Below are positions 1 through 64,000 of a stretch of DNA of 64,000 nucleotides, in pieces. Under the pieces are notes generated by a model. The model saw only the letters and a list, made by a program, of their open reading frames with translations, ran no database searches and was not told where the DNA came from. Source of the stretch: Epilithonimonas caeni DSM 17710 (lineage in GTDB: Bacteria > Bacteroidota > Bacteroidia > Flavobacteriales > Weeksellaceae); the NCBI RefSeq assembly GCF_000426465.1, contig NZ_KE384527.1, forward strand, positions 272,543 through 336,542, written 5' to 3'. How positions within the stretch are numbered: the stretch's first letter is position 1; every line of letters begins with the position of its first letter. Made by a program: the position numbers and the translations under genes.

Positions 1-2601
1 CTGTTTAGAGAAATTTTAAAACTACCTGCCATAGCAGAACTTAGACTTACTAAATCGGATAAAAATGCAGCTGGCAATTTTTTGGATGAAAAGTATCAAT
101 TGTACTACAACAACGTAAAAGTTGAATTCGGAACTTACAATCTGCATTATAAAAATGGTGAACTTACCAGTATGAATGGTGAGATCTTCCCAACAAATAA
201 TGTAAGTACATCCGCAAGAATTTCTTCACAAGTGGCTTTGAATAGTGCTATCCAAAGTGTAGGTGCACAAAAATATATGTGGGATGATGCTGAAAGCAAT
301 GTAGATAATTACAAAAAACCAACTGGCGAACTTGTTCTTCTTCCGATCCAACAAGGAGATGAAAGCTACAAGCTAGCCCTGGCTTATAAATTTGATGTTT
401 TTGCATCTCAGCCAATGAGCAGAGCTTATATCTATGTGGATGCTATCAATGGACAAGTATTATTATCTGACGCCATTATCAAACACGCCAATGGACACGG
501 TCATAATAATATACTAAAAGATGAGCTTGATACAGAAAAAATCACTTCTGAAGTAAAAGACTCTGAATTAAAAAATACAATCTCTAAACTTGCAACAGGT
601 AATGCTGCAACAAGATACAACGGAACCCAGTCCATTGAAACCTCTTTGAACACGGCTGAAACAAATTACATTTTGTACGATACCACAAGGGGAAATGGTG
701 TAAGGACGTACAACCTGAAAAAGAGCACCGCGATAAGTAATACTGATTTCACGGATGCTGATAACGATTGGACAGCAGCAGAATTCGATAATTCTACTTG
801 GGACAATGCTGCTTTGGATGCACACTTCGGAGTAGAAAAAACTTATGATTACTTTAAAAATTTTCATAACCGAGATAGCTATGACAACAACGGCTCGATA
901 TTGAGAAGCTATGTTCATTACGGAAATAATGTGAACAACGCCTATTGGTCCGGTTCTTATATGCTTTATGGCGATGGGGACAGAACAAGCAACTTCAATG
1001 TATTGACGGCGTTTGACGTAACAGCTCACGAATTGGGACACGGCGTCTGTGCTTATACAGCAGCATTAGCCTACCAAAGAGAATCCGGGGCTATGAATGA
1101 GGGACTTTCCGATATCTGGGGATCTGTTGTTGAAGAGACCTATCTGCCAAACAAGGAGGCTTTCACAATCGGAGAAGACATCACATTGTATGCTCCTTAT
1201 TATCTAAGATCCCTGAGTGATCCTAAGTCTGCAGGACAACCGGACACATACAGAGGTATCAACTGGCAACCGGCTACTGCTGCAGAAGGTTGTACCACGC
1301 CTGACCGAGACCTCAATGATTATTGTGGTGTCCATACAAACAGTGGCATTCTGAATCATTGGTATTATGTTCTTGTACAGGGAAAAACCGGGACCAACGA
1401 TATTGGAAAATCTTATAACGTAACAGGAATTGGATTTGAAAAAGCATCAAAGATTGTTTACCGACTGGAGACAGCTTATCTTTCATCAAACTCAAATTAC
1501 ACCAACGCCAGAAACTTTGGAATCCAGGCGGCCGTTGATTTGTATGGTGCAGACTCTCCGGAAGCAATTGCTACTCAGGATGCTTTCTATGCTGTTGGTC
1601 TGGGTTCAAAGTACAATCCTAACGGACCAGATACAACCGCACCTACTACTCCACTTGATCTGACAGCAACATCAACAACCAATGTTTCTACATATTTGAC
1701 ATGGACAGGTTCCACAGATAATTTTGCCCTGGATGGCTATAACGTGTATAAAGATGGTATATTGCTTGGTTCCACTTACAAAACCTCTTATTATGTGACA
1801 GGATTATCGGCTTCTACAACCTACAACTTCAAAGTTGAGGCAAAAGATGAAGCGGGTAACAAATCTGACTTCAGTAATACTGTTCCGGTTACAACATTGG
1901 CCACAGGCAATACTTATTGTACTTCTCAAGCTTCCAATACAAGCTTTATGAAAATTCAAAATGTAAAACTGAATACAATTGACAATGCAAGTACCGGCAG
2001 TACAGGTTATGAAGATTTCTCCTACCTGTCAACTGATGTTACAAAAGGCGACACCTATACAATTACCATTACGCCACAATGGTCTGGTACAACATATCCT
2101 TTAAGATACAGATTGTACATAGATTACAACAATAATGGCGTATTTACAGATACCGGGGAAACAGCTTGGTCACAAACAACAGCTACCAGCGCTGCTACAG
2201 TTACCGGAACATTTACAATACCTGCAACCGCTACAACAGGAAGGGTAAGAATTAGGGTTCAGGCAGCTTATTCTCAAACACCAACTTCTTGTGCTACCAT
2301 CAACTATGGTCAAGTAGAAGATTACTCCATAGATATTCATGATCTATTGACTGTTTCTGAAACTAACAACAAAGATGGGATCTCAATCTACCCGAATCCA
2401 GTAAAAGATGTTCTTAATATCAAATCAAACGAAAGTGGAGATTCTACTTACAGAATTTTCAACACAGCAGGGCAATCCGTTGCTAATGGAAAATCTGTCG
2501 ACAACAAGATCGATGTGAACAAACTTTCTACAGGAAATTACATCATAGAATTAGTGAATAAAAAAGGTGAGAAATCAACCCAGAAATTCATTAAAAAATA
2601 G
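1..2601 (+). CDS. Thermolysin-like M4 metalloprotease with FnIII, GEVED and T9SS sorting domains (5-prime partial)
   Basis: Secreted zinc endopeptidase. The frame is open to base 1, so the signal peptide and the first part of the FTP propeptide lie outside the window; the TTG at 82 is not the true start. Numbering codons from base 1, HELGH begins at codon 343 (zinc ligands H343, H347) and the third ligand lies in GAMNEGLSD (E367), exactly 24 residues on as in thermolysin. VHTNSG (H445) matches the thermolysin active-site histidine. A fibronectin III domain (about 544-635), a GEVED domain (about 640-780, ending GQVEDYSI) and a C-terminal YPNP sorting domain follow. The domain order is typical of Flavobacteriia exported proteases. 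Family is certain; the substrate is unknown. Confidence 0.93.
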   Translation: MFREILKLPAIAELRLTKSDKNAAGNFLDEKYQLYYNNVKVEFGTYNLHYKNGELTSMNGEIFPTNNVSTSARISSQVALNSAIQSVGAQKYMWDDAESNVDNYKKPTGELVLLPIQQGDESYKLALAYKFDVFASQPMSRAYIYVDAINGQVLLSDAIIKHANGHGHNNILKDELDTEKITSEVKDSELKNTISKLATGNAATRYNGTQSIETSLNTAETNYILYDTTRGNGVRTYNLKKSTAISNTDFTDADNDWTAAEFDNSTWDNAALDAHFGVEKTYDYFKNFHNRDSYDNNGSILRSYVHYGNNVNNAYWSGSYMLYGDGDRTSNFNVLTAFDVTAHELGHGVCAYTAALAYQRESGAMNEGLSDIWGSVVEETYLPNKEAFTIGEDITLYAPYYLRSLSDPKSAGQPDTYRGINWQPATAAEGCTTPDRDLNDYCGVHTNSGILNHWYYVLVQGKTGTNDIGKSYNVTGIGFEKASKIVYRLETAYLSSNSNYTNARNFGIQAAVDLYGADSPEAIATQDAFYAVGLGSKYNPNGPDTTAPTTPLDLTATSTTNVSTYLTWTGSTDNFALDGYNVYKDGILLGSTYKTSYYVTGLSASTTYNFKVEAKDEAGNKSDFSNTVPVTTLATGNTYCTSQASNTSFMKIQNVKLNTIDNASTGSTGYEDFSYLSTDVTKGDTYTITITPQWSGTTYPLRYRLYIDYNNNGVFTDTGETAWSQTTATSAATVTGTFTIPATATTGRVRIRVQAAYSQTPTSCATINYGQVEDYSIDIHDLLTVSETNNKDGISIYPNPVKDVLNIKSNESGDSTYRIFNTAGQSVANGKSVDNKIDVNKLSTGNYIIELVNKKGEKSTQKFIKK

Positions 2602-2623
2602 AAAAATATATTTCCAAATACAA

Positions 2624-2651
2624 CAAAAGCTTCCCATGTGGGAAGCTTTTG
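2624..2651. terminator. Bidirectional intrinsic terminator between convergent genes
   Basis: A perfect 12-bp stem (arms 2624-2635 and 2640-2651) with loop ATGT. The arms begin and end in A and T runs, so it can act on both strands. It sits between the M4 protease and the convergent FKBP gene. Confidence 0.85.
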
Positions 2652-2679
2652 CATTTTATATAATTGGGTATTTATATAA

Positions 2680-3180
2680 TTAATGTCCGGAATGGCCGTC
2701 TTCTCCGTGAGCATGACCATGCGCCAGCTCTTCTTCTGTTGCAGGACGTGAGTTCAGAATTTCAACATCGAAATGCAAGGGTCTTCCCGCCATAGGATGA
2801 TTCAAATCTACAATTACAGCCTCAGGCGTAACTTCTACCACAAGTGCCTGGAAATTATTCCCCTGATTGTCTGACAATGGTAAAACTGCACCAACCGGAG
2901 GCAGCTCCTGACCTTGAAACATATCCAAAGGCAATTGAGTAACTGCTTGCGGGTCTCTTTCTCCATAACCTTCACTAGGCTCGATGGTGAAAGAAGCTGT
3001 CTCACCAATATTCAAGTTTTGAATCTCTTGTTCGAATTTTGGGATCATCATTCCTACACCGTAAAGAAAAGTCATCGGTTGTTCAGCAGAAGTCTCTTCT
3101 ACAAAGATTTTTTCTCCTGCTTCATCATTAGTATGTAGAACGTATTTCAGAGTTACTACGTGATTTTTGTCTAATGCCAT
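2680..3180 (-). CDS. FKBP-type peptidyl-prolyl isomerase, SlyD-like
   Basis: Cytoplasmic proline isomerase and chaperone of 166 residues. The N-terminal FKBP part contains the family phrases PMTFLYGVG and GYGERDP. The insert-in-flap region follows, and the protein ends in a short histidine-rich tail (HGHAHGEDGHSGH) like the metal-binding tail of SlyD. No signal peptide is visible. It starts at the only suitable ATG, and a TAAATTTG promoter box lies about 50 bp upstream. It is transcribed away from radA. A role in nickel handling is possible from the tail but not shown. Confidence 0.92.
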   Translation of the reverse strand: MALDKNHVVTLKYVLHTNDEAGEKIFVEETSAEQPMTFLYGVGMMIPKFEQEIQNLNIGETASFTIEPSEGYGERDPQAVTQLPLDMFQGQELPPVGAVLPLSDNQGNNFQALVVEVTPEAVIVDLNHPMAGRPLHFDVEILNSRPATEEELAHGHAHGEDGHSGH

Positions 3181-3230
3181 TTTTATTTAATTTAAAATTT
3201 TCTGATAATATCAGTATGTTGTATGATCGG

Positions 3231-3238
3231 CAAATTTA
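3231..3238 (-). promoter_or_regulatory. Promoter -7 box of the FKBP gene
   Basis: On the minus strand this reads TAAATTTG, a full match to the Bacteroidota TAnnTTTG box. It predicts a leader of about 45 nt. No clear -33 TTG at the ideal spacing. Confidence 0.55.
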
Positions 3239-3321
3239 CTGTTTTCAAAATAAAACATTAATCTACATTTTAAACCCGATTCTGATTTTTTATTTTCCGA
3301 ATTTTTCTGGAACTTAGCAGA

Positions 3322-4665
3322 ATGGCAAAACTCAAAACTCAATATTTCTGTCAGAACTGCGGGGCACAATATTCTCAGTGGCACGGGCAATGCAAAACCT
3401 GCGGCGAATGGAACACGCTGGTGGAAGAAATCGTAGAAAAATCGACCAAATCGGTTGCTACAAAATCCAGATCACATATCATCAACATCATCGAAGTTGA
3501 AACCAGCGAAGAACCAAGAATCAAAACGCCCTCAGAAGAACTGGACAGGGTTTTGGGCGGAGGAATCGTATTGGGGTCCGTGACTCTGATCGGAGGAGAA
3601 CCTGGGATCGGAAAATCAACTCTACTTCTTCAGTTGGCTTTGAAGATGAAGAAAAAAATCCTGTATGTTTCGGGAGAGGAAAGTGCGTCGCAAATCAAAA
3701 TGAGAGCTGACCGTTTAGCCGAAGTCAAAAACCCAAACTGTTTTCTTTTTACCGAAACGAATGTTGAGAAAATCTTGCACGAAGCCAAAAAACTCCAGCC
3801 CGATTTTATGATCATCGATTCTATTCAGACCTTGCAATCACAATTGATCGAAAGTTCGCCAGGAACAGTTTCACAGATCCGGGAATGTTCGAATGAGATC
3901 ATCAAATTTGCCAAAGAAAACAACATTCCCGTTTTTCTGGTTGGGCATATTACAAAAGACGGACAGATCGCCGGACCAAAAGTTTTAGAACACATGGTGG
4001 ACGTGGTCCTTAATTTTGACGGTGATAGAAATCACTTGTTCAGATTGCTGAGAGCTAATAAAAATCGTTTTGGTTCCACATCAGAGATTGGCATTTATGA
4101 AATGATCTCACAGGGTCTGAAAGAAATTAAAAATCCATCTGAAATCCTTATTACCAAAAAATCTGAAGAACTTTCCGGGAATGCTGTTGCCGTGACTTTG
4201 GAAGGAAACAGACCTATGCTGTTGGAAATCCAGGCTTTGGTCTCGACCGCAGTTTATGGAACCCCACAAAGAAGCTCCACGGGTTTTGATTCCAAAAGGC
4301 TGAATATGCTTTTGGCTGTTCTGGAGAAAAGAGCAGGTTTTCAATTGGGAGCAAAAGATGTTTTCCTTAACATCACCGGCGGAATTAAAACGGATGATCC
4401 AGCTTTGGATCTGGCTGTTGTTGCGTCTATCCTTTCAAGCAACGAAGATATTGCGATTTCGGAACATTACTGTTTTGCCGGTGAAATTGGTTTAAGTGGC
4501 GAGATCCGCCCTGTTGCGCAAGCAGAGCAAAGAATAACCGAAGCGGAAAAATTGGGCTATGAGAAGATCTTTATTTCAAACTTGAACAAACTTCCTAAGA
4601 GAAAATTCGGGATCAAAATTGAGGAGATCAGTAAAATTGAGGATTTTGTAGAATTGCTTTTTTAA
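3322..4665 (+). CDS. radA: DNA repair protein RadA
   Basis: RecA-like ATPase that promotes branch migration during recombinational repair. The 447 residues have the expected order: a four-cysteine zinc finger (C10, C13, C24, C27), Walker A GEPGIGKST near residues 92-100, the RadA-specific KNRFG motif near 247, and a C-terminal Lon-like domain (from about 290). Length is normal for the family. It is followed after 35 bp by the AcpH-like gene on the same strand and may be co-transcribed with it. Confidence 0.97.
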   Translation: MAKLKTQYFCQNCGAQYSQWHGQCKTCGEWNTLVEEIVEKSTKSVATKSRSHIINIIEVETSEEPRIKTPSEELDRVLGGGIVLGSVTLIGGEPGIGKSTLLLQLALKMKKKILYVSGEESASQIKMRADRLAEVKNPNCFLFTETNVEKILHEAKKLQPDFMIIDSIQTLQSQLIESSPGTVSQIRECSNEIIKFAKENNIPVFLVGHITKDGQIAGPKVLEHMVDVVLNFDGDRNHLFRLLRANKNRFGSTSEIGIYEMISQGLKEIKNPSEILITKKSEELSGNAVAVTLEGNRPMLLEIQALVSTAVYGTPQRSSTGFDSKRLNMLLAVLEKRAGFQLGAKDVFLNITGGIKTDDPALDLAVVASILSSNEDIAISEHYCFAGEIGLSGEIRPVAQAEQRITEAEKLGYEKIFISNLNKLPKRKFGIKIEEISKIEDFVELLF

Positions 4666-4700
4666 TTTCATTCGTGATCAATAATTCGTAAATTCACCTG

Positions 4701-5273
4701 ATGAATTACCTGGCCCACTCTATTCTATCTTTTACCAACGGACAACTCGTGGGCAATATGATTGCTGATTTTATCAGGAATAATGAGCGGGAAAACTTCC
4801 CAATTGAGATACAGGAAGGAATAAAACTTCACAGGTTCATTGATACTTTTACGGATTCCCACCCTTCGGTCTCAGAGGCGAAAAAAATTTTCAGCCCACT
4901 TGTAAGACTTTATTCTGGGGCATTTGTAGATGTGGCTTTTGATTATTTTGTGGCACATTCTTATCCGTTGGAAGATTTGAAAAAACATTCTCTGAAAACT
5001 TATAAAATTCTATGGGAGAATGAAAAATGGCTTCCGGAAAATTATAAAAAAATGCTGGTAAGAATGGAGCAAGATGATTGGCTTACCAATTACAGGCAGG
5101 ATCAAGGAGTCAAATTCAGTATGCAAAATGTATTGAACAAGGCAAAATATTTGGACAAGGATATTCCTGTTTTTAACATTTTCTTAAAAAACAAAGAACA
5201 ATTGAAAAATCATTTTGACGATTTTTTCCCTGATATTTTGAAAGAATGTCAACTAAAATTCAACTTATCATAA
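4701..5273 (+). CDS. Acyl-carrier-protein phosphodiesterase family protein (AcpH-like)
   Basis: 190 residues beginning MNYLAHSILS, with GNMIADFIRN and GIKLHRFIDTFTDSHP, the conserved blocks of the AcpH (DUF479) family. E. coli AcpH hydrolyses the phosphopantetheine arm from holo-ACP with a metal in an HD-like fold; the conserved His and Asp residues near the N terminus are present here. It lies 35 bp after radA. The activity in Bacteroidota is assumed from family membership. Confidence 0.85.
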   Translation: MNYLAHSILSFTNGQLVGNMIADFIRNNERENFPIEIQEGIKLHRFIDTFTDSHPSVSEAKKIFSPLVRLYSGAFVDVAFDYFVAHSYPLEDLKKHSLKTYKILWENEKWLPENYKKMLVRMEQDDWLTNYRQDQGVKFSMQNVLNKAKYLDKDIPVFNIFLKNKEQLKNHFDDFFPDILKECQLKFNLS

Positions 5274-5356
5274 GAGGTATTACGTATTTCTTACTAATTT
5301 GGGTCTAATTACTATTTAAAAGTCCAATTATAATTAGATAGTATATGAATTTTTAA

Positions 5357-5364
5357 TATTTTTG
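5357..5364 (+). promoter_or_regulatory. Promoter -7 box of the TPR/LuxR-like regulator at 5381
   Basis: TATTTTTG fits TAnnTTTG exactly and lies 16 bp before the GTG start, predicting a leader of about 12 nt. No -33 TTG is apparent. Confidence 0.5.
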
Positions 5365-5380
5365 TAGCTACATCAAAGCT

Positions 5381-6841
5381 GTGGAATTCAAAAAAAATTT
5401 AATATTAATTCTCATTATTATTTCGTGTTCATTCAAAACGAAAGCACAGCAATACACTCCTAAAAAAATTGACCAATTGATCGCGATCTCTTTCCAAATG
5501 GCGGATCGGGAAAAAGCGCTACAACAAAACATCAAAACCTATGATATTTCTGACGAAATAGGTTATTATGAAGGGAAGGCCAAATCCTTAAAAGGACAGA
5601 TCAATTGTTACCTTGGATTAGGTGAGCAAGAAAAAGCCCTGGAAGCAGCAGAAAAACTTTTGAATCTTGCTACAAAAGAAAATGATGATTTCCACATATC
5701 CCAGGCTCTTATTGCAAAGACATTGGCATATGCCTATTTGGGATTCTTTGAAAAAGCCTATAGCACTAGTGATCAGGCAGAAAAAGAGAGTCAAAAGATA
5801 TCTGACAATGATAATCGTTACATCTCACTAGGACAGGTCTATTCCGGCAGATCTGAGATCATGAATCTGGAATACCAACCCCCGGAAAAAACAATAAAAT
5901 ACGACCTCAAAAGTGTAGAATATTACAAAAAGATCAGAGACCCTAAGAAAAGGAATGGCTGGCTTGGTATACAATACTCTAGTCTTGGATATACCTATAT
6001 CGACCTGGACCAATATGACCGAGCACTTTACTATAATAGAAAAGCTTATGAACTATCAAAAATTGAGAATGATTCTATAAATCAAGCTTTCGGGTTATAT
6101 GGCATTGGAAATGCATATCTGGAAATGAATGTTGCAGACAGCTCTATCTATTACTATAAGAAGGCCCTTCCAATTTTCGAGAAAGCCCAGGACATCTATA
6201 GGATGCAATACATCTACGAAGACCTTGCGACTATCTACGAAAAAATGGGGGAAGACAAAGTTTACAGCTATTATTCTAAAAAGGCTAAAGAATTATCCGA
6301 TCTTGCAAGGAAAAAAGAGAAAATCGAGACAGACAAAATCGCCAATAATATCTTGGAACAAGAAAAGCTTAACTGGTACAAGAATTTTTATATTCTTATA
6401 GGGACCATTATTGGACTTATTATTTTATCCATATTCCTTGCGCTGAACTATTTCAAAAGATATCAGACCGAAAAAGAACAGAAAGAGAGAACAGAAATTG
6501 ATCTGATAGAAAAAGAAACCGAGCTGAACAATCTAGAATCCAAAGTAAATGATGCTTTCGCTGAATTGCTGGAACTAGCAAAAAATAATGATTCTTCTTT
6601 CCTGAGTAGATTCATGGACGTATATCCAAGTTTTTACAATAGATTTACAGCAGAATACCCGGACATGACAAGCGGGCAGTTAAAATTTTGTGCACTTCTG
6701 AAACTCAATTTTTCTACCAAAGAAATTGCACTATTCAGCCATATTTCCGTCAGAAGTGTCGAGATGAAGAAGAACAGGTTAAGAAAGCAATTGGGTATTT
6801 CTTCTGATGTTGACCTCAATAACTGGATGATGAATTTTTAA
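5381..6841 (+). CDS. TPR-transmembrane-HTH (LuxR-like) regulator
   Basis: 486 residues. A signal sequence with lysines and a hydrophobic core (residues 1-22, ending KAQQ) is followed by TPR-like helical repeats (about 40-310), one membrane segment (about 336-355), a charged coiled coil (about 357-400), and a C-terminal helix-turn-helix (about 430-475) of the GerE/LuxR kind. The layout suggests an external or periplasmic TPR sensor that signals to a cytoplasmic DNA-binding domain. The GTG start at 5381 gives the only complete signal peptide. It shares architecture with the regulator at 34143. Ligand and targets are unknown. Confidence 0.8.
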   Translation: MEFKKNLILILIIISCSFKTKAQQYTPKKIDQLIAISFQMADREKALQQNIKTYDISDEIGYYEGKAKSLKGQINCYLGLGEQEKALEAAEKLLNLATKENDDFHISQALIAKTLAYAYLGFFEKAYSTSDQAEKESQKISDNDNRYISLGQVYSGRSEIMNLEYQPPEKTIKYDLKSVEYYKKIRDPKKRNGWLGIQYSSLGYTYIDLDQYDRALYYNRKAYELSKIENDSINQAFGLYGIGNAYLEMNVADSSIYYYKKALPIFEKAQDIYRMQYIYEDLATIYEKMGEDKVYSYYSKKAKELSDLARKKEKIETDKIANNILEQEKLNWYKNFYILIGTIIGLIILSIFLALNYFKRYQTEKEQKERTEIDLIEKETELNNLESKVNDAFAELLELAKNNDSSFLSRFMDVYPSFYNRFTAEYPDMTSGQLKFCALLKLNFSTKEIALFSHISVRSVEMKKNRLRKQLGISSDVDLNNWMMNF

Positions 6842-7190
6842 AATCATCACCAAATTCAAATTTAAAATCCTGAAAATAAAACCATTACATACCTGTCGTA
6901 GATATGTTGTAGATGATTTTTTGCATGATATTATGTTAAAATGCAATCTTTGCCATGAACAAAAGGAAGGTTCATAGAAAAGAAAAAAAATTTATTGTCC
7001 CATCATTTTCGTAAACACAAGGATTCTAAAAGCACAAAAAGTCGAATAAGGTCTGTAACTGTTCAATTTCCAGATTATTATTATCAGTTGTTTCTTACTG
7101 TTTTAATTTTTCATATCAAATCGCTGGTAAAAAGTAACGACATTATGCTCTGGAAATTTCTAGAGCTTTTTTTATGTCATAGACTGATAC
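6842..7190. other. Gene-free stretch with possible small transcript
   Basis: 349 bp without a credible protein gene. A promoter-like pair, TTG at 6921-6923 and AATCTTTG at 6945-6952 (one mismatch to TAnnTTTG, spacer 21), lies about 200 bp upstream of a good terminator at 7147-7173. A 19-codon basic reading frame (6955-7014) starts at the predicted transcript end. Whether this is a small RNA, a peptide or decay is not decided by the sequence. Confidence 0.35.
7147..7173 (+). terminator. Intrinsic terminator
   Basis: A stem of eight or nine pairs (GCTCTGGAA with AATTTCTAGAGC side, one G-T pair), 7147-7166, followed by seven T. It faces the plus strand and is 306 bp past the nearest upstream stop codon. 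Confidence 0.7.
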
Positions 7191-7649
7191 TTATCTATGC
7201 TGATCTACCAAAATTTTATTTCCATCAGGATCAGTAAATTCTATATAAGCAGGACCTTTTGATTTTTCATCTGCTTCTGTATTGAATTGTATTTGGTCGT
7301 TTTTAAGTTTTTTCTGAATGTCACGAACATCTGTGAATGGATCGACCTCTTTTGCATTCTCATCCCAACCTGGATTGAACGTAAGAATATTCCCCTCAAA
7401 CATTCCTTCAAAAAGACCGATAAGAGCCGTTCCATTTTTCATAATGACATAACGATGTTTAATATCGCCTCCCATCTGGGAAAATCCGAGTTTCTCATAG
7501 AACTCTTTTGACTTAGCAAGATTTTTGACATTAAGACTCACAGAAAATGCACCAAGTGGTAATTTGTCTTTATTAGGATCTTTCGAATTAGACTCTTGAG
7601 AAAATAACACGGTCGGCAAAAAAACCATTAAGGTAAAGAATGTTTTCAT
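7191..7649 (-). CDS. Exported VOC-family (glyoxalase-like) protein
   Basis: 152 residues. A signal peptide (MKTFFTLMVFLPTVLFSQ) precedes a single vicinal-oxygen-chelate module with the phrases SVSLNVKNLAKSKEFYEKLG and YIEFTDPDGNKILVD. One module of about 120 residues would dimerise to form a metal site. Most VOC proteins of this size are cytoplasmic, so the signal peptide is unusual. Substrate unknown. It lies 30 bp downstream of the small membrane protein gene and may share its transcript. Confidence 0.85.
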   Translation of the reverse strand: MKTFFTLMVFLPTVLFSQESNSKDPNKDKLPLGAFSVSLNVKNLAKSKEFYEKLGFSQMGGDIKHRYVIMKNGTALIGLFEGMFEGNILTFNPGWDENAKEVDPFTDVRDIQKKLKNDQIQFNTEADEKSKGPAYIEFTDPDGNKILVDQHR

Positions 7650-7679
7650 TTCTATTTTTTTGAACTTTTATCAACGTAC

Positions 7680-8048
7680 TTACTTCATATAATTCCACCT
7701 GGGAATAATTGCTAGCAATCCGAGTCCCACATAGAGGAAAAGAACTGTAATGTCTGAATAAAGATAAGTACTTAGAAAATAGTTATGCAGTCCAAAATGA
7801 ACCATCACGAAAACAGGAAACAGCACAACACCTAATTTCCTGTAAAAAAGGATCAATATCCAGCTCATGACCACAAGGATATCTACTCCTAGAGTATAAT
7901 AGAAAAATCCGGAAGGTATATTGATAACCCTATGCTGTGAAAGTTCCGCAAGGTCTGTATTGATACTCAGTAAATAAACCAAAATAATAAGTCCGAAAAT
8001 GATGTAGTGGTCTTTATTATTATTAAAACTTTTGTCTGCAGCTTTCAT
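7680..8048 (-). CDS. Small four-helix membrane protein, function unknown
   Basis: 122 residues from the ATG at 8048 (MKAADKSFNN). An upstream in-frame TTG at 8063 lies inside the lrp terminator and is rejected. Four hydrophobic stretches are visible: near residues 17-34, 49-70, 74-91 and 97-114. The tail ends IIPRWNYMK. No family was recognised. It is followed by the VOC gene. Confidence 0.65.
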   Translation of the reverse strand: MKAADKSFNNNKDHYIIFGLIILVYLLSINTDLAELSQHRVINIPSGFFYYTLGVDILVVMSWILILFYRKLGVVLFPVFVMVHFGLHNYFLSTYLYSDITVLFLYVGLGLLAIIPRWNYMK

Positions 8049-8061
8049 ATTATAAAAGTAC

Positions 8062-8089
8062 AAAAAAGGGCTTAATGAATAAGCCCTTT
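8062..8089 (-). terminator. Intrinsic terminator of the Lrp-family gene
   Basis: A 10-bp perfect stem (8065-8074 with 8080-8089, loop ATGAA), followed on the minus strand by six T. It lies 25 bp past the lrp stop and separates it from the membrane protein gene. Confidence 0.85.
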
Positions 8090-8113
8090 ACTATAGAAAT
8101 TTCTATTAACTAA

Positions 8114-8584
8114 CTATATGCTAACCGCATTTATAAGACGGTTCTTATCACTGATGTACTCTTCCATGGAGATCATACTTTCTGTTCTCATCACATCTTG
8201 GATATCATCTATCTGATAAATGATTCTCTTAGCATCTTCTGTATTCTTAGCTTTCATTTTGCAGAAGATATTATATTTTCCAGATGTTACACTAGCCTCC
8301 ACTACATTCGGGATCAAAGCCAATTGTTTCAAAACCTCCTGAGTATGATTTGATTTTGTAAGCAAAATACCGATGAAAGCAGTGAAGTTATAATCTAATT
8401 TACCATAATCGATGTTAAGGGATGACCCCAGAATAATTCCCGCATCTTCCATTTTCTTTACTCTTACGTGGATAGTTCCAGCAGAAACATCCATTTGTTT
8501 AGCAATTTCCGTGAAAGGCATTCTTGTGTTTTCTACTAGGAAATCAAGAATCTTTTTATCGATATCGTCTAATTGATAGTTCAT
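8114..8584 (-). CDS. Lrp/AsnC-family transcriptional regulator
   Basis: 156 residues. The N-terminal winged HTH (LDDIDKKILDFLVENTRMPF onward to about residue 60) is followed by a RAM/ligand-sensing domain with the usual VVEASVTSGKYNIFCKM block. Lrp proteins form octamers and respond to amino acids. A TAAATTTG promoter box lies 44 bp upstream, and the gene has its own terminator, so it is monocistronic. Targets cannot be read from the sequence. Confidence 0.93.
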   Translation of the reverse strand: MNYQLDDIDKKILDFLVENTRMPFTEIAKQMDVSAGTIHVRVKKMEDAGIILGSSLNIDYGKLDYNFTAFIGILLTKSNHTQEVLKQLALIPNVVEASVTSGKYNIFCKMKAKNTEDAKRIIYQIDDIQDVMRTESMISMEEYISDKNRLINAVSI

Positions 8585-8627
8585 TGTATGATTTTGTTAT
8601 TTATTTAAAATATATCTAATTTTTTTG

Positions 8628-8635
8628 CAAATTTA
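8628..8635 (-). promoter_or_regulatory. Promoter -7 box of the Lrp-family gene
   Basis: TAAATTTG on the minus strand, a full TAnnTTTG match, about 44 bp before the start codon in an A/T-rich leader. Confidence 0.5.
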
Positions 8636-8713
8636 AAAAAAATATTTTAAATAAAAAGGAATATTAAAACATTAACAGCTTTTAACAAAACCTTCATTTT
8701 TTAATGATAATTA

Positions 8714-11700
8714 TCATTTATTTGACTTATTTTTTAAAGAATCCGCTTTATTCTGCTCCACAGCTACAGAGTCTGTTTTTAACCTTTTCCGTCTTTTAAA
8801 CATATATTTGAAAGAATCGAAACTTTTACTATACACAACCCCAACACCATAACTCTGATTGTTAGCACCTGATGTTCCCAACCCCAAATTAGAAGGTTTG
8901 GAATAAGCTCGCAGTAGCCTGCTGCCGTTGTTATTTCGACTCCAGTCATACTCTATCGTTCCTTCGGCCGAAAGATAATTAGCATTCGTATTTTCTGTTC
9001 TGGTAATTGGAACTCCCAAGCCTGTCTTCAATTTGATTCTTGGAGACAATGCCAAACTAACATTGGTGTTGGCACGATCGGAAGTATTAGAACTCGGGTC
9101 ACCACTGATATAGTCCAGGTTGATCTGAAAAGCACTACTGATCGTGTTAAGGACAGAACCCAATTGTTTGAAAGCCATGCTATATCCTGTACTTACGGCA
9201 GCCTGGGAAACATTGATATTCAGTCCTCCTGAATTAACAACGTTGAAATTATTAAGGACAAGCACCGATCCAAACTGGATAATTCTCTCATCTTCGTTAC
9301 TAAGTTTAGTAGCCAAAGTTTCTCTTACCTGCGAAGAAACATCGGGCGCAGAAAGTCCAAATTCAATGTTCGGTTTGGTAAGAGTTTCTGTGATCTTGGT
9401 TGTCAAAACCACATTGATCGGCTGAGAAAGTGACATCCCGAGATACTCTCCCGCGTTGGTGACCGTCCTTGTATAATTTGCTGTAATATCTAGCTCTGGC
9501 GTCATCGGATTACCACTCCATTGGATATTACTGTTCCTTGCTATTTGGAATGTCCTGTTAAGAATTGCCTTGGAGACAAAGGTCCCATTATCCACTGTAT
9601 ATTTTCCATTCATGAAAATATTACCGCTTCTTTCCATCTTGAATTTCAAATTTCTGGCATCTCCCCTTACCGAAATATTACCAACATCGTCACCAACCAA
9701 AACATTCACCAGAGAACCTTTATCAATTGTTACATCAAAATCGATAAGCATATTGGCCCCAGAACGCTTTTTCTTCTCAACGGAGACCTTGCCCTCATCA
9801 TCTCGTTTCAAAAATCTTAAGATCTTGAATTCCTCGATGTTTGCTGTTGATGCACTGTTAAAAGTGAATGTGCTATTATTAAGAACCCGAAGTCCATCAT
9901 TGGGAGTTGAAATGGATAATCCCGAGACCGGCCCATAAACATAGACATCCCCTTTAGCAGTAACTCTTCCCCAGAAAAGGTCATTATCATCCTGGGTGGA
10001 ATTCAGCACCAGAAGATTATCAGCCTCCATGATCAATTCGACCGACATAGAAGAAAGTGTTTCGAAATAAATACCCCCGGAGATCCTTCCTTTAGAATTT
10101 TCCCGGCCATCTCTTATACCAATCCCGGAAAGCAGTGCCTGTCCTTTCGAAAGGTTAATCGTTGTATCATCAAATGAATAATCAACTCCGGTGAACATCA
10201 GCTTCAATCCAAAGCCTTTCAAGGCAATATCACCACTGTAATCTATATCGTTGGTAGGTCCTGATATTCTAAGGTCACCAGATGCTTTACCTCGGAAATT
10301 TCCAAAGATCTCTTTTACGAATTGCTGGGCAAATCCAAGATCGAACTCATTCATTTTGGCATTCATATCAAGAACTGGTGAAGAATGATTGTTATCGATC
10401 GTTCCTTTAACGTCCAATGTATTCTGGCCCAAAAGACCGGAAGATAATGCCTGGATGCTCACATCAAAGACATTGGGCTTTTCGCTTTTGGTGATTCTTG
10501 TTTCCAGGTCCCCCATTTTATTGCCATTCATGAAAATATCATTCACATCCAGGTCAACCAAAGGCTCCAGATTATTCCCTGATTTTTTCAACTGAATAGT
10601 TCCGTTTGCTGTTCCTTTGATATCCATGGCATTCTTATCCTTCCCGAAAGCCAGTAGTTTTGATATATCAAGATTTTTGATCTCTGCATCGGCTGTAAAA
10701 TCTTTTCCAGATCTGAAGTCTGCATTTTTTATCAACAGAGCGCTTTCATCAGAATAGATCCTTAGATTCTCTATTATAAAATCCTTCTCTTTTTTTCTAT
10801 AGGTAATCGAATGATTGAGCTCGGGACTTGTGTCAACTGTCCATGCCACATCATTGAATTTGACTGTCGTAGGCTCAAATCGTAAAACATAATCTCCAAC
10901 AGCATTGGTTGTTTGATTGATATTGACGGCATATTCCTTCATCTGTTTTTCCGTCTCATCTTCTGGACTTCCCAACTTGAAAACCGTCCCAATATGTAAG
11001 ACCTGTGTGTTTTCATTATTAGCAGACAGCTTCACATCTTGAAGAACATTATTTCCATACTGACCTCTTTTCACACTTGCAAGCAATTGTTGTTGCATGT
11101 TAGCGGTATTAACCCTCAAACTTAGACTATCGACTATTACACTATCTCTTACTTTATTCAGATCAGGTTGATAAGTCGCATCGGTTTCTGCCAAAAATTT
11201 TTCAGCTTCGCTCAGTTCTTTTTTACTGGTCATTATATATTTGATTCGAGCAGCATCTGCATTTAGAATCAAGTCATTGGTAGCACCGACATAATTTCCA
11301 GCGACTTTTGCACCCTCCGGCAATTCCAGATCTGGAACAAAGAATGAGACCAGGCCTTGTTTCACATCAAAATCGAAATCGAAATTCTGTCCATTGTAAG
11401 TTTTCTTCGGAGGATTACCAACCAAAATTTTATTGACACTGTTCATTACCATATTCCCGATATCTTCCAAATCGAACTTACCAGAAATCCTTCCTGTAAC
11501 CGCGCCCGGCGCATCTACGGAAACAATCCTATTCCCATTTTCAAAAAAAGCTTTGATATTAGAATCAGGAATGTGTAATTTTTGAGAAGAAGAATTAAGC
11601 GTTAATTCTTTGATATTGGTATCAAGATTTAGGTCATTCAGATCCGTCATAGAGACTTTCCCAATAAGATGTCCGCTAACAGAATTGGTATCACCAGCCG

Positions 11701-13363
11701 AAATTCCGAAATATTTCAGATTGACATACTGAATATTAGCATCAAAGTCAGCAAACAATCTTTTGGTGCTGAAGTCCACAATTCCTTTGAAATTTCCTTT
11801 TACATTCGCGTCATTGGCATCAACGTTTCCTGTGAATCTTCTTTTGTTCAGAACACCATCAATAGCAATATTATTAAGGCTTTTGCCCATCAGATCTATA
11901 TGATTAACATTCGAAGTGGTTTTCACATACATCGTGTTCACATCAAAACCTTCCCCTTGCACATTGAATTTCCCAGAGATCAATCCAACTTGTTTGTTTT
12001 TGGTCAAAGCAGTTACATTCAAATCCTTTACATCGACATAACCTCTGTATTTTGGACGTTTTGTGCTGTAATCCACAAGATTGAAATCTTTCATTTTCGC
12101 CTGTCCAATCCCAGTAATGATGTTTCCGGTAGCGAAGATCTGTTTTGGATTCACTTTTACAGAACCCTTATATTTTAATCTTCCAAAATCATCCGCTATA
12201 TTTCCCAACTTCGAAGAGATAAATTTCGGAAGCGAGGCCTTCAGACCTTTGTATGTAAAATCGGCAGAAACATCTTTACTTTCAATGAAAAACTTCTTGT
12301 CCAAAACACTGGAGATGGTCATCTTTTTAGTGTTCAGATTGATTTCCTGCGAACGGATCAGAAAATTATTCAAAGTAAATCCGTTCAAAGGTCCTGTCAT
12401 CGTTCCGGAGATATTGATTGGCGTATAGTTATCCCAGTCCGGTACGAAATAGCTCAGATCATAACCACTGATCTGACTTCCCGGAACCATTTTCAAATCC
12501 CAATTGACTTTATTTCCAAAATCAGCAAATTTAGTTTTTGGGTCAAGATTCAAGATAGCTTCTCCTTGCAGCAAAGAATGGTCTGTATTGAAGGTCAGAT
12601 TCCCTAATTTCAAATGTTTTTTTGTGAGTTCAAAATTTGTAGAAAAAGTATCGACGATATGCTCCTTCCCATATCTTTTTGTTATGAAATTAAAATTCCT
12701 GATATCTGCAAAGACATCAGGCCCCACAACTTTCAAAGAGGTCACATTCAGGTTTACATTTCTTGCATCCAGCCATCTGCCAGCTTCTCCCGGGCTGTTT
12801 TCGTTAACGATACTTGCAATTCCGTTGATAATATCGAACTTCATTCCCATCTGGAAAGGCTTCTTCTTCGGGTCACGTGGTTTTCCGTCATCGAAATTGT
12901 CTACGTACCTTATAAAATTACTGATACTGTCACCTTTGTAAGTAATCACCCTCACAACCGGATCGATGATCGTCGCCTGGTTGAATTTGATATCTCTCGT
13001 ATTGAATGCCAATGCAAACCAATCAGATTTTACTCTTAGTTCTTTTGCCTTGACAAATTCGTAATTTTTGTAGTCTTTTAATTTAAGTCCCTTAATTGTA
13101 ACATCGCCCAGAAAATTAACGTCTATATCTTCTACGGACATTCCCATTTTAAGGTCTTTATTCAGAAAATCGATAGCTTGATCGGCGATATAGCGTTTGG
13201 TAATGGGAAGATTAATTATAATCAGAATCAAAGCAACCAATGCAATGAGGCTATATGAAACGGTGCTCAGAACGGTTAGGAAAAGCGGACGTTTCTTTTT
13301 GCTGACAGGCTTGTCAATATCGGGTTCTTCGTTATTTGTATTTTTATTTTCTAACTTTGCCAT
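8714..13363 (-). CDS. tamB: Translocation/assembly module TamB (DUF490) family
   Basis: 1549 residues, the longest gene here. One N-terminal membrane anchor (about 26-50) is followed by an AsmA-like segment and a very long repetitive beta-strand region rich in GxxDxxG-type turns. The C-terminal DUF490 region (about 1070-1480) has the phrase VRGDARNLKFKMERSGNIFMNG. TamB proteins form a hydrophobic groove across the periplasm and help move phospholipids and some outer-membrane proteins. The TamA partner is not in the window. The start codon is separated from tsaD, on the other strand, by 5 bp, so its promoter must lie inside tsaD. No clear box was found there. Confidence 0.92.
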   Translation of the reverse strand: MAKLENKNTNNEEPDIDKPVSKKKRPLFLTVLSTVSYSLIALVALILIIINLPITKRYIADQAIDFLNKDLKMGMSVEDIDVNFLGDVTIKGLKLKDYKNYEFVKAKELRVKSDWFALAFNTRDIKFNQATIIDPVVRVITYKGDSISNFIRYVDNFDDGKPRDPKKKPFQMGMKFDIINGIASIVNENSPGEAGRWLDARNVNLNVTSLKVVGPDVFADIRNFNFITKRYGKEHIVDTFSTNFELTKKHLKLGNLTFNTDHSLLQGEAILNLDPKTKFADFGNKVNWDLKMVPGSQISGYDLSYFVPDWDNYTPINISGTMTGPLNGFTLNNFLIRSQEINLNTKKMTISSVLDKKFFIESKDVSADFTYKGLKASLPKFISSKLGNIADDFGRLKYKGSVKVNPKQIFATGNIITGIGQAKMKDFNLVDYSTKRPKYRGYVDVKDLNVTALTKNKQVGLISGKFNVQGEGFDVNTMYVKTTSNVNHIDLMGKSLNNIAIDGVLNKRRFTGNVDANDANVKGNFKGIVDFSTKRLFADFDANIQYVNLKYFGISAGDTNSVSGHLIGKVSMTDLNDLNLDTNIKELTLNSSSQKLHIPDSNIKAFFENGNRIVSVDAPGAVTGRISGKFDLEDIGNMVMNSVNKILVGNPPKKTYNGQNFDFDFDVKQGLVSFFVPDLELPEGAKVAGNYVGATNDLILNADAARIKYIMTSKKELSEAEKFLAETDATYQPDLNKVRDSVIVDSLSLRVNTANMQQQLLASVKRGQYGNNVLQDVKLSANNENTQVLHIGTVFKLGSPEDETEKQMKEYAVNINQTTNAVGDYVLRFEPTTVKFNDVAWTVDTSPELNHSITYRKKEKDFIIENLRIYSDESALLIKNADFRSGKDFTADAEIKNLDISKLLAFGKDKNAMDIKGTANGTIQLKKSGNNLEPLVDLDVNDIFMNGNKMGDLETRITKSEKPNVFDVSIQALSSGLLGQNTLDVKGTIDNNHSSPVLDMNAKMNEFDLGFAQQFVKEIFGNFRGKASGDLRISGPTNDIDYSGDIALKGFGLKLMFTGVDYSFDDTTINLSKGQALLSGIGIRDGRENSKGRISGGIYFETLSSMSVELIMEADNLLVLNSTQDDNDLFWGRVTAKGDVYVYGPVSGLSISTPNDGLRVLNNSTFTFNSASTANIEEFKILRFLKRDDEGKVSVEKKKRSGANMLIDFDVTIDKGSLVNVLVGDDVGNISVRGDARNLKFKMERSGNIFMNGKYTVDNGTFVSKAILNRTFQIARNSNIQWSGNPMTPELDITANYTRTVTNAGEYLGMSLSQPINVVLTTKITETLTKPNIEFGLSAPDVSSQVRETLATKLSNEDERIIQFGSVLVLNNFNVVNSGGLNINVSQAAVSTGYSMAFKQLGSVLNTISSAFQINLDYISGDPSSNTSDRANTNVSLALSPRIKLKTGLGVPITRTENTNANYLSAEGTIEYDWSRNNNGSRLLRAYSKPSNLGLGTSGANNQSYGVGVVYSKSFDSFKYMFKRRKRLKTDSVAVEQNKADSLKNKSNK
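13352..13359 (+). promoter_or_regulatory. Promoter -7 box of tsaD inside the tamB coding start
   Basis: TAACTTTG, a full TAnnTTTG match, lies within tamB codons 2-4 read on the other strand. It ends 9 bp before the tsaD ATG, predicting a leader of about 5 nt. Confidence 0.55.
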
Positions 13364-13368
13364 CTATT

Positions 13369-14385
13369 ATGAGTGCATCAATTATTTTAGGTATCGAGTC
13401 TTCTTGTGACGACACTTCTGCAGCCATCATCAGCGGTAGCAAAATCCTTTCCAATATCGCTGCAAATCAGGAAATACATAACGAGTATGGTGGTGTTGTT
13501 CCGGAATTGGCTTCCCGAGCGCACCAGCAAAACATTATCCCTGTCGTAGAAAAAGCATTCTCAAAAGCAAATATACAACAAAATGACATTTGTGCGATTG
13601 GCTTCACACGAGGTCCCGGACTTTTGGGTTCTTTGCTCGTAGGAACCTCTTTTGCAAAATCCCTGGCAATGAGTTTGGATGTCCCTTTGATAGAGGTCAA
13701 CCATTTGCAGGCTCACATTTTGGCACATTTTATAGATGATGCCAATCCTATGCCGCCCAAGTTTCCTTTTTTATGTCTAACAGTTTCCGGTGGCCATACG
13801 ATGATCGTTTTGGTGAAGGATCATTTCGATATGGAGATCATCGGAAAAACCATCGACGATGCCGCAGGTGAAGCTTTTGACAAGATAGGAAAAATCTTTG
13901 ACCTCGATTATCCTGCCGGACCAATTGTGGATAGATTAGCCAAAGAAGGAAATCCAGATGCTTACAAATTCAATAAACCGAAAATGGAAGGTTATGATTA
14001 TTCTTTCAGTGGGATTAAAACTTCGGTTTTATATTTTATTCAGAAAGAAGTGAGAAAAAATCCTGATTTCATTAAGGATAATCTGAATGACCTTTGTGCA
14101 TCGGTCCAGAAATCAATCATCGAAATCCTGATGGATAAACTGGAAAAAGCAGCGAAAGAACTTAACATCAATGATATTGCGATTGCAGGAGGCGTTTCTG
14201 CAAATTCTGGCTTAAGGAAATATATGGAAGACAATCGTGAAAAACTTGGTTGGAACATCTTCATCCCAAAATTCGAATACACAACAGACAACGCCGCAAT
14301 GATCGCCATGGTCGCCAAACTGAAATATGAACGTGGCGAGTTTACGGATATCAGAACGACTGCTACTGCGAAGTATGATTTGTAA
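13369..14385 (+). CDS. tsaD: tRNA N6-adenosine threonylcarbamoyltransferase TsaD
   Basis: 338 residues from ATG 13369 (MSASIILGIESSCDD); an in-frame upstream start inside tamB is rejected because homologues begin here. The enzyme transfers threonylcarbamoyl to A37 of ANN-decoding tRNAs with TsaB and TsaE. The ASKHA fold is visible. The metal-binding HxxxH is H112-x3-H116 (in NHLQAH), with the family block ESSCDDTSAAI at the N terminus and GGVSANSGLR near the C terminus. Length is normal. It is divergent from tamB. Confidence 0.97.
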   Translation: MSASIILGIESSCDDTSAAIISGSKILSNIAANQEIHNEYGGVVPELASRAHQQNIIPVVEKAFSKANIQQNDICAIGFTRGPGLLGSLLVGTSFAKSLAMSLDVPLIEVNHLQAHILAHFIDDANPMPPKFPFLCLTVSGGHTMIVLVKDHFDMEIIGKTIDDAAGEAFDKIGKIFDLDYPAGPIVDRLAKEGNPDAYKFNKPKMEGYDYSFSGIKTSVLYFIQKEVRKNPDFIKDNLNDLCASVQKSIIEILMDKLEKAAKELNINDIAIAGGVSANSGLRKYMEDNREKLGWNIFIPKFEYTTDNAAMIAMVAKLKYERGEFTDIRTTATAKYDL

Positions 14386-14412
14386 TTATTAGATTTTATT
14401 TGAAAATGAATT

Positions 14413-14499
14413 ATGAAAAGAATATTTATTTTAATATTAATACTTCAATTTTTCAATTCCCACGCTAGCGCGAGCATCTTGCTCGTGAACAAAATATGA
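14413..14499 (+). pseudogene. Truncated secretory-leader reading frame interrupted by a palindromic repeat
   Basis: A 28-codon frame starting MKRIFILILILQFFNSHA looks like a lipoprotein or export signal, then runs straight into the repeat at 14460 and stops. It may be the stub of an exported-protein gene cut by the repeat, or chance. No continuation was seen downstream. Confidence 0.25.
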
Positions 14500-14527
14500 G
14501 CGAGACGCTAGCATTAGAACGAGACAT
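14460..14527. repeat. Palindromic intergenic repeat
   Basis: Outer arms GCTAGCG and CGCTAGC enclose an inner hairpin CGAGCA-tct-TGCTCG. Much more GC-rich than its surroundings. It resembles REP-type elements in form; only this copy was seen in the window. Confidence 0.6.
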
Positions 14528-14547
14528 TCAAAGTCAAAATACAATCT

Positions 14548-14964
14548 ATGAAACTACTATTAGAAGAAAAACAACTCGGAACACGATCTAAAAAGAATTC
14601 AAAATATTACTGGATTTTAGAAACGATCACAGGAAAAAATGAGGCCTCCGAAGATTCTGAAGATTTTGGTTTGATAAGTTCAGAAACTGGTTTTATCCAA
14701 AACATCAAAGAAGAAATCCTGGAAACAATCAATTCTGAAAATGTTTTCAGTTTTCCTTACGAGCCAAAAGAAGGCGACTTTTTATCTATCAAAAACAACT
14801 TGAGAAAAAACGAATATCTGAATTTGATTTTCCTGAACAACACTTGGATCGAGGAAGTCTATATGTGTTCTTACCGAGAATGTGATACCGATATCTACAC
14901 CACTTTGAAAACCGGCGTTGCTTTCATCAGTGAGAATGAAATTGCGTTTCAAAACATCAAATAA
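14548..14964 (+). CDS. Hypothetical protein, 138 residues
   Basis: Soluble, acidic protein with no signal peptide or membrane segment. It begins MKLLLEEKQLGTRSKKNSKY and contains a small cysteine-bearing block (MCSYRECDTDIYTT) near residues 110-123. No family was recognised. Codon use looks like that of its neighbours. It ends 74 bp before the DUF808 gene, which has its own promoter. Confidence 0.6.
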   Translation: MKLLLEEKQLGTRSKKNSKYYWILETITGKNEASEDSEDFGLISSETGFIQNIKEEILETINSENVFSFPYEPKEGDFLSIKNNLRKNEYLNLIFLNNTWIEEVYMCSYRECDTDIYTTLKTGVAFISENEIAFQNIK

Positions 14965-14991
14965 AAATAATCCACCAGTTAACTTTAAGCA

Positions 14992-15021
14992 TTGAATTTT
15001 AAAGTTTAAAACTTATTTTTG
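14992..15021 (+). promoter_or_regulatory. Complete promoter of the DUF808 gene
   Basis: TTG (14992-14994), a 19-bp spacer and TATTTTTG (15014-15021) fit the Bacteroidota consensus in full. The predicted leader is about 13 nt. Confidence 0.7.
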
Positions 15022-15038
15022 CATCAAAATAAAAAGTT

Positions 15039-15917
15039 ATGGCTTCAGGATTCTTCGCAATCTTAGATGATATCGGCGCATTGATGGACGACATCGCAGT
15101 GACCAGCAAACTCGCAACGAAAAAAACGGCCGGAATCCTCGGCGACGACCTTGCCGTAAACGCAGAAAAAGCAACCGGATTCCTGTCTTCCCGCGAGATC
15201 CCCGTGCTTTGGGCCATTACCAAAGGTTCTTTTATCAATAAGCTCATTATCCTTCCGATCGTCTTTCTCCTAAATTTTTTCTTCCCTGCCGCCATCAAAG
15301 TTATCTTGGTTCTTGGGGGAATTTATCTGGCTTATGAAGGTGTAGAAAAAATCATCGAGTTCTTTTTTCACCGCAACAAAAAAGGTCACGAAGTTGTAGA
15401 GGAAAGTGTCTTACCAGAAGATGATGCCAATTCTGAAAAATCAAAAATAAGCTCTGCGATCAAAACCGATTTTATCCTCTCATTGGAAATTGTCATCATT
15501 GCTCTAGGAACAGTTATCGAAAAAGAACATCCACTTTTGACACAGATCATTGTGGTTTCATTGGTTGCAATTGTCGCAACTATTGGGGTTTACGGAATTG
15601 TAGCGCTGATCGTAAGAATGGATGATGCCGGATTCTTCCTGATGAAAAAATCGGGAAACAAAGGTTTTCTTTCTGGTCTTGGGCAAGTTTTGATCAAGGC
15701 TTTACCAATCGTTATCAAAATTCTCGGCGTTGTGGGAACAATAGCTTTGTTGTTGGTTTCTGGTGAGATTTTCCTTCATAATATTGACTATATCCATCAC
15801 TTACTTCCAGAAAATGTTCTTTCAAAATTCGGATTGGGAATTGTGTTTGGATTGGTGGCTGTTTTATTGGCGACTGTTGGAAAGAAATTTATTGCTTTGA
15901 TCAAGCCCACTAAATAA
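15039..15917 (+). CDS. DUF808 (YedI-like) inner-membrane protein
   Basis: 292 residues with the conserved N terminus MASGFFAILDDIGALMDDIA of the DUF808 family, including KKTAGILGDDLAVNAEKATGF nearby. About five or six hydrophobic segments follow (near 65-110, 145-200 and 215-285). E. coli YedI belongs to this family; its function is unknown. It lies 27 bp upstream of rsmE and could be co-transcribed with it. Confidence 0.88.
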   Translation: MASGFFAILDDIGALMDDIAVTSKLATKKTAGILGDDLAVNAEKATGFLSSREIPVLWAITKGSFINKLIILPIVFLLNFFFPAAIKVILVLGGIYLAYEGVEKIIEFFFHRNKKGHEVVEESVLPEDDANSEKSKISSAIKTDFILSLEIVIIALGTVIEKEHPLLTQIIVVSLVAIVATIGVYGIVALIVRMDDAGFFLMKKSGNKGFLSGLGQVLIKALPIVIKILGVVGTIALLLVSGEIFLHNIDYIHHLLPENVLSKFGLGIVFGLVAVLLATVGKKFIALIKPTK

Positions 15918-15944
15918 TTATAATTCAACCACAAAAGTTTAACT

Positions 15945-16676
15945 ATGAAACTTTTCTTTGGACAGATTTTTCCGGAAATATTGATCGATTCTGATGAACA
16001 ACAACATATCACAAAAGTTCTCAGAATGCGCGAAGGTGAAGAAATTTTCGTAACCGACGGCCATGGAAACCTTGCCAAAGGAACTTTAATTTTCGAAGGA
16101 AAAAAAGTAACACTCAACGTTTCTGAAATTAAAGAAAATCTTCCCAATTTTTCTCCGAAACTTCATATCGCAATAGCTCCTACTAAAAACATCGACAGAA
16201 TCGAATTCTTTGTAGAAAAAGCGGTCGAAATGGGCATTTCGGAAATCAGTTTTATACTGACAGAAAAAACCGAGCGCAAAAATATCAGCATCGAAAAATT
16301 GAGGAAACAGGTCATTTCAGCTTCGAAGCAAAGCCACAGATTTCATTTCCCAAAAGTCAATGATTTGACCAAGTTTTCTGATTTCATGAAAAATCTGGAT
16401 TTTGAAAATACTTTCGTTGCGCATTGCAATGAAAATCTGGAAAGGATTAATTTAAATACGCTTCGAGAACCTCAGCGTGACAATGCAATCAACCAGCAAC
16501 CAACAACCAGCAACACAATCACTTTTCTAATTGGTCCCGAAGGTGATTTCTCAGATAAGGAAATTCAATTGTTGGCAGAAAGAGGAATCAAAGCAGTTTC
16601 TCTGGGAAATCAAAGATTACGGACAGAAACCGCCGGAATTTTCGTGGCTGCCTGGAATTACGATAAGATGTTCTGA
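15945..16676 (+). CDS. rsmE: 16S rRNA (uracil-1498-N3)-methyltransferase RsmE
   Basis: 243 residues. SPOUT-class methylase that modifies U1498 of 16S rRNA. The N-terminal PUA-like part begins MKLFFGQIFPEI. The SAM-binding knot is seen as LIGPEGDFSDKE and LGNQRLRTETAG near the C terminus. Residues 173-190 are encoded by two dispersed-repeat sequences inserted in frame (16461-16483 and 16487-16517), just before the knot. The insertion keeps both catalytic motifs intact, so the enzyme is probably still active. Confidence 0.94.
   Translation: MKLFFGQIFPEILIDSDEQQHITKVLRMREGEEIFVTDGHGNLAKGTLIFEGKKVTLNVSEIKENLPNFSPKLHIAIAPTKNIDRIEFFVEKAVEMGISEISFILTEKTERKNISIEKLRKQVISASKQSHRFHFPKVNDLTKFSDFMKNLDFENTFVAHCNENLERINLNTLREPQRDNAINQQPTTSNTITFLIGPEGDFSDKEIQLLAERGIKAVSLGNQRLRTETAGIFVAAWNYDKMF
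16461..16517 (+). repeat. Dispersed repeats inside the rsmE coding region
   Basis: 16461-16483 matches the CTTCGAGAACCTCAG-TGACA repeat found between genes at 20841, 59187 and 60050. 16487-16517 is a CAACCAGCAACCAACAAC-type run related to the one upstream of hemL at 45376. Both are read through in frame. Confidence 0.7.
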
Positions 16677-16729
16677 TTTTTTGATTATCGCAAGACACAA
16701 AAATTTTATTTCAAATAATCCTTAATTTT

Positions 16730-16756
16730 AAGTCGCAAAATTCCTTTGCGGCTTTA
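16730..16756 (+). terminator. Intrinsic terminator after rsmE
   Basis: A 10-bp stem with one T-G pair (16730-16739 with 16745-16754, loop ATTCC) followed by a T-rich run. Confidence 0.6.
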
Positions 16757-16806
16757 TTTTTATACTAACATCCAAAAAAATTGCGCCTTTGCCATTATTG
16801 ATCAAT

Positions 16807-17928
16807 ATGAAACCAGCCAATCCAAGCATTTGGGAAACCGAAACTTTTTACAGAAAACGTGACATTACAATCATTGGTTCGGGATTTACCGGACTTTGGA
16901 CTGCGATTTCGATCAAGGAAAAACTTCCTGAAAAATCGGTATTAATTATCGAACGAAATTCTGTTCCAACGGGAGCTTCGACAAGAAATGCCGGTTTTGC
17001 CTGCTTCGGAAGTTTGACAGAAATTATTTCCGATTCCAAAAAAATGAACTGGGAAAAAACACTGGATTTGGTGAAAATGCGATTTGAAGGTTTGCAGAAA
17101 ATTCAAAGCTATTTTTCAAATGATGAAGTTGATTTTGAACTTTGTGGCGGTTATGAAATTTTGAATGATGAATCAGCTTTGGAGAAACTGAGTGAAGTCA
17201 ATGAAAAATTAGCTCCGATCACAAAAACCGAAAATACTTTCAGAATCACGAATGAAAAAATTGAAGAATTTGGATTAGGGAAATCAGAATTTTTGGTTGA
17301 GAATCTTTGTGAAGGAAGCTTACATTCCGGAAAATTATTGAACAAGCTTTTAGAAAAATGCCACGAACTGAAAATTGAATTTCTATTCGGAACAGAAGTC
17401 GAATCCGTTTCAGAAACTGATAATGAAATCGAAATTAAAATCGATGACAATCTTATTCTGAAATCTCATAAAGTCATTTATTGTACAAATGCCTTCAGTT
17501 CAAAATTCCTGAAATCGGAAGAAATTATTCCGGCGAGAGGGCAAATCATCCTGACAGAACCTATTGAAAACCTTAAACTCAAAGGAACATTTCATTACGA
17601 CGAAGGTTTTTATTATTTCAGAAATCTCGGAAACAGAATTCTACTTGGAGGCGCAAGAAATCAGGATTTTGAAACTGAAAAAACAACCGATTTTGAGACA
17701 ACGGATTTTCTGCAAAATCATCTTGAGGAATTTCTAAAAGAAGTGATTCTTCCGAATCAGGATTTCAAAATCGCAATGCGCTGGTCCGGAATTATGGCAA
17801 TGGGAACGGAAAAAACACCAATTGTAAAACAAATCTCTGAAAGACAATTCTGCGCTATAAGGCTTTCCGGAATGGGTGTTGCGCTGGCTCCGAAGATTGG
17901 GGAAATGGTTTGTGAGTTGGTTTCTTGA
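16807..17928 (+). CDS. FAD-dependent amino-acid-oxidase-type oxidoreductase (DAO family)
   Basis: 373 residues from ATG 16807; an upstream TTG at 16789 is less likely. The N-terminal dinucleotide fold IIGSGFTGLWTA is followed by ERNSVPTGASTRNAGFACFG, the GlpO/DAO pattern that precedes the flavin. The C terminus has RWSGIMAMGTEKTPIV and RLSGMGVALAPKIG, the second FAD contact. Soluble. It resembles glycine/D-amino acid oxidases; the substrate is not predictable. It stands alone between repeats. Confidence 0.85.
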   Translation: MKPANPSIWETETFYRKRDITIIGSGFTGLWTAISIKEKLPEKSVLIIERNSVPTGASTRNAGFACFGSLTEIISDSKKMNWEKTLDLVKMRFEGLQKIQSYFSNDEVDFELCGGYEILNDESALEKLSEVNEKLAPITKTENTFRITNEKIEEFGLGKSEFLVENLCEGSLHSGKLLNKLLEKCHELKIEFLFGTEVESVSETDNEIEIKIDDNLILKSHKVIYCTNAFSSKFLKSEEIIPARGQIILTEPIENLKLKGTFHYDEGFYYFRNLGNRILLGGARNQDFETEKTTDFETTDFLQNHLEEFLKEVILPNQDFKIAMRWSGIMAMGTEKTPIVKQISERQFCAIRLSGMGVALAPKIGEMVCELVS

Positions 17929-17934
17929 TTTTTT

Positions 17935-18008
17935 AACGCAAAGTCCACAAAGGTTTTCACCAATATTGAAAATATTTTAAGTTCGCAAAGACGTAAAACT
18001 CAGCAAAG
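17935..18008. repeat. Dispersed A/T-rich repeat of the GCAAAG type
   Basis: Contains AACGCAAAGTCCACAAAGG and a later GTTCGCAAAGACG, related to the elements at 18759 and 61831. It lies between convergent genes. Confidence 0.5.
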
Positions 18009-18025
18009 TAATACAACTACTTAGA

Positions 18026-18685
18026 TTAAGAATTCTCTCTCAAATACTTTTCCAAAATCATATCACCACTCGGAATAGAGTTTTTTGCCCAGCGGATTTT
18101 CATTTGGAGTAATTTTTCTTCGGATAATTTATAATCGATATTTGATTTCAACAATTTTTGTTTGAGCTCATACATGCAGATCGCTGCGGCAACAGACACA
18201 TTGAAACTTCTTGTAAATCCAAACATTGGAATGGCCAGAGTTTCATCTGCAAAGTCCAGCAATTCATCCGTAGTTCCTTCCCACTCTGTCCCGAAAACCA
18301 AGGCCAAAGGTTCTTCGATTTTATAATCCGGTAACATTTTTGCGTTGTTTTCGGCAGAGACGGCAACGATTTTATACCCTCTATTTTTTATGTTTTGTAA
18401 AGACTCTATGGTTCTTGGCATTTTCTCTACTTCAACCCAAGTATCTGCACCTTTTGTGACCTTTAGATTTGGTTCGAAATGATTCTCTTTTTCCATCGCC
18501 ACTACTTTGTGAAATCCGCAAGCTTCCACAGAACGGACAATCGCCGCCGCATTTCTGAACTGGTAAATATCTTCCATAACAGGCAGAACAAAATCCGAAC
18601 TTTCTTTGGAGTAATGTTCGATTTTCTGGAAACGTTCTGGTGTTAAGAATTGTTGGAGATATTCGTAAGTGGATTGTAAGTTCAA
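18026..18685 (-). CDS. SpoU/TrmH-type RNA 2-prime-O-methyltransferase
   Basis: SPOUT methylase of about 219 residues using the TTG at 18685. The frame extends to another TTG at 18778, but the extra residues overlap a dispersed repeat and look non-coding; no ATG precedes the conserved part. Motifs: FRNAAAIVRSVEACGFH (motif 1), ALVFGTEWEGTTDELL (motif 2) and IPMFGFTRSFNVSVAAAICMY (motif 3, knot), which make the family firm. Length and motif spacing fit TrmH, which methylates G18 of tRNA; an rRNA target cannot be excluded. The start codon is uncertain. Confidence 0.85.
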   Translation of the reverse strand: MNLQSTYEYLQQFLTPERFQKIEHYSKESSDFVLPVMEDIYQFRNAAAIVRSVEACGFHKVVAMEKENHFEPNLKVTKGADTWVEVEKMPRTIESLQNIKNRGYKIVAVSAENNAKMLPDYKIEEPLALVFGTEWEGTTDELLDFADETLAIPMFGFTRSFNVSVAAAICMYELKQKLLKSNIDYKLSEEKLLQMKIRWAKNSIPSGDMILEKYLRENS

Positions 18686-18758
18686 GGTTTGGGGTTTAAA
18701 ATTGAGTTGTAAATTTCGGGAATTTAGTATTAAAATGCTAAATGTTTTTCTGCAAAAA

Positions 18759-18832
18759 ATTGAACACAAAGTGCACAAAAATTTTTATTAAAAACTGTTT
18801 TAGGTTCACAAAGGCGCTTCGCTTATAAAAGT
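18759..18832. repeat. Half copy of the palindromic element seen at 61831
   Basis: It shares TTGAACACAAAGT and CAAAGGCGCTTCGCTT with the left half of the 61831-61995 element; the right half is missing. Confidence 0.5.
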
Positions 18833-18929
18833 TTTGATATTATATTTTAGACAAGTGTTGAATAGAAGCGTCAGCGCATAAGTGATTGCAGCGGCATCCT
18901 TTTTCTGGATTGGGAAAAGCCTTGGCAGA

Positions 18930-18975
18930 AAAAGATATAGCCCTTCGCCAAGCTCAGGATAAACTTCAGCACGAC
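18930..18975. repeat. Fragment of a dispersed repeat
   Basis: Contains CCCTTCGCCAAGCTCAGGAT, nearly the same as CCCTTCGAAAAGCTCAGGAT at 60083. It lies just past the yidC terminator. Confidence 0.45.
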
Positions 18976-18980
18976 CCAAT

Positions 18981-19004
18981 AAAAAAGCGGTAAAACTTAC
19001 CGCT
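18981..19004 (-). terminator. Intrinsic terminator of yidC
   Basis: An 8-bp perfect stem AGCGGTAA/TTACCGCT with a 3-nt loop, followed on the minus strand by six T. Confidence 0.85.
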
Positions 19005-19010
19005 CTATAT

Positions 19011-20798
19011 TTATTTCTTTTTGTTTCTTGCTTGTTCCTGCAATTTTTGTTGCTCTTGTGCTTTCTCCATCATTTCTCTCATTCTCTTTTGGAACTTACC
19101 TTCTTTCTTAGGCTCTTTCTTTTTGTTTTCCTGAATCTGAGCGTGGATCTTTTTCTCGTCCAGGATGAAATACTTGATGACCAAGATAATCACGATGTTA
19201 ATCGCATTGGATACAAAATAGTACCAAGATAGACCAGACGCAGAGCTATTCAGGAAGAATAAGAACGTGATCGGGAAGATGTACATCAAGACCTTCATAT
19301 TCGGCATCCCTTCTTGTTGAGGCTGCTGAATGTTACCTGATGTCATGATCGTATAAATCAAGATCACAACGGTACAAGCCAAAGCAAATACACTCAAGTG
19401 ATTTCCTAACAACGGAATGTTGGTTCCCCAACTGATGATATCGTCATAAGCCGTCAAATCCGGAACGAACCAGAAGCTTTTCCCTCTAAGGTCCAGCATA
19501 TTCGGGAAGAATCGAAATAGTGCATAGAACAACGGGATCTGAACCAGCGCCGGCAAACAACCCGCCATCTGATTCACGCCGGCCTTCCTATAGACCGCCA
19601 TTGTTTCCTGTTGTTTTTTCATCGGGTCTGCATCCTTGAACTTGGCATTAACCTCATCAATTTCCGGACGAATAACCTTCATCATTGCACTTAGTTTGTG
19701 CTGTTTGAACATTACCGGAGACAAAATCAATTTCACGATGATCGTCATCCAGAAAATGGCCCAACCTGCTGCGATCCCCCAGCCTGAAAGCAAATTGTAT
19801 AACGGAATAAATACATATCTGTTCAATGAACCGATGAATGACCAGCCTAACGGCAGAATCTCATCAAAGTTCTTGTCATAAGATTTAAGAAGGTCGATAT
19901 CCAAAGGCATAAAATACCAAGTAAAATCCTGATTCAACTCGTTTCCGGCCAAGTTTACCTGGCCATCATAATTGAATTTTTTCAGGTATTCGCCTTCCGG
20001 AATAGCTTCCTGGAAACCTTTAGATTTTGTAAAACCATTTTTAGCCTCGATAACTGCGGAGAAAAACTGTTGCTTGATACCAATCCAGTTAAGTGTTTCG
20101 TCCGGCTCATCCATATCAGAACGAGCGTCGTAATCGTAATCTTTATAATTATTGAACGCATAAGCAAACTCGGTGTGAGTTTCTTCCTGCGAACGTCCTT
20201 TTTCTGCACTTCTTACGTTGTAATTCCAGATGAAATTAGCTTTACCATCATTCACAACACTAGCCAGGCCTTGTGTTTTCACTTGAAAATCAACAGTATA
20301 TTTAGCTTTTAGCGTATAGATGAATTGGATAACGGCGTTCCCAACTTTAGAGTTAAGTGTTACTACATTTCCTGCAACTTGTGGTGCAAACACCAAATCT
20401 TTTGTATTGAAAACCTTACCTGCTTTATCCGTGAATTGGAATCCGTAACTTGCATTATTGTTGCTGAAAAGATATAATGGTTTTCCGCCAAACGCCTCGA
20501 ATTTATTCAGTCTCACAGAACTCAATTGCCCACCAACACTAGAGAACTCAAGAGATAACTCATCATTCTGAAGGTTTACTTTCTGAACAGAATTTGGTGT
20601 TACAGTAGCCGCATTCAGGTTGGTTGCAGCAGGTTTGGATTTTATAGTCTGCTCTGTTTTTTTAGCTTCCAGAGCTAATTTTTCTTGTTCGGCCTGTGCA
20701 TTTCGGTTTTGGAAATAAAACATAAAACCGATGAGAATCATAGAAAAAATACCGAAGCTAATCAGTTGTTTTTTGTCTAATCCGTTGTTTTGTTGCAT
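19011..20798 (-). CDS. yidC: Membrane protein insertase YidC
   Basis: 595 residues from ATG 20798 (MQQNNGLDKKQ). Inserts proteins into the inner membrane, alone or with Sec. It has an N-terminal membrane segment, a large periplasmic domain (about 50-340), then the conserved five-segment core with GWGIAAGWAIFWMTIIVK and MAGCLPALVQIPLFYALFRFFP, and a lysine-rich C-terminal tail as in other Bacteroidota. Not interrupted. It is downstream of pyrG on the same strand, 169 bp apart, with a repeat between. Confidence 0.97.
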   Translation of the reverse strand: MQQNNGLDKKQLISFGIFSMILIGFMFYFQNRNAQAEQEKLALEAKKTEQTIKSKPAATNLNAATVTPNSVQKVNLQNDELSLEFSSVGGQLSSVRLNKFEAFGGKPLYLFSNNNASYGFQFTDKAGKVFNTKDLVFAPQVAGNVVTLNSKVGNAVIQFIYTLKAKYTVDFQVKTQGLASVVNDGKANFIWNYNVRSAEKGRSQEETHTEFAYAFNNYKDYDYDARSDMDEPDETLNWIGIKQQFFSAVIEAKNGFTKSKGFQEAIPEGEYLKKFNYDGQVNLAGNELNQDFTWYFMPLDIDLLKSYDKNFDEILPLGWSFIGSLNRYVFIPLYNLLSGWGIAAGWAIFWMTIIVKLILSPVMFKQHKLSAMMKVIRPEIDEVNAKFKDADPMKKQQETMAVYRKAGVNQMAGCLPALVQIPLFYALFRFFPNMLDLRGKSFWFVPDLTAYDDIISWGTNIPLLGNHLSVFALACTVVILIYTIMTSGNIQQPQQEGMPNMKVLMYIFPITFLFFLNSSASGLSWYYFVSNAINIVIILVIKYFILDEKKIHAQIQENKKKEPKKEGKFQKRMREMMEKAQEQQKLQEQARNKKK

Positions 20799-20840
20799 TA
20801 TAGAATTGAGTTTAAAGTTTAAGGTCAATGATTTGAAAAG

Positions 20841-20864
20841 TCTTCGAGAACCTCAGACTGACAT
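20841..20864. repeat. CTTCGAGAACCTCAG-type dispersed repeat
   Basis: One short copy of the repeat family also seen at 59187, 60050 and within rsmE. It lies in the pyrG-yidC gap. Confidence 0.55.
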
Positions 20865-20967
20865 TTCAGAAACCTACATCATTTTGGTCTGCAAAAATAG
20901 GTTTTATTTTTCAGATTCCGTTATAAAGACGAATGGCCCAGAGAAATACTTTGAGCCATTCATTAAT

Positions 20968-22581
20968 TTATGATTTATTCTTAACCGTTGCGCTGATAAA
21001 AGCTTTGAACAATGGATGCGGTGTAGCCACTGTACTTTTATATTCCGGATGATATTGGACACCAACGTAGAACGGATGGTCTTTCAGTTCCAGAGTTTCT
21101 ACGAGATCCGTCTCAGGATTCAGCCCGCTTGGCGTTAATCCTTTATCCTCGAAGTCTTTTTTATAATCACTATTGAACTCATATCTGTGACGATGGCGTT
21201 CAGAAATGGTTTTCGCACCATAAACTTCTGCCAGTTTGGAACCCGTTTTCAAAGCACATTTCCAAGCGCCAAGACGCATAGTGCCGCCTTTGTCTACCAC
21301 ATTTTTCTGCTCTTCCATCAAAGAAATCACCGGGTCTGGTGTAGAAGTATCGAACTCCATACTGTTGGCTTTGGTCAGTCCCAGAACATTTCTGGCGAAT
21401 TCTATCGTCATGATCTGCATTCCCAGACAAATTCCCAACAAAGGTACCTTGTTCTCTCTTGCATATTTAGCTGCCTGGATCTTGCCTTCGATACCTCTGT
21501 CTCCGAAACCTGGTGCAATCAAGATCCCATCAACACCATTCAATAGTTTTTCGGCACCTTCCTGTTCGATATCACCACTGTAAACCCATCTTACCTTCAC
21601 TTCGGTTTCCATATCAGAACCAGCGTGGATAAACGCTTCGGCAATGGATTTATAAGAATCCTGAAGCGAAACATATTTTCCAACCAATGCAATTTCCACA
21701 CTTCGTTTCGGGTTTTTATATTTTTTAAGGAATGATTTCCAGTCTTTCAGGTTGACATCTTTTCCTACGGGTAGATTCAGCTCTTTAAGAACCACTTCAT
21801 CAAAATTCTGTTTCTGAAGATATAGTGGAACTTCATAAATTGTATCCATATCGATACATTCGATGACGTTTTCCAGTCCTACGTTGCAGAACTGAGCCAG
21901 TTTCGAACGTAAATCTTTCGGAATGGTGTGTTCCGTTCTACAAACCAAAACGTCCGCCTGAATCCCGCTTTCCATCAGTTGACGAACAGAATGTTGAGAA
22001 GGTTTGGTCTTCAATTCACCACTTGATGACAAATAGGGCAACAATGTCAAATGAATAACCATAGAATTATTCTTGCCTAATTCCCATTGTAACTGGCGAA
22101 CACTTTCTATATAAGGTAGAGATTCTATATCGCCTACAGTTCCACCAATTTCGGTAATAATGATGTCGTAATCTTTCTTGGAAAGGATTTTTATTCTGCG
22201 CTTGATTTCATTGGTAATGTGCGGAATTACCTGAACGGTCTTTCCTAGAAAATCTCCTTTTCGTTCCTTTTCAATAACCGTCTGGTAAATCCTTCCGGTT
22301 GTAACGTTGTTGTTTTGAGAAGTTGGCGAATCCAGAAAACGCTCGTAATGCCCAAGGTCCAGGTCTGTTTCTGCGCCATCTTCGGTCACATAACATTCGC
22401 CGTGCTCATAGGGATTTAGGGTTCCGGGATCGATGTTGATATAAGGGTCCAGCTTTTGGATGGTAACTTTGAAACCGCGGGATTTAAGAAGAAGTCCCAA
22501 AGATGCGGAAACAATACCCTTACCAAGTGACGATGTTACACCTCCTGTCACAAAGATGTATTTCGTTTCTTTTTTACTCAT
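20968..22581 (-). CDS. pyrG: CTP synthase
   Basis: 537 residues from ATG 22581 (MSKKETKYIFVTGG). It converts UTP and glutamine to CTP. The N-terminal synthetase domain has GGVTSSLGKGI and the C-terminal glutamine amidotransferase domain has the nucleophile block GICLGMQ and a late HPEY histidine/glutamate pair. Full length. A complete promoter lies at 22597-22627 and predicts a leader of only about 11 nt. Confidence 0.98.
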   Translation of the reverse strand: MSKKETKYIFVTGGVTSSLGKGIVSASLGLLLKSRGFKVTIQKLDPYINIDPGTLNPYEHGECYVTEDGAETDLDLGHYERFLDSPTSQNNNVTTGRIYQTVIEKERKGDFLGKTVQVIPHITNEIKRRIKILSKKDYDIIITEIGGTVGDIESLPYIESVRQLQWELGKNNSMVIHLTLLPYLSSSGELKTKPSQHSVRQLMESGIQADVLVCRTEHTIPKDLRSKLAQFCNVGLENVIECIDMDTIYEVPLYLQKQNFDEVVLKELNLPVGKDVNLKDWKSFLKKYKNPKRSVEIALVGKYVSLQDSYKSIAEAFIHAGSDMETEVKVRWVYSGDIEQEGAEKLLNGVDGILIAPGFGDRGIEGKIQAAKYARENKVPLLGICLGMQIMTIEFARNVLGLTKANSMEFDTSTPDPVISLMEEQKNVVDKGGTMRLGAWKCALKTGSKLAEVYGAKTISERHRHRYEFNSDYKKDFEDKGLTPSGLNPETDLVETLELKDHPFYVGVQYHPEYKSTVATPHPLFKAFISATVKNKS

Positions 22582-22596
22582 TAGATTAGGTTTGTG

Positions 22597-22627
22597 CAAA
22601 GTTAAAGCATCTGGACTTAAAAAACAA
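22597..22627 (-). promoter_or_regulatory. Complete promoter of pyrG
   Basis: On the minus strand: TTG (22627-22625), 20-bp spacer, TAACTTTG (22604-22597). Both elements and the spacing are consensus. Confidence 0.75.
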
Positions 22628-22747
22628 TTTTAGGGGAACAATTAGGGTTTTGTTAACGATTAATAAATATAGCAAAGTCCCAAAAAATTTAAATAAAATC
22701 TGTGTTTATAAGTCGCAAAGTTTGCATCATACTGAAAATTTGAATTA

Positions 22748-22828
22748 CCCGCAGCCCGGCTTGAGTGGAGCTCTTTTTCTTTTTGAGAAAAAGAAAAAAG
22801 CGGGAACGGAAGACGGATTAAGCTGCCC
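22748..22828 (+). repeat. GC-ended hairpin repeat, forward copy
   Basis: It begins CCCGCAGCCCGGCTTGAG, has a central CTTTTTCTTTTT/AAAAAGAAAAAAG hairpin and ends GGATTAAGCTGCCC. An inverted copy is at 28296-28378 and a split copy at 60030-60127. Confidence 0.7.
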
Positions 22829-22835
22829 AAATAAT

Positions 22836-22866
22836 AAAAACCCACACCAATTATTGATGCAGGTTT
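22836..22866 (-). terminator. Intrinsic terminator of the T9SS protein at 22889
   Basis: Minus-strand stem AAACCTGCATCA / TGGTGTGGGTTT with several G-U pairs, followed by a run of T. It starts 22 bp past the stop codon. Confidence 0.65.
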
Positions 22867-22888
22867 TTCTCATATTTATGAAGAAGAA

Positions 22889-24886
22889 TTATTTCTTGAT
22901 AACCTTGAACGTTTTTATTTTTCCGTCTTTGGTTGTTGCTTTCACAACGTAAGTTCCTGTAATTAATGTTGATAAATCCAATTGAACTTTCGATTGATTA
23001 AGACTTGTGAAGCTTCTCACCAATTTACCTTCAATATTGTAAACTGAAACATTGGTTACATCTTTCTCACTTACAAGATTCAGAATATCTTTTACCGGGT
23101 TCGGATAATAACTCACTGATTTTGAATTAACATCATCTACACCAAGAGATTCTTTCACATCCAATGTGTAATCCTCTGCCTGACCGTAACCGTAGATTGA
23201 GTTGTCGCAAGGTGTCGTGATAGATGCATCCCAGTTCAGCATCACTCTCATTCTTGCTTTACCTACTGTTGCCGTAGAAGGAACTGCAATGTTACCAGTA
23301 ATCTGAGCACCATCCATTCCATCAGAAGTCATTGCGCCTACTTCATAGATTTCACCGGCGTCTGTAAACACACCGTTTTGATTCCAGTCTACGAAAACTG
23401 TTGCATAATCGTAACCAGTATTGGTGTTAGCTTCTATAGCGATTGGATATTCGCTGCCCTGGTACACTTCTCCCACTTTGTCCAGATAATATTCGTTAGC
23501 CTGACTAGAATATGGGTCTGATGCATTATCGATTCCTGCAAACTGAACTTTTGTAATAGCATCTACTCCGAATTGTGGTGTTACAGAACAATAGACATCA
23601 TTAACAGTCACTTGGAAAGAACATACATAAACGATTTTTCCATCTGCATCCACCAAATTGTGGACAACGTTTGTCACACCAATCGGGAACTGGGAACCGG
23701 ACTCGTAACCAGAAACCAACACGGTCTGCAATCCTGTAGAAGATGATGAACCACAAGTCACCGGCAATGTATAATTAACAACTGCTGAAGTTTCCGAAGC
23801 ACTTGATATTGTTGTTTCGATATTGTCAGGACAAGTGATCGAACAATCGTTACTGCTTAATAAAAGATTATTGAGGTTAATTGCCCAACCAGCAGCAAAG
23901 AATGGCGGAATAGAATTATCAAACCCTGCAATAAAATTTCCGTTTGCAGAAATCCCCATTGCTGTTCCTAATTTTCCGTCAAAAGTTGTAACAGCTACAT
24001 TCTGGCTCGTTAAAATATCTTTCAGGAAAACAGGATTGGAGCTCAAAGAAGGATGATAGATAATTACTTCTCTATTTCCAGCCTGTCCTGCGTAACCTAC
24101 TGCAATCCCATTTTCCGAGATGGATGTGAATGTAGCAGAATCATATCCTGCCGGCACATTGAATGATTTGAAAACCCCTGTATTGATATCATAGATGAAA
24201 GGCTTATAATCCTTGCTTCCTACAACTTGTCCTGCATCATTGATATCAGCCGCTTCGCCATATCCCAGCTCACCGATATAATGTACAACACCATCCGGCG
24301 TATAATAGACAGGAATCCAATACGTACTTCCGTTGATAGAATATTTATTCACAAATCCAGCTACAATTCCCGAACTGTTAATTCCTTCTCCTCTTCCGTA
24401 CTCAAAAGAACCGTCACCGTCCAGTTTTTTAATTGTTCCTGCTTCTGTATCATAGATGTAGGCATAACTGCCAGAAACATCTACTGAGATTTGTCCCGTT
24501 ACATATTTGCTGTTTTCAGAAATAGCATTGGCACTACTGAACCAACTGTTTCCCGGAACATCCCCTGGAAAATAGCCTATAGCTGTCCAAGTCCCATTTT
24601 TTCTATAGCCGGCTTGGCCAATGCTTTCCCCCTCTTCTGTTGTGAAAGCCATTGTTCCCGCGACATCTCCAGAGCTATTAAGCCGGTTAGTAGCTTCCCC
24701 TCCTTCTGTTGGTGTAGTAATACCAGTAGCAAAATCATAGTAGGCACCAGAGTGAATCCCTTTCCCGCTGTCATTGATATCATAAAGACGCGATCCCATG
24801 CCATCCAGAACTTTCAGTTCTATCTGCTGGGCATTGATCTCTGACATTGTCATAATGCCCAGGAAAAGTAAGTAAACTTTTTTCAT
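22889..24886 (-). CDS. T9SS-exported protein with HAF-type repeats and GEVED domain
   Basis: 665 residues. A signal peptide (1-19, MKKVYLLFLGIMTMSEINA) is followed by repeats of the form DINDAGQVVGS and SSGDVAGT (about 30-320), which resemble the extracellular HAF repeats and may fold as a beta-propeller. A cysteine-rich linker (about 340-430), a GEVED domain ending GQAEDYTLDV (about 430-575) and a YPNP T9SS sorting tail (about 585-665) follow. A cell-surface or secreted role is likely. Substrate unknown. Divergent from the TPR-AraC gene. Confidence 0.85.
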   Translation of the reverse strand: MKKVYLLFLGIMTMSEINAQQIELKVLDGMGSRLYDINDSGKGIHSGAYYDFATGITTPTEGGEATNRLNSSGDVAGTMAFTTEEGESIGQAGYRKNGTWTAIGYFPGDVPGNSWFSSANAISENSKYVTGQISVDVSGSYAYIYDTEAGTIKKLDGDGSFEYGRGEGINSSGIVAGFVNKYSINGSTYWIPVYYTPDGVVHYIGELGYGEAADINDAGQVVGSKDYKPFIYDINTGVFKSFNVPAGYDSATFTSISENGIAVGYAGQAGNREVIIYHPSLSSNPVFLKDILTSQNVAVTTFDGKLGTAMGISANGNFIAGFDNSIPPFFAAGWAINLNNLLLSSNDCSITCPDNIETTISSASETSAVVNYTLPVTCGSSSSTGLQTVLVSGYESGSQFPIGVTNVVHNLVDADGKIVYVCSFQVTVNDVYCSVTPQFGVDAITKVQFAGIDNASDPYSSQANEYYLDKVGEVYQGSEYPIAIEANTNTGYDYATVFVDWNQNGVFTDAGEIYEVGAMTSDGMDGAQITGNIAVPSTATVGKARMRVMLNWDASITTPCDNSIYGYGQAEDYTLDVKESLGVDDVNSKSVSYYPNPVKDILNLVSEKDVTNVSVYNIEGKLVRSFTSLNQSKVQLDLSTLITGTYVVKATTKDGKIKTFKVIKK

Positions 24887-25063
24887 AATAAATAATTAAT
24901 ATTAATAGTAATTTTTCTTCTGCAGAAATAATGATATTGTTTTAAAAACTCTTTTACAATGTTATATCTTAATGATGTCAATTCCTAAAGTTTATCTTTT
25001 ATAATTCGTGAATTTCTAAAATATAAAAACTTTAAAATATTAATTATCAATAATTTACACAAA

Positions 25064-25071
25064 CAAACTTA
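25064..25071 (-). promoter_or_regulatory. Promoter -7 box for the T9SS protein at 22889-24886
   Basis: TAAGTTTG on the minus strand, a full match, implying a leader of about 170 nt in an A/T-rich gap. No -33 TTG seen. Confidence 0.4.
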
Positions 25072-25128
25072 TTAGTACTTTTTCGATAAAGAATTATTAA
25101 AATTCATCAAAATAACAAATAAAAAAAC

Positions 25129-25136
25129 TATTTTTG
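25129..25136 (+). promoter_or_regulatory. Promoter -7 box of the TPR-AraC regulator
   Basis: TATTTTTG ends 4 bp before the ATG at 25141, so the transcript would begin at or next to the start codon (leaderless). Confidence 0.5.
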
Positions 25137-25140
25137 TAGT

Positions 25141-26712
25141 ATGTTCAGGGTATTTTTTTTGTGGTTGATGGTCTATTCCGGCGTTATTTTGACATCGGCG
25201 CAAAGCAATCCAGAAACTTTGCAACTTCTCGACAAAGCTTACAAAAGTCTTTACGAAAACCCGGACAATGCTTTCCAGATTCTTCAGAATATTGATGAAA
25301 ATAAGGAACCGGAGCTCATCAAACAACGTGTTAAAATCATATTGTCAAGAGCCTATAATTTCAAAGGCGAATATGCCAAATCCATAGAGCAGTCCATTGA
25401 TAAAAATCTGAACGAAAATAGAAACGACAACAATTCCCTCTATGCCGATTACGCTTTAGCTCAGCAATATCAATCACTTAGACTTTACAAACAGTCGATA
25501 AGGATCTCTCAGAATCTTGTCGATAAAGCTTCGAAGATAAAGTCCCAGAATTATCCGGAGAACCTGATGGCGTACATCTATCAACTGAATGCCTCCAATC
25601 TGATGGTTCAGAAAAAGCTGAAAGAAGCCGAGGAAAACCTGAGGCAAAGTAACGCATTGCTAAAAGATCCTGATGAAGATTTTTTAATTTCCATTGAAAA
25701 CCAAATCTATCAGACTTTCATTTATATTACTCAAAATCAAATTGATAAAGCCGAAAACATTGTTAATGATATAGAGGCAAAGCTTAATAAAAATCCTCAG
25801 TACATTTTCCTGAGAGCTTTCAATCTTGATAATCTTGGAAGAATCTATTTCCTCAAAAAAGATTACGCTGGATCTGCCGAACATCTTAACAAGGCTCTGG
25901 AATTAATTCAAAATTCCAGTTACAATCCTTTGAAAAACAGGATCTATGATGATTTGTCCAAGAATTATCTGGCTTTGAAAAATGATAAACTATACCAGCA
26001 ATATTATTCTGTTTACAAAGAACAGACGGATAAACTCGACCAAAATAAAAAAGAGGCCTTGCGTGATCTGATCAAGCTTAATGAGCAATATGAGACCAAA
26101 CGAATAGAAAATTCCCACAACAGTTTCGTGAGCAATGTTCTGATTATTTCCGTTGTTTGTCTGATCGGAATTTTAGCGGTCATCTTCATGAGTATTTCTG
26201 AGAAGAGAAAGGCCAGATCAATTCAGAAACAAATCGATTTCTACACAAAACAGCAGGATTTTATTAAAAAAATTGATGAAAACAAAACTGTTGTTGAACC
26301 AAAAATTGGTAAAATAGATTCAGATATTTCTAAAAAAACGCCACTCATTTCCAAAGAAAAAGAAGCGGATATTCTTTCCCGTCTCGAAGAATTTGAAAAA
26401 TCAGAAAAATTCCTGAATCGCGATATGTCTCTTGCTGTTCTCGCAGGACAATTGGAAACCAATACAAAATATCTTTCGGAAGTCATCAACAAATACAAAG
26501 AAAAAAATTACAACAATTACATCAACGAACTAAGAATCAATTACATTGCCTATCTCCTGAAAACCGATTCTGCTTATCTTAATTATAAAGTAAGTTATTT
26601 GGCCGAGAAAGCAGGATTCTCCTCCCACAGTGCATTCACTACAGTTTTCAAGTCTGTAACTGGGATTTCTCCAAACACTTACATCCAACAATTGACCCAG
26701 AACAAACAATGA
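25141..26712 (+). CDS. TPR-transmembrane-AraC regulator
   Basis: 523 residues. A signal sequence (1-21, MFRVFFLWLMVYSGVILTSA), TPR helices (about 25-300), a membrane segment (about 329-352), a linker, and a C-terminal AraC/XylS double HTH (about 425-518, with YLAEKAGFSSHSAF and FKSVTGISPNTY). The form implies a one-component envelope sensor acting directly on DNA. The next gene overlaps it by 4 bp (ATGA) and encodes a matching TPR protein without the DNA-binding part. A promoter box right at the start predicts a leaderless message. Confidence 0.85.
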   Translation: MFRVFFLWLMVYSGVILTSAQSNPETLQLLDKAYKSLYENPDNAFQILQNIDENKEPELIKQRVKIILSRAYNFKGEYAKSIEQSIDKNLNENRNDNNSLYADYALAQQYQSLRLYKQSIRISQNLVDKASKIKSQNYPENLMAYIYQLNASNLMVQKKLKEAEENLRQSNALLKDPDEDFLISIENQIYQTFIYITQNQIDKAENIVNDIEAKLNKNPQYIFLRAFNLDNLGRIYFLKKDYAGSAEHLNKALELIQNSSYNPLKNRIYDDLSKNYLALKNDKLYQQYYSVYKEQTDKLDQNKKEALRDLIKLNEQYETKRIENSHNSFVSNVLIISVVCLIGILAVIFMSISEKRKARSIQKQIDFYTKQQDFIKKIDENKTVVEPKIGKIDSDISKKTPLISKEKEADILSRLEEFEKSEKFLNRDMSLAVLAGQLETNTKYLSEVINKYKEKNYNNYINELRINYIAYLLKTDSAYLNYKVSYLAEKAGFSSHSAFTTVFKSVTGISPNTYIQQLTQNKQ

Positions 26713-27830
26713 AACGCTACCTTTTCATATTAATTATTTTCTCATTTGCCGGGATTTTCAAATCCCAGTACAACGAGCAATTGTATAAAAAGGCACTTTC
26801 CGACATTTACCAAAACCCTGATAACTCCCAGAAAATAGCTCAGGAAATGTTGAAAGATGAGAAAAACCCGGACAACCTCATCAAGCTTTACAAACTGATG
26901 TCACATTCTTACATTTCAAAAAGGGATTTTGACAAATCGCTGGATTGGATCCTGAAGATGAAAGAACTAAGTAAAAATGTTACCAACCCAGAACAGAAAG
27001 TAAAAATCCTAAACGCCACGTCTATACAATATCAGCAGATGGGACTCAACAGCAAGACCTTGGAAATCCTGGATGAATCTTATCAAATTTGCAATCAGCT
27101 TCCGGACGGAAAATTCAAGACCTATTATCTTGGTCTCAATTCTGCGTTAAGAGGTTTGGTCTATAAATCTCAGGACAACAACGAGCTGGCTTTGGAAAAA
27201 CTTCTCATCGGTCTGGATTACATAAAAAAAGTCGGAAACTATGATAACGCCATTCCCAACACCAGTGTTTTCCTGTACAATATCGGTTATTGTTATTTTT
27301 ATCTGAAAAGATATCAAGAAGCTGAAAAGTACTTCCTGAGATCTGCCGAAGTCGCAAAAGCTGCTAATGCAGAAAGTTTAGAAGCCTTCGCTTACAAAGG
27401 TCTTTCGGAAAACTTCACTGTTTTGGGAAAACATCAGGAAGCGATAGAGCTTTTGAAAAAATCTGTCAATCTGTCCAAAAAAGTAGGCGACCTTGTCCTG
27501 AGCGAAGGAATTTATAAAGGTTTTTCTGACAATTATCTCGCTCTTCAAGATTGGAACAATTATGAAGTGTACAATAAGCTGTACATCGAGACCAAATTTG
27601 CAAGAGAACAAAGCGAGCTTGCTTCCCTCAACAAAAGCATCGATGTCCTGAATCAGGAAAACAATAAAAAAATAGAGGAACAAAAAAACAGATTGAGAAT
27701 CATAAGCTTCATTATTATCGCCATTTCTTCAACCTTGTTTATTTGGTTTCTTCTTAAATTTATCCAGCACAAAAAACGCAACAAATTATTAATAGAAAAG
27801 CTCAATCAAATAAACAAAATCACGACCTGA
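26709..27830 (+). CDS. TPR protein with C-terminal membrane anchor, partner of the AraC regulator
   Basis: 373 residues starting inside the stop region of the preceding gene (ATGA overlap), so translation is probably coupled. A signal peptide (1-19) and TPR helices (about 20-320) resemble those of the upstream regulator, including the DIYQNPDNSQ start. A membrane segment (about 329-350) and only 20 more residues follow, so there is no HTH. It could form a complex with, or titrate, the upstream sensor. That role is inference. Confidence 0.8.
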   Translation: MKRYLFILIIFSFAGIFKSQYNEQLYKKALSDIYQNPDNSQKIAQEMLKDEKNPDNLIKLYKLMSHSYISKRDFDKSLDWILKMKELSKNVTNPEQKVKILNATSIQYQQMGLNSKTLEILDESYQICNQLPDGKFKTYYLGLNSALRGLVYKSQDNNELALEKLLIGLDYIKKVGNYDNAIPNTSVFLYNIGYCYFYLKRYQEAEKYFLRSAEVAKAANAESLEAFAYKGLSENFTVLGKHQEAIELLKKSVNLSKKVGDLVLSEGIYKGFSDNYLALQDWNNYEVYNKLYIETKFAREQSELASLNKSIDVLNQENNKKIEEQKNRLRIISFIIIAISSTLFIWFLLKFIQHKKRNKLLIEKLNQINKITT

Positions 27831-27833
27831 AAA

Positions 27834-28289
27834 ATGAAGAATATTTTTGACCAAAACGACACATCGTATTTCATCAAAAGAATCAATGCGCTCACGGAAG
27901 ATTCTTTCCCAAAATGGGGTGTAATGTCTGTTGACAAAATGCTGGCCCACTGCAACGTAACGTATGAACTCATCTACGAACAGGAAAAACACAAAAAACC
28001 AAATCGTCTAACGAAATGGATTCTGAAACAGTTTGTAAAACCAAAAGTCGTAAACGAGGTACCTTATAAACATAACTCCCCCACTTCTGCAATGTTCGTA
28101 ATTACAGACAACAAAAGCTTTGAAGAAGAGAAAAAGAGAATTATCGGATTTATCCAGAAAACGCAACAATTGGGAGCAGAAGCTTTTGAAGGTAAGGAAA
28201 GTTTCAACTTCGGGAAACTCACCGCAACCGAATGGAACAATATGATGTCCAAACATCTCGATCATCATTTGACACAATTTGGGGTCTAA
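27834..28289 (+). CDS. DUF1569 (DinB-like) protein
   Basis: 151 residues, starting 3 bp after the TPR gene. It has the family opening FIKRINALTEDSFPKWGVMS, the histidine in DKMLAHC, and the C-terminal HLDHHLTQFG, which together form the three-histidine metal site of DinB-like four-helix proteins. No signal peptide. The reaction is unknown; the spacing suggests one operon with the two TPR genes. Confidence 0.85.
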   Translation: MKNIFDQNDTSYFIKRINALTEDSFPKWGVMSVDKMLAHCNVTYELIYEQEKHKKPNRLTKWILKQFVKPKVVNEVPYKHNSPTSAMFVITDNKSFEEEKKRIIGFIQKTQQLGAEAFEGKESFNFGKLTATEWNNMMSKHLDHHLTQFGV

Positions 28290-28295
28290 TTTTTA

Positions 28296-28378
28296 GGGCA
28301 GCTTTATCCGCCCTCCGTTCCCGCTTTTTTCTTTTTCTCAGAAAAAGAAAAAGAGCTCCACTCAGGTCGGGCTGCGGG
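28296..28378 (-). repeat. GC-ended hairpin repeat, inverted copy
   Basis: Reverse complement of the element at 22748-22828 with few changes, including both ends and the central A/T hairpin. It begins 7 bp after the DUF1569 stop. Confidence 0.7.
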
Positions 28379-28404
28379 CAATTCAACATTTTAAAATTAT
28401 GGTT

Positions 28405-28851
28405 ATGAAAAAAGTTTTCTTTCTTTTAGTAATGTTTTTTGGATTTACAGTTTTCAATGCACAAGATATCGAGAAATTAATCAAAAACAACAGCGGGTTT
28501 TTCGCAGGAAAAATCGACAATTCTGCCAATCTGAAAGTTCTTTTCGAAACTGTTTCTACAGAAGATCAGGAAAGAGACATTTACAAAGTTTTTGGCTTCT
28601 CGGATGTAGAAGGAACAAAAGCTTACTTCGAAGGAACTATAACTTTTGACGCAGAAAAAACAAGAAATGCAAAGGACCAATCTAAAATCTACGATTTGAA
28701 ATTGTCGGAAAAAGGAAACGGCAAACACAATGGAATTTTCTCCGGAGAATTAATCATCAAAGAATCATCGGACACAAACCAACTGAAATTCGAAGGAACA
28801 TGGACCAATTATGGAAACACTCTGAAATTTCCTTTTTATTTCAATAACTAA
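28405..28851 (+). CDS. Exported protein, function unknown
   Basis: 148 residues from ATG 28405 (MKKVFFLLVMFFGFTVFNAQ); an ATG six bases upstream adds only MV. After the signal peptide the mature part is about 128 residues, rich in beta-type sequence and lysine, with no cysteine. No family was recognised. A dispersed repeat follows it. Confidence 0.65.
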   Translation: MKKVFFLLVMFFGFTVFNAQDIEKLIKNNSGFFAGKIDNSANLKVLFETVSTEDQERDIYKVFGFSDVEGTKAYFEGTITFDAEKTRNAKDQSKIYDLKLSEKGNGKHNGIFSGELIIKESSDTNQLKFEGTWTNYGNTLKFPFYFNN

Positions 28852-28869
28852 ATCAATATAAACAAAAGA

Positions 28870-28933
28870 CACTTCGACAATCTCAGTGTGACATCTCTAA
28901 CACTAAGCGTTGTCACACTGAGGCTCTCGAAGC
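28870..28933. repeat. Inverted CTTCGA/TCTCGAAG repeat
   Basis: Left arm ACTTCGACAATCTCAGTGTG and right arm TGTCACACTGAGGCTCTCGA pair across a short centre. The same family occurs at 33982-34060. Confidence 0.65.
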
Positions 28934-28957
28934 CATTCAATAATAAAAATTCTAAAA

Positions 28958-30019
28958 ATGAAACTTTTCACACCCATAACATTCAGAAATATAGAACTGA
29001 AAAACCGAATCGTAATGTCGCCAATGTGTATGTATTCCGCAGAAGAAGGCGTTGCGAATGATTTCCACTTTGTTCATTATGGCAGTCGTGCTCAAGGCGG
29101 CGTTGGTTTATTAATAACAGAAGCAACCGCAGTAGAACCCCGCGGAAGAATCACGAACAAATGTCTGGGGATCTGGAATGATGAACAAGCTTTAGCCTTG
29201 AAAAAAATCGTTGACTTTGTTCATCAGAATTCGGAAAGCAAAATCGGGATCCAGTTGGCTCATGCCGGGCGAAAAGGTTCTGTTTCAGCTGAAACCAACC
29301 GACAAATGAGTTTGGAAGATGGTTGGGAAACCATTGCGCCAAGTCCGATTCCGTTTCATCATTCGGAAAGAGTTCCCCACGAATTATCAGTGGAAGAAAT
29401 CAAAAATCTGGTAGAAGATTTCAGAAAAGCAGCGAAAAGAGCGGTTACCGCTGGATTTGATGTAATAGAAATTCACGGTGCGCATGGCTATTTGATCCAT
29501 CAATTCTTATCACCACTTTCTAACACCAGAAACGACGAATATGGCGGAAATCCAGAAAACCGGGCAAGATTCCTAATGGAAATCGTGGATGCAGTTAATT
29601 CAGAGATCACAGAAAAACAAGCACTTTTCGTAAGAATCTCCGGAACAGAATACGCAGAAAACGGCTGGGAAATCTCCGACAGTGTAGAATTGGCAAAAGT
29701 TCTAAAAACCAAGAATGTAGATTTAGTTGATGTTTCCAGTGGTGGAAATATCAATGGCGTAACCATTCCTTTGAGACCTGGTTACCAAGTTCCGTTAGCA
29801 GAAGATGTTAAGAGAATTTCAGAAATTGAGACCGGTGCAGTTGGTCTTATCACTTCTGCAGAACAGGCGGAAGAAATCCTTCAAAACGGACAAGCTGATT
29901 TGATTTTCCTGGCTAGAGAAATTCTGAGAAATCCATATTTCGCCGTTCAATCTTCCTGGGAAAATGGGGATGATTGCTTTTATCCGCATCAATATCTGAG
30001 AGCGAAGCCAACAAAATAA
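28958..30019 (+). CDS. namA: NADPH-dependent flavin oxidoreductase, YqjM/NamA type (old yellow enzyme)
   Basis: 353 residues. FMN ene-reductase with the bacterial OYE signature: RIVMSPMCMYSAEEG at the N terminus (conserved cysteine in SPMCMYS), QLAHAGRKGS with the paired-histidine position, HGAHGYLIHQFLSPLSNTR, and GNPENRARF. Reduces C=C double bonds of unsaturated carbonyls. Soluble. It ends 154 bp before the convergent HxlR gene. Assigned by motif; the natural substrate is unknown. Confidence 0.9.
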   Translation: MKLFTPITFRNIELKNRIVMSPMCMYSAEEGVANDFHFVHYGSRAQGGVGLLITEATAVEPRGRITNKCLGIWNDEQALALKKIVDFVHQNSESKIGIQLAHAGRKGSVSAETNRQMSLEDGWETIAPSPIPFHHSERVPHELSVEEIKNLVEDFRKAAKRAVTAGFDVIEIHGAHGYLIHQFLSPLSNTRNDEYGGNPENRARFLMEIVDAVNSEITEKQALFVRISGTEYAENGWEISDSVELAKVLKTKNVDLVDVSSGGNINGVTIPLRPGYQVPLAEDVKRISEIETGAVGLITSAEQAEEILQNGQADLIFLAREILRNPYFAVQSSWENGDDCFYPHQYLRAKPTK

Positions 30020-30143
30020 AAACCGCTCTCACAGAAAAGAACGGTTATAAATGAATTTGGGTTTATCATTTTGGAACTACTAAGGTAAAGAATAAGAAAA
30101 CCTGTCCCAATTTTCCAGCGCTGACTTTTGACAGAATATCAAT

Positions 30144-30169
30144 AAAACTTTCCTTTTCGGAAAGTTTTT
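30144..30169. terminator. Bidirectional intrinsic terminator
   Basis: Stem ACTTTCC / GGAAAGT (30147-30153 with 30159-30165) extended by A/T pairs and flanked by A and T runs. It serves the convergent namA and HxlR genes. Confidence 0.75.
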
Positions 30170-30173
30170 GTTT

Positions 30174-30536
30174 TTACTTAAAATTCAACCTTTTCAGGAT
30201 AACTTCTCTAAGATGCTCTTCATTGGCATCGCCCCATTCTCCAATTGCTGCGATCACGGGAATCAGCGTTTTACCAAATTCGGTCAAGCTGTACTCTACT
30301 TTTGGCGGAACCACGGGATAGATGATCTTGGTCACCAGGTCGTGGTCTTCCAATTCTTTCAGCTGGATATTCAAAACCCGGCGCGAGGCATCCGGTATCT
30401 TCCGTTGCAGCTCACTGGGCCTTTTATGCCCTTGATGGATAAACCATAACAGACGGATTTTCCATTTGCCATAAAGTACTTCACCTATCAAATCCAGGCC
30501 GCAGTTCAGATTCGGGATTATTTTTCTTTCATACAT
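30174..30536 (-). CDS. HxlR-family transcriptional regulator
   Basis: 120 residues. Winged-HTH of the HxlR type, with the N-terminal cysteine in NLNCGLDLIGEVLYGKWK, then RRVLNIQLKELEDHDLV and the wing YSLTEFGKTL. Such proteins often sense redox or reactive carbonyls through this cysteine. It diverges from the SDR gene, its likely target. The promoter has a full consensus and ends 4 bp before the ATG, so the message is predicted leaderless. Confidence 0.93.
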   Translation of the reverse strand: MYERKIIPNLNCGLDLIGEVLYGKWKIRLLWFIHQGHKRPSELQRKIPDASRRVLNIQLKELEDHDLVTKIIYPVVPPKVEYSLTEFGKTLIPVIAAIGEWGDANEEHLREVILKRLNFK

Positions 30537-30540
30537 ATTA

Positions 30541-30571
30541 CAAAACTAAACCTATGTTCCGATTTGTACAA
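30541..30571 (-). promoter_or_regulatory. Complete promoter of the HxlR gene, leaderless
   Basis: Minus strand: TTG (30571-30569), spacer 20, TAGTTTTG (30548-30541), then 4 bp to the ATG at 30536. Confidence 0.7.
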
Positions 30572-30612
30572 TAGGGGAAAAATTTATCCCTATATGAATC
30601 GTATTTCCGTAC

Positions 30613-30643
30613 TTGTAAGAACTGTTTTTACGCCCCAATTTTG
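30613..30643 (+). promoter_or_regulatory. Promoter of the SDR operon
   Basis: TTG (30613-30615), spacer 20, CAATTTTG (30636-30643, one mismatch to TAnnTTTG). Leader of about 16 nt to the ATG at 30664. It overlaps the region where HxlR would bind. Confidence 0.55.
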
Positions 30644-30663
30644 CCCTATAAATATTTAGACAA

Positions 30664-31455
30664 ATGGAACAATTTAATTTCAACAATGAGTTATCCGGCA
30701 AGATTGCTTTGGTAACCGGAGGAACAAAAGGAGCAGGCAGAGCCATTGCAGAAAGACTTTTACAAGCGGGGGCAACCGTCATCATTACCGCAAGAAACGC
30801 TCCTGAACAAGAAAACAGTCAACTGCATTTTATTGCGGCCGACCTTAGCACGTCAGAGGGCGCCAACAAAGTAATCCGTGAAGTGCTTTCGGCTTATGGC
30901 AAGCTAGACATCCTGGTAAACAACCTTGGCGGTTCATCCACGCCTGCCGGAGGCTTTGCCGCATTAACGGATGAAGACTGGGAATCTACACTGCAGGCCA
31001 ACCTGCTGGCTCCGGTCCGACTGGACAGAGGATTTCTGCCTCAAATGATTGAACACAAGACAGGTGTAATCATTCACATTGCTTCGATACAAGGTATATT
31101 ACCACTTTACGATTCTACTTTGCCATACGCCGCTTCAAAAGCAGGACTGATTAATTACAGTAAAAGCCTGTCCAACGAAGTGACACCAAAAGGTGTTCGT
31201 GTGCTTACTGTTTCACCCGGATGGATCAATACGACAGCATCGGAAGCCTGGTTGGGCGAGATTGCCAGAAATGCCAACAGTACGGTTGAAGAAGCGCAAC
31301 AAGGGGTAATGGATGCTTTGGGCGGAATCCCTTTCGGAAGACCTGCTGAACCGCAGGAAGTCGCAGAATTTGTTGGCTTTTTAGTTTCTCCAAGAGCAAA
31401 ATATCTGACAGGAACCAATTTCGTCATTGATGGCGGAACTGTACCGACTATTTAA
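30664..31455 (+). CDS. Short-chain dehydrogenase/reductase
   Basis: 263 residues. Classical SDR: cofactor loop TGGTKGAGRAIAE (18-30), NNLGG at 86-90, and the catalytic S141, Y155, K159 (in YAASK). C-terminal end IDGGTVPTI. An oxidoreductase using NAD(P); the substrate is unknown. It starts an operon with the two SnoaL-like genes and is divergent from HxlR, a frequent arrangement for stress-induced reductases. Confidence 0.92.
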   Translation: MEQFNFNNELSGKIALVTGGTKGAGRAIAERLLQAGATVIITARNAPEQENSQLHFIAADLSTSEGANKVIREVLSAYGKLDILVNNLGGSSTPAGGFAALTDEDWESTLQANLLAPVRLDRGFLPQMIEHKTGVIIHIASIQGILPLYDSTLPYAASKAGLINYSKSLSNEVTPKGVRVLTVSPGWINTTASEAWLGEIARNANSTVEEAQQGVMDALGGIPFGRPAEPQEVAEFVGFLVSPRAKYLTGTNFVIDGGTVPTI

Positions 31456-31477
31456 TAACCTTTAAAAATTTAATATG

Positions 31478-31795
31478 ATGAACTTACCAAATGTAATTCA
31501 GGAATTAGTAAAAGCAAAAAACAGTTTTGATAGTGCTGCCTTTGCAGAATGTTTTGCAGAGAAAGCCGTAGTTTTTGACGAAGGCAAGACACATACTGGC
31601 AGAAAAGAAATCGAGCAATGGATCGATAGATCCAACAAACAACATCAAGATACGCTGGAACCCGTTGATTACGATGAAAAAGAAGATATATTGTCGGCAA
31701 AAGTTACTGGGTCATTTCCGGGCAGTCCTCTTGTTTTGAAATTTCATTTGAAGATTGTCGATGGAAAAATTCAGAATCTAAAAGTAACCGAGTAA
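31478..31795 (+). CDS. SnoaL-like (NTF2 fold) protein, copy 1
   Basis: 105 residues from the second of two ATGs (31478); the paralogue begins at the equivalent MNLP. The opening (LVKAKNSFDSAAFAECFAE) and the conserved THTGRKEIEQWIDRSN block mark a small NTF2-like protein. These fold as cone-shaped dimers and bind or turn over small molecules. It lies 22 bp after the SDR stop, so it is in the same operon. Confidence 0.8.
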   Translation: MNLPNVIQELVKAKNSFDSAAFAECFAEKAVVFDEGKTHTGRKEIEQWIDRSNKQHQDTLEPVDYDEKEDILSAKVTGSFPGSPLVLKFHLKIVDGKIQNLKVTE

Positions 31796-31812
31796 AACAT
31801 CTGTCTAAAAAA

Positions 31813-31876
31813 AACAATGTTTGATGGCGATACAGTGCCCACCTATTTTATGATCTTTAAAAATAAAAAATTATGA
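31813..31876 (+). pseudogene. Remnant of the SDR 3-prime end in front of the second SnoaL gene
   Basis: The in-frame phrase F-DGDTVPT matches the SDR tail IDGGTVPTI and is followed by the same CTTTAAAAAT spacer that lies between the SDR and SnoaL copy 1. This marks the left edge of the duplicated segment. Confidence 0.6.
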
Positions 31877-32187
31877 ACTTACCAAAAGTAGTCGAAGAAC
31901 TAATAAAAACACAAAACGATTTTGACAGCGCAGCCTATGCCCAATGTTTTACGGAAACAGCAATAGTCTATGACGAGGGCAAAACGCATACAGGCAGAAA
32001 AGAAATTGAACAATGGATAGACAAAGCCAATCAGGATTACCGCGCCACAATGAAACCCTTGGAATATTCGGAAACAGAACAGACGCTAAAAACTGAAGTT
32101 TCGGGGAATTTCCCGGGAAGCCCGATCACAATGACTTATCATTATGAATTCGAGGACGGATTGATTCAATCGCTAGAAATTGTTTAG
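31873..32187 (+). CDS. SnoaL-like (NTF2 fold) protein, copy 2
   Basis: 104 residues, about half identical to copy 1, with THTGRKEIEQWIDKAN unchanged at the core and divergence in the C-terminal third. It is the product of a tandem duplication that also carried part of the SDR tail. Same strand and probably the same transcript. The retained frame of both copies suggests both are functional. Confidence 0.8.
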   Translation: MNLPKVVEELIKTQNDFDSAAYAQCFTETAIVYDEGKTHTGRKEIEQWIDKANQDYRATMKPLEYSETEQTLKTEVSGNFPGSPITMTYHYEFEDGLIQSLEIV

Positions 32188-32360
32188 GATTAAGTTTTGA
32201 ATAATTTGTTCGGCTATTGGAAAGTAAATTTGATAAATGATAAAAAGTTTTCAGCAGTTTGGTCAGTTACTTTCTTTTGATAAAAAATCGAAGGAAGCTC
32301 TCCTATATCTATCGTCGAAAATATTAAGATTTTTTATCTTCCAAAGAATAGTGTTGTAAA

Positions 32361-32387
32361 AAAGCTTTCCAAAAAGGAAAGTTTTTT
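32361..32387 (+). terminator. Intrinsic terminator of the SDR operon
   Basis: Stem CTTTCC / GGAAAG (32365-32370 with 32376-32381), loop AAAAA, then six T. Confidence 0.65.
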
Positions 32388-32412
32388 CTTTTTCACAGAA
32401 AATCATACCCGC

Positions 32413-32429
32413 TGTCACATAATGTCACG
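32413..32429 (+). promoter_or_regulatory. TGTCAC direct-repeat operator upstream of the T9SS protein at 32488
   Basis: TGTCAC at 32413-32418 and 32423-32428, exactly 10 bp apart, followed by G. The same pair occurs upstream of 35880. A TAACTTTA box (one mismatch) at 32461-32468 lies about 35 bp downstream of the repeat, as for an activator site. Confidence 0.55.
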
Positions 32430-32487
32430 GTCTGTTTAAAAGATTTGAATTTCCAATATATAACTTTACGCAACAAAAGAATCATAT

Positions 32488-33972
32488 ATGGAAAATAATC
32501 TATTCTCAAAAATTTTAAACACAGGCATTTTATCAATTGCTGTTTTCAGTTTGACGTTGGTTTCAGGGCAATATCAATCAAAAAAAATCACCGCTTCCAC
32601 CAGAGAAAGCCGGGCAGAATTCGGAACATCGGTTGCGATCAATGACCAATTCATTGCTGTCGGCGCTTCCAGGGAAGAAGTTGCAAAAGGTGCCGTTTAC
32701 ATTCATCGAAAAAATGGAAGCAATTGGGACTTCAATCAAAAAATTAAAGCCCCAGACGGTGTAGAAATGGCAGAATTCGGTGGGAGTATCAAGTTTGGAA
32801 CCGATTTTCTTTTGATTGCCGCAGGCAGAGCGGACATCGAAAATACAATCCGGGCCGGAGCTCTGTATGTTTACGATTTGGATTCTAATAATCAATGGAA
32901 TTTTACAAAGAAATTAGTTGCTTCGGATTATGATAACGATGCTTTGCTGGCTGTCAATCCGACTTCCCTTGCTGTCGATGGAAACACGATCGTTGCAGGA
33001 GCTCCTGGATTCAGCAGTTGGAACGGCGCAGTTTACATTTTTGAAAAAAACGGCAATGATTGGGAAGAAACACAGAAAATCACTTCGCCGGAAAGCGTGG
33101 ATTTTGGAAATTTCGGGATTGGTGTTGGACTTTATGGCGATTATCTTGTGATTGGCGCAAGTGGTGTCAACAACAGTGCAGGAAAAATCTATATTTATAA
33201 AAAGAACACTTCCGGAGAATGGATCTTTCATCAAAGTTTAACTTCATCAGATAGTTTTGAGAACTCTTATTTTGGAAATTCGGTTAGTATTTTTGGTAAT
33301 GAATTGGTAGTAGGCGCCTATACGGAAGCCGACACAGGCAATCCATCAATGGCGTATATTTTCAAATTAAATGATAGTGGAAACTGGGAAGAAATACAGA
33401 AGATCCCGAGTTACGAATCTTCCGAACACACTTATTTCGCCTGGATGTGCGAACTGAAAAATGACAAACTTATAATCAGTGCCCCGCATCTTTATGGGAC
33501 AGACGAAGGAAGAACCCTGCTCTACAAAAAGAACAGCCAAAACGATTGGGAACTGGATCAGGAACTGAAACCTGAAGATGATGTAACCGAGGATTTTTAT
33601 GGGTGGAGCCTTGCTATGAATGATAATGAAATCATTGTGGGCGCATCCAGAGAAAACTTTGACAATAATGGTGAAAACGAGCTTAACGATGCAGGTTCAG
33701 CTTATATATTCACCTCATTAGATCTTGCGACGCATGAAAATGACCTTTCTAAAAATGATGTGAAAATCTATCCAAATCCGGCTAAATATCTCGTCCATAT
33801 TAAGAGTAAAAAGGAAATTAATTCGGTTGAAATTCTGGACCAATCCGGAAAAAGAATTTCTGAATCCAAAGAATCAAAGATCAATGTTTCTCATCTTTCA
33901 AAGGGAATTTACATTCTGAAAATAAAATTCTCGAACGGAAGTTCATCCATTCAGAAACTGATCAAACAATAA
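32488..33972 (+). CDS. T9SS-exported FG-GAP/integrin-like beta-propeller protein
   Basis: 494 residues. A signal peptide of about 29 residues is followed by about six or seven blades (40-420), each with the recurring pattern of a GTSV or GNSV motif, an I-V-GA phrase and a final Y-YIF-KN strand, as in FG-GAP repeat proteins. A YPNP T9SS sorting tail (about 430-494) follows. Likely surface-attached; binding partner unknown. The operator upstream is shared with the 35880 gene, so both are probably controlled together. Confidence 0.85.
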   Translation: MENNLFSKILNTGILSIAVFSLTLVSGQYQSKKITASTRESRAEFGTSVAINDQFIAVGASREEVAKGAVYIHRKNGSNWDFNQKIKAPDGVEMAEFGGSIKFGTDFLLIAAGRADIENTIRAGALYVYDLDSNNQWNFTKKLVASDYDNDALLAVNPTSLAVDGNTIVAGAPGFSSWNGAVYIFEKNGNDWEETQKITSPESVDFGNFGIGVGLYGDYLVIGASGVNNSAGKIYIYKKNTSGEWIFHQSLTSSDSFENSYFGNSVSIFGNELVVGAYTEADTGNPSMAYIFKLNDSGNWEEIQKIPSYESSEHTYFAWMCELKNDKLIISAPHLYGTDEGRTLLYKKNSQNDWELDQELKPEDDVTEDFYGWSLAMNDNEIIVGASRENFDNNGENELNDAGSAYIFTSLDLATHENDLSKNDVKIYPNPAKYLVHIKSKKEINSVEILDQSGKRISESKESKINVSHLSKGIYILKIKFSNGSSSIQKLIKQ

Positions 33973-33981
33973 TTATAAAAA

Positions 33982-34060
33982 CACTTCGGCTTCGCTCAGT
34001 GTGACAACTCTAATACTAAATTTATATCTCTAGTGTGTCGGTCTGAGCGTAGTCGAAGAG
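33982..34060. repeat. Inverted CTTCGG/GTCGAAGAG repeat
   Basis: Left arm CACTTCGGCTTCGCTCAGTG and right arm GTCTGAGCGTAGTCGAAGAG bracket an A/T-rich centre. Same family as 28870-28933. Confidence 0.6.
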
Positions 34061-34142
34061 TTTGAATTATACCATTCACAATCTCATCTTTTTGTTTTTA
34101 CGATTAATTATATCTATATTTCGTTATCGATTTGACTAGAAG

Positions 34143-35771
34143 ATGAAATTATTTCTGAAAATAACCTCAATAATTGTACTTTTTATTCTGCCTTCCACAA
34201 TATCCGGGCAGTCCGAAAAAGAATATGAAGTCATCATCGATTCTGCTATTCAGAAGATGTTCAGAAAAGAACATACGAAATCTCTGGAAATGCTGATTCG
34301 GGTAAAAACGGTTGCCGAACAGAAGAAGTGGGCAAAGCAAAACTTCCGAGCAACGAATAACATCGGACTGAATTATTATCTGATGACGGACTTTGGCGAA
34401 GCTTTGAAATATTATCTCGAAGCTTATGATATCGCGACCAATATGCCAGACAAAAAGCATGTGATGACGGTTGTTAATAATATTGCAGTCCTTTATTTTC
34501 AGGAAAAGAACAACAAAAAAGCCTACGAATATTTCCTAAAAGCTTATCAGACAGCAAAAGAAAACAACCGGAATGATAAAGCCGGCGCTTATGCCGTAAA
34601 TCTCGGTTTGGTGTTGAATAAATTGAAGAAAGTCAACGAAGCTTACAAATACATTCAGGAAGCGGAAACCCTGACCAAAGACGACCCGAAAGTCAACATC
34701 ATGTACAAGATGGCTTTGGCAGAAAATCTTTATCTCAAGAAAAAATATAAAGAATCCGAAGCTATCATTGACAATCTGATTCCACAGCTTCAATCACCTG
34801 ATGAAAATGAAAATCTGGTTTTCCTTCTCCTGATAAAAGCTCAGATCAATGAGAAAAAAGGTGATCTTACCTCAGCAAAATCTTTGGCTTTGCAGGCCAG
34901 AAAACTTTCTCCAAATATCAATAACAGAGAAGAGGTTTACAATTACCTTTCAAAAATCAATGCCGAAACCAAGAATTATGATGAGTCTTTGAAATATAAA
35001 GATTCGGTCATTATTGCAAATGATTCGATTTCGAAAATTAATAATTCGGCGCTGTTCAATAATGGTAAAATCAAGTTCGAAATGCAGAATTACCAGTTCG
35101 AACTCAAAGAAAGCCATCAACGTTTGAAAGATGAGAGGAAAATATTCTACATCATTATCGCTTCTGCCGTCATCATCATTTTGCTGGTGCTTCTTTTCCT
35201 TTATAATAACTCGATAAAATACAAACAGCAGAAAAAGATCACGCAGCTGGAATTTGAGAAAAAGCAAAGCGACAACCTGATTCTGACTCAACAACTGAAA
35301 GAGCAGGAAACTCTATCCTTACTGGAAAAAGAGCGTCTTAAAAACGAAATCGAGCAACAAAACCGCCAGCTCACTTCACAAGCTTTAACCATCTCCAGCA
35401 GAAATGAAGTAGTAGAAGAAATCATTGAAGCGATCGTCAATCAACCGGAGATCTCTAACAATTCCAAATTGGTCAACTCTATCAAGGATTTGAAAATTCA
35501 GCTTAAAAGCAATAATCAATGGGATAGTTTTTTCAAACATTTTGAAGGTGTCAATCAGAATTTCATCACCACTTTGAAAGAAAGACATCCGGATCTGAGT
35601 TCTTCCGAAATCAGATTCATCTGTTATGTTTATATGAATCTGAGTCATAAAGAAATTGCCTCGATTCTCAACATCAGTCCGGAATCCTGCAGAAAAAGAA
35701 AGGAAAGAATCAGCAAAAAACTCAATCTTCCCGACAAAATAAACTTATATGACTATATATCAGCAATATAG
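34143..35771 (+). CDS. TPR-transmembrane-HTH (LuxR-like) regulator
   Basis: 542 residues. Signal sequence (1-20), TPR helices (about 25-310), membrane segment (about 333-355), a long coiled coil (about 356-410), and a C-terminal GerE-like HTH (about 486-530, LSHKEIASILNISPESCRKR). Same design as the gene at 5381. It lies between two T9SS propeller genes that carry the same TGTCAC operator, so it is the obvious candidate to read that site; this is inference. The TGTCAC pair is not present upstream of the regulator itself. Confidence 0.85.
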   Translation: MKLFLKITSIIVLFILPSTISGQSEKEYEVIIDSAIQKMFRKEHTKSLEMLIRVKTVAEQKKWAKQNFRATNNIGLNYYLMTDFGEALKYYLEAYDIATNMPDKKHVMTVVNNIAVLYFQEKNNKKAYEYFLKAYQTAKENNRNDKAGAYAVNLGLVLNKLKKVNEAYKYIQEAETLTKDDPKVNIMYKMALAENLYLKKKYKESEAIIDNLIPQLQSPDENENLVFLLLIKAQINEKKGDLTSAKSLALQARKLSPNINNREEVYNYLSKINAETKNYDESLKYKDSVIIANDSISKINNSALFNNGKIKFEMQNYQFELKESHQRLKDERKIFYIIIASAVIIILLVLLFLYNNSIKYKQQKKITQLEFEKKQSDNLILTQQLKEQETLSLLEKERLKNEIEQQNRQLTSQALTISSRNEVVEEIIEAIVNQPEISNNSKLVNSIKDLKIQLKSNNQWDSFFKHFEGVNQNFITTLKERHPDLSSSEIRFICYVYMNLSHKEIASILNISPESCRKRKERISKKLNLPDKINLYDYISAI

Positions 35772-35780
35772 ATAAAACCA

Positions 35781-35819
35781 TGTCACGCAGAAATTGGATT
35801 GATGTCACGTAATGTCACG
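35781..35819 (+). promoter_or_regulatory. Triple TGTCAC operator upstream of the T9SS protein at 35880
   Basis: TGTCAC at 35781-35786, 35803-35808 and 35813-35818 (the last two 10 bp apart, as in 32413-32429), each followed by G. No strong TAnnTTTG box was seen between this and the start. Confidence 0.55.
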
Positions 35820-35879
35820 CCTTTATTGATAGATTTTTTTTGATTTATCATCAATTTTACATCAATAAAATTTTTGAAT

Positions 35880-38210
35880 ATGAAGAAAATATTAACTCTA
35901 TTTTTATTGGCAATCTGCTCCAGCCTTTCTACAAAGTTGGCGGCTCAGTTGTCATTTTTAACTTCCCCAGATTATGGACAAGTGTTTGATGTGACTTATG
36001 ACCCTATCAAGCCAGATGTTTTGTACGCCAATACAGTAACTAATCACATTGTGAAAAGTTCTGATAATGGAAAAAACTGGGAAGTTTTGTATTCTTTCCC
36101 ATTAGACATAAGTTTGGGAACGATCAAGGACCTGCGATGGACACTGGACCAGAAATACCTCAGTTTTATTGTGACTGCCGAAGGAACCACTCATAATCAG
36201 GTGATCATCATCGACCCAGCCAATGGAAACGTGATCAAAAGGATAGATTCTCCGAACGGGAATATGTCCGGCAACCTGATAATGTCCTATTCTGTTACAG
36301 GAAACGATTACGAGAACATTCTTCTGCATACGACCTATATGTACAATTTTGGTCTTGTAACTGATGTTTTTTACACCAAAAATGGCGGAGACAGCTGGCA
36401 AAAAGTTTATACAAGTTCTAATAATGACGGTGTTCACATCAATAATGTTGCGATAAATCCGAACAACCCTAATAAGCTTTTCCTGGCAAGAGGATTTTCT
36501 CCCGGCGAAAAAAACGGTGGATTATTTGTTTCGGTCAATGGCGGAGTAACCTGGACAGAAAAAATTGCTGGTACTAATTATTCTGCGATAACATTTGACC
36601 CGGCAGATTCTCAAAAGATGTTTTTGGGATCGTTCTACCTAACAGAGACCCAGACCGAAAATCTTTACAGATCTACAGACGGCGGCGAAAGCTGGAACAT
36701 TGTTCCCATCACTTGGACCACACTTTCTACAAACAGCATACAAAAGATCGTCATCAATCCAAAAAACACTAATGATATCATGGTTCTCGAAGAAAATGAG
36801 ATCGTGATCTCAAAAGACGGCGGAAACACCTGGACGAATTATGTTTATCCGAACAATGATCTGGAAAATAAATATTATTACGGACTGAATGCAACCTATA
36901 ATCCTTCGAACAGCAATGAAGTGATCATCAGTTCCAATTATTACCCTTTCCATTCTTTGGATGGCGGAATTACATTGTCGAGATTCAAAAATCCGTTTGC
37001 GAACAACACCGACAGAGTCACCTTTCATAAAAATTCGGAAAAGCATTTGTATTATGGCTTGAGAAGAGGTTTCATCCATCAGGATTTCCAGACCGGACAA
37101 GAAACAGGAATTGGACTTATGGCCATCAACTTCTTTCCGAATTTCAGAAGTACCGGCCTCTATGCTGACCCGTTGGTTGCAGGAAGAGTTTATGTCACCT
37201 CAAGCAATTTCATGGGTTCTACCTTTGCTGTAAGCACCAATCACGGCGCCAATTATTCTACAGGTTACAGTGATTATGGATTGAATATTATGAGAGTCGC
37301 CACATCCAAATCGAACACCAATCATTCCTGGGTTTCTTTCGATGAGACTGTAAGGAAATTTGATTTCACCGATATGAGCGGAATCACAAGTCAAGAAGTG
37401 ATGCTGCCTTCATTCGGACCTGTTTTCGGAATCAGCATTGATGAAACTAATGAGAATAATGTGATTCTTTCCCAGAATAACAATGTTTACAGAACCACAG
37501 ACGGCGGACAAAACTGGACACCATCAGAAAGCGGATTGGAAATACTGGAAAGCAATGCCGATTTCATTTATGACATTAACAAAAATCCTTTCAACAAAGA
37601 CCAACTGCTTTTGTCTACCACTCAGGGAATCTTTATATCTAATGATGCCGGAGTGAAGTGGACCCAAATCTATAGTGGTAATGTCATCAACAGAGCCGAA
37701 TTTTCGCCTTATAAAAACGGTGCTATCGTGGCAACCTCCAATTTTATGAACGGAAGCGGCGAAGGTTATGTTTATCCGCCTTCGCAAGTGAGAATCATTT
37801 ATTCAACTAATTCCGGACAAACCTGGAATGAAGTTGCTCCTGAGAAATTGGGTTATCTTTTCTCAGAATCTTCTGCAATTGATTTTCTGGATGATGAAAA
37901 AGCTGATATCTACTTCAGTACGTCAGATCTAGGATTGATAAAATATCAGATCAGTCTGGAAACTTTGGGAACAAATAATAATTCTTTATCAAAGGCAGAT
38001 TTAATCATTTATCCAAATCCAACTTCGGATTACATCAACATCGCCAGTGACAAAGTCAAAGAAACAGCGATTGCAGATTTCACAGGAAAAACCGTATTGA
38101 AGTCAACTTCGAAAACAATCGATCTATCGAATCTCCCAAAAGGAGTTTACATCCTGAACGCAACACTGGAAAACGGAAAATCTATCTCGAAAAAAGTGAT
38201 TAAAAACTAA
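35880..38210 (+). CDS. T9SS-exported BNR/sortilin-like beta-propeller protein
   Basis: 776 residues from ATG 35880 (MKKILTLFLLAICSSLS). After the signal peptide there are many BNR/Asp-box turns of the form S-D-G-G-x-x-W (for example SSDNGKNWE, STDGGESWN, SKDGGNTWT, TTDGGQNWT, SNDAGVKWT), about nine in all, giving one or two propellers. A YPNP T9SS sorting domain is at the C terminus (about 705-776). The family includes glycoside-binding and sortilin-type proteins; no catalytic residues for a sialidase were assigned. Confidence 0.87.
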   Translation: MKKILTLFLLAICSSLSTKLAAQLSFLTSPDYGQVFDVTYDPIKPDVLYANTVTNHIVKSSDNGKNWEVLYSFPLDISLGTIKDLRWTLDQKYLSFIVTAEGTTHNQVIIIDPANGNVIKRIDSPNGNMSGNLIMSYSVTGNDYENILLHTTYMYNFGLVTDVFYTKNGGDSWQKVYTSSNNDGVHINNVAINPNNPNKLFLARGFSPGEKNGGLFVSVNGGVTWTEKIAGTNYSAITFDPADSQKMFLGSFYLTETQTENLYRSTDGGESWNIVPITWTTLSTNSIQKIVINPKNTNDIMVLEENEIVISKDGGNTWTNYVYPNNDLENKYYYGLNATYNPSNSNEVIISSNYYPFHSLDGGITLSRFKNPFANNTDRVTFHKNSEKHLYYGLRRGFIHQDFQTGQETGIGLMAINFFPNFRSTGLYADPLVAGRVYVTSSNFMGSTFAVSTNHGANYSTGYSDYGLNIMRVATSKSNTNHSWVSFDETVRKFDFTDMSGITSQEVMLPSFGPVFGISIDETNENNVILSQNNNVYRTTDGGQNWTPSESGLEILESNADFIYDINKNPFNKDQLLLSTTQGIFISNDAGVKWTQIYSGNVINRAEFSPYKNGAIVATSNFMNGSGEGYVYPPSQVRIIYSTNSGQTWNEVAPEKLGYLFSESSAIDFLDDEKADIYFSTSDLGLIKYQISLETLGTNNNSLSKADLIIYPNPTSDYINIASDKVKETAIADFTGKTVLKSTSKTIDLSNLPKGVYILNATLENGKSISKKVIKN

Positions 38211-38227
38211 AATTTCTTCATATCAGG

Positions 38228-38266
38228 AAAGAGACTTAGCAATTTTGTTAAGTCTCTTTTGTTTTT
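38228..38266 (+). terminator. Intrinsic terminator after the BNR protein
   Basis: 11-bp perfect stem AAAGAGACTTA / TAAGTCTCTTT (38228-38238 with 38249-38259), then a T-rich run. Confidence 0.8.
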
Positions 38267-38321
38267 AGATAAAAGATTGGTCTCATATTTCCTATTCTAA
38301 TAAAACCAAACTCTATTTCGT

Positions 38322-38329
38322 TATATTTG
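38322..38329 (+). promoter_or_regulatory. Promoter -7 box of the DUF2339 gene
   Basis: TATATTTG, a full TAnnTTTG match, ends 18 bp before the ATG at 38348. Confidence 0.5.
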
Positions 38330-38347
38330 TTAACAGAAACACTTTTT

Positions 38348-40906
38348 ATGGAGATATTCTTACTATTGCTCATTTTGGTTTTTGTGATCATCATTCACAA
38401 CAAATCGACTGCAAATCATCAGGCGACTCAAAATTCAATTGATCAGCTTCAGGAAAAATTGAATGCCCTGAAAACAGAAATCAATACGAGACCTGTCAGC
38501 AAAACCGAGCCTGAAATCCCAATTATAAAAGAAGAAATAAAACAGGAAGATAAAATATCTTTTAGAGAAACTCCAGAAATCATCGAAGAAGGAAAGATTC
38601 CGGAAGAAGAAATTCAGCCAGAAATCATTGAAAATATTCCACCAATTGTGGAAGAACTTGAGCAACCTGAAAAAAAGGTCGCTTTCTTGGCAGAACACAG
38701 AGTAAAGGAAATTCTGCCACCTAAAAAATCGTGGCTGGAAAGCTTCAAGGAAAATAATCCTGACATCGAGAAATTCATCGGAGAAAACCTCATCAATAAA
38801 ATCGGAATTCTGATTCTGGTTCTCGGAATCAGTTTCTTCGTAAAATATGCGATCGACAAAGATTGGATCAATGAACCTGCGCGTGTCGGAATCGGTATTT
38901 TGGCTGGCGCTTTGGTAATGGGCATTGCGCATCGATTGAGGAAAAATTATGCAGCTTTCAGTTCGGTTTTTGTGGCTGGGGCGATCAGCATTTTTTATCT
39001 TACGATTGGGATTGCATTCCACGATTATCACCTGTTCAGTCAGACTGTGGCGTTCATTATTATGGTGGTGATCACCATTTTCAGTGTGTTTGTCTCCGTT
39101 TCTTATGACCGGAAAGAATTGGCGGTTTTAGCATTGATTGGTGGTTTTGCCGTTCCTTTTATGGTGAGTACAGGCGAAGGAAATTACAAAGTTTTGTTCA
39201 CTTACATTGCGGTTCTCAATATTGGAATGTTGATGATTGCTTACTTCAAAAAATGGAATCTCGTTACTTTACTGGCTTTCATTTTCAGTTGCCTGCTTTA
39301 TTCGGCTTGGTTTGGAAAAGGGTTTTACGACGACCAATTACCTTGTCGGGGTGCATTATTCTTTGCGACAATATTTTATATTATTTTCAGTGTTGCTACA
39401 GTTATCAATAACCTGAGGAATAAAGGTACTTTTACGAAGCTGGAGTATTTCATAATGGTCGCTAACACGTTCTTCTATTTCGGAATGGGAATCAGCATTA
39501 TCGAAAATTGGAAACCAGAATTGAAAGGTTTGTTTACCATTGCATTGGCTTTTTACAATTTGGTCTACGCGATATTTTTATATAGAAAATTCGGGTTGGA
39601 CAAAAATGCGATCTATCTTTTGTTAGGACTGACTTTAACCTTTGTTACATTGGCAATTCCAATTCAGTTTAGCGGCAATTACATTACATTATTCTGGGCT
39701 GGAGAAGCCGTTTTATTGTTCTGGCTTTCTCAAAAATCGAAAATTGCAACCTTCAAATTGGGTGCAATAATTGTTCAAATTTTGATGTTGGGAAGTCTGA
39801 TCATGGATTGGGAAAAATATTATTCCGGCAATGTGATGGAACTAAAACCTTTCCTCAACCGAATGTTCATCACAGGAATCGTTTCCCTGGCCTCATTGAT
39901 TTTTACTTATATTTTATTAAAAAAAGAGAAAGAAATTACCAATATTTTCAGTTTCGAATTCCATCCTTCTTATTACAGAAATATTATTTTAGGAGTTGGT
40001 ATTTTGGTCGGATATTTCACCGGAATGCTGGAAATCAGTTATCAAGCTAACGATCATATGAGCAATTACTATTCAGCATTATCGTATTCGGTTCTGTATC
40101 ATTTTTTGTTCAGCGTTGGTATCATTTATTTCGTTTTAAAACTGAAGGATCAATTTTGGAACAGTTTTACAATTCTTTTGTCTTCTGTTAACATCCTTTT
40201 ATATATCGCAATTTTCTACAAATTGACTTACAACGAGATGACGGAAAATTTCGTGATTAATCTGTCTTCCAGATCAGCTTATTTTATTCATTACATTTTA
40301 CTGATTTGTCTGGCTTATTTTGGATATGTTTTGATTAAATTCAGAAATGAAAGCCATTTTTCAACATATCTGAATCACAAATTGGCGCTGTGGGTTTTCG
40401 CATTTTGCATCGTTTACGTTTTGAGCAATGAAGTAATGATGCACGGATTGATGTTCAATAATGGCATTATTTCATCAGCCGAATTAGCAAAATACCCATT
40501 GAATAAAACGGGTCACAGCTATGAAAAAGAGATTTTCATCGATGAGAAATTCGAAGCTATAAAACTTCAAATCATCAAAATTGGCTATCCGATTCTTTGG
40601 GGCGTTTTATCCTTTGTTTTCCTGATTATTGGTATCAAAAAACAAAATCAACCGCTAAGGATTATCGCTTTGGCTTTGCTCGGCATTACGATTATCAAAT
40701 TATTTGTTTACGACATCCAAAACGTTTCGGAAACAGGGAAAATCATTGCTTTCATCTTATTAGGTGTGTTGATTTTGATTATTTCGTTCGTTTATCAAAA
40801 GATTAAAAGACTGGTCGTAGATGAAACAAAAATCTCTTCGGATAAAATTGTAAATCCTGAAGACCCAACAGAAACTAAAAACCCAAACGATGAAGAAATC
40901 AATTAG
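38348..40906 (+). CDS. DUF2339 multi-pass membrane protein
   Basis: 852 residues from ATG 38348 (an upstream TTG at 38327 lies inside the promoter box). One N-terminal membrane helix (1-18), an amphipathic linker, a glutamate/proline-rich segment (about 55-125), the DUF2339 block NKIGILILVLGISFFVKYAI (about 150-170), and then about 20 further membrane helices to the end. It overlaps the DUF3999 gene by 17 bp, the standard partner arrangement for this family. Function unknown; an envelope role is likely. Confidence 0.87.
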   Translation: MEIFLLLLILVFVIIIHNKSTANHQATQNSIDQLQEKLNALKTEINTRPVSKTEPEIPIIKEEIKQEDKISFRETPEIIEEGKIPEEEIQPEIIENIPPIVEELEQPEKKVAFLAEHRVKEILPPKKSWLESFKENNPDIEKFIGENLINKIGILILVLGISFFVKYAIDKDWINEPARVGIGILAGALVMGIAHRLRKNYAAFSSVFVAGAISIFYLTIGIAFHDYHLFSQTVAFIIMVVITIFSVFVSVSYDRKELAVLALIGGFAVPFMVSTGEGNYKVLFTYIAVLNIGMLMIAYFKKWNLVTLLAFIFSCLLYSAWFGKGFYDDQLPCRGALFFATIFYIIFSVATVINNLRNKGTFTKLEYFIMVANTFFYFGMGISIIENWKPELKGLFTIALAFYNLVYAIFLYRKFGLDKNAIYLLLGLTLTFVTLAIPIQFSGNYITLFWAGEAVLLFWLSQKSKIATFKLGAIIVQILMLGSLIMDWEKYYSGNVMELKPFLNRMFITGIVSLASLIFTYILLKKEKEITNIFSFEFHPSYYRNIILGVGILVGYFTGMLEISYQANDHMSNYYSALSYSVLYHFLFSVGIIYFVLKLKDQFWNSFTILLSSVNILLYIAIFYKLTYNEMTENFVINLSSRSAYFIHYILLICLAYFGYVLIKFRNESHFSTYLNHKLALWVFAFCIVYVLSNEVMMHGLMFNNGIISSAELAKYPLNKTGHSYEKEIFIDEKFEAIKLQIIKIGYPILWGVLSFVFLIIGIKKQNQPLRIIALALLGITIIKLFVYDIQNVSETGKIIAFILLGVLILIISFVYQKIKRLVVDETKISSDKIVNPEDPTETKNPNDEEIN

Positions 40907-42110
40907 TCTCATATTTTTATTAACAATCTGTTTTTCCTTCGCTCAAAATTATCGGGGAAAAATCAATAAAGTCCCGGAAAGCGGATTGCATCAGATCTTG
41001 CTAACTCCAGAAGTTCGGTCTGCGTCACAGAATAATATCGATTTTTTAAGGATTTTCGATTCTAAAAACAACGAAGTTCCTTATGTGGTCTATGAAGGAA
41101 AATACAGTAATTCCAGTTCAAATAATTTTACAATAATTTCAAAAACTGCCGTTCCGAATGTCGCTACTTCCATCATTATCTCCAATGAAAACGCATTGAA
41201 CATTGACCATCTGACGCTGAAAATCGCCAATACGGATGTCGAAAAAAAGTACAATATCAGCGGAAGCAACGACCAGAAAGAATGGTTTGGTTTGGTCGGT
41301 AACCAGAAAGTAATCGGGCTGAATGATGCCGGTGAAAACTTTGTGGAACGTGATTTTGCTTTTCCTTTGAACAATTACAAGTTCCTGAGATTTGATTTCA
41401 TCGATAAAAACTCGTTGCCTATTAATATTCTTGGAGCCAGTTTAGAAGAAAATCATTCAGTCAATCAATCGAAGACTGAATTGCAAAACTTCACTCAAAA
41501 AATTGAGACAGATAAAAAATTAAAACAAACCAAAATCACGATTACTTTTCATGCTCCACAAGTGATTGACGGAATTGGTTTCGAAATTTCTGCGCCGAGT
41601 TATTATCTGCGTGATGCAAGAATTCTGATTAATAAAACCAGAGTTTATAAAAAATCGAATGAGAATTATGTTGAGAATATTTCTGCTTTTCAACTCAATT
41701 CAAAAAGTAAAAACAGATTTGATGTCCAAAGTTTTTTTGTCAAAGAATTCATAATCGAAATTGATAATCAAGATAATCCGGCTCTAGAAATTAAAAAAAT
41801 CAATCTTTTCCAATCGCCAATCAGTATTTTAACCGATTTGAAGGCAAATGAAAATTATACTTTAAAAATTGATTCCACCTGGTCTGCACCACAATATGAT
41901 TTAGTCAACTCTGGAATCGATTTTAATCAGAATTATCCTACTGCAACTATTTCAAACTTAGAAAAAATTGAACAATCAAAATCCAAGGAAAATGCGAAAA
42001 CCTTTTGGCAAACACCTTTCTTTATGTGGATTTGTATTGTTTTAGCTGTAGCGATTATTGGTTATTTTGCGGTTGGGTTGATTAAGGATATGAATAGGGA
42101 GAATCAGTAA
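40890..42110 (+). CDS. DUF3999 family protein
   Basis: 406 residues, starting inside the end of the DUF2339 gene. Signal peptide (1-18, MKKSISLIFLLTICFSFA), a long beta-rich extracytoplasmic part (about 20-370) and one C-terminal membrane helix (about 375-398). The DUF2339-DUF3999 pair recurs in many bacteria. The overlap implies translational coupling and a physical complex. No enzymatic motif. Confidence 0.82.
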   Translation: MKKSISLIFLLTICFSFAQNYRGKINKVPESGLHQILLTPEVRSASQNNIDFLRIFDSKNNEVPYVVYEGKYSNSSSNNFTIISKTAVPNVATSIIISNENALNIDHLTLKIANTDVEKKYNISGSNDQKEWFGLVGNQKVIGLNDAGENFVERDFAFPLNNYKFLRFDFIDKNSLPINILGASLEENHSVNQSKTELQNFTQKIETDKKLKQTKITITFHAPQVIDGIGFEISAPSYYLRDARILINKTRVYKKSNENYVENISAFQLNSKSKNRFDVQSFFVKEFIIEIDNQDNPALEIKKINLFQSPISILTDLKANENYTLKIDSTWSAPQYDLVNSGIDFNQNYPTATISNLEKIEQSKSKENAKTFWQTPFFMWICIVLAVAIIGYFAVGLIKDMNRENQ

Positions 42111-42178
42111 ATTTGAATTGAGATTATTTAAACGCAAAACCGGACGAAGAATCAAAATCACAAAAAAATGCTACCAAA

Positions 42179-43081
42179 ATGAGCGATAACAAAATAAATA
42201 TTACTTCAAGTTTATTAGAGAAAGGAGTTGACATTGCTAAAGATTTTGTTGATAAACTAATTATTCCTTCCGTTGAAGAAACAGGACTTTTATTGAAAGA
42301 CCAAATCTCACTTTGGAGATTTAAAAATCAAATAAAAACTTTGGTTAAAGCAAAAGAAATATGTGCCAAAAACAATATTTCCCCCAAACAAATATCACTA
42401 AAATTACTTTGTCCAATATTAGAGTATTCTAGTCTTGAAGAAGACGATTTCTTAACAGATAAATGGGCAATACTTCTCTCAAATCTTGTTGATTCAGAAC
42501 AGAATATTCAAAACCACGTTTTCCCATATATTTTAAGTCAAATTTCAACAAAAGAGTTTCAAATATTAGAAAATGTTTTTGACGAAAAAGATAATAGATT
42601 ATCAAAAATAAGAGAAGATTTAAATCACTATTATCAAAATCGAGAAAAAATCGAGCAAGAAATTAAAAAAGAATTAAAAGATATTGATAGAAAAATTATT
42701 TTTTTTGATGAAACTGATGGTTACATAGATTATGAATTAACTAAGCTATATCGGGAAAAATCTGCAATTAATAGTAAACTTAATACATACAAGCAAAAAG
42801 AGGTAATTTTAAAATATTCATTAGATAAATTAGAAACGATTCCAACAGGAAGTGTTGAAAAATTTGAGTTATCAAATTTATTAAGATTAGGTTTAATTAA
42901 AGAGGAAAAAGAGTTTTATGCTAACCCTCAACCATTAAAAATCCCAAATGAAAGGGATGATTATGAAACTCATACTACTGTTGACTTAGAAATAGATGTT
43001 CATTCTGACATTGATTATTATTTAACTGAATTTGGAGAATTGTTCATAAAATTATGCAAAGAGAAACTGCAGGTAACATAA
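42179..43081 (+). CDS. Abi-alpha (DUF4393)-like protein, candidate phage-defence gene
   Basis: 300 residues, markedly more A/T-rich than the genes on each side, with many TTA and ATA codons. The opening has an amphipathic region (LLEKGVDIAKDFVDKLIIPSVEETG) followed by SPKQISLKLLCPILEYSSLEEDDFLTDKWAILLSNLVD in the manner of Abi-alpha/DUF4393 proteins, which cause abortive infection in some phages. A central coiled coil (about 145-190) and an acidic C terminus follow. No signal peptide. The match is by eye to the conserved N-terminal pattern; sequence search would settle it. Likely acquired by transfer. Confidence 0.55.
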   Translation: MSDNKINITSSLLEKGVDIAKDFVDKLIIPSVEETGLLLKDQISLWRFKNQIKTLVKAKEICAKNNISPKQISLKLLCPILEYSSLEEDDFLTDKWAILLSNLVDSEQNIQNHVFPYILSQISTKEFQILENVFDEKDNRLSKIREDLNHYYQNREKIEQEIKKELKDIDRKIIFFDETDGYIDYELTKLYREKSAINSKLNTYKQKEVILKYSLDKLETIPTGSVEKFELSNLLRLGLIKEEKEFYANPQPLKIPNERDDYETHTTVDLEIDVHSDIDYYLTEFGELFIKLCKEKLQVT

Positions 43082-43115
43082 TATTAGCAAAATGTGGTCG
43101 AAAATAATCCACCAA

Positions 43116-43187
43116 AAAAAACCTTTCCAAAATCGGAAAGGTTTTCTTTATCTAATACTGAAACTTCCTGAAAGCTTCCAGCGTTTT
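43116..43187. repeat. Left copy of the hemL 3-prime end and terminator
   Basis: About 70 bp matching 44058-44127 with a few differences. On the minus strand it still encodes [11 protein letters not shown] plus a stop (43152-43184). It bounds the GLPGLI gene on its left. Confidence 0.8.
43118..43145. terminator. Terminator belonging to the duplicated hemL tail
   Basis: 11-bp perfect stem AAAACCTTTCC / GGAAAGGTTTT with loop AAAATC, with eight T following on the minus strand and T on the plus strand. It ends the Abi-like gene, but its minus-strand form is the hemL terminator without a hemL gene. Confidence 0.7.
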
Positions 43188-43269
43188 TGTTTTACTTTTA
43201 AAAAATATAAATATTAGAACTTCGTTTATCCTTGTATTAGAAGGAAGTTTAAACAAACACTCGTCACAA

Positions 43270-44058
43270 ATGAAATTAATTATATTTTTTCTTGGAATTT
43301 CTACCTTTTGCTCCTCACAAAAAATTAGTTTCATTTACGAAACAAAATACAAACTGAATTCAGAAAATCCGGATGATGTCAATTCCGAGAGAATGATTTT
43401 GGATTTAAAAGATAATATTTCAATTTTTAGAGATTCAGTAGAAAAAGAAGCAGATTCACTAAAGCTGAATAATGGAAAGGAAATATTTAAAATGGGCGTT
43501 GAAAACCAATTCTATGTCAAAAAGAATCTTGCTCAAAAAAGAATTGAAAAAGTAATAACTTATTTGGGAAAAGATTATCTTCTTCCAATTGAGGAAATAT
43601 TAAATTGGAAAATATCTTCCGAACAAAAAATGATTGGAAAATACAAATCTCAAAAAGCAGAAACTACGTATGGAGGAAGAAACTGGATTGCTTGGTTTAC
43701 AACAGAATTACCTTTTGGAGATGGTCCATATATTTTCAATGGTTTACCCGGATTGATTGTTTCTATTCATGATTCAAACAATGATTATTCATTTAATTTG
43801 ATAGAAGTCAAAAAAGGCGGGAATCTATTTGACGCACGCACAAAAACAATAAAAATTGATTGGAAAAAATATGAAGCACTTGCAAAATCATATTTTAATG
43901 ACCCATTTAATATAAATTCAAGAGGGTGGAAAACAGCTACATTTACCGACCCAAATGGTACAACAGTAGATATTTCTGTAAAAAATAGAGAAATACAAAA
44001 TAATCTTCTACAAGAAAATAATCCAATCGAATTAAATCATAAAATAATTTATAAATAA
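43270..44058 (+). CDS. GLPGLI family exported protein
   Basis: 262 residues. A signal peptide (about 1-16) and the family motif FNGLPGLIVSI (near residues 154-164) that names this Bacteroidota family. The family is otherwise of unknown function, though commonly exported. A/T-rich like the preceding gene. It occupies the 941-bp unit between the two hemL-tail copies. Confidence 0.85.
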   Translation: MKLIIFFLGISTFCSSQKISFIYETKYKLNSENPDDVNSERMILDLKDNISIFRDSVEKEADSLKLNNGKEIFKMGVENQFYVKKNLAQKRIEKVITYLGKDYLLPIEEILNWKISSEQKMIGKYKSQKAETTYGGRNWIAWFTTELPFGDGPYIFNGLPGLIVSIHDSNNDYSFNLIEVKKGGNLFDARTKTIKIDWKKYEALAKSYFNDPFNINSRGWKTATFTDPNGTTVDISVKNREIQNNLLQENNPIELNHKIIYK

Positions 44059-44127
44059 AAAACCTCTCCAAAATCGGAAGGTTTTTCTTTAACTAATACT
44101 GAAACTTCCTAAAAGCTTCCAGCGTTT
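44058..44127. repeat. Right copy of the hemL 3-prime end and terminator (native)
   Basis: Overlaps the true hemL C terminus (minus strand, stop at 44093-44095) and an A/T stem with one bulged base (44057-44085) acting on both strands. Partner of 43116-43187. Confidence 0.8.
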
Positions 44128-45373
44128 TGTCAATCTCTGTATCGCCAATCGCAGATGAGATAAACCAGGTCTCATAGCCACTTGGCGGAAGATAAATCCC
44201 TTGTTCCAAAACCTGATGAAACAGATTGTTGAACAAACCAATATTGGAATTATTCACTTCATTAAAATTACTTGCAGAAGTCACATCAAAGAAAATAGAC
44301 ATCATACTTCCTTTTCGGTTGATTCTGTGTCGGATTCCTTTTTCATTCAAAATTTTTCCAATTTCAAAATCTAAAGTTTCGGTTGTTTTATCAAGCTTTT
44401 TATAAAAATCAGCATCCTGCTTTATCAATTGCAACGTTTTAAGTCCGGCTCTCATTGCCAAAGGATTGCCGCTCAACGTTCCGGCTTGATAAACGCGTCC
44501 TCTTGGCGAAAGCCAGTTCATGATTTCGTTTCTTCCGGCAAATGCACCAACCGGCAAACCGCCACCAATGACTTTTCCATAAGTTACCAGGTCTGCCTTT
44601 ACGCCCAGAGCTTCCTGCGCTCCACCAAAAGCTAAACGGAAGCCTGTCATTACCTCGTCAAAAATCAATAATGCACCGTTCTCATCACACAATTTTCTAA
44701 GGTTTTGAAGGAAGTGATTTTCCGGCAGAATACAACCCATATTTCCGGCAATCGGTTCTACGATAATTGCCGCGATCTGCCCAGGATTATTTTTGAAAAG
44801 TTCTTCAACCTGTTCGATATTATTGTATTCGGCTAATAAAGTATCTTTTGCCGTTCCTTGGGTAACACCCGGAGAATTGGGACTTCCGAATGTCGCCATT
44901 CCACTTCCCGCCTGAATCAGAAACGAATCCGAATGGCCATGATAACAGCCTTCGAACTTGATGATTTTTTCTCTTTCCGTATAACCTCTCGCCAAACGGA
45001 TCGCGCTCATACAAGCTTCGGTACCCGAAGAGACCATTCTGATCTGGTCAACATTAGGAACGTTTTCTACAATGAATTTGGCGATTTCGGTTTCCAATTC
45101 TGTCGGTGCACCGAAAGAAAATCCTTTCTCAGCCTGCAGTTTCAGAGCTTCCAAAACTTCGGGATGTGTGTGGCCGAGAATCGCTGGTCCCCACGAATTG
45201 ATATAATCGATGTAGGTTCTGTCATCCTCATCTGTAAGGTAAGCCCCTTTTGCAGATTTCATAAAAACCGGAACCCCGCCTACAGATTTGAAGGCACGAA
45301 CCGGAGAATTCACACCGCCCGGAATATATTTGTACGCTTCCTCAAAAAGCGCTGAACTTCTTTGGTATAACAT
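44093..45373 (-). CDS. hemL: Glutamate-1-semialdehyde 2,1-aminomutase
   Basis: 426 residues. PLP enzyme making 5-aminolevulinate for heme. The Schiff-base lysine is K267 in [10 protein letters not shown], with [10 protein letters not shown] (D-E-V) upstream and [16 protein letters not shown] at 115-130. Full length. The last ten residues, LEAFRKFQY and preceding, are duplicated 941 bp away. hemJ is in the same window but not adjacent. Confidence 0.97.
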
Positions 45374-45458
45374 TTTAGTTGATAGTTGTTGGTTGATAGT
45401 TGTTAGTCTAAATTCTAACTTTTAGTTTATGTATAAGATATAAGCCTGAATTAAATTC

Positions 45459-45523
45459 AAAATTTCTCGCAGATTTTCCAGATTTAGCAAATCCACTAAT
45501 AAGCATTATCTGCGAGAAATTTT
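45459..45523. repeat. 16-bp perfect inverted repeat
   Basis: Arms 45459-45474 and 45508-45523 (AAAATTTCTCGCAGAT and its complement), loop 33 nt. It lies between hemL and the LysM gene, 20 bp before the latter's stop. May act as a terminator or be a dispersed element. Confidence 0.6.
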
Positions 45524-45542
45524 ATTTTGGTTAATGATTTTT

Positions 45543-46607
45543 CTAGCTTCTCGGTTTTTTACTTTGCAGATAAATCGTTTGTCCGGCTCTTGGCTGTTCT
45601 CCGGATTCCATCCGGTTTTTGGCGTAAAGTTTTTTCTCCTTTATCCCAAATTTTTGCGCTATGTCGTGCATGGTCTCACCAATTCCCGCTTTGTAAGTCT
45701 GCTTGTTTCCTGATGAATTTTTGCCCTCCAAGAAAACAATGTCGTTTTTCATCAGCTTACCAGTTTCCAGCTCGTTGTATTTCATCAGACGCTTTTCGCT
45801 GATTCCGAATTTTTTGGCAATATCGGAGACATCCGCATCCACAGGCATCACAAAGAATTTCAGGTCGCCATTCGGATGATTTTTAACAAGGATATTTTTC
45901 AGAAGTTCAGCCTTGCTTTTTGCATCGACCAATTCGGAAACCTTACTTTGCTGCCTGGCATAAGAGCCTTGGGTGTAATTCACATTGATGGTTGGTGGTG
46001 CTACTTTTTCATTTTGTTTTTCCTGGTTCAGTTGCGCCATAAAAACCGCATCGTTGTTCAGATTCGGGTACAATTTCAAAATCGCATAATAAACCTCATC
46101 CTTGGTTGTATTATCAAATTCATACAATTTATACCGCTCTATTTTATCAATCAGGATGTATGCATATCTTGGATTGGTGGCATATCCGGCTTTTTTCAGA
46201 CCGTGTGCCCAAGCTTTGTAATCTTTTGGGTCCAGGTCAAAAAGTTTTGTGTAATATTTTCTCGTCGCCAAAAAAATCGAATGGTCTTCATAAGACTGCT
46301 TCGGGTCTTCATAGACGCGGAAACACTCGTTGGGCGCATCATCTGTATGGCTCATTGTTTTTCCCGTCCAGTCTTCCTTACACTTGATTCCGAAATGGTT
46401 TTTTCCCAATTGCGCCAATCGGCTTTGCCCGCCTCCGGTTTCCAATAGTCCTTGAGCCAAAGTGATACTCGCAGGAATTTTATATTTCTCCATTTCTTCC
46501 ACCGCATAAGGCGCAAATTTCTGGATATATTGGTCTTCCGTTTTCCAGGTCTGTGCTTTCACGAATCCCAAAACACAAACAAAACCAATCGCCAATAACT
46601 TTTTCAT
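45543..46607 (-). CDS. Glucosaminidase (GH73-like) with LysM domains
   Basis: 354 residues from ATG 46607. Signal peptide (1-18), then a GH73/FlgJ-type muramidase-glucosaminidase domain (about 20-165) with the catalytic region ITLAQGLLETGGGQSRLAQ and NHFGIKC, and two LysM modules near 235-285 and 303-350. Cell-wall hydrolase, probably outer-envelope or periplasmic. The repeat-bearing stretch 46608-46741 precedes it. Confidence 0.9.
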   Translation of the reverse strand: MKKLLAIGFVCVLGFVKAQTWKTEDQYIQKFAPYAVEEMEKYKIPASITLAQGLLETGGGQSRLAQLGKNHFGIKCKEDWTGKTMSHTDDAPNECFRVYEDPKQSYEDHSIFLATRKYYTKLFDLDPKDYKAWAHGLKKAGYATNPRYAYILIDKIERYKLYEFDNTTKDEVYYAILKLYPNLNNDAVFMAQLNQEKQNEKVAPPTINVNYTQGSYARQQSKVSELVDAKSKAELLKNILVKNHPNGDLKFFVMPVDADVSDIAKKFGISEKRLMKYNELETGKLMKNDIVFLEGKNSSGNKQTYKAGIGETMHDIAQKFGIKEKKLYAKNRMESGEQPRAGQTIYLQSKKPRS

Positions 46608-46647
46608 TTTCAATATTTTAAAATATTTATTTTCTAATTTTCAGGAG

Positions 46648-46730
46648 CAATTCCCGCTATCCGCTATATCTTTTTCTTTTAGCAAAAAAGAAAAAGGATG
46701 TCGCTACTATCGGGGCTATGGGTCTCAACA
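46648..46730. repeat. A/T hairpin repeat
   Basis: Centre TCTTTTTCTTTT / AAAAAGAAAAAGGA hairpin with GC-rich ends (TTCCCGCTATCCGCTATA, GCTACTATCGGGGC). Similar in plan to 22748-22828 but with different ends. Confidence 0.5.
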
Positions 46731-46741
46731 TCAATCCAATT

Positions 46742-47668
46742 TTAGTCAAAAATCGAATTTTCAAAATCAATCAATGCCCTGTTTTTATTTTTCAAAAACA
46801 GATTCGCTCCTTTGATCCCCTGTAATCCTCCGGTATGAAATGTCAGAATCTTGGAACCTTTCGGAAAGAAACCTTTCCCAGCCAGATCAAAAATCTTCTG
46901 CAACATCTTTCCGGTATAAATCGGGTCCAGCGGAATATCGTATTCATTATAAAACCAATTTATAAAACGGATATTCTCATCCGATATTTTCCCGTATCGA
47001 TATTCATCTGCGTCGATCAATTCAAAATTGTTTCTCCCACTCCATTCCGAAATTGTTTTTTGCAAAGAATCATCCTTGACAACTTTGACTCCGAAAACTT
47101 TCTGATGTTTCTCTGCAAACTTCGAGATTCCGGCAATTGTTCCGCCAGTTCCAACCGCGGTGCAAAGATAGTCAAAATCTTTGGTGTCATTTCCTGTCAT
47201 ATATTGGACACCTTCAACCGCCATTTCATTACTTCCGCCTTCCGGGATAATGAGCGCATTCGGATATTTTCCGGAAAATTCTTGTGTTAATTTTTCTTTG
47301 TTATGATAATCTTCTCTCGAAACAAAAAAGAATTGCATTCCGTTTCTGGAAGCTTCAAATAATGTCGGATTATTTTGCCAATGATTTTCTAATTCATCTC
47401 CTCTTATAATCCCTTTTGTAGGAATATCAAACTGTTTTCCAAAGGCAGAAACTGAAGCGATATGATTAGAAAAAGCGCCACCGAAAGTGATCAACAAAGG
47501 ATTTTCAGGTTTCGATTCCAAATATTGATTGACATTGAAAAAGAGTTTCCAGAATTTGTTCCCAGAAATTTCCGGATGGATCAAGTCTTCTCTTTTAATA
47601 AAAATCTGAACATCAAAATCAGTTTTGATCTCGACAATTGGGATTTTATATTCCGTAATCTGAAGCAT
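46742..47668 (-). CDS. 1-aminocyclopropane-1-carboxylate deaminase / D-cysteine desulfhydrase family protein
   Basis: 308 residues from ATG 47668. PLP fold type II: lysine K38 in EISGNKFWKL, the AVGTGGTIAG glycine loop, and FHTGGLQGIKG near the C terminus. Either ACC deaminase or D-cysteine desulfhydrase; the residues that separate them were not judged. A TATTTTTG box ends 3 bp before the ATG, so the message is predicted leaderless. Confidence 0.88.
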   Translation of the reverse strand: MLQITEYKIPIVEIKTDFDVQIFIKREDLIHPEISGNKFWKLFFNVNQYLESKPENPLLITFGGAFSNHIASVSAFGKQFDIPTKGIIRGDELENHWQNNPTLFEASRNGMQFFFVSREDYHNKEKLTQEFSGKYPNALIIPEGGSNEMAVEGVQYMTGNDTKDFDYLCTAVGTGGTIAGISKFAEKHQKVFGVKVVKDDSLQKTISEWSGRNNFELIDADEYRYGKISDENIRFINWFYNEYDIPLDPIYTGKMLQKIFDLAGKGFFPKGSKILTFHTGGLQGIKGANLFLKNKNRALIDFENSIFD

Positions 47669-47671
47669 TAT

Positions 47672-47679
47672 CAAAAATA
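47672..47679 (-). promoter_or_regulatory. Promoter -7 box of the ACC-deaminase-like gene, leaderless
   Basis: TATTTTTG on the minus strand, 3 bp before the start codon at 47668. Confidence 0.5.
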
Positions 47680-48016
47680 AAGAAATTCATTGGATCTGTA
47701 AATATTAATCAAATCTCTATTTTTGAAAACCTCTTTGATCATTCCTCAACAATATGAAAATCAATCAACAGAATTGAAATATCAGGACATGGATCTATTT
47801 CATTAGTTTACCTTATTTCCCTATTTAACAATCGATTCTAATTAGACCAAAACATAAAGTGAATTATTTAACAATAATTAATTATAAATATCAAAAACAT
47901 AAATAAAAACACAAACAACTGAAAATCAAACATATTTATTTGTAAAATACTTTCCATAATAGAATAATTTCGGAATTCATTAAATACTTTAGTTTTTTAA
48001 TCAAAATCTTCCTTGT

Positions 48017-48053
48017 AATATTGTTAAAGATTTAAGGAACAATATTCTTTTTT
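48017..48053 (+). terminator. Terminator-like stem in a gene-free region
   Basis: Stem AATATTGTT / AACAATATT (48017-48025 with 48038-48046), then CTTTTTT. No gene ends here on the plus strand; the box at 47718-47725 is a possible source of a transcript. Confidence 0.4.
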
Positions 48054-48099
48054 AATCTCAAAAAATAAAAAAAACAAATGATGGAGAAAATCATCATTC

Positions 48100-48140
48100 G
48101 CCCTGCTTCTGAATAAAATTTTAGCATTCGGTAGTAGGGC
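48100..48140. ncRNA. Candidate structured RNA element
   Basis: A 15-bp stem with a single mismatch (48100-48114 with 48126-48140) and an 11-nt loop. Both arms contain G-U pairs, as in RNA rather than DNA palindromes. No T-run follows on either strand. Confidence 0.35.
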
Positions 48141-48183
48141 AATTTTCATTCATCCCCAGAAGATTAGAGATACAGAAAATCAA

Positions 48184-48211
48184 ATAAAAAAGTCCACCAA
48201 TGGCGGACTTT
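48184..48211 (-). terminator. Intrinsic terminator after the transketolase C-terminal gene
   Basis: Minus-strand stem AAAGTCC-GCC / GG-T-GGACTTT followed by T, 20 bp past the stop. Confidence 0.7.
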
Positions 48212-48232
48212 AAAGCAATATAAATTCGAAAT

Positions 48233-49186
48233 TTATTTTGTTCTTTCAATGATCTTTTTCACGGCTTTTACGACAGCGTCTGCGTCGATCTGATATTTCT
48301 TCATCAGCTCAGCCGGCGTTCCGGACTCTCCGAAAGTATCATGTACAGCAACAAATTCCTGAGGCGTTGGTCTTCTTCTGGACAAAACTCCGGCAACAGA
48401 TTCTCCTAATCCCCCAAGATAGTTATGTTCTTCTGCAGTAACAATTTTCCCTGTTTTTTCTACAGATGTAAGAATAATTTCTTCGTCTAAAGGTTTGATC
48501 GTATGAATATTGATGATCTCACAAGAGATGCCTTCTTTTTCCAACTCATCAGCCGCTAACAAAGATTCCCAAACCAGATGCCCGGTCGCAACAATCGTCA
48601 CATCAGTTCCTTCCTGCAAAAGGATTCCTTTCCCAATTTCGAAAGGCATATCTTCCGGGATGAACACAGGAACCACAGGACGACCAAATCTAAGGTAAAC
48701 AGGACCTTCATGTGCCGCTGCAGCCAAAGTCGCCGCTTTGGTCTGATTGTAATCACAAGGATTGATCACCGTCATCCCCGGCAACATCTTCATCATCCCG
48801 ATATCTTCTAAAACCTGATGTGTAGCACCATCTTCGCCCAATGTTACTCCGGCATGAGAAGCGGCGATTTTTACATTTTTATTGGAATAAGCGATCGACT
48901 GACGGATCTGGTCATACACCCTGGATGTAGCAAAGTTGGCGAAAGTTCCCGCAAAAGGAATCTTGCCGTTGATTGTAAGCCCTGCCGCCAGGCCCATCAT
49001 ATTAGCTTCCGCAATACCTGTCTGGAAAAACCTTTGCGGTGCTTTCTCTATGAATTTTTCCATTTTTAGAGAACCAATAAGGTCGGCGCAAAGTGCCACT
49101 ACATTAGGGTTTGTATCAGCTAATTCCGCCAATCCGGCCCCGAAGCCTGAACGTGTATCTTTTTTTTCTGTGTATGTATATTTCAT
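48233..49186 (-). CDS. Transketolase, C-terminal subunit
   Basis: 317 residues: the pyrimidine-binding and C-terminal domains of transketolase, with GEDGATHQVLEDIGMMK and FATSRVYDQIRQSIAYS. The N-terminal half is a separate gene (50386-51237). Together they make a two-subunit transketolase of the pentose phosphate pathway, as known in several bacteria and archaea. The gene between them is unrelated. Full length for this subunit. Confidence 0.94.
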   Translation of the reverse strand: MKYTYTEKKDTRSGFGAGLAELADTNPNVVALCADLIGSLKMEKFIEKAPQRFFQTGIAEANMMGLAAGLTINGKIPFAGTFANFATSRVYDQIRQSIAYSNKNVKIAASHAGVTLGEDGATHQVLEDIGMMKMLPGMTVINPCDYNQTKAATLAAAAHEGPVYLRFGRPVVPVFIPEDMPFEIGKGILLQEGTDVTIVATGHLVWESLLAADELEKEGISCEIINIHTIKPLDEEIILTSVEKTGKIVTAEEHNYLGGLGESVAGVLSRRRPTPQEFVAVHDTFGESGTPAELMKKYQIDADAVVKAVKKIIERTK

Positions 49187-49273
49187 TTTATAGAGTGATT
49201 TTTGATTTTAGATATAGATTGAACTAAGAATCTAAAATGTAATTTTAATTTTTTTAAGTACTTGTTTTTAGAT

Positions 49274-50374
49274 CTAATCCAATTGATCCAGATATTTGTC
49301 TAGCTTTTTCCTGTCGGATTTGGAAAGCTCATCACGGATATTGAGAAGATACAGAACCTCTCTTCTAATCTCATCCATAGTGCCTTTTTCATCCACTGTT
49401 TCCGAGTATGACTGCGTAAGATACATATCGCAAACTTGTCCTACATAATTGTATAGATGTTTTGATAAGTTCTTATTTTCAAAGGTCGGTAATCCATTTT
49501 GGATATTGGTACAGTATTTCGGAGCCCCTTTCAATAAATCCTTTGAGTCCGGGTTATCTATTGACAGCGTCGCCATTTCCTCATTCTCTTGCTTGTAAGT
49601 AGAGACATATTCCGGAATATACTTGTCATAACTGTAAGCACTATCAGAATATACGGCAGCAGAATCTGCATTGTCTTCTTCCCATCTTTTCTGTTCCAAC
49701 ATCAGGGAGTCCATTCTTCTCTGATGCTTCATCATACTTTGTTTATGATCAAAATAAACATAGGCCTCAGAATCTTTGATACTTTTCAGAACAAAGTGTT
49801 CCGTATCGAATTTATCATCATTAATTCCAGCTTTCAGAACAAGACCTTTCAACCCATTGGAATAATTGCTTCTTGTAAAAACCTTGATTATACCATTAAG
49901 CGCACTGAAAGTATTAATGGGATAATTCTCATTGACGCAGACCTTCAAGGATTCATCTTTATTGGCTTCCTTGAAATTCATCAAATAATATTGACAAGGT
50001 AATCCTAAGATAGTCTCTGTCCCTTCAATTTTTTTGACCTCGATATCTTTGCCTTTTCCATCCGGAGAAGCCTCGTAAGCTATCTGAGAAAAAAAAGGTG
50101 AATAAAAACTATTTTCCAACTGACTATTCATGCCAAAACTTACCGGACTTACTCCTAAATTATCAACAAAGATATTCAGTGGAAACTGGTCGACCTTTGC
50201 ATTTACCAATAATTCATTGGATGTATTCCCGAAAACATCTATATCGATGGTTCTATTCTTATTTTTAGAATCAACAACACCGTATTTCAGTTCCTTTGTG
50301 AACAAAATCTTTTTGTTCTGAGCAAAAGTCAAAATACAACTAAAGACAAGAAAAAATACTGTGATCTTTTTCAA
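49274..50374 (-). CDS. Exported protein between the transketolase genes
   Basis: 366 residues from a TTG start at 50374 (signal peptide MKKITVFFLVFSCILTFAQ), 11 bp after the stop of the upstream transketolase gene; no ATG gives a full signal peptide. A GLPCQYYLM block (near residues 124-132) suggests a DUF4412/GLPGLI-type exported fold. The C-terminal half contains an acidic linker and a helical end. Function unknown. Its presence in the transketolase operon is unexplained. Confidence 0.75.
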   Translation of the reverse strand: MKKITVFFLVFSCILTFAQNKKILFTKELKYGVVDSKNKNRTIDIDVFGNTSNELLVNAKVDQFPLNIFVDNLGVSPVSFGMNSQLENSFYSPFFSQIAYEASPDGKGKDIEVKKIEGTETILGLPCQYYLMNFKEANKDESLKVCVNENYPINTFSALNGIIKVFTRSNYSNGLKGLVLKAGINDDKFDTEHFVLKSIKDSEAYVYFDHKQSMMKHQRRMDSLMLEQKRWEEDNADSAAVYSDSAYSYDKYIPEYVSTYKQENEEMATLSIDNPDSKDLLKGAPKYCTNIQNGLPTFENKNLSKHLYNYVGQVCDMYLTQSYSETVDEKGTMDEIRREVLYLLNIRDELSKSDRKKLDKYLDQLD

Positions 50375-50385
50375 AACAATGATGA

Positions 50386-51237
50386 TTAATAATCAGCGGG
50401 TGCTTCTAAATACAGTTGTTTGAAAGCCGTTTCCAACTGCTCATCATTTGGTGCCTTGCCATGCCAAGCATGACTTCCTACCATGAAATCCACTCCGCTT
50501 CCCATCTCCGTATGAAGAAGAATCGCTACAGGTTTCCCTTTTCCTGTCTCAGATTTTGCCTTGTTAAGAATCGCGATAACAGCCTCCAGGTCGTTACCAT
50601 TTTTCTCTTCCAGCACCAACCATCCAAAGGCTTCTAGTTTTGCATGAAGATCACCCAGTGACAGCACATCATCTGTATCTCCATCAATCTGTCTCCCATT
50701 ATAATCTATTGTTGAAATGATATTGTCTACTTTTTTAGCAGCGGCATACATAAAAGCTTCCCAGACCTGACCTTCCTGCAACTCACCATCTCCGTGAAGT
50801 GTGTAGACCAATGCATCGTCTTTATCCAATTTTTTACCCTGTGCAGCGCCCAAACCTACAGACAGACCTTGCCCCAAAGACCCTGACGCGACCCTGATCC
50901 CCGGTAAACCCTCGTGAGTCGTTGGGTGACCTTGTAATCTGGAATTCAGTTTTCTAAAAGTTGCCAATTCTGAAACCGGGAAAAACCCGAATCTCGCCAA
51001 AGTGCTATAAAATACGGGAGAAATGTGCCCGTTGGAAAGGAAAAAGAGATCTTCATTCTTACCTTCCATCGTGAATGGTAATTTGTAATTCAAGATTTCT
51101 CCGTAAAGTGCCACGAAATATTCTGTACAGCCAAGAGACCCTCCCGGGTGACCACTATTTACAGCGTGAACCATTCTCAGAATATCTCTTCTGATCTGCG
51201 TTGAAAGGCTTTTAAGCTCTTCGATTGATTTGCTCAT
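50386..51237 (-). CDS. Transketolase, N-terminal subunit
   Basis: 283 residues: thiamine diphosphate domain with GHPGGSLG, HGDGELQEGQVWEA and NGRQIDG. The pyrimidine domain is encoded at 48233-49186. First gene of a three-gene set with 11-bp and 87-bp gaps. Confidence 0.95.
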   Translation of the reverse strand: MSKSIEELKSLSTQIRRDILRMVHAVNSGHPGGSLGCTEYFVALYGEILNYKLPFTMEGKNEDLFFLSNGHISPVFYSTLARFGFFPVSELATFRKLNSRLQGHPTTHEGLPGIRVASGSLGQGLSVGLGAAQGKKLDKDDALVYTLHGDGELQEGQVWEAFMYAAAKKVDNIISTIDYNGRQIDGDTDDVLSLGDLHAKLEAFGWLVLEEKNGNDLEAVIAILNKAKSETGKGKPVAILLHTEMGSGVDFMVGSHAWHGKAPNDEQLETAFKQLYLEAPADY

Positions 51238-51357
51238 TTTGTTAGATTTGCTTTCTTGCGAAAATACGATTTTTAAATGACCTCTAAAAATCTATACATA
51301 TGAAATTTGCACAAAAAGAGAAACAAACCAACTTCCCAAACAAACAGTTTGGACATC

Positions 51358-51387
51358 AAAAAACTCCAGTATTAACTGGAGTTTTTT
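51358..51387. terminator. Bidirectional intrinsic terminator
   Basis: 13-bp perfect stem (51358-51370 with 51375-51387), loop ATTA, A-run before and T-run after. It ends the OMP gene on the minus strand. Confidence 0.85.
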
Positions 51388-51410
51388 AAACTATTGTGAT
51401 TATAAATATA

Positions 51411-51938
51411 CTACTTCAAATTAAAGTTGAACCCTACAATGACCGCACCTACGGTTTCTTTCCCTATTCCTGGATGATCATCATAATACCCTCTATCATA
51501 CTTTCCTGAAATACTTTGGTAACCTACATATAATTCTCCAACAGGCATATTATACATAAATTTTGGCAACGCATATAATCCTCCGTTTACATTATCATTT
51601 GTTGATATTCCGTAACCTAAATCTAAACCAACAGCAATAGGAGCACCACTAAATGAATATTTACCGGACACTGCTACCGGAATAAATCCGAAATCTTCAC
51701 CTTTAAAAGATCCATATCCAGGAGAATCATAACTTTTTGCAATGTAATGTGAATATCCAGTTGCAACACCTAAATCAAAACCTTTTGCAAGATTCCATCT
51801 GTAAGCTGCATCTAATCCTAATGTGAAATCAGAATTCCCTGTTGTAGGAACACCAATATGAGCACCCAATTTGAAACCTTCTTGCGCACTGGCAAGTCCG
51901 AAAACCGCAAAAGCAGTCAGTAAAAAAAACTTTTTCAT
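51411..51938 (-). CDS. Outer-membrane beta-barrel protein (small)
   Basis: 175 residues. Signal peptide (1-18), then alternating beta strands with glycine turns and a final strand VGAVIVGFNFNLK that ends in a charged aromatic pattern as in OmpA/OmpW-type barrels. Likely eight strands. Function unknown. Stands alone with its own terminator. Confidence 0.8.
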   Translation of the reverse strand: MKKFFLLTAFAVFGLASAQEGFKLGAHIGVPTTGNSDFTLGLDAAYRWNLAKGFDLGVATGYSHYIAKSYDSPGYGSFKGEDFGFIPVAVSGKYSFSGAPIAVGLDLGYGISTNDNVNGGLYALPKFMYNMPVGELYVGYQSISGKYDRGYYDDHPGIGKETVGAVIVGFNFNLK

Positions 51939-51992
51939 AGTTGTAAAAATTTAAATTTTTCAAATAACTATTACCAAGTTTTATACCAAATG

Positions 51993-52946
51993 TCAAGACC
52001 TATTTTTCTCGCTATTATTATAAGCAACAATAATCTTCTTGACCACGGGATGCCTAACGACATCTTCCTCCGTAAGATGCACAAATCCAATCTCTTCCAC
52101 ATCTTTCAAAATCGTCATAGATTCTTTAAGTCCAGACTGTTGTTTCGGGGGCAGATCGACCTGACTCGGATCACCTGTAATGATGAACTTGGCATTCATT
52201 CCCATTCTCGTCAAAAACATTTTCATCTGAGAATGTGTAGTATTCTGAGCTTCATCCAGAATTACAAAGGCTTCATCCAAAGTTCGCCCTCTCATAAAGG
52301 CCAATGGTGCAACCTCTATAACTTTCTTCTCCATATAACCTTCGAGTTTCTCGTGTGGGATCATGTCTCTCAGCGCATCATAAAGAGGCTGTAAATACGG
52401 GTCAAGCTTCTCCTTGAGATCCCCCGGAAGAAAACCTAAACTTTCCCCGGCTTCTACAGCAGGTCTTGTCAAAATAATTCTTTTGACCTCTTTGTCACGG
52501 AGCGCCCTAACTGCAAGGGCCACGCTTGTATAAGTTTTACCTGTTCCCGCCGGTCCTATCGCAAAGACCATATCTTTTTTCTCCGAAACTTTCACCAGCT
52601 TCTTCAGGTTTGTCGTTTTGGCCTTGATAACTTTTCCATTAACACCTTTTACAATGATGTCCTGGTCAAAGACCAAGTGTTTCTCAGAATCGTCTTTGAG
52701 TTTCAGAAGAGACTCCAGTTGTTTGATTTCCAGAGAATTGTGTTTAGATATATAATCCGAAACATCATCAAGTTTCTTCTTCAGCAGGTCCAAGGTCTCC
52801 CGATTTCCCATCGCAAATACAAAATTGTCCCTGCCCGTGATCTTAAGTGTAGGAAAACTGGATTTTATTAGATTGAAATTTTGATTCTGAACACCATAAA
52901 ATGTTTTGGTGTTTATCCCTTCAAGTTCATAATTTATTTCGAACAT
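51993..52946 (-). CDS. phoH: PhoH family ATPase
   Basis: 317 residues. N-terminal KH-like part, then the P-loop GPAGTGKTYTSVALA (about 136-150) and the DEAQN Walker B motif (in VILDEAQNTTHSQ). PhoH proteins are RNA-linked ATPases induced in phosphate stress; exact role debated. A TATATTTG promoter box lies 25 bp upstream. Confidence 0.93.
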   Translation of the reverse strand: MFEINYELEGINTKTFYGVQNQNFNLIKSSFPTLKITGRDNFVFAMGNRETLDLLKKKLDDVSDYISKHNSLEIKQLESLLKLKDDSEKHLVFDQDIIVKGVNGKVIKAKTTNLKKLVKVSEKKDMVFAIGPAGTGKTYTSVALAVRALRDKEVKRIILTRPAVEAGESLGFLPGDLKEKLDPYLQPLYDALRDMIPHEKLEGYMEKKVIEVAPLAFMRGRTLDEAFVILDEAQNTTHSQMKMFLTRMGMNAKFIITGDPSQVDLPPKQQSGLKESMTILKDVEEIGFVHLTEEDVVRHPVVKKIIVAYNNSEKNRS

Positions 52947-52970
52947 ATATAATATTAGTGGTTAGTGTAA

Positions 52971-52978
52971 CAAATATA
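52971..52978 (-). promoter_or_regulatory. Promoter -7 box of phoH
   Basis: TATATTTG on the minus strand; leader of about 20 nt. Confidence 0.5.
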
Positions 52979-53022
52979 TGAATAGTTTGATAAGTTATGG
53001 CGGTTAAAAAATTGAATTATAT

Positions 53023-53030
53023 TAAATTTG
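53023..53030 (+). promoter_or_regulatory. Promoter -7 box of the SAM hydrolase gene
   Basis: TAAATTTG, ending 18 bp before the ATG at 53049; leader about 14 nt. Confidence 0.5.
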
Positions 53031-53048
53031 CAACAAATCCGAAAAACA

Positions 53049-53876
53049 ATGTCAGTTATAACCCTTACTTCAGATTACGGGCTTGTAGACCACCGAGTTG
53101 CAAGTATGAAAGGTAAAATCCTCAGCTGGAGCGAGGAAGTGAAAGCGGTAGATATAACACATGACATTACACCTTATAATCTTTTACAAACAGCCTACAT
53201 CGTTCGAAATGCTTACAAATTCTTCTCGGAAGGAAGCATCCACATAATCTGTGTGGACAGCTTTTATAGCAAGGCCAGAAAAAATATCATTACAAAAATA
53301 GACGGACATTATTTCATCTCCGCAGACAATGGTATAATAAATTTAATGTTTTTCGATATAAAACCGGAAGCTGTCTATGAGATCACACTTAACAATCGTT
53401 TCGATGATAAAGTAGTTTTTCCTGCCACAGAAATCTTTGTACCATCAGCAATGCATCTCTACAAGGGCGGACTACCAGAAGTGATCGGAAGAAAGATCAA
53501 AACCATAAAAGAAGTTTCCTTCCCACGAGCAATCTATAATGAGGCTGAAAAAATGATCATTGGGGAAGTCATGTATATTGATAATTTTGGGAATGTGGTC
53601 TCCAATATCGGACGAAAGTTCTTTGAAAAGCATGCTTCGATATCAAAAAATTTCACAGTGAAATTCAGAAATATAGTCCTGTCAAAAATATCAGACCAAT
53701 ATACAGACGTTGTTACGGATTGGAGCCGAGAGCAGGAATTCCATGGGAAATCATCCGTCATCTTCAATGATGTGGACCTTCTGGAGATCACCATTTACAA
53801 AGGGAATTTAACAAATGGCGCCTCTTCTCTTTTCGGACTAAGTACGGGCGAAAAGATCTTTATAGAATTCGAATAA
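53049..53876 (+). CDS. SAM hydrolase / adenosyl-chloride-like protein (DUF62)
   Basis: 275 residues from ATG 53049 (MSVITLTSDYGLVDHRVASM). The N-terminal LTSDYGL-D pattern and the FISADNGIINLMF block are those of the S-adenosyl-L-methionine hydrolase (adenosine-forming) family, related to fluorinase. It breaks SAM to adenosine and methionine using water. Not a halogenase unless key residues differ, which was not tested. Divergent from phoH with a 102-bp gap. Confidence 0.9.
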   Translation: MSVITLTSDYGLVDHRVASMKGKILSWSEEVKAVDITHDITPYNLLQTAYIVRNAYKFFSEGSIHIICVDSFYSKARKNIITKIDGHYFISADNGIINLMFFDIKPEAVYEITLNNRFDDKVVFPATEIFVPSAMHLYKGGLPEVIGRKIKTIKEVSFPRAIYNEAEKMIIGEVMYIDNFGNVVSNIGRKFFEKHASISKNFTVKFRNIVLSKISDQYTDVVTDWSREQEFHGKSSVIFNDVDLLEITIYKGNLTNGASSLFGLSTGEKIFIEFE

Positions 53877-53906
53877 AAAAAACCGACATTACTGTCGGTC
53901 TTTTTT
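53876..53906. terminator. Bidirectional intrinsic terminator
   Basis: Stem ACCGACA / TGTCGGT (53882-53888 with 53893-53899), A-run before and T-run after; serves the SAM hydrolase and the convergent metalloprotease gene. Confidence 0.8.
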
Positions 53907-53926
53907 TATTATTGGTGTAAATGACA

Positions 53927-56077
53927 CTATTGTTTGATCAATTTTTTACTAAAACTGTCATTCTCTGTTTTCACTTGAACTACGTAATTTCCTGTTTTCA
54001 GCCTAGACACATCGAAAGTATTCTTAGATAAACTGTCTGCATCGAACTGTTTTACCAATTTTCCTGAGATGTCATAAACCTCAACAGATTTCATTTTCGT
54101 AATTCCCTTCAGTGTAAATTGATTTTTCACCGGATTCGGATACAATGCCACATCCTTAGAATTCACAACATCATCCACAGCCAGTACCGTACAGCTAAAG
54201 TTAGCTTTGAAACCGGAATTATTCCCGGAAGCATCTGACCTGAATGTGATGGTCACAGCACCAGATTCATGAGTAGATTCATAAGAAGCAGGAATAGTAG
54301 TTCCTGTCAATCTAGCAGCCCCTGTAAACACTGGTGAAGTAGCGGTCCCATTTCTTAATGTTATATAATCCGTTCCATTTTCCAGATTGAATTCTGTAAA
54401 AGTGATTTTCACTTTCTGTCCCGGAGAATCTGGGTAGAAAGTTTTTGTCCAGATCTCGTTGTTAGAGTAATTTCCAGATTCACCCCCCGTATCTGTAATG
54501 CTTTTTCCACACCATAATCCATCTGTAATGAAGATTTGGTTCTGCTGATAAGTCGTAGAACAATCTGTCCCAACTTCCAATCTGTAAATTGAGTTGGAAT
54601 CAAGCCCTGTGAAATTCAGAACCTTGTTCGTAGTATTACCTGAATAAACTACAGTTCCATCAGTAGTTTTTGTCAAGCGATATTTCCATGTTGTTCCAGT
54701 AGCATCCGAAATGGTGGCTGTAGCTGTGTTATTTCCAACACTGTTTAATGCTAGAGAAGTGATCGTCAAATCACAAGAAGTGATACAATCTGATCCAAGA
54801 CAAGCTTTAGAAGCAACCGTTTCCCTGATCAGATCTCCAGGTTGCTGTCCGAAACCGTTTGCAAAACTGATCCCTACCGACCCAACCAAATGACAATAGC
54901 TCATGATCGTTCCTTTTGTCGTTGTAGGAAGTGGCCCATCACAACCTTCATCATTCCCTGATGCAGGCCCACAGCCATCAATGGCCGTATTATTCCCATT
55001 CCAGGCACAAGCATGGGTATGTGGAGAACCGAAATTATGTCCCAATTCATGTGTCATCGCCTCAATGTTCCAAGAATAAGTTGGAACAGCAATATTTTGA
55101 GAATTTACACCACAGTAAGAATATTTGTAAACACTACAAATTGAATTGACATATGCCACACTTGTTGTAGCAGGGTTTCTAATCAATTGAGCAACATCTC
55201 CATTGAAAGTTGTTCTCGTAGTCCTGAACTGATTAAGAATAACTCCCGGCTGTCCAGAATAAGGATCTGTTGATGTCCAAACATAAATCTCACTAATTGC
55301 AACCTTCACACTTTCATTATCATACAACGTCTTGATATTGTTGAACAAAGCCGTTACCCAATTTGAAGTGGAAGTTACATTAGAACCATTCTGAGTGTAA
55401 GGTCCATAGCCTACTTCAAAATAAATCCTTACACAATTGTTAGAATCTCTTGAAGCTTTTTTATTGGGATCGAAAGAAATCTTTTTACTGGCATTTTCCG
55501 GTAATTCTTCTGCACTGCAAGAAAAAGGATTTTTAGATTTCAACTTATAATCACTATAAGAAACGAAATCCTGGGAACTCTTTGCTTTTCCTACAACAAT
55601 ATTTCCTAATTCATTTGTGGAAGCAACTCCCACAATATCATTATCAAAAAAACTGAAAGCAACTACAGAGGTGTTGTCTCCCTTTATAATTCCCTGATAA
55701 TAAACTCCTGGTGTATAGTTAGCGTCACCTTTATCAGTTCCTACCTTGAAGCCACCAGCAAAAATATCATTCTTTACAAGTTCCACAGTTAAGTCTCCAC
55801 CTTCAAAAGGAAAACTAAGTTCCATGACTTGTGGTTTCTCGCTAACTATTCTTTGTAATTCAGCAGTTTTCAGCTGCATAACCGTCACGTCGGACGCCTC
55901 ATTGTTATAGACAGCTGCATTTTTGGAAGCTACATCCTTAGTAAAAGGACTGAACTTGGCAAAATTTCTCTTAGCCATCTTTTGATCTGCTACTTTCTGT
56001 GCAATTGGTTTAAGACCTTGTGCAGTCCCAAATCCGAAAAGACATACCGAAAATAGCAGTTGTAGAATTTTCTTCAT
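53927..56077 (-). CDS. M12B (reprolysin-like) metalloprotease with CUB and T9SS domains, copy 1
   Basis: 716 residues. Signal peptide (1-19), a propeptide (about 20-205), and a zinc protease with HELGHNFGSPH (H343, E344, H347, H353). A FnIII-like region (about 435-520), a CUB-like domain (about 525-630, GGESGNYSNNEIW) and a YPNP sorting tail (about 645-716) follow. A secreted metzincin. It and the next gene are tandem paralogues of about equal length. Confidence 0.9.
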   Translation of the reverse strand: MKKILQLLFSVCLFGFGTAQGLKPIAQKVADQKMAKRNFAKFSPFTKDVASKNAAVYNNEASDVTVMQLKTAELQRIVSEKPQVMELSFPFEGGDLTVELVKNDIFAGGFKVGTDKGDANYTPGVYYQGIIKGDNTSVVAFSFFDNDIVGVASTNELGNIVVGKAKSSQDFVSYSDYKLKSKNPFSCSAEELPENASKKISFDPNKKASRDSNNCVRIYFEVGYGPYTQNGSNVTSTSNWVTALFNNIKTLYDNESVKVAISEIYVWTSTDPYSGQPGVILNQFRTTRTTFNGDVAQLIRNPATTSVAYVNSICSVYKYSYCGVNSQNIAVPTYSWNIEAMTHELGHNFGSPHTHACAWNGNNTAIDGCGPASGNDEGCDGPLPTTTKGTIMSYCHLVGSVGISFANGFGQQPGDLIRETVASKACLGSDCITSCDLTITSLALNSVGNNTATATISDATGTTWKYRLTKTTDGTVVYSGNTTNKVLNFTGLDSNSIYRLEVGTDCSTTYQQNQIFITDGLWCGKSITDTGGESGNYSNNEIWTKTFYPDSPGQKVKITFTEFNLENGTDYITLRNGTATSPVFTGAARLTGTTIPASYESTHESGAVTITFRSDASGNNSGFKANFSCTVLAVDDVVNSKDVALYPNPVKNQFTLKGITKMKSVEVYDISGKLVKQFDADSLSKNTFDVSRLKTGNYVVQVKTENDSFSKKLIKQ

Positions 56078-56252
56078 ATTTTAATACAATTAAATTTATC
56101 GTACAAAAAAAAGACTTTTTTTTCAAAATCAACTTCATAATTCAAATTTTAACTATTTTACCTTAATTAAAAAAATCAATCAGAATTGACTTTTCCCCAT
56201 TTCAAAACAAGATTACCGTACAATAACAAAGAGTTTAATTAAAATTTTTCAA

Positions 56253-56287
56253 AAAAAATAGCCAAAACTCACATTTTGACTATTTTT
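56253..56287. terminator. Intrinsic terminator between the metalloprotease paralogues
   Basis: Stem AATAG / CTATT extended by CAAAA / TTTTG and A/T flanks, loop CTCACA; it ends the upstream copy on the minus strand. Confidence 0.65.
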
Positions 56288-56303
56288 TATCAATTCAACG
56301 CTA

Positions 56304-58460
56304 TTATTTTTTAATGATTTTCTTGCTTATCGTTTCTTTGTCAGTTTTCACCATTACAACGTAGCTGCCGGTCTTTAACATGGAAACATCAAACATATTT
56401 TTGGATATAGATATCTCATCAAAATCTTTGATCAATTTCCCAGAAGTATCGAAAACCTTGACAGAGACAATTTTTCCAATATTATTAAGGATAAATCGAT
56501 CTTTAACAGGATTGGGAGACAATGAAACATCTTTAAGACCCGCAACATCATCTGCCGCCAAAACACCACAACTAAGTAAAGCCTTGAATCCTTTCGAGGT
56601 AACACCTTCATCAGAAGTGAAGGTAACAGTGATGGCGCCGGTTGCATGAGTCGATTCAAAAGGTCCTCTGATCGTTGTTCCACTCATATTAGTACTTCCT
56701 GTAAAAGCTGGAGAAGTAGTTGAAGGGCCATTTCTTACGGTCAAGAAATCGTAACCTTGTTCAAGGTCAAATTCTTGAAAAGTAATCTTAATTTTCCCAT
56801 TAGAACTATCCGGGTAGAAAGTTTTTGTCCATGTTTCGTTATCTGTATAATTCGCATTAGCTCCACCAGAATCTGTTATCGTTTTACCACACCAGTCATC
56901 ATCCGTCAAAATCATTTGGCTTCTTTGATAGGCTCCTGAGCAATCTGTTCCTACCTCCACTTTGTAGAAGGTATTGGGAGATAGACCATCAATTGTCAGA
57001 GTTTTCACCGCTGTATTTCCGGATTTCACAATGGTGCCATCCATTTTGACCACCCTGTATTTCCATAGAGATGATGTCGCATCAGAAATGGTCGCAGTAG
57101 CAGCTGTCTTTGTAACATTACTGACCACTAGAGAAGTTACGGTAATCGTACATACATTTGTACAATCTGTTCCCAGACATGCTTTAGAATCAACCGTTTG
57201 TCTGATAAGAGCTCCTGGTTGTTCTCCAAAGCCTAATGACATATTGATTCCAACTGAATTCAGGTGACAGTAGCTCATGATCGTACCACCCTGACTAGGA
57301 ATTGGTCCTATCTCATCACAACCAGATTCTGGGTATCCAGCAAGCGCGCCACAACCATCAATTGGTGTAGAATCACCATTCCAAGCACAGGCATGTGTAT
57401 GTGGAGAACCTAGGGCATGTCCCATCTCGTGGGTCATTGCCATAATAGTCCAAGAATAGGTCGGAACATTATTATAGGTCATATTGATTCCAGAATAGGC
57501 ATATTTATAGGTTCCACAAAGAGAATTAAGGTAGGCCACACTCGTAGTGGACGGATAGTTTACCAAATGTGCCAGATCTCCGTCAAAAGTTGGTCTGTTC
57601 ACTCTAAAAGCGGCAAGATTCTGACTATATGAGCCGGTATATGGATCCGCAGTCTCCCAGACATAAACAGTTTTCAGGGACATCTTCACACCATCGTTCA
57701 CATAAAGTGTATTGATATTATTATGAACAGCTGAAATCCAGTTGACCGTATTGGTTACATTGGAGCCGTTTTGCTGAAAAGGCTGATTACAGATCTCATA
57801 ATAAACTCTTACACAAGAATTGGTCATCTGTGGGGCTTTAGAAGTTTTGGGGTCAAATTTAATTTTTTGCCTTTCATTGTCCATTAATTCATCAGCTGCA
57901 CAAATAAAAGGATTGGTTCCTGTCAACTTCTGATCATTATAGACCACAAAATCCTCCGAACTTACCGCTTTTCCTAGTGTTACATTTCCAATATTGGGCG
58001 CAGAAGCCACACCTATCACATCATTATCGAAAAAACTGAATGCAACCACAGACTTATTATCACCTTTTACAATTCCTCTATAGAAAACGCCTTTTTGATA
58101 ATTATAGACTTTCTTTTTATTGGTCTCAACTTTAAATTCCGGGGAATAAATGTCCACTTTTACCATTTCTACCACCAATTCCCTATCTTCAAAAGGAAAA
58201 GTGAACTCAATAGTTTGTGGCCTATCTAACAAGATCTGTGAGAGCTTGCTCTTATCCAGTTTCAAAACCCTAGCGTCTCTTGCCGCCTGCTGATAAGCTA
58301 TTTGCCTACCACTATTATCTAAGCTAAAAAGATTGACAGCTTGAAACACCGCCTTTTTTGAGTGATAATCATTGACTTCTTTAGCAATTGGTCTTAATGT
58401 TTGGGCAAAACCCATGACACTGAGAAGCAAGAACACAAACAATTGTAATTTTTTCTTCAT
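56304..58460 (-). CDS. M12B (reprolysin-like) metalloprotease with CUB and T9SS domains, copy 2
   Basis: 718 residues, same architecture as copy 1, roughly half identical. Zinc motif HEMGHALGSPH (H344, E345, H348, H354). CUB region GGANANYTDNETW (about 525-630), YPNP-like sorting end (here LSPNPVKDRF, a P-N-P form without the tyrosine). The downstream cysteine residues of the M12B domain are conserved in both. Different substrate choice is possible but cannot be read. Confidence 0.9.
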   Translation of the reverse strand: MKKKLQLFVFLLLSVMGFAQTLRPIAKEVNDYHSKKAVFQAVNLFSLDNSGRQIAYQQAARDARVLKLDKSKLSQILLDRPQTIEFTFPFEDRELVVEMVKVDIYSPEFKVETNKKKVYNYQKGVFYRGIVKGDNKSVVAFSFFDNDVIGVASAPNIGNVTLGKAVSSEDFVVYNDQKLTGTNPFICAADELMDNERQKIKFDPKTSKAPQMTNSCVRVYYEICNQPFQQNGSNVTNTVNWISAVHNNINTLYVNDGVKMSLKTVYVWETADPYTGSYSQNLAAFRVNRPTFDGDLAHLVNYPSTTSVAYLNSLCGTYKYAYSGINMTYNNVPTYSWTIMAMTHEMGHALGSPHTHACAWNGDSTPIDGCGALAGYPESGCDEIGPIPSQGGTIMSYCHLNSVGINMSLGFGEQPGALIRQTVDSKACLGTDCTNVCTITVTSLVVSNVTKTAATATISDATSSLWKYRVVKMDGTIVKSGNTAVKTLTIDGLSPNTFYKVEVGTDCSGAYQRSQMILTDDDWCGKTITDSGGANANYTDNETWTKTFYPDSSNGKIKITFQEFDLEQGYDFLTVRNGPSTTSPAFTGSTNMSGTTIRGPFESTHATGAITVTFTSDEGVTSKGFKALLSCGVLAADDVAGLKDVSLSPNPVKDRFILNNIGKIVSVKVFDTSGKLIKDFDEISISKNMFDVSMLKTGSYVVMVKTDKETISKKIIKK

Positions 58461-58590
58461 ATCAAATTTTATTTATTTCGCACTAAAATAAACATTTTAA
58501 TCTAAATATCACCTTTAAATACTAATTACAACATCAATTTGTCAAAAACAATCATGATGATTCTTTGTTTTATCTTCAACCAATAAAAAG

Positions 58591-58598
58591 TATCTTTG
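58591..58598 (+). promoter_or_regulatory. Promoter -7 box of hemJ
   Basis: TATCTTTG, a full match, ends 14 bp before the ATG at 58613. A TTTG at 58564-58567 is 23 bp away, longer than ideal. Confidence 0.5.
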
Positions 58599-58612
58599 CA
58601 AAAAATCTGTTG

Positions 58613-59179
58613 ATGTTATATCCTATTATAAAGGCAATTCACATTATTTTTATGGTAAGTTACTTTGCCGGGATTTTCTATCTCGTGAGATTATTTGTCT
58701 ATTATAAGGATACAGACGAATTTGATGAAGTAAAGCAGAAGATTCTCAGGAATCAATATAGTTTTATGGCAGTCAGACTTTGGAACATCATCACTGTTCC
58801 CGCCGGAATATTGATGTTATTAAGTGGATTGACGATGATCTATCTGAATTTTGGATTGATGAAAACACCCTGGTTCCATCTGAAACTGACATTTTTAGTT
58901 GGACTTGGAATCTATCATTTTTGGTGTTGGAAGCGAGTGAAAGAATTAAAAAACCTCAACGGAAATACACTTTCAACCCCGAATATCAAGCTTCGACAGT
59001 TCAACGAGATCGCAACATTTATTTTATTCGCAGTTGTTTTTACAGTAATTCTCAAATATTCCGTTATACAATATTGGTGGCAATTATTACTCGGATTTTT
59101 CGGAATTGTCATTCTGATAACATCTATTGTGAAAGTGGTGAATAAGAATAAAGATAAAACAACAAAGAGTAAAAACTAA
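58613..59179 (+). CDS. hemJ: Protoporphyrinogen oxidase HemJ
   Basis: 188 residues from ATG 58613 (MLYPIIKAIHIIFMVSYFAG). Four membrane helices, with the conserved histidine in KAIHI (H10) and the RLWN and WFHLKLTF blocks of the UPF0093/HemJ family, which converts protoporphyrinogen IX to protoporphyrin IX. The C-terminal tail is lysine-rich. Not clustered with hemL. Confidence 0.92.
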   Translation: MLYPIIKAIHIIFMVSYFAGIFYLVRLFVYYKDTDEFDEVKQKILRNQYSFMAVRLWNIITVPAGILMLLSGLTMIYLNFGLMKTPWFHLKLTFLVGLGIYHFWCWKRVKELKNLNGNTLSTPNIKLRQFNEIATFILFAVVFTVILKYSVIQYWWQLLLGFFGIVILITSIVKVVNKNKDKTTKSKN

Positions 59180-59186
59180 TAATAAG

Positions 59187-59210
59187 GCTTCGAGAACCTC
59201 AGCCTGACAA
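59187..59210. repeat. CTTCGAGAACCTCAG-type dispersed repeat
   Basis: One copy (GCTTCGAGAACCTCAGCCTG) between hemJ and gldF; same family as in rsmE. Confidence 0.55.
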
Positions 59211-59247
59211 AACAAAATAATCAATCATCATTTATCAATTATCAACT

Positions 59248-59976
59248 ATGCTTGCTATATTCAAAAAAGAACTTTGGAATTTTTTCGGAAACTGGAGTGC
59301 ATGGATCATCATCGCTGCTTTCAGTATTATTTCCGCATTATTCCTTTTTTTCTTCGAGAACAATTTCAATATTTTCGAGATTGGAAGCGCCACTTTACAA
59401 AGTTTCTTTGTGCTTTCGCCTTGGCTTTTTATGTTCATCATTCCGGCCATCAGTATGAGAACTTTGGCTGAGGAAGAGCAATCCGGAACACTGTTTTGGC
59501 TTTTTTCCCAACCGGTGAAAATTACCGAAATCGTTGTTGGGAAATTCCTTTCCGTTTGGTTGGTTGGCGTTTTATGTTTATTGCCTAGTTTGGTTTATTA
59601 TTACACCGTTTACGTTTTAGGCGTTCCGGAAGGTAATATCGACGGAAGTATGACTTTTGGAAGTTACATCGGTTTGACGATTCTGATTGCTGCTTTTTCC
59701 GCAGTCGGGATTTTGGCTTCATCGTTGTCATCGAACCAAATTATGGCTTACCTATTGGGCGTTTTCCTTTGCTTCATTCTCTATTTCGGGATTGAGCAAT
59801 TGGCAAGTTACAAACTGATGGGAGGCGCAGATTATATTTTGCAGAATATTGGATTTTATCAACATTTCTTAGCTTTCACAAGAGGTCAAGTAGATACAAG
59901 AGATGTTTGCTATTTTCTTTTCGTGATATTTTTGGGATTGGGATTGGCAAGTTGGTTTGTCTGGAAAAAGAAGTAA
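59248..59976 (+). CDS. gldF: Gliding-motility ABC transporter permease GldF
   Basis: 242 residues. Six membrane helices and the ABC-2 type permease opening MLAIFKKELWNFFGNWSAW. GldF forms an ABC exporter with GldG and GldA, required for gliding in Flavobacterium johnsoniae; many Chryseobacterium have the genes without gliding. gldA is not in the window. The gldF-gldG gap (190 bp) holds nested repeats. Confidence 0.93.
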   Translation: MLAIFKKELWNFFGNWSAWIIIAAFSIISALFLFFFENNFNIFEIGSATLQSFFVLSPWLFMFIIPAISMRTLAEEEQSGTLFWLFSQPVKITEIVVGKFLSVWLVGVLCLLPSLVYYYTVYVLGVPEGNIDGSMTFGSYIGLTILIAAFSAVGILASSLSSNQIMAYLLGVFLCFILYFGIEQLASYKLMGGADYILQNIGFYQHFLAFTRGQVDTRDVCYFLFVIFLGLGLASWFVWKKK

Positions 59977-60029
59977 GGAAAGATTCAAGAAAAAAGATAA
60001 AAGACTTTCAATTGAAACGTCGAATCTTT

Positions 60030-60127
60030 GCAGCCCAACTTGAGCAGGACTCTTCGAGAGCCTCAGAGTGACAAATTGGGAGCCCTTCGAAAAGCTCAGG
60101 ATAAACTACAAGCGGAAATAGCTGCCC
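60030..60127. repeat. Composite repeat: one element nested in another
   Basis: 60030-60045 (GCAGCCCAACTTGAGC) and 60109-60127 (AGCGGAAATAGCTGCCC) are the two ends of the GC-ended hairpin repeat. Between them sits a CTTCGAGAGCCTCAG ... CTTCGAAAAGCTCAGG element. The central A/T hairpin of the outer element is gone. Confidence 0.6.
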
Positions 60128-60165
60128 TAAAAATTTAAATTATAAAAATTCATTCTAATAGAAAA

Positions 60166-61824
60166 ATGAATAAAAAAAATAAAATCACTTTAATTATCAT
60201 AGCTGTTCTCCTGATCATAGGGATGAGCGGCATTATTTATAAACGTTTTGATTTGACGGCTGAAAAACGCTATACACTTTCGGATTCCACCATCAAGGTT
60301 TTGGAAAATGTGAAGAAACCGATGACGATTGAGGTTTACCTGGAAGGCGATTTTCCTGCTTCTTTCAAACAGCTCTCGAATGAAACCAAATTTATGCTGG
60401 ACGAGTTCCGAAAAATCAATCCGAAAATCGATTATAAATTCCGTGACCCGATTGCTGAGAAAATCCCGCAGGATACATTGAAAGGAATGGGAATGCAGCC
60501 TTCGATACTTCCGGATATGAAAGACGGAAAAATATCGGAAATCGTTATGTTTCCTTACGTCGCCATCAAATATAATGGTTACGGAACTTCTGTTCCATTG
60601 ATTGTCCAACAATCCGGCATTGATGCTGCAACACAACTCAGCAAATCGATTGAAAACCTTGAATATAACTTCGCTTCCACTATCAAAGGAATGACGGAAG
60701 AAACGGCGAAGAATATTGGTTTCTTGGTTAATCAAGACGAATTGCGTCCAGACGAATTCCGTGGATTTTTGGATCTGGCAATGGAGAATTATAACATCGG
60801 ACCCATCATTCCGGAAAACAAAACCGAATTGTCTTTGGCTGATGTCCCGAAACTAAAACAAATGGACGCTCTGGTTATTGCAAAACCAAGAAAAGCTTTT
60901 ACTGATAATGAAAAAGTGATTCTCGACCAATACATTATGAATGGCGGAAAAACACTTTGGATGATTGATGCAGTCAATGCTGAAATGGACACACTTTTCC
61001 AAGCCAAGAAAATTATGGCTTACCCGATTGACCTCAACCTGACAGATTTTATGTTCAATTATGGTCTGAGAGTCAACCCGGCGCTGGTAAAGGATATGAA
61101 AAAATCGGCACTGGTAAGAATAGTTTCTGGAGAAGTTGCCGGTAATCCACAGTATAGCAGTTTTCTCTGGCCTTATTTCCCTTTAGGAATCGCTGAAACC
61201 AAAAATCCGATTACAAAAAACATCAATCCTGTAAAATTCGAATTTCCAACTTCGATTGATACGCTGGGAAGGCCAAATATCAAAACCAAAGTTCTTTTCG
61301 AATCCAGCGAAAGAACCACTAGCAAAACTGTTCCGAATTATGTCGCGCTTTCTGAAATCGTAAGAACAGACAGCATCGGCGAGATGGAACGCCCTACTCC
61401 ACCGAAGATTTTTGCGGTGGCTTTGGAAGGGAAATTCAAATCTGCTTATGCGACAAGAAGCGAGAAGAATTCTTACCCTGATTTCAAAGCTCAAAGTCCG
61501 GAAAATAAAATGCTCGTGATCGCAGATGGTGATATTGCCAGAAATCAGATCTGGAAAGGACAACCTCTTCCTCTCGGTGAAGATTTGCTGACCAAAGAAC
61601 ATTACGGCAATGCACAATTTTTGAGAAATGCTCTGGATTATCTGTTAGACGACAGCAATATCATGGAACTTAGAGACAGAACAATAGAAGTGCGATTGCT
61701 TGACCGACAAAGAATTGATGCTGAAAAATCTGACTGGCAATGGCTCAATCTTCTTTTACCTTTGGGAATTTTAGGAGTTTTGAGCGCAGGATTCTATTTC
61801 CTGAGAAAGAAGATGTTCTCGTAA
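60166..61824 (+). CDS. gldG: Gliding-motility-associated substrate-binding protein GldG
   Basis: 552 residues. N-terminal membrane helix (about 7-25), then an ABC-type uncharacterised auxiliary domain with the conserved opening YTLSDSTIKVLENVKKPMT and the second block DALVIAKPRKAFTDNEK, and a C-terminal membrane helix (about 525-547). Same operon class as gldF despite the repeat-filled gap. Confidence 0.93.
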   Translation: MNKKNKITLIIIAVLLIIGMSGIIYKRFDLTAEKRYTLSDSTIKVLENVKKPMTIEVYLEGDFPASFKQLSNETKFMLDEFRKINPKIDYKFRDPIAEKIPQDTLKGMGMQPSILPDMKDGKISEIVMFPYVAIKYNGYGTSVPLIVQQSGIDAATQLSKSIENLEYNFASTIKGMTEETAKNIGFLVNQDELRPDEFRGFLDLAMENYNIGPIIPENKTELSLADVPKLKQMDALVIAKPRKAFTDNEKVILDQYIMNGGKTLWMIDAVNAEMDTLFQAKKIMAYPIDLNLTDFMFNYGLRVNPALVKDMKKSALVRIVSGEVAGNPQYSSFLWPYFPLGIAETKNPITKNINPVKFEFPTSIDTLGRPNIKTKVLFESSERTTSKTVPNYVALSEIVRTDSIGEMERPTPPKIFAVALEGKFKSAYATRSEKNSYPDFKAQSPENKMLVIADGDIARNQIWKGQPLPLGEDLLTKEHYGNAQFLRNALDYLLDDSNIMELRDRTIEVRLLDRQRIDAEKSDWQWLNLLLPLGILGVLSAGFYFLRKKMFS

Positions 61825-61830
61825 TTAAAT

Positions 61831-61995
61831 CTTTTTGAACACAAAGTTCACAAAAGTTATATGAATAATGACTTTCTTAAGTTTCACAAAGCCGCTTCGC
61901 TTGGAAAAGAAAACGCTTTATTAAGTTTTACGCCTTTGTGAGACTTGTAACATAATTATTGAAAAAAAATCTTTGCGGACTTAGTGTTCAAAAAA
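61831..61995. mobile_element. MITE-like palindromic element upstream of lnt
   Basis: Ends (61831-61856 and 61970-61995) are imperfect inverted repeats of about 24 bp (TTTTTGAACAC-type). A second inverted pair lies inside (AAGTTTCACAAAGCCG at 61880-61895, CGCCTTTGTGAGACTT at 61931-61946). 165 bp, no coding capacity. It ends 8 bp before the lnt ATG. Confidence 0.6.
61945..61975 (+). promoter_or_regulatory. Promoter of lnt inside the palindromic element
   Basis: TTG (61945-61947), spacer 20, AATCTTTG (61968-61975, one mismatch to TAnnTTTG). The predicted leader is about 24 nt. Confidence 0.45.
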
Positions 61996-62003
61996 TAAAT
62001 ATT

Positions 62004-63653
62004 ATGAAAAACCTTTTACTCGCTTTAATTTCAGGAGTTTTGCTAGCCATTTGCTGGCCGACTTACGGGATTCCGTTTTTTATATTTTTTGCTTGGGTTC
62101 CGCTTCTGATGATGGAACACAACATTGCAAAATTTAGCGATATTAAAAAGAAAAAATTAGCAGTTTTCTGTTTTTCATACCTCACATTTCTGATTTGGAA
62201 TGCAGTAACCACGGGTTGGCTTTACAATTCACAATTACCTGACGGAAGCAAGTCTCTTTTGGCCGTTCTGTTTCCTGTTTTGACCAATTCATTTTTTATG
62301 GCATTGGTTTTCCTGGCTTATCATTTTTATAAGAAAAGTCAGGGGACTTATTTTGGATTGGTGTTTTTTGTAGCGATTTGGATGTGTTTTGAAAAGCTTC
62401 ATCTCGTTTGGGAATTCACCTGGCCTTGGCTCAATCTCGGAAATGTCTTTGCAGAATATCATCAGTTTGTTCAGTGGTATGATACTTTGGGTGCAACAGG
62501 CGGAAGTTTCTGGATTTTGACTTGTAATGTACTGGTATTTTATACGATAAGAATCTGGGAAGCCGGAAGAAAAAGAAAATCATTGATTAACAATGTTTTG
62601 ATGACAGCTGGTTTCATTATTTTACCAATGGTAATTTCTTTGATTAAATATTATAATTATTCGCCAGAAACGGTTGGCTCTATCAATGTAACGATGCTTC
62701 AACCGGCACTTGACCCTTACACCGAAAAATATCAAAAAGACAGTTTGACAATTGAAGGTGATCTGTTGAAATTGGCTACAGAAAATTCAGTTTTACAAAG
62801 CGATAGAAAATCAAAAATCGATCTATATCTTTCACCGGAAACTTCGCTTCCTGGACCAGGTTCTATTAGCGAAAAAGGGTTCAACAATAGTCTGCTCATC
62901 AATAACATCAAAACGTTTCTTTCCCAACATCCGAAATCTGTTTTCTCTGGCGGGATTTCCAGTTATTATGTTTATCAAGAAAATGAAGAAAAACCATCAA
63001 CAGCCAGTTTTCTGGAAAGGCAGGGCATTTGGGTGGACGAATATAATTCTGCAATCCAAATCATCCCTAATCAGCAACTGGAAATATATCACAAAGCAAT
63101 GCTCGTACCTGGCGTTGAGATTTTTCCTTATATCAATTTCTTCAAACCGATTTTAGGAGATGTAATGTTGGATTTGGGGGGAACAACACGTTCTCTCGGG
63201 ATTTCTGAAGAAAGAAAAGTCTTTGCCAATCCTTATAACAAATCTGTAATTGCGCCAATCATCTGCTATGAAAGTATTTATGGAGAATTCGTGACCGGTT
63301 ATGTAAAAAAAGGAGCAAATCTTCTAACAATTGTAACGAACGATTCCTGGTGGGGATATTCGCAGGGACATAAGCAATTACTGGTTTATGCAAAGCTTCG
63401 TGCAATCGAAACCAGACGCGAAATTGCAAGAGCGGCGAACAGCGGAACCAGTGCGCACATCAATTCCCGAGGCGATATTGTGGATGAATTACCTTACGGT
63501 GCAAAAGGCGCATTGACTGCAAAAGTTAATTTGATTGACAAAGAAACATTCTACACCAAGAGCGGCGATTTCCTTTCCAGAATTTGTCTTTTTGTGATTG
63601 GTGCTTTGTTGCTTTTTATTCCGGGGAGGAAGTATTTGACGAAGAAGAAATAA
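62004..63653 (+). CDS. lnt: Apolipoprotein N-acyltransferase
   Basis: 549 residues from ATG 62004; upstream frame from 61959 lies in the repeat. Six or so N-terminal membrane helices, then the nitrilase-like domain with the catalytic E-K-C set: SPETSLPG (E), the lysine near YHKAMLVPGVE and the cysteine in PIICYESIYGEFV, and a final membrane segment (about 525-545). Adds the third acyl chain to lipoproteins in the periplasmic face. Length is normal. Confidence 0.94.
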   Translation: MKNLLLALISGVLLAICWPTYGIPFFIFFAWVPLLMMEHNIAKFSDIKKKKLAVFCFSYLTFLIWNAVTTGWLYNSQLPDGSKSLLAVLFPVLTNSFFMALVFLAYHFYKKSQGTYFGLVFFVAIWMCFEKLHLVWEFTWPWLNLGNVFAEYHQFVQWYDTLGATGGSFWILTCNVLVFYTIRIWEAGRKRKSLINNVLMTAGFIILPMVISLIKYYNYSPETVGSINVTMLQPALDPYTEKYQKDSLTIEGDLLKLATENSVLQSDRKSKIDLYLSPETSLPGPGSISEKGFNNSLLINNIKTFLSQHPKSVFSGGISSYYVYQENEEKPSTASFLERQGIWVDEYNSAIQIIPNQQLEIYHKAMLVPGVEIFPYINFFKPILGDVMLDLGGTTRSLGISEERKVFANPYNKSVIAPIICYESIYGEFVTGYVKKGANLLTIVTNDSWWGYSQGHKQLLVYAKLRAIETRREIARAANSGTSAHINSRGDIVDELPYGAKGALTAKVNLIDKETFYTKSGDFLSRICLFVIGALLLFIPGRKYLTKKK

Positions 63654-63756
63654 TCACTTATCCATTAAATAAATTTAGATTGATTAAAAATTGATATAAT
63701 TTAAAAGAAATAAAATAGGTATAAAATAGGAAAAAAAGACCATCATCAACACTCTA

Positions 63757-63788
63757 TTGTTTTGTATTACCAAAAACCTTTACCTTCG
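63757..63788 (+). promoter_or_regulatory. Promoter before the 46-codon gene
   Basis: TTG (63757-63759), spacer 21, TACCTTCG (63781-63788; one mismatch to TAnnTTTG). Confidence 0.4.
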
Positions 63789-63798
63789 TTTCGAAAAC

Positions 63799-63829
63799 AA
63801 AGTCTCTCGCACAGCGGGGGGCTTTTTTT
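63799..63829 (+). terminator. Intrinsic terminator just after a promoter
   Basis: 12-bp stem with G-U pairs AAAGTCTCTCGC / GCGGGGGGCTTT, loop ACA, then seven T. It begins only about 6 nt past the predicted start, so it could stop most transcripts before the 46-codon gene. Confidence 0.7.
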
Positions 63830-63857
63830 ATTAGACATATTGAGTTAAATATATCAA

Positions 63858-63998
63858 ATGGATTATACAATATTATTAACAATAGCAGTTATAGGCACTT
63901 TAATTATATTTGGAATAGGAATATTAAAGAAGAAAAAAGTAAAAGCATATTTAAAAATTTGGAAAATATTTGAAGGAAGCATTGAAACCGAAGATTAA
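63858..63998 (+). CDS. 46-residue membrane peptide
   Basis: Short frame MDYTILLTIAVIGTLIIFG... with one hydrophobic helix (3-22), a lysine-rich turn (KKKKVKAYLKIWK), and an acidic end. No family was recognised. It is complete, ending two bases before the window edge. It might be a small membrane regulator or toxin-type peptide; not established. Confidence 0.5.
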   Translation: MDYTILLTIAVIGTLIIFGIGILKKKKVKAYLKIWKIFEGSIETED

Positions 63999-64000
63999 GA

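Follow-up and report, generated by a model that had tools for sequence, protein, structure and literature searches.

A 941-bp unit at the 3' end of hemL in Epilithonimonas caeni DSM 17710 is probably the scar of a homology-anchored insertion. It is found in the analyzed window, a 64,000-nucleotide stretch of contig NZ_KE384527.1 (positions 272,543 to 336,542). The observations behind this reading are an empty site in a relative, differing cargo genes, copied gene tails at two housekeeping genes (hemL and groL), scattered junctions at groL, an order of divergence along the groL arrays and recombinant-looking hemL ends.

A repeat search of the window revealed two copies of a 72-nt tail (43116-43187 and 44057-44128; 93% identity, ungapped, same orientation) at a spacing of 941 bp, in agreement with the sequence-only reading, which had described a repeated hemL end with stop codon and terminator. 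The anchor gene hemL (glutamate-1-semialdehyde aminotransferase, 44093..45373, minus strand, ORF of 426 aa) has a single match in each of the 23 genus genomes. Based on the repeat and on folding, the proximal tail (44057..44128) contains the last 36 nt of hemL, the stop codon and a terminator hairpin, and also follows the stop codon of the boxed GLPGLI gene. The distal tail (43116..43187), with counterparts in G001, G006 and G021, represents an old hemL 3' end and terminator with no hemL attached. Its hairpin is stable on both strands (-14.1 kcal/mol on plus and -18.9 kcal/mol on minus; z -5.7 and -5.3), as had been proposed for a terminator with no hemL in front, and could also serve as the terminator of the plus-strand Abi_alpha gene. 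The corresponding values for the right tail are -10.3 and -12.1 kcal/mol (z -3.8 and -3.2). Searching the 23 hemL loci with a profile of 12 hemL ends recovered the left copy at E = 4.4e-20, and the coding part alone did so at 1.9e-7; the similarity of the left copy to the hemL end is far beyond chance. Near-full-length tail matches in the 23 genomes are found at the hemL locus only, the remainder being 28-43-nt pieces that mostly represent the hairpin, including one 35-37-nt piece elsewhere in each of G003, G007, G013, G015 and G020 (query 26-62, 84-86% identity). The idea of a generic dispersed terminator, for which no integration event would be needed, was rejected because matches covering most of the tail are confined to the hemL locus in these 23 genomes.

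According to the ORF list, the only gene between the two tails is an exported-looking GLPGLI gene (Porph_ging, PF09697; 43270..44058, plus strand, 262 aa) with relatives in family genomes; the unit thus holds a single exported GLPGLI gene and no integrase, just as originally described. Directly upstream, the 5' end of the cargo (43217..43269, plus) appears, by eye and by leader matching, to consist of the decayed right arm of an attC-like site followed by a cassette leader. Left of the distal tail lie, in order, an Abi_alpha gene (PF14337; 42179..43081, plus, 300 aa), a DUF3999 gene (40890..42110, plus; assigned by Pfam and locus comparison) and a large membrane-like frame. Abi_alpha is considered the next cargo gene and its end carries a putative remnant, the left half of an attC-like site (43067..43097, plus), recognized by eye against sites at other loci. 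In the comparison of 23 hemL loci, G001 alone showed a relative of this gene, likewise located behind the distal tail. PADLOC returned nothing for the two cargo genes of the window.

The hemL locus of the window was compared with those of 22 other genus genomes, with about 9 kb of sequence per genome and 2.4 kb in the case of G012. Just 5 of the 23 genomes have a second tail, namely the window's own genome (G000), G001, G006, G021 and, in decayed form, G022, which contradicts the possibility that relatives show the same layout everywhere. The box contains a GLPGLI gene in four of these (G000, G001, G006 and G021) and an unrelated 191-aa frame instead in G022, located before the decayed tail; in G009, a GLPGLI gene adjoins hemL and the second tail is absent. 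The five hemL-side GLPGLI proteins are 84-94% identical. G015 has a single tail, the DUF3999 region, with its frame open, begins about 50 bp past the hemL stop, and the outer tail of G022 aligns with this sole tail at the DUF3999 boundary. G015 thus represents the empty site and G022 an occupied one, and the locus comparison gives good support to the window unit being an insertion at the hemL end. Both checks suggested by the sequence-only reading therefore gave positive results: G015 joins hemL directly to the sequence beyond the inserts, and other cargo between hemL-tail copies is found in G022, with boxed genes also present at groL in another genus. The content beyond the tails differs between genomes as well, including Abi_alpha, DUF4435/AAA, RelA/SpoT-like and GmrSD-like genes. 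The boxes of G001, G006 and G021 have one common junction, G000 resembles that junction with a deletion, and the hemL record would in effect amount to a single clear event and, in G022, a decayed copy. A tree of hemL 3' ends was too short to resolve. rpoB, analyzed in 21 of the 23 genomes, pairs G000 with G006, G001 with G009 and G021 with G022, and on these pairings descent with losses would be indistinguishable from exchange as the origin of the box distribution.

A number of further tail candidates were rejected. A third hemL tail suspected beside DUF3999 in G021, G006 and G004 was absent on alignment, a candidate in G008 (at 2898) was at noise level (E = 0.62), and tail-like matches in L033 and L037 were ascribed to paralogues on the match table alone. 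Those in L061, from a Ferruginibacter bin, correspond to a short repeat that overlaps the hemL end and carries no cargo; three further copies of this short tandem repeat are located at 7300-7700 of the same locus. Two other features were observed during the locus comparison. In G003, an rpoB-start-like fragment (C39:12450-12671; model positions 4-77, one stop) precedes the complete rpoB gene by about 8 kb. The hemL locus of G019 (L135) contains downstream frames that, by eye and by their motifs, resemble a transposase of the IS91 type and a DNA methyltransferase.

The 3' end of hemL itself points to recombination. In the last sixth of the gene, the excess of fourfold-site identity is 0.193 in the 10 pairs of GLPGLI carriers versus 0.06 in the 56 other pairs of a 12-genome set chosen by the analyst, and upon label permutation a value this high occurs in 5 of 792 sets, counting the actual labelling. 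The hemL genes of G001 and G022 are 90-94% alike elsewhere and 87% in the last sixth. These data suggest that GLPGLI carriers have a common recombinant hemL 3' end. As a caveat, it should be noted that G004 has no GLPGLI gene at hemL and equally shares this end (1.0 with G006), so that the cargo alone does not account for the shared end.

More extensive arrays are found at groL. Flank comparison revealed groL ends repeated around a GLPGLI gene in L162 and L167 (larger loci L213 and L214). When the last 65 aa of GroEL were used as query, 311 of 316 family genomes had at least one match, and more than one match was found in 74 of 169 genomes of a single genus, g6, versus 0 of 147 other family genomes. 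Including the full gene, 43 g6 genomes have two matches, 17 three, 6 four, 4 five, 2 six and 2 seven. As a control, the last 51 aa of HemL, a query that misses stumps of about 12 residues, yielded exactly one match in 307 of 316 genomes and multiple matches in none. For further analysis, 22 groL loci were used (L213, L214 and 20 g6 loci), picked for their extra matches. Downstream of groL, each of the 22 loci has tail copies (1-10 per locus; 80 in total after merging), of which 59 start inside the gene and 21 at or beyond the stop codon. The junctions between cargo and tail comprise 61 types, 46 of them with a coding start between -247 and -5, and a uniform spread of these 46 is not rejected (KS p = 0.50), with positions taken from alignment ends and thus possibly in error by some bases. 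An initial comparison, in which tails were matched to the groL of the same genome, had given 70 pieces, 42 junction types and p = 0.11. Given this scatter over the last 250 nt, no fixed att site is visible at groL. Assembly error is unlikely, since five loci (G045, G049, G110, G150 and G182) are from assemblies that consist of one contig. In G065, one groL-end match (C4:74751-74945) is located about 50 kb from groL on the same contig.

Identity of the tails to their own groL decreases with array rank (rho -0.42, p = 0.002; 51 pieces of at least 100 nt), and the first tail is closer to its own groL than the last in 13 of 16 arrays, a pattern that would equally arise if the nearest copy underwent gene conversion. 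The fourfold-site identity shows no general rise at the groL end across 20 loci (0.734 in the last eighth, 0.655-0.741 in the others). Cargo of the groL arrays comprises 116 frames, with 12 families occurring in at least two arrays and 73 groups in single arrays, and one cargo family is joined to the groL tail at differing points. Half an attC-like motif precedes 6 of 70 groL junctions compared with 17 of 2000 random places (p = 3e-5, treating junctions as independent); breakage at attC-like hairpins may be a source of ends for the groL joins.

The GLPGLI gene shows cassette-like features at other loci. Relatives (E up to 1e-60) were identified in 57 of 320 family genomes, a phage search yielded none and all plasmid matches are below 60% identity. 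The last 33 leader bases of the window are matched at 25 or more positions in 21 of 29 other GLPGLI loci (31 in L167), a typical leader at these loci being GTTAGCAGAAATTTTAAAC. Seventeen candidate attC-like hairpins were picked by eye at 10 GLPGLI loci, and complete attC-like sites were recognized, again by eye, at 10 loci other than that of the window. In an eight-site structure, 76.8% of cells are paired versus 64.1% after shuffling, and 20 cells are changed on both sides versus 9.1, indicative of covariation. Model R1, based on 8 attC-like sites at 7 loci, detected sites, often arranged in arrays, in all but one of the 23 genus genomes; one training site (L163) is from G020, whose match is thus by construction. 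No full-length R1 match was found in the window, L121, L125, L128, L136 or L137. A search for exact core motifs was dropped, as it gave 14 matches versus 7.2 in shuffled sequence and 1 versus 1-3 in the window. Behind the GLPGLI gene at hemL, a complete attC-like site is absent, and half a site was recognized by eye in G006 and G021. The gene probably originates from a cassette pool, and since only remnants of attC-like sites are present at hemL, this copy was apparently not placed there by whole-cassette attC recombination.

A potential source of such cassettes is encoded in the window's own genome. Locus L215 (C1:655000-673000) contains, near glgB, a divergent tyrosine recombinase of 279 aa (6933-7772, minus) that adjoins an array of R1 sites (9257, 10612, 11273 and 11901, plus) with single genes between them, an integron-like layout. 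The recombinase passes the XerA-type model NF040815 of NCBIfam (225.9 bits, cut-off 220) and fails the integron-integrase model TIGR02249 (208 bits, cut-off 265), its match to the latter being split into stretches 4-180 and 238-314. No canonical IntI with the extra segment was detected, with 0 of 59 relatives above the TIGR02249 cut-off. Related recombinases are located in arrays beside glgB (L215, L216, L218 and L219) or groL (L217 from G013 and L242 from G102), or adjoin neither gene (L221 and L225, both with an array); the array of L220 lacks a recombinase match. Bacteroidota are listed among the integron-bearing phyla in a review (PMC8618304).

We hypothesize that DNA of a relative, containing its hemL end, the terminator and an adjoining accessory gene, would enter the cell via DNA uptake, whereupon RecA-type pairing within hemL would anchor one side and illegitimate joining within the hemL tail of the recipient would connect the non-homologous far end. 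The outcome would be one complete hemL with terminator and a new gene adjoining it, the recipient's own tail being displaced outward, where it would decay. Serial events would yield rows of boxes with the newest nearest the anchor gene, as at groL in g6. Cargo would be drawn partly from attC-bearing cassettes in integron-like arrays, and the tails themselves would not act as recombinase sites. Consistent with a homologous anchor, hemL and groL are complete on the anchor side and, with the caveat of G004, GLPGLI carriers share a hemL end. A variable non-homologous junction is found at groL with its many coding-start types, the hemL events being too few. No donor-recipient pair for such an insertion was caught.

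Three other explanations need to be weighed against homology-anchored insertion. The boxes could be ready-made units of gene and tail, freed as circles by homologous recombination between tails and reinserted at the same gene end by a single crossover. We regard this as unlikely, as we do the associated notion that tails serve as a RecA-driven cassette site. Several of the 12 recurring cargo families do occur at differing ranks, identical gene-tail junctions recur in L226/L245, L237/L238/L240 and L228/L244, and L227 has one junction twice. However, shared junctions are also expected from inheritance of whole arrays, such units would be unable to create the first box, and 61 junction types in 80 copies demand many illegitimate joins. 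In addition to homology-anchored insertion, boxes may well be swapped between tails. Integrative elements at gene 3' ends restore the end of their target and leave the old copy to mark the far side, and the hemL layout resembles theirs in both respects. Unlike them, the hemL unit encodes no integrase, and the units described here mostly comprise one or a few genes. A tyrosine recombinase acting in trans on the tail as att site, for which XerA-type recombinases and attC-like sites are present elsewhere in the genome and beside groL in G013 and G102, is nevertheless very improbable. The groL junctions are spread across about 250 nt with no fixed att point, L125 and L136 have no R1 match, and whole-cassette recombination would not leave half a site as in G006 and G021. 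Of the integration with restoration of the gene end originally proposed, the insertion that leaves hemL whole is thus supported by the empty site of G015, but its site-specific mode is disfavored by the groL junction scatter and by the merely partial presence at hemL of the attC-like site that belongs to GLPGLI elsewhere. The alternative proposed at the time, local tandem duplication of tail and neighbor followed by drift and gene loss, does occur in the window (31475-32187) but has hardly any likelihood for the hemL box: the genes boxed at hemL and groL are unrelated, an empty site exists, and only 12 of the 51 longer groL tails find their best match among the 22 groL genes in their own groL.

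The arrays resemble integron cassettes in that they consist of single genes with the newest nearest a fixed end, and GLPGLI genes do carry attC-like sites at other loci; unlike in integrons, the repeat at hemL and groL is the host gene end rather than attC, and the attC-like site at hemL is incomplete. The closest precedent, by analogy, is the model of homology-facilitated illegitimate recombination outlined for T6SS immunity-gene arrays of Vibrio cholerae (Kirchberger et al. 2017, PMC5361080). As outlined there, these arrays likewise have a conserved anchor, serial adjacent insertion that pushes older genes outward, 3'-end remnants and no specific integration site. In Vibrio, the effector gene is displaced and immunity genes are kept as cargo, whereas here the anchors hemL and groL are intact housekeeping genes, copying of the tail includes the terminator and the cargo is mixed (compared with the outline in PMC5361080). 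Homology at one end and an illegitimate join at the other also characterize the process summarized in PMC3240628, which is known from experiments; the events described here are deduced from genomes, are serial and leave a copy of the anchor end behind.

It is conceivable, and we propose this tentatively, that housekeeping 3' ends of the Chryseobacterium group act as integrase-free cassette platforms fed by a little-described XerA-type integron-like system. If so, every insertion would duplicate the gene end together with its terminator, and accessory and defence-like genes could be stacked harmlessly beside an essential gene and later swapped via the tails. The titles and abstract openings surveyed in the literature contained no account of tail arrays at hemL or groL or of the integron-like arrays of this group. 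Homology-anchored insertion would provide a recombinase-free route to cassette-like arrays, in which new DNA docks at the end of a well-kept gene that has a good terminator, and the sequence of arrivals can be read from the copied tails. It would also separate two processes that look alike in a single genome, namely site-specific 3'-end integration and homology-anchored insertion. Because such tails can be found by simple searches, it becomes possible to measure what fraction of accessory and defence-like genes was acquired by this route.

A scan for copied gene ends covered 1275 ORF ends in 135 sequences. At 31475-32187 of the window, an SDR-like gene is followed by a pair of small paralogues (106 and 104 aa), and a copy of the 3' end of the SDR-like gene precedes the second paralogue. 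This locus is a true tandem duplication, in contrast to the hemL box.
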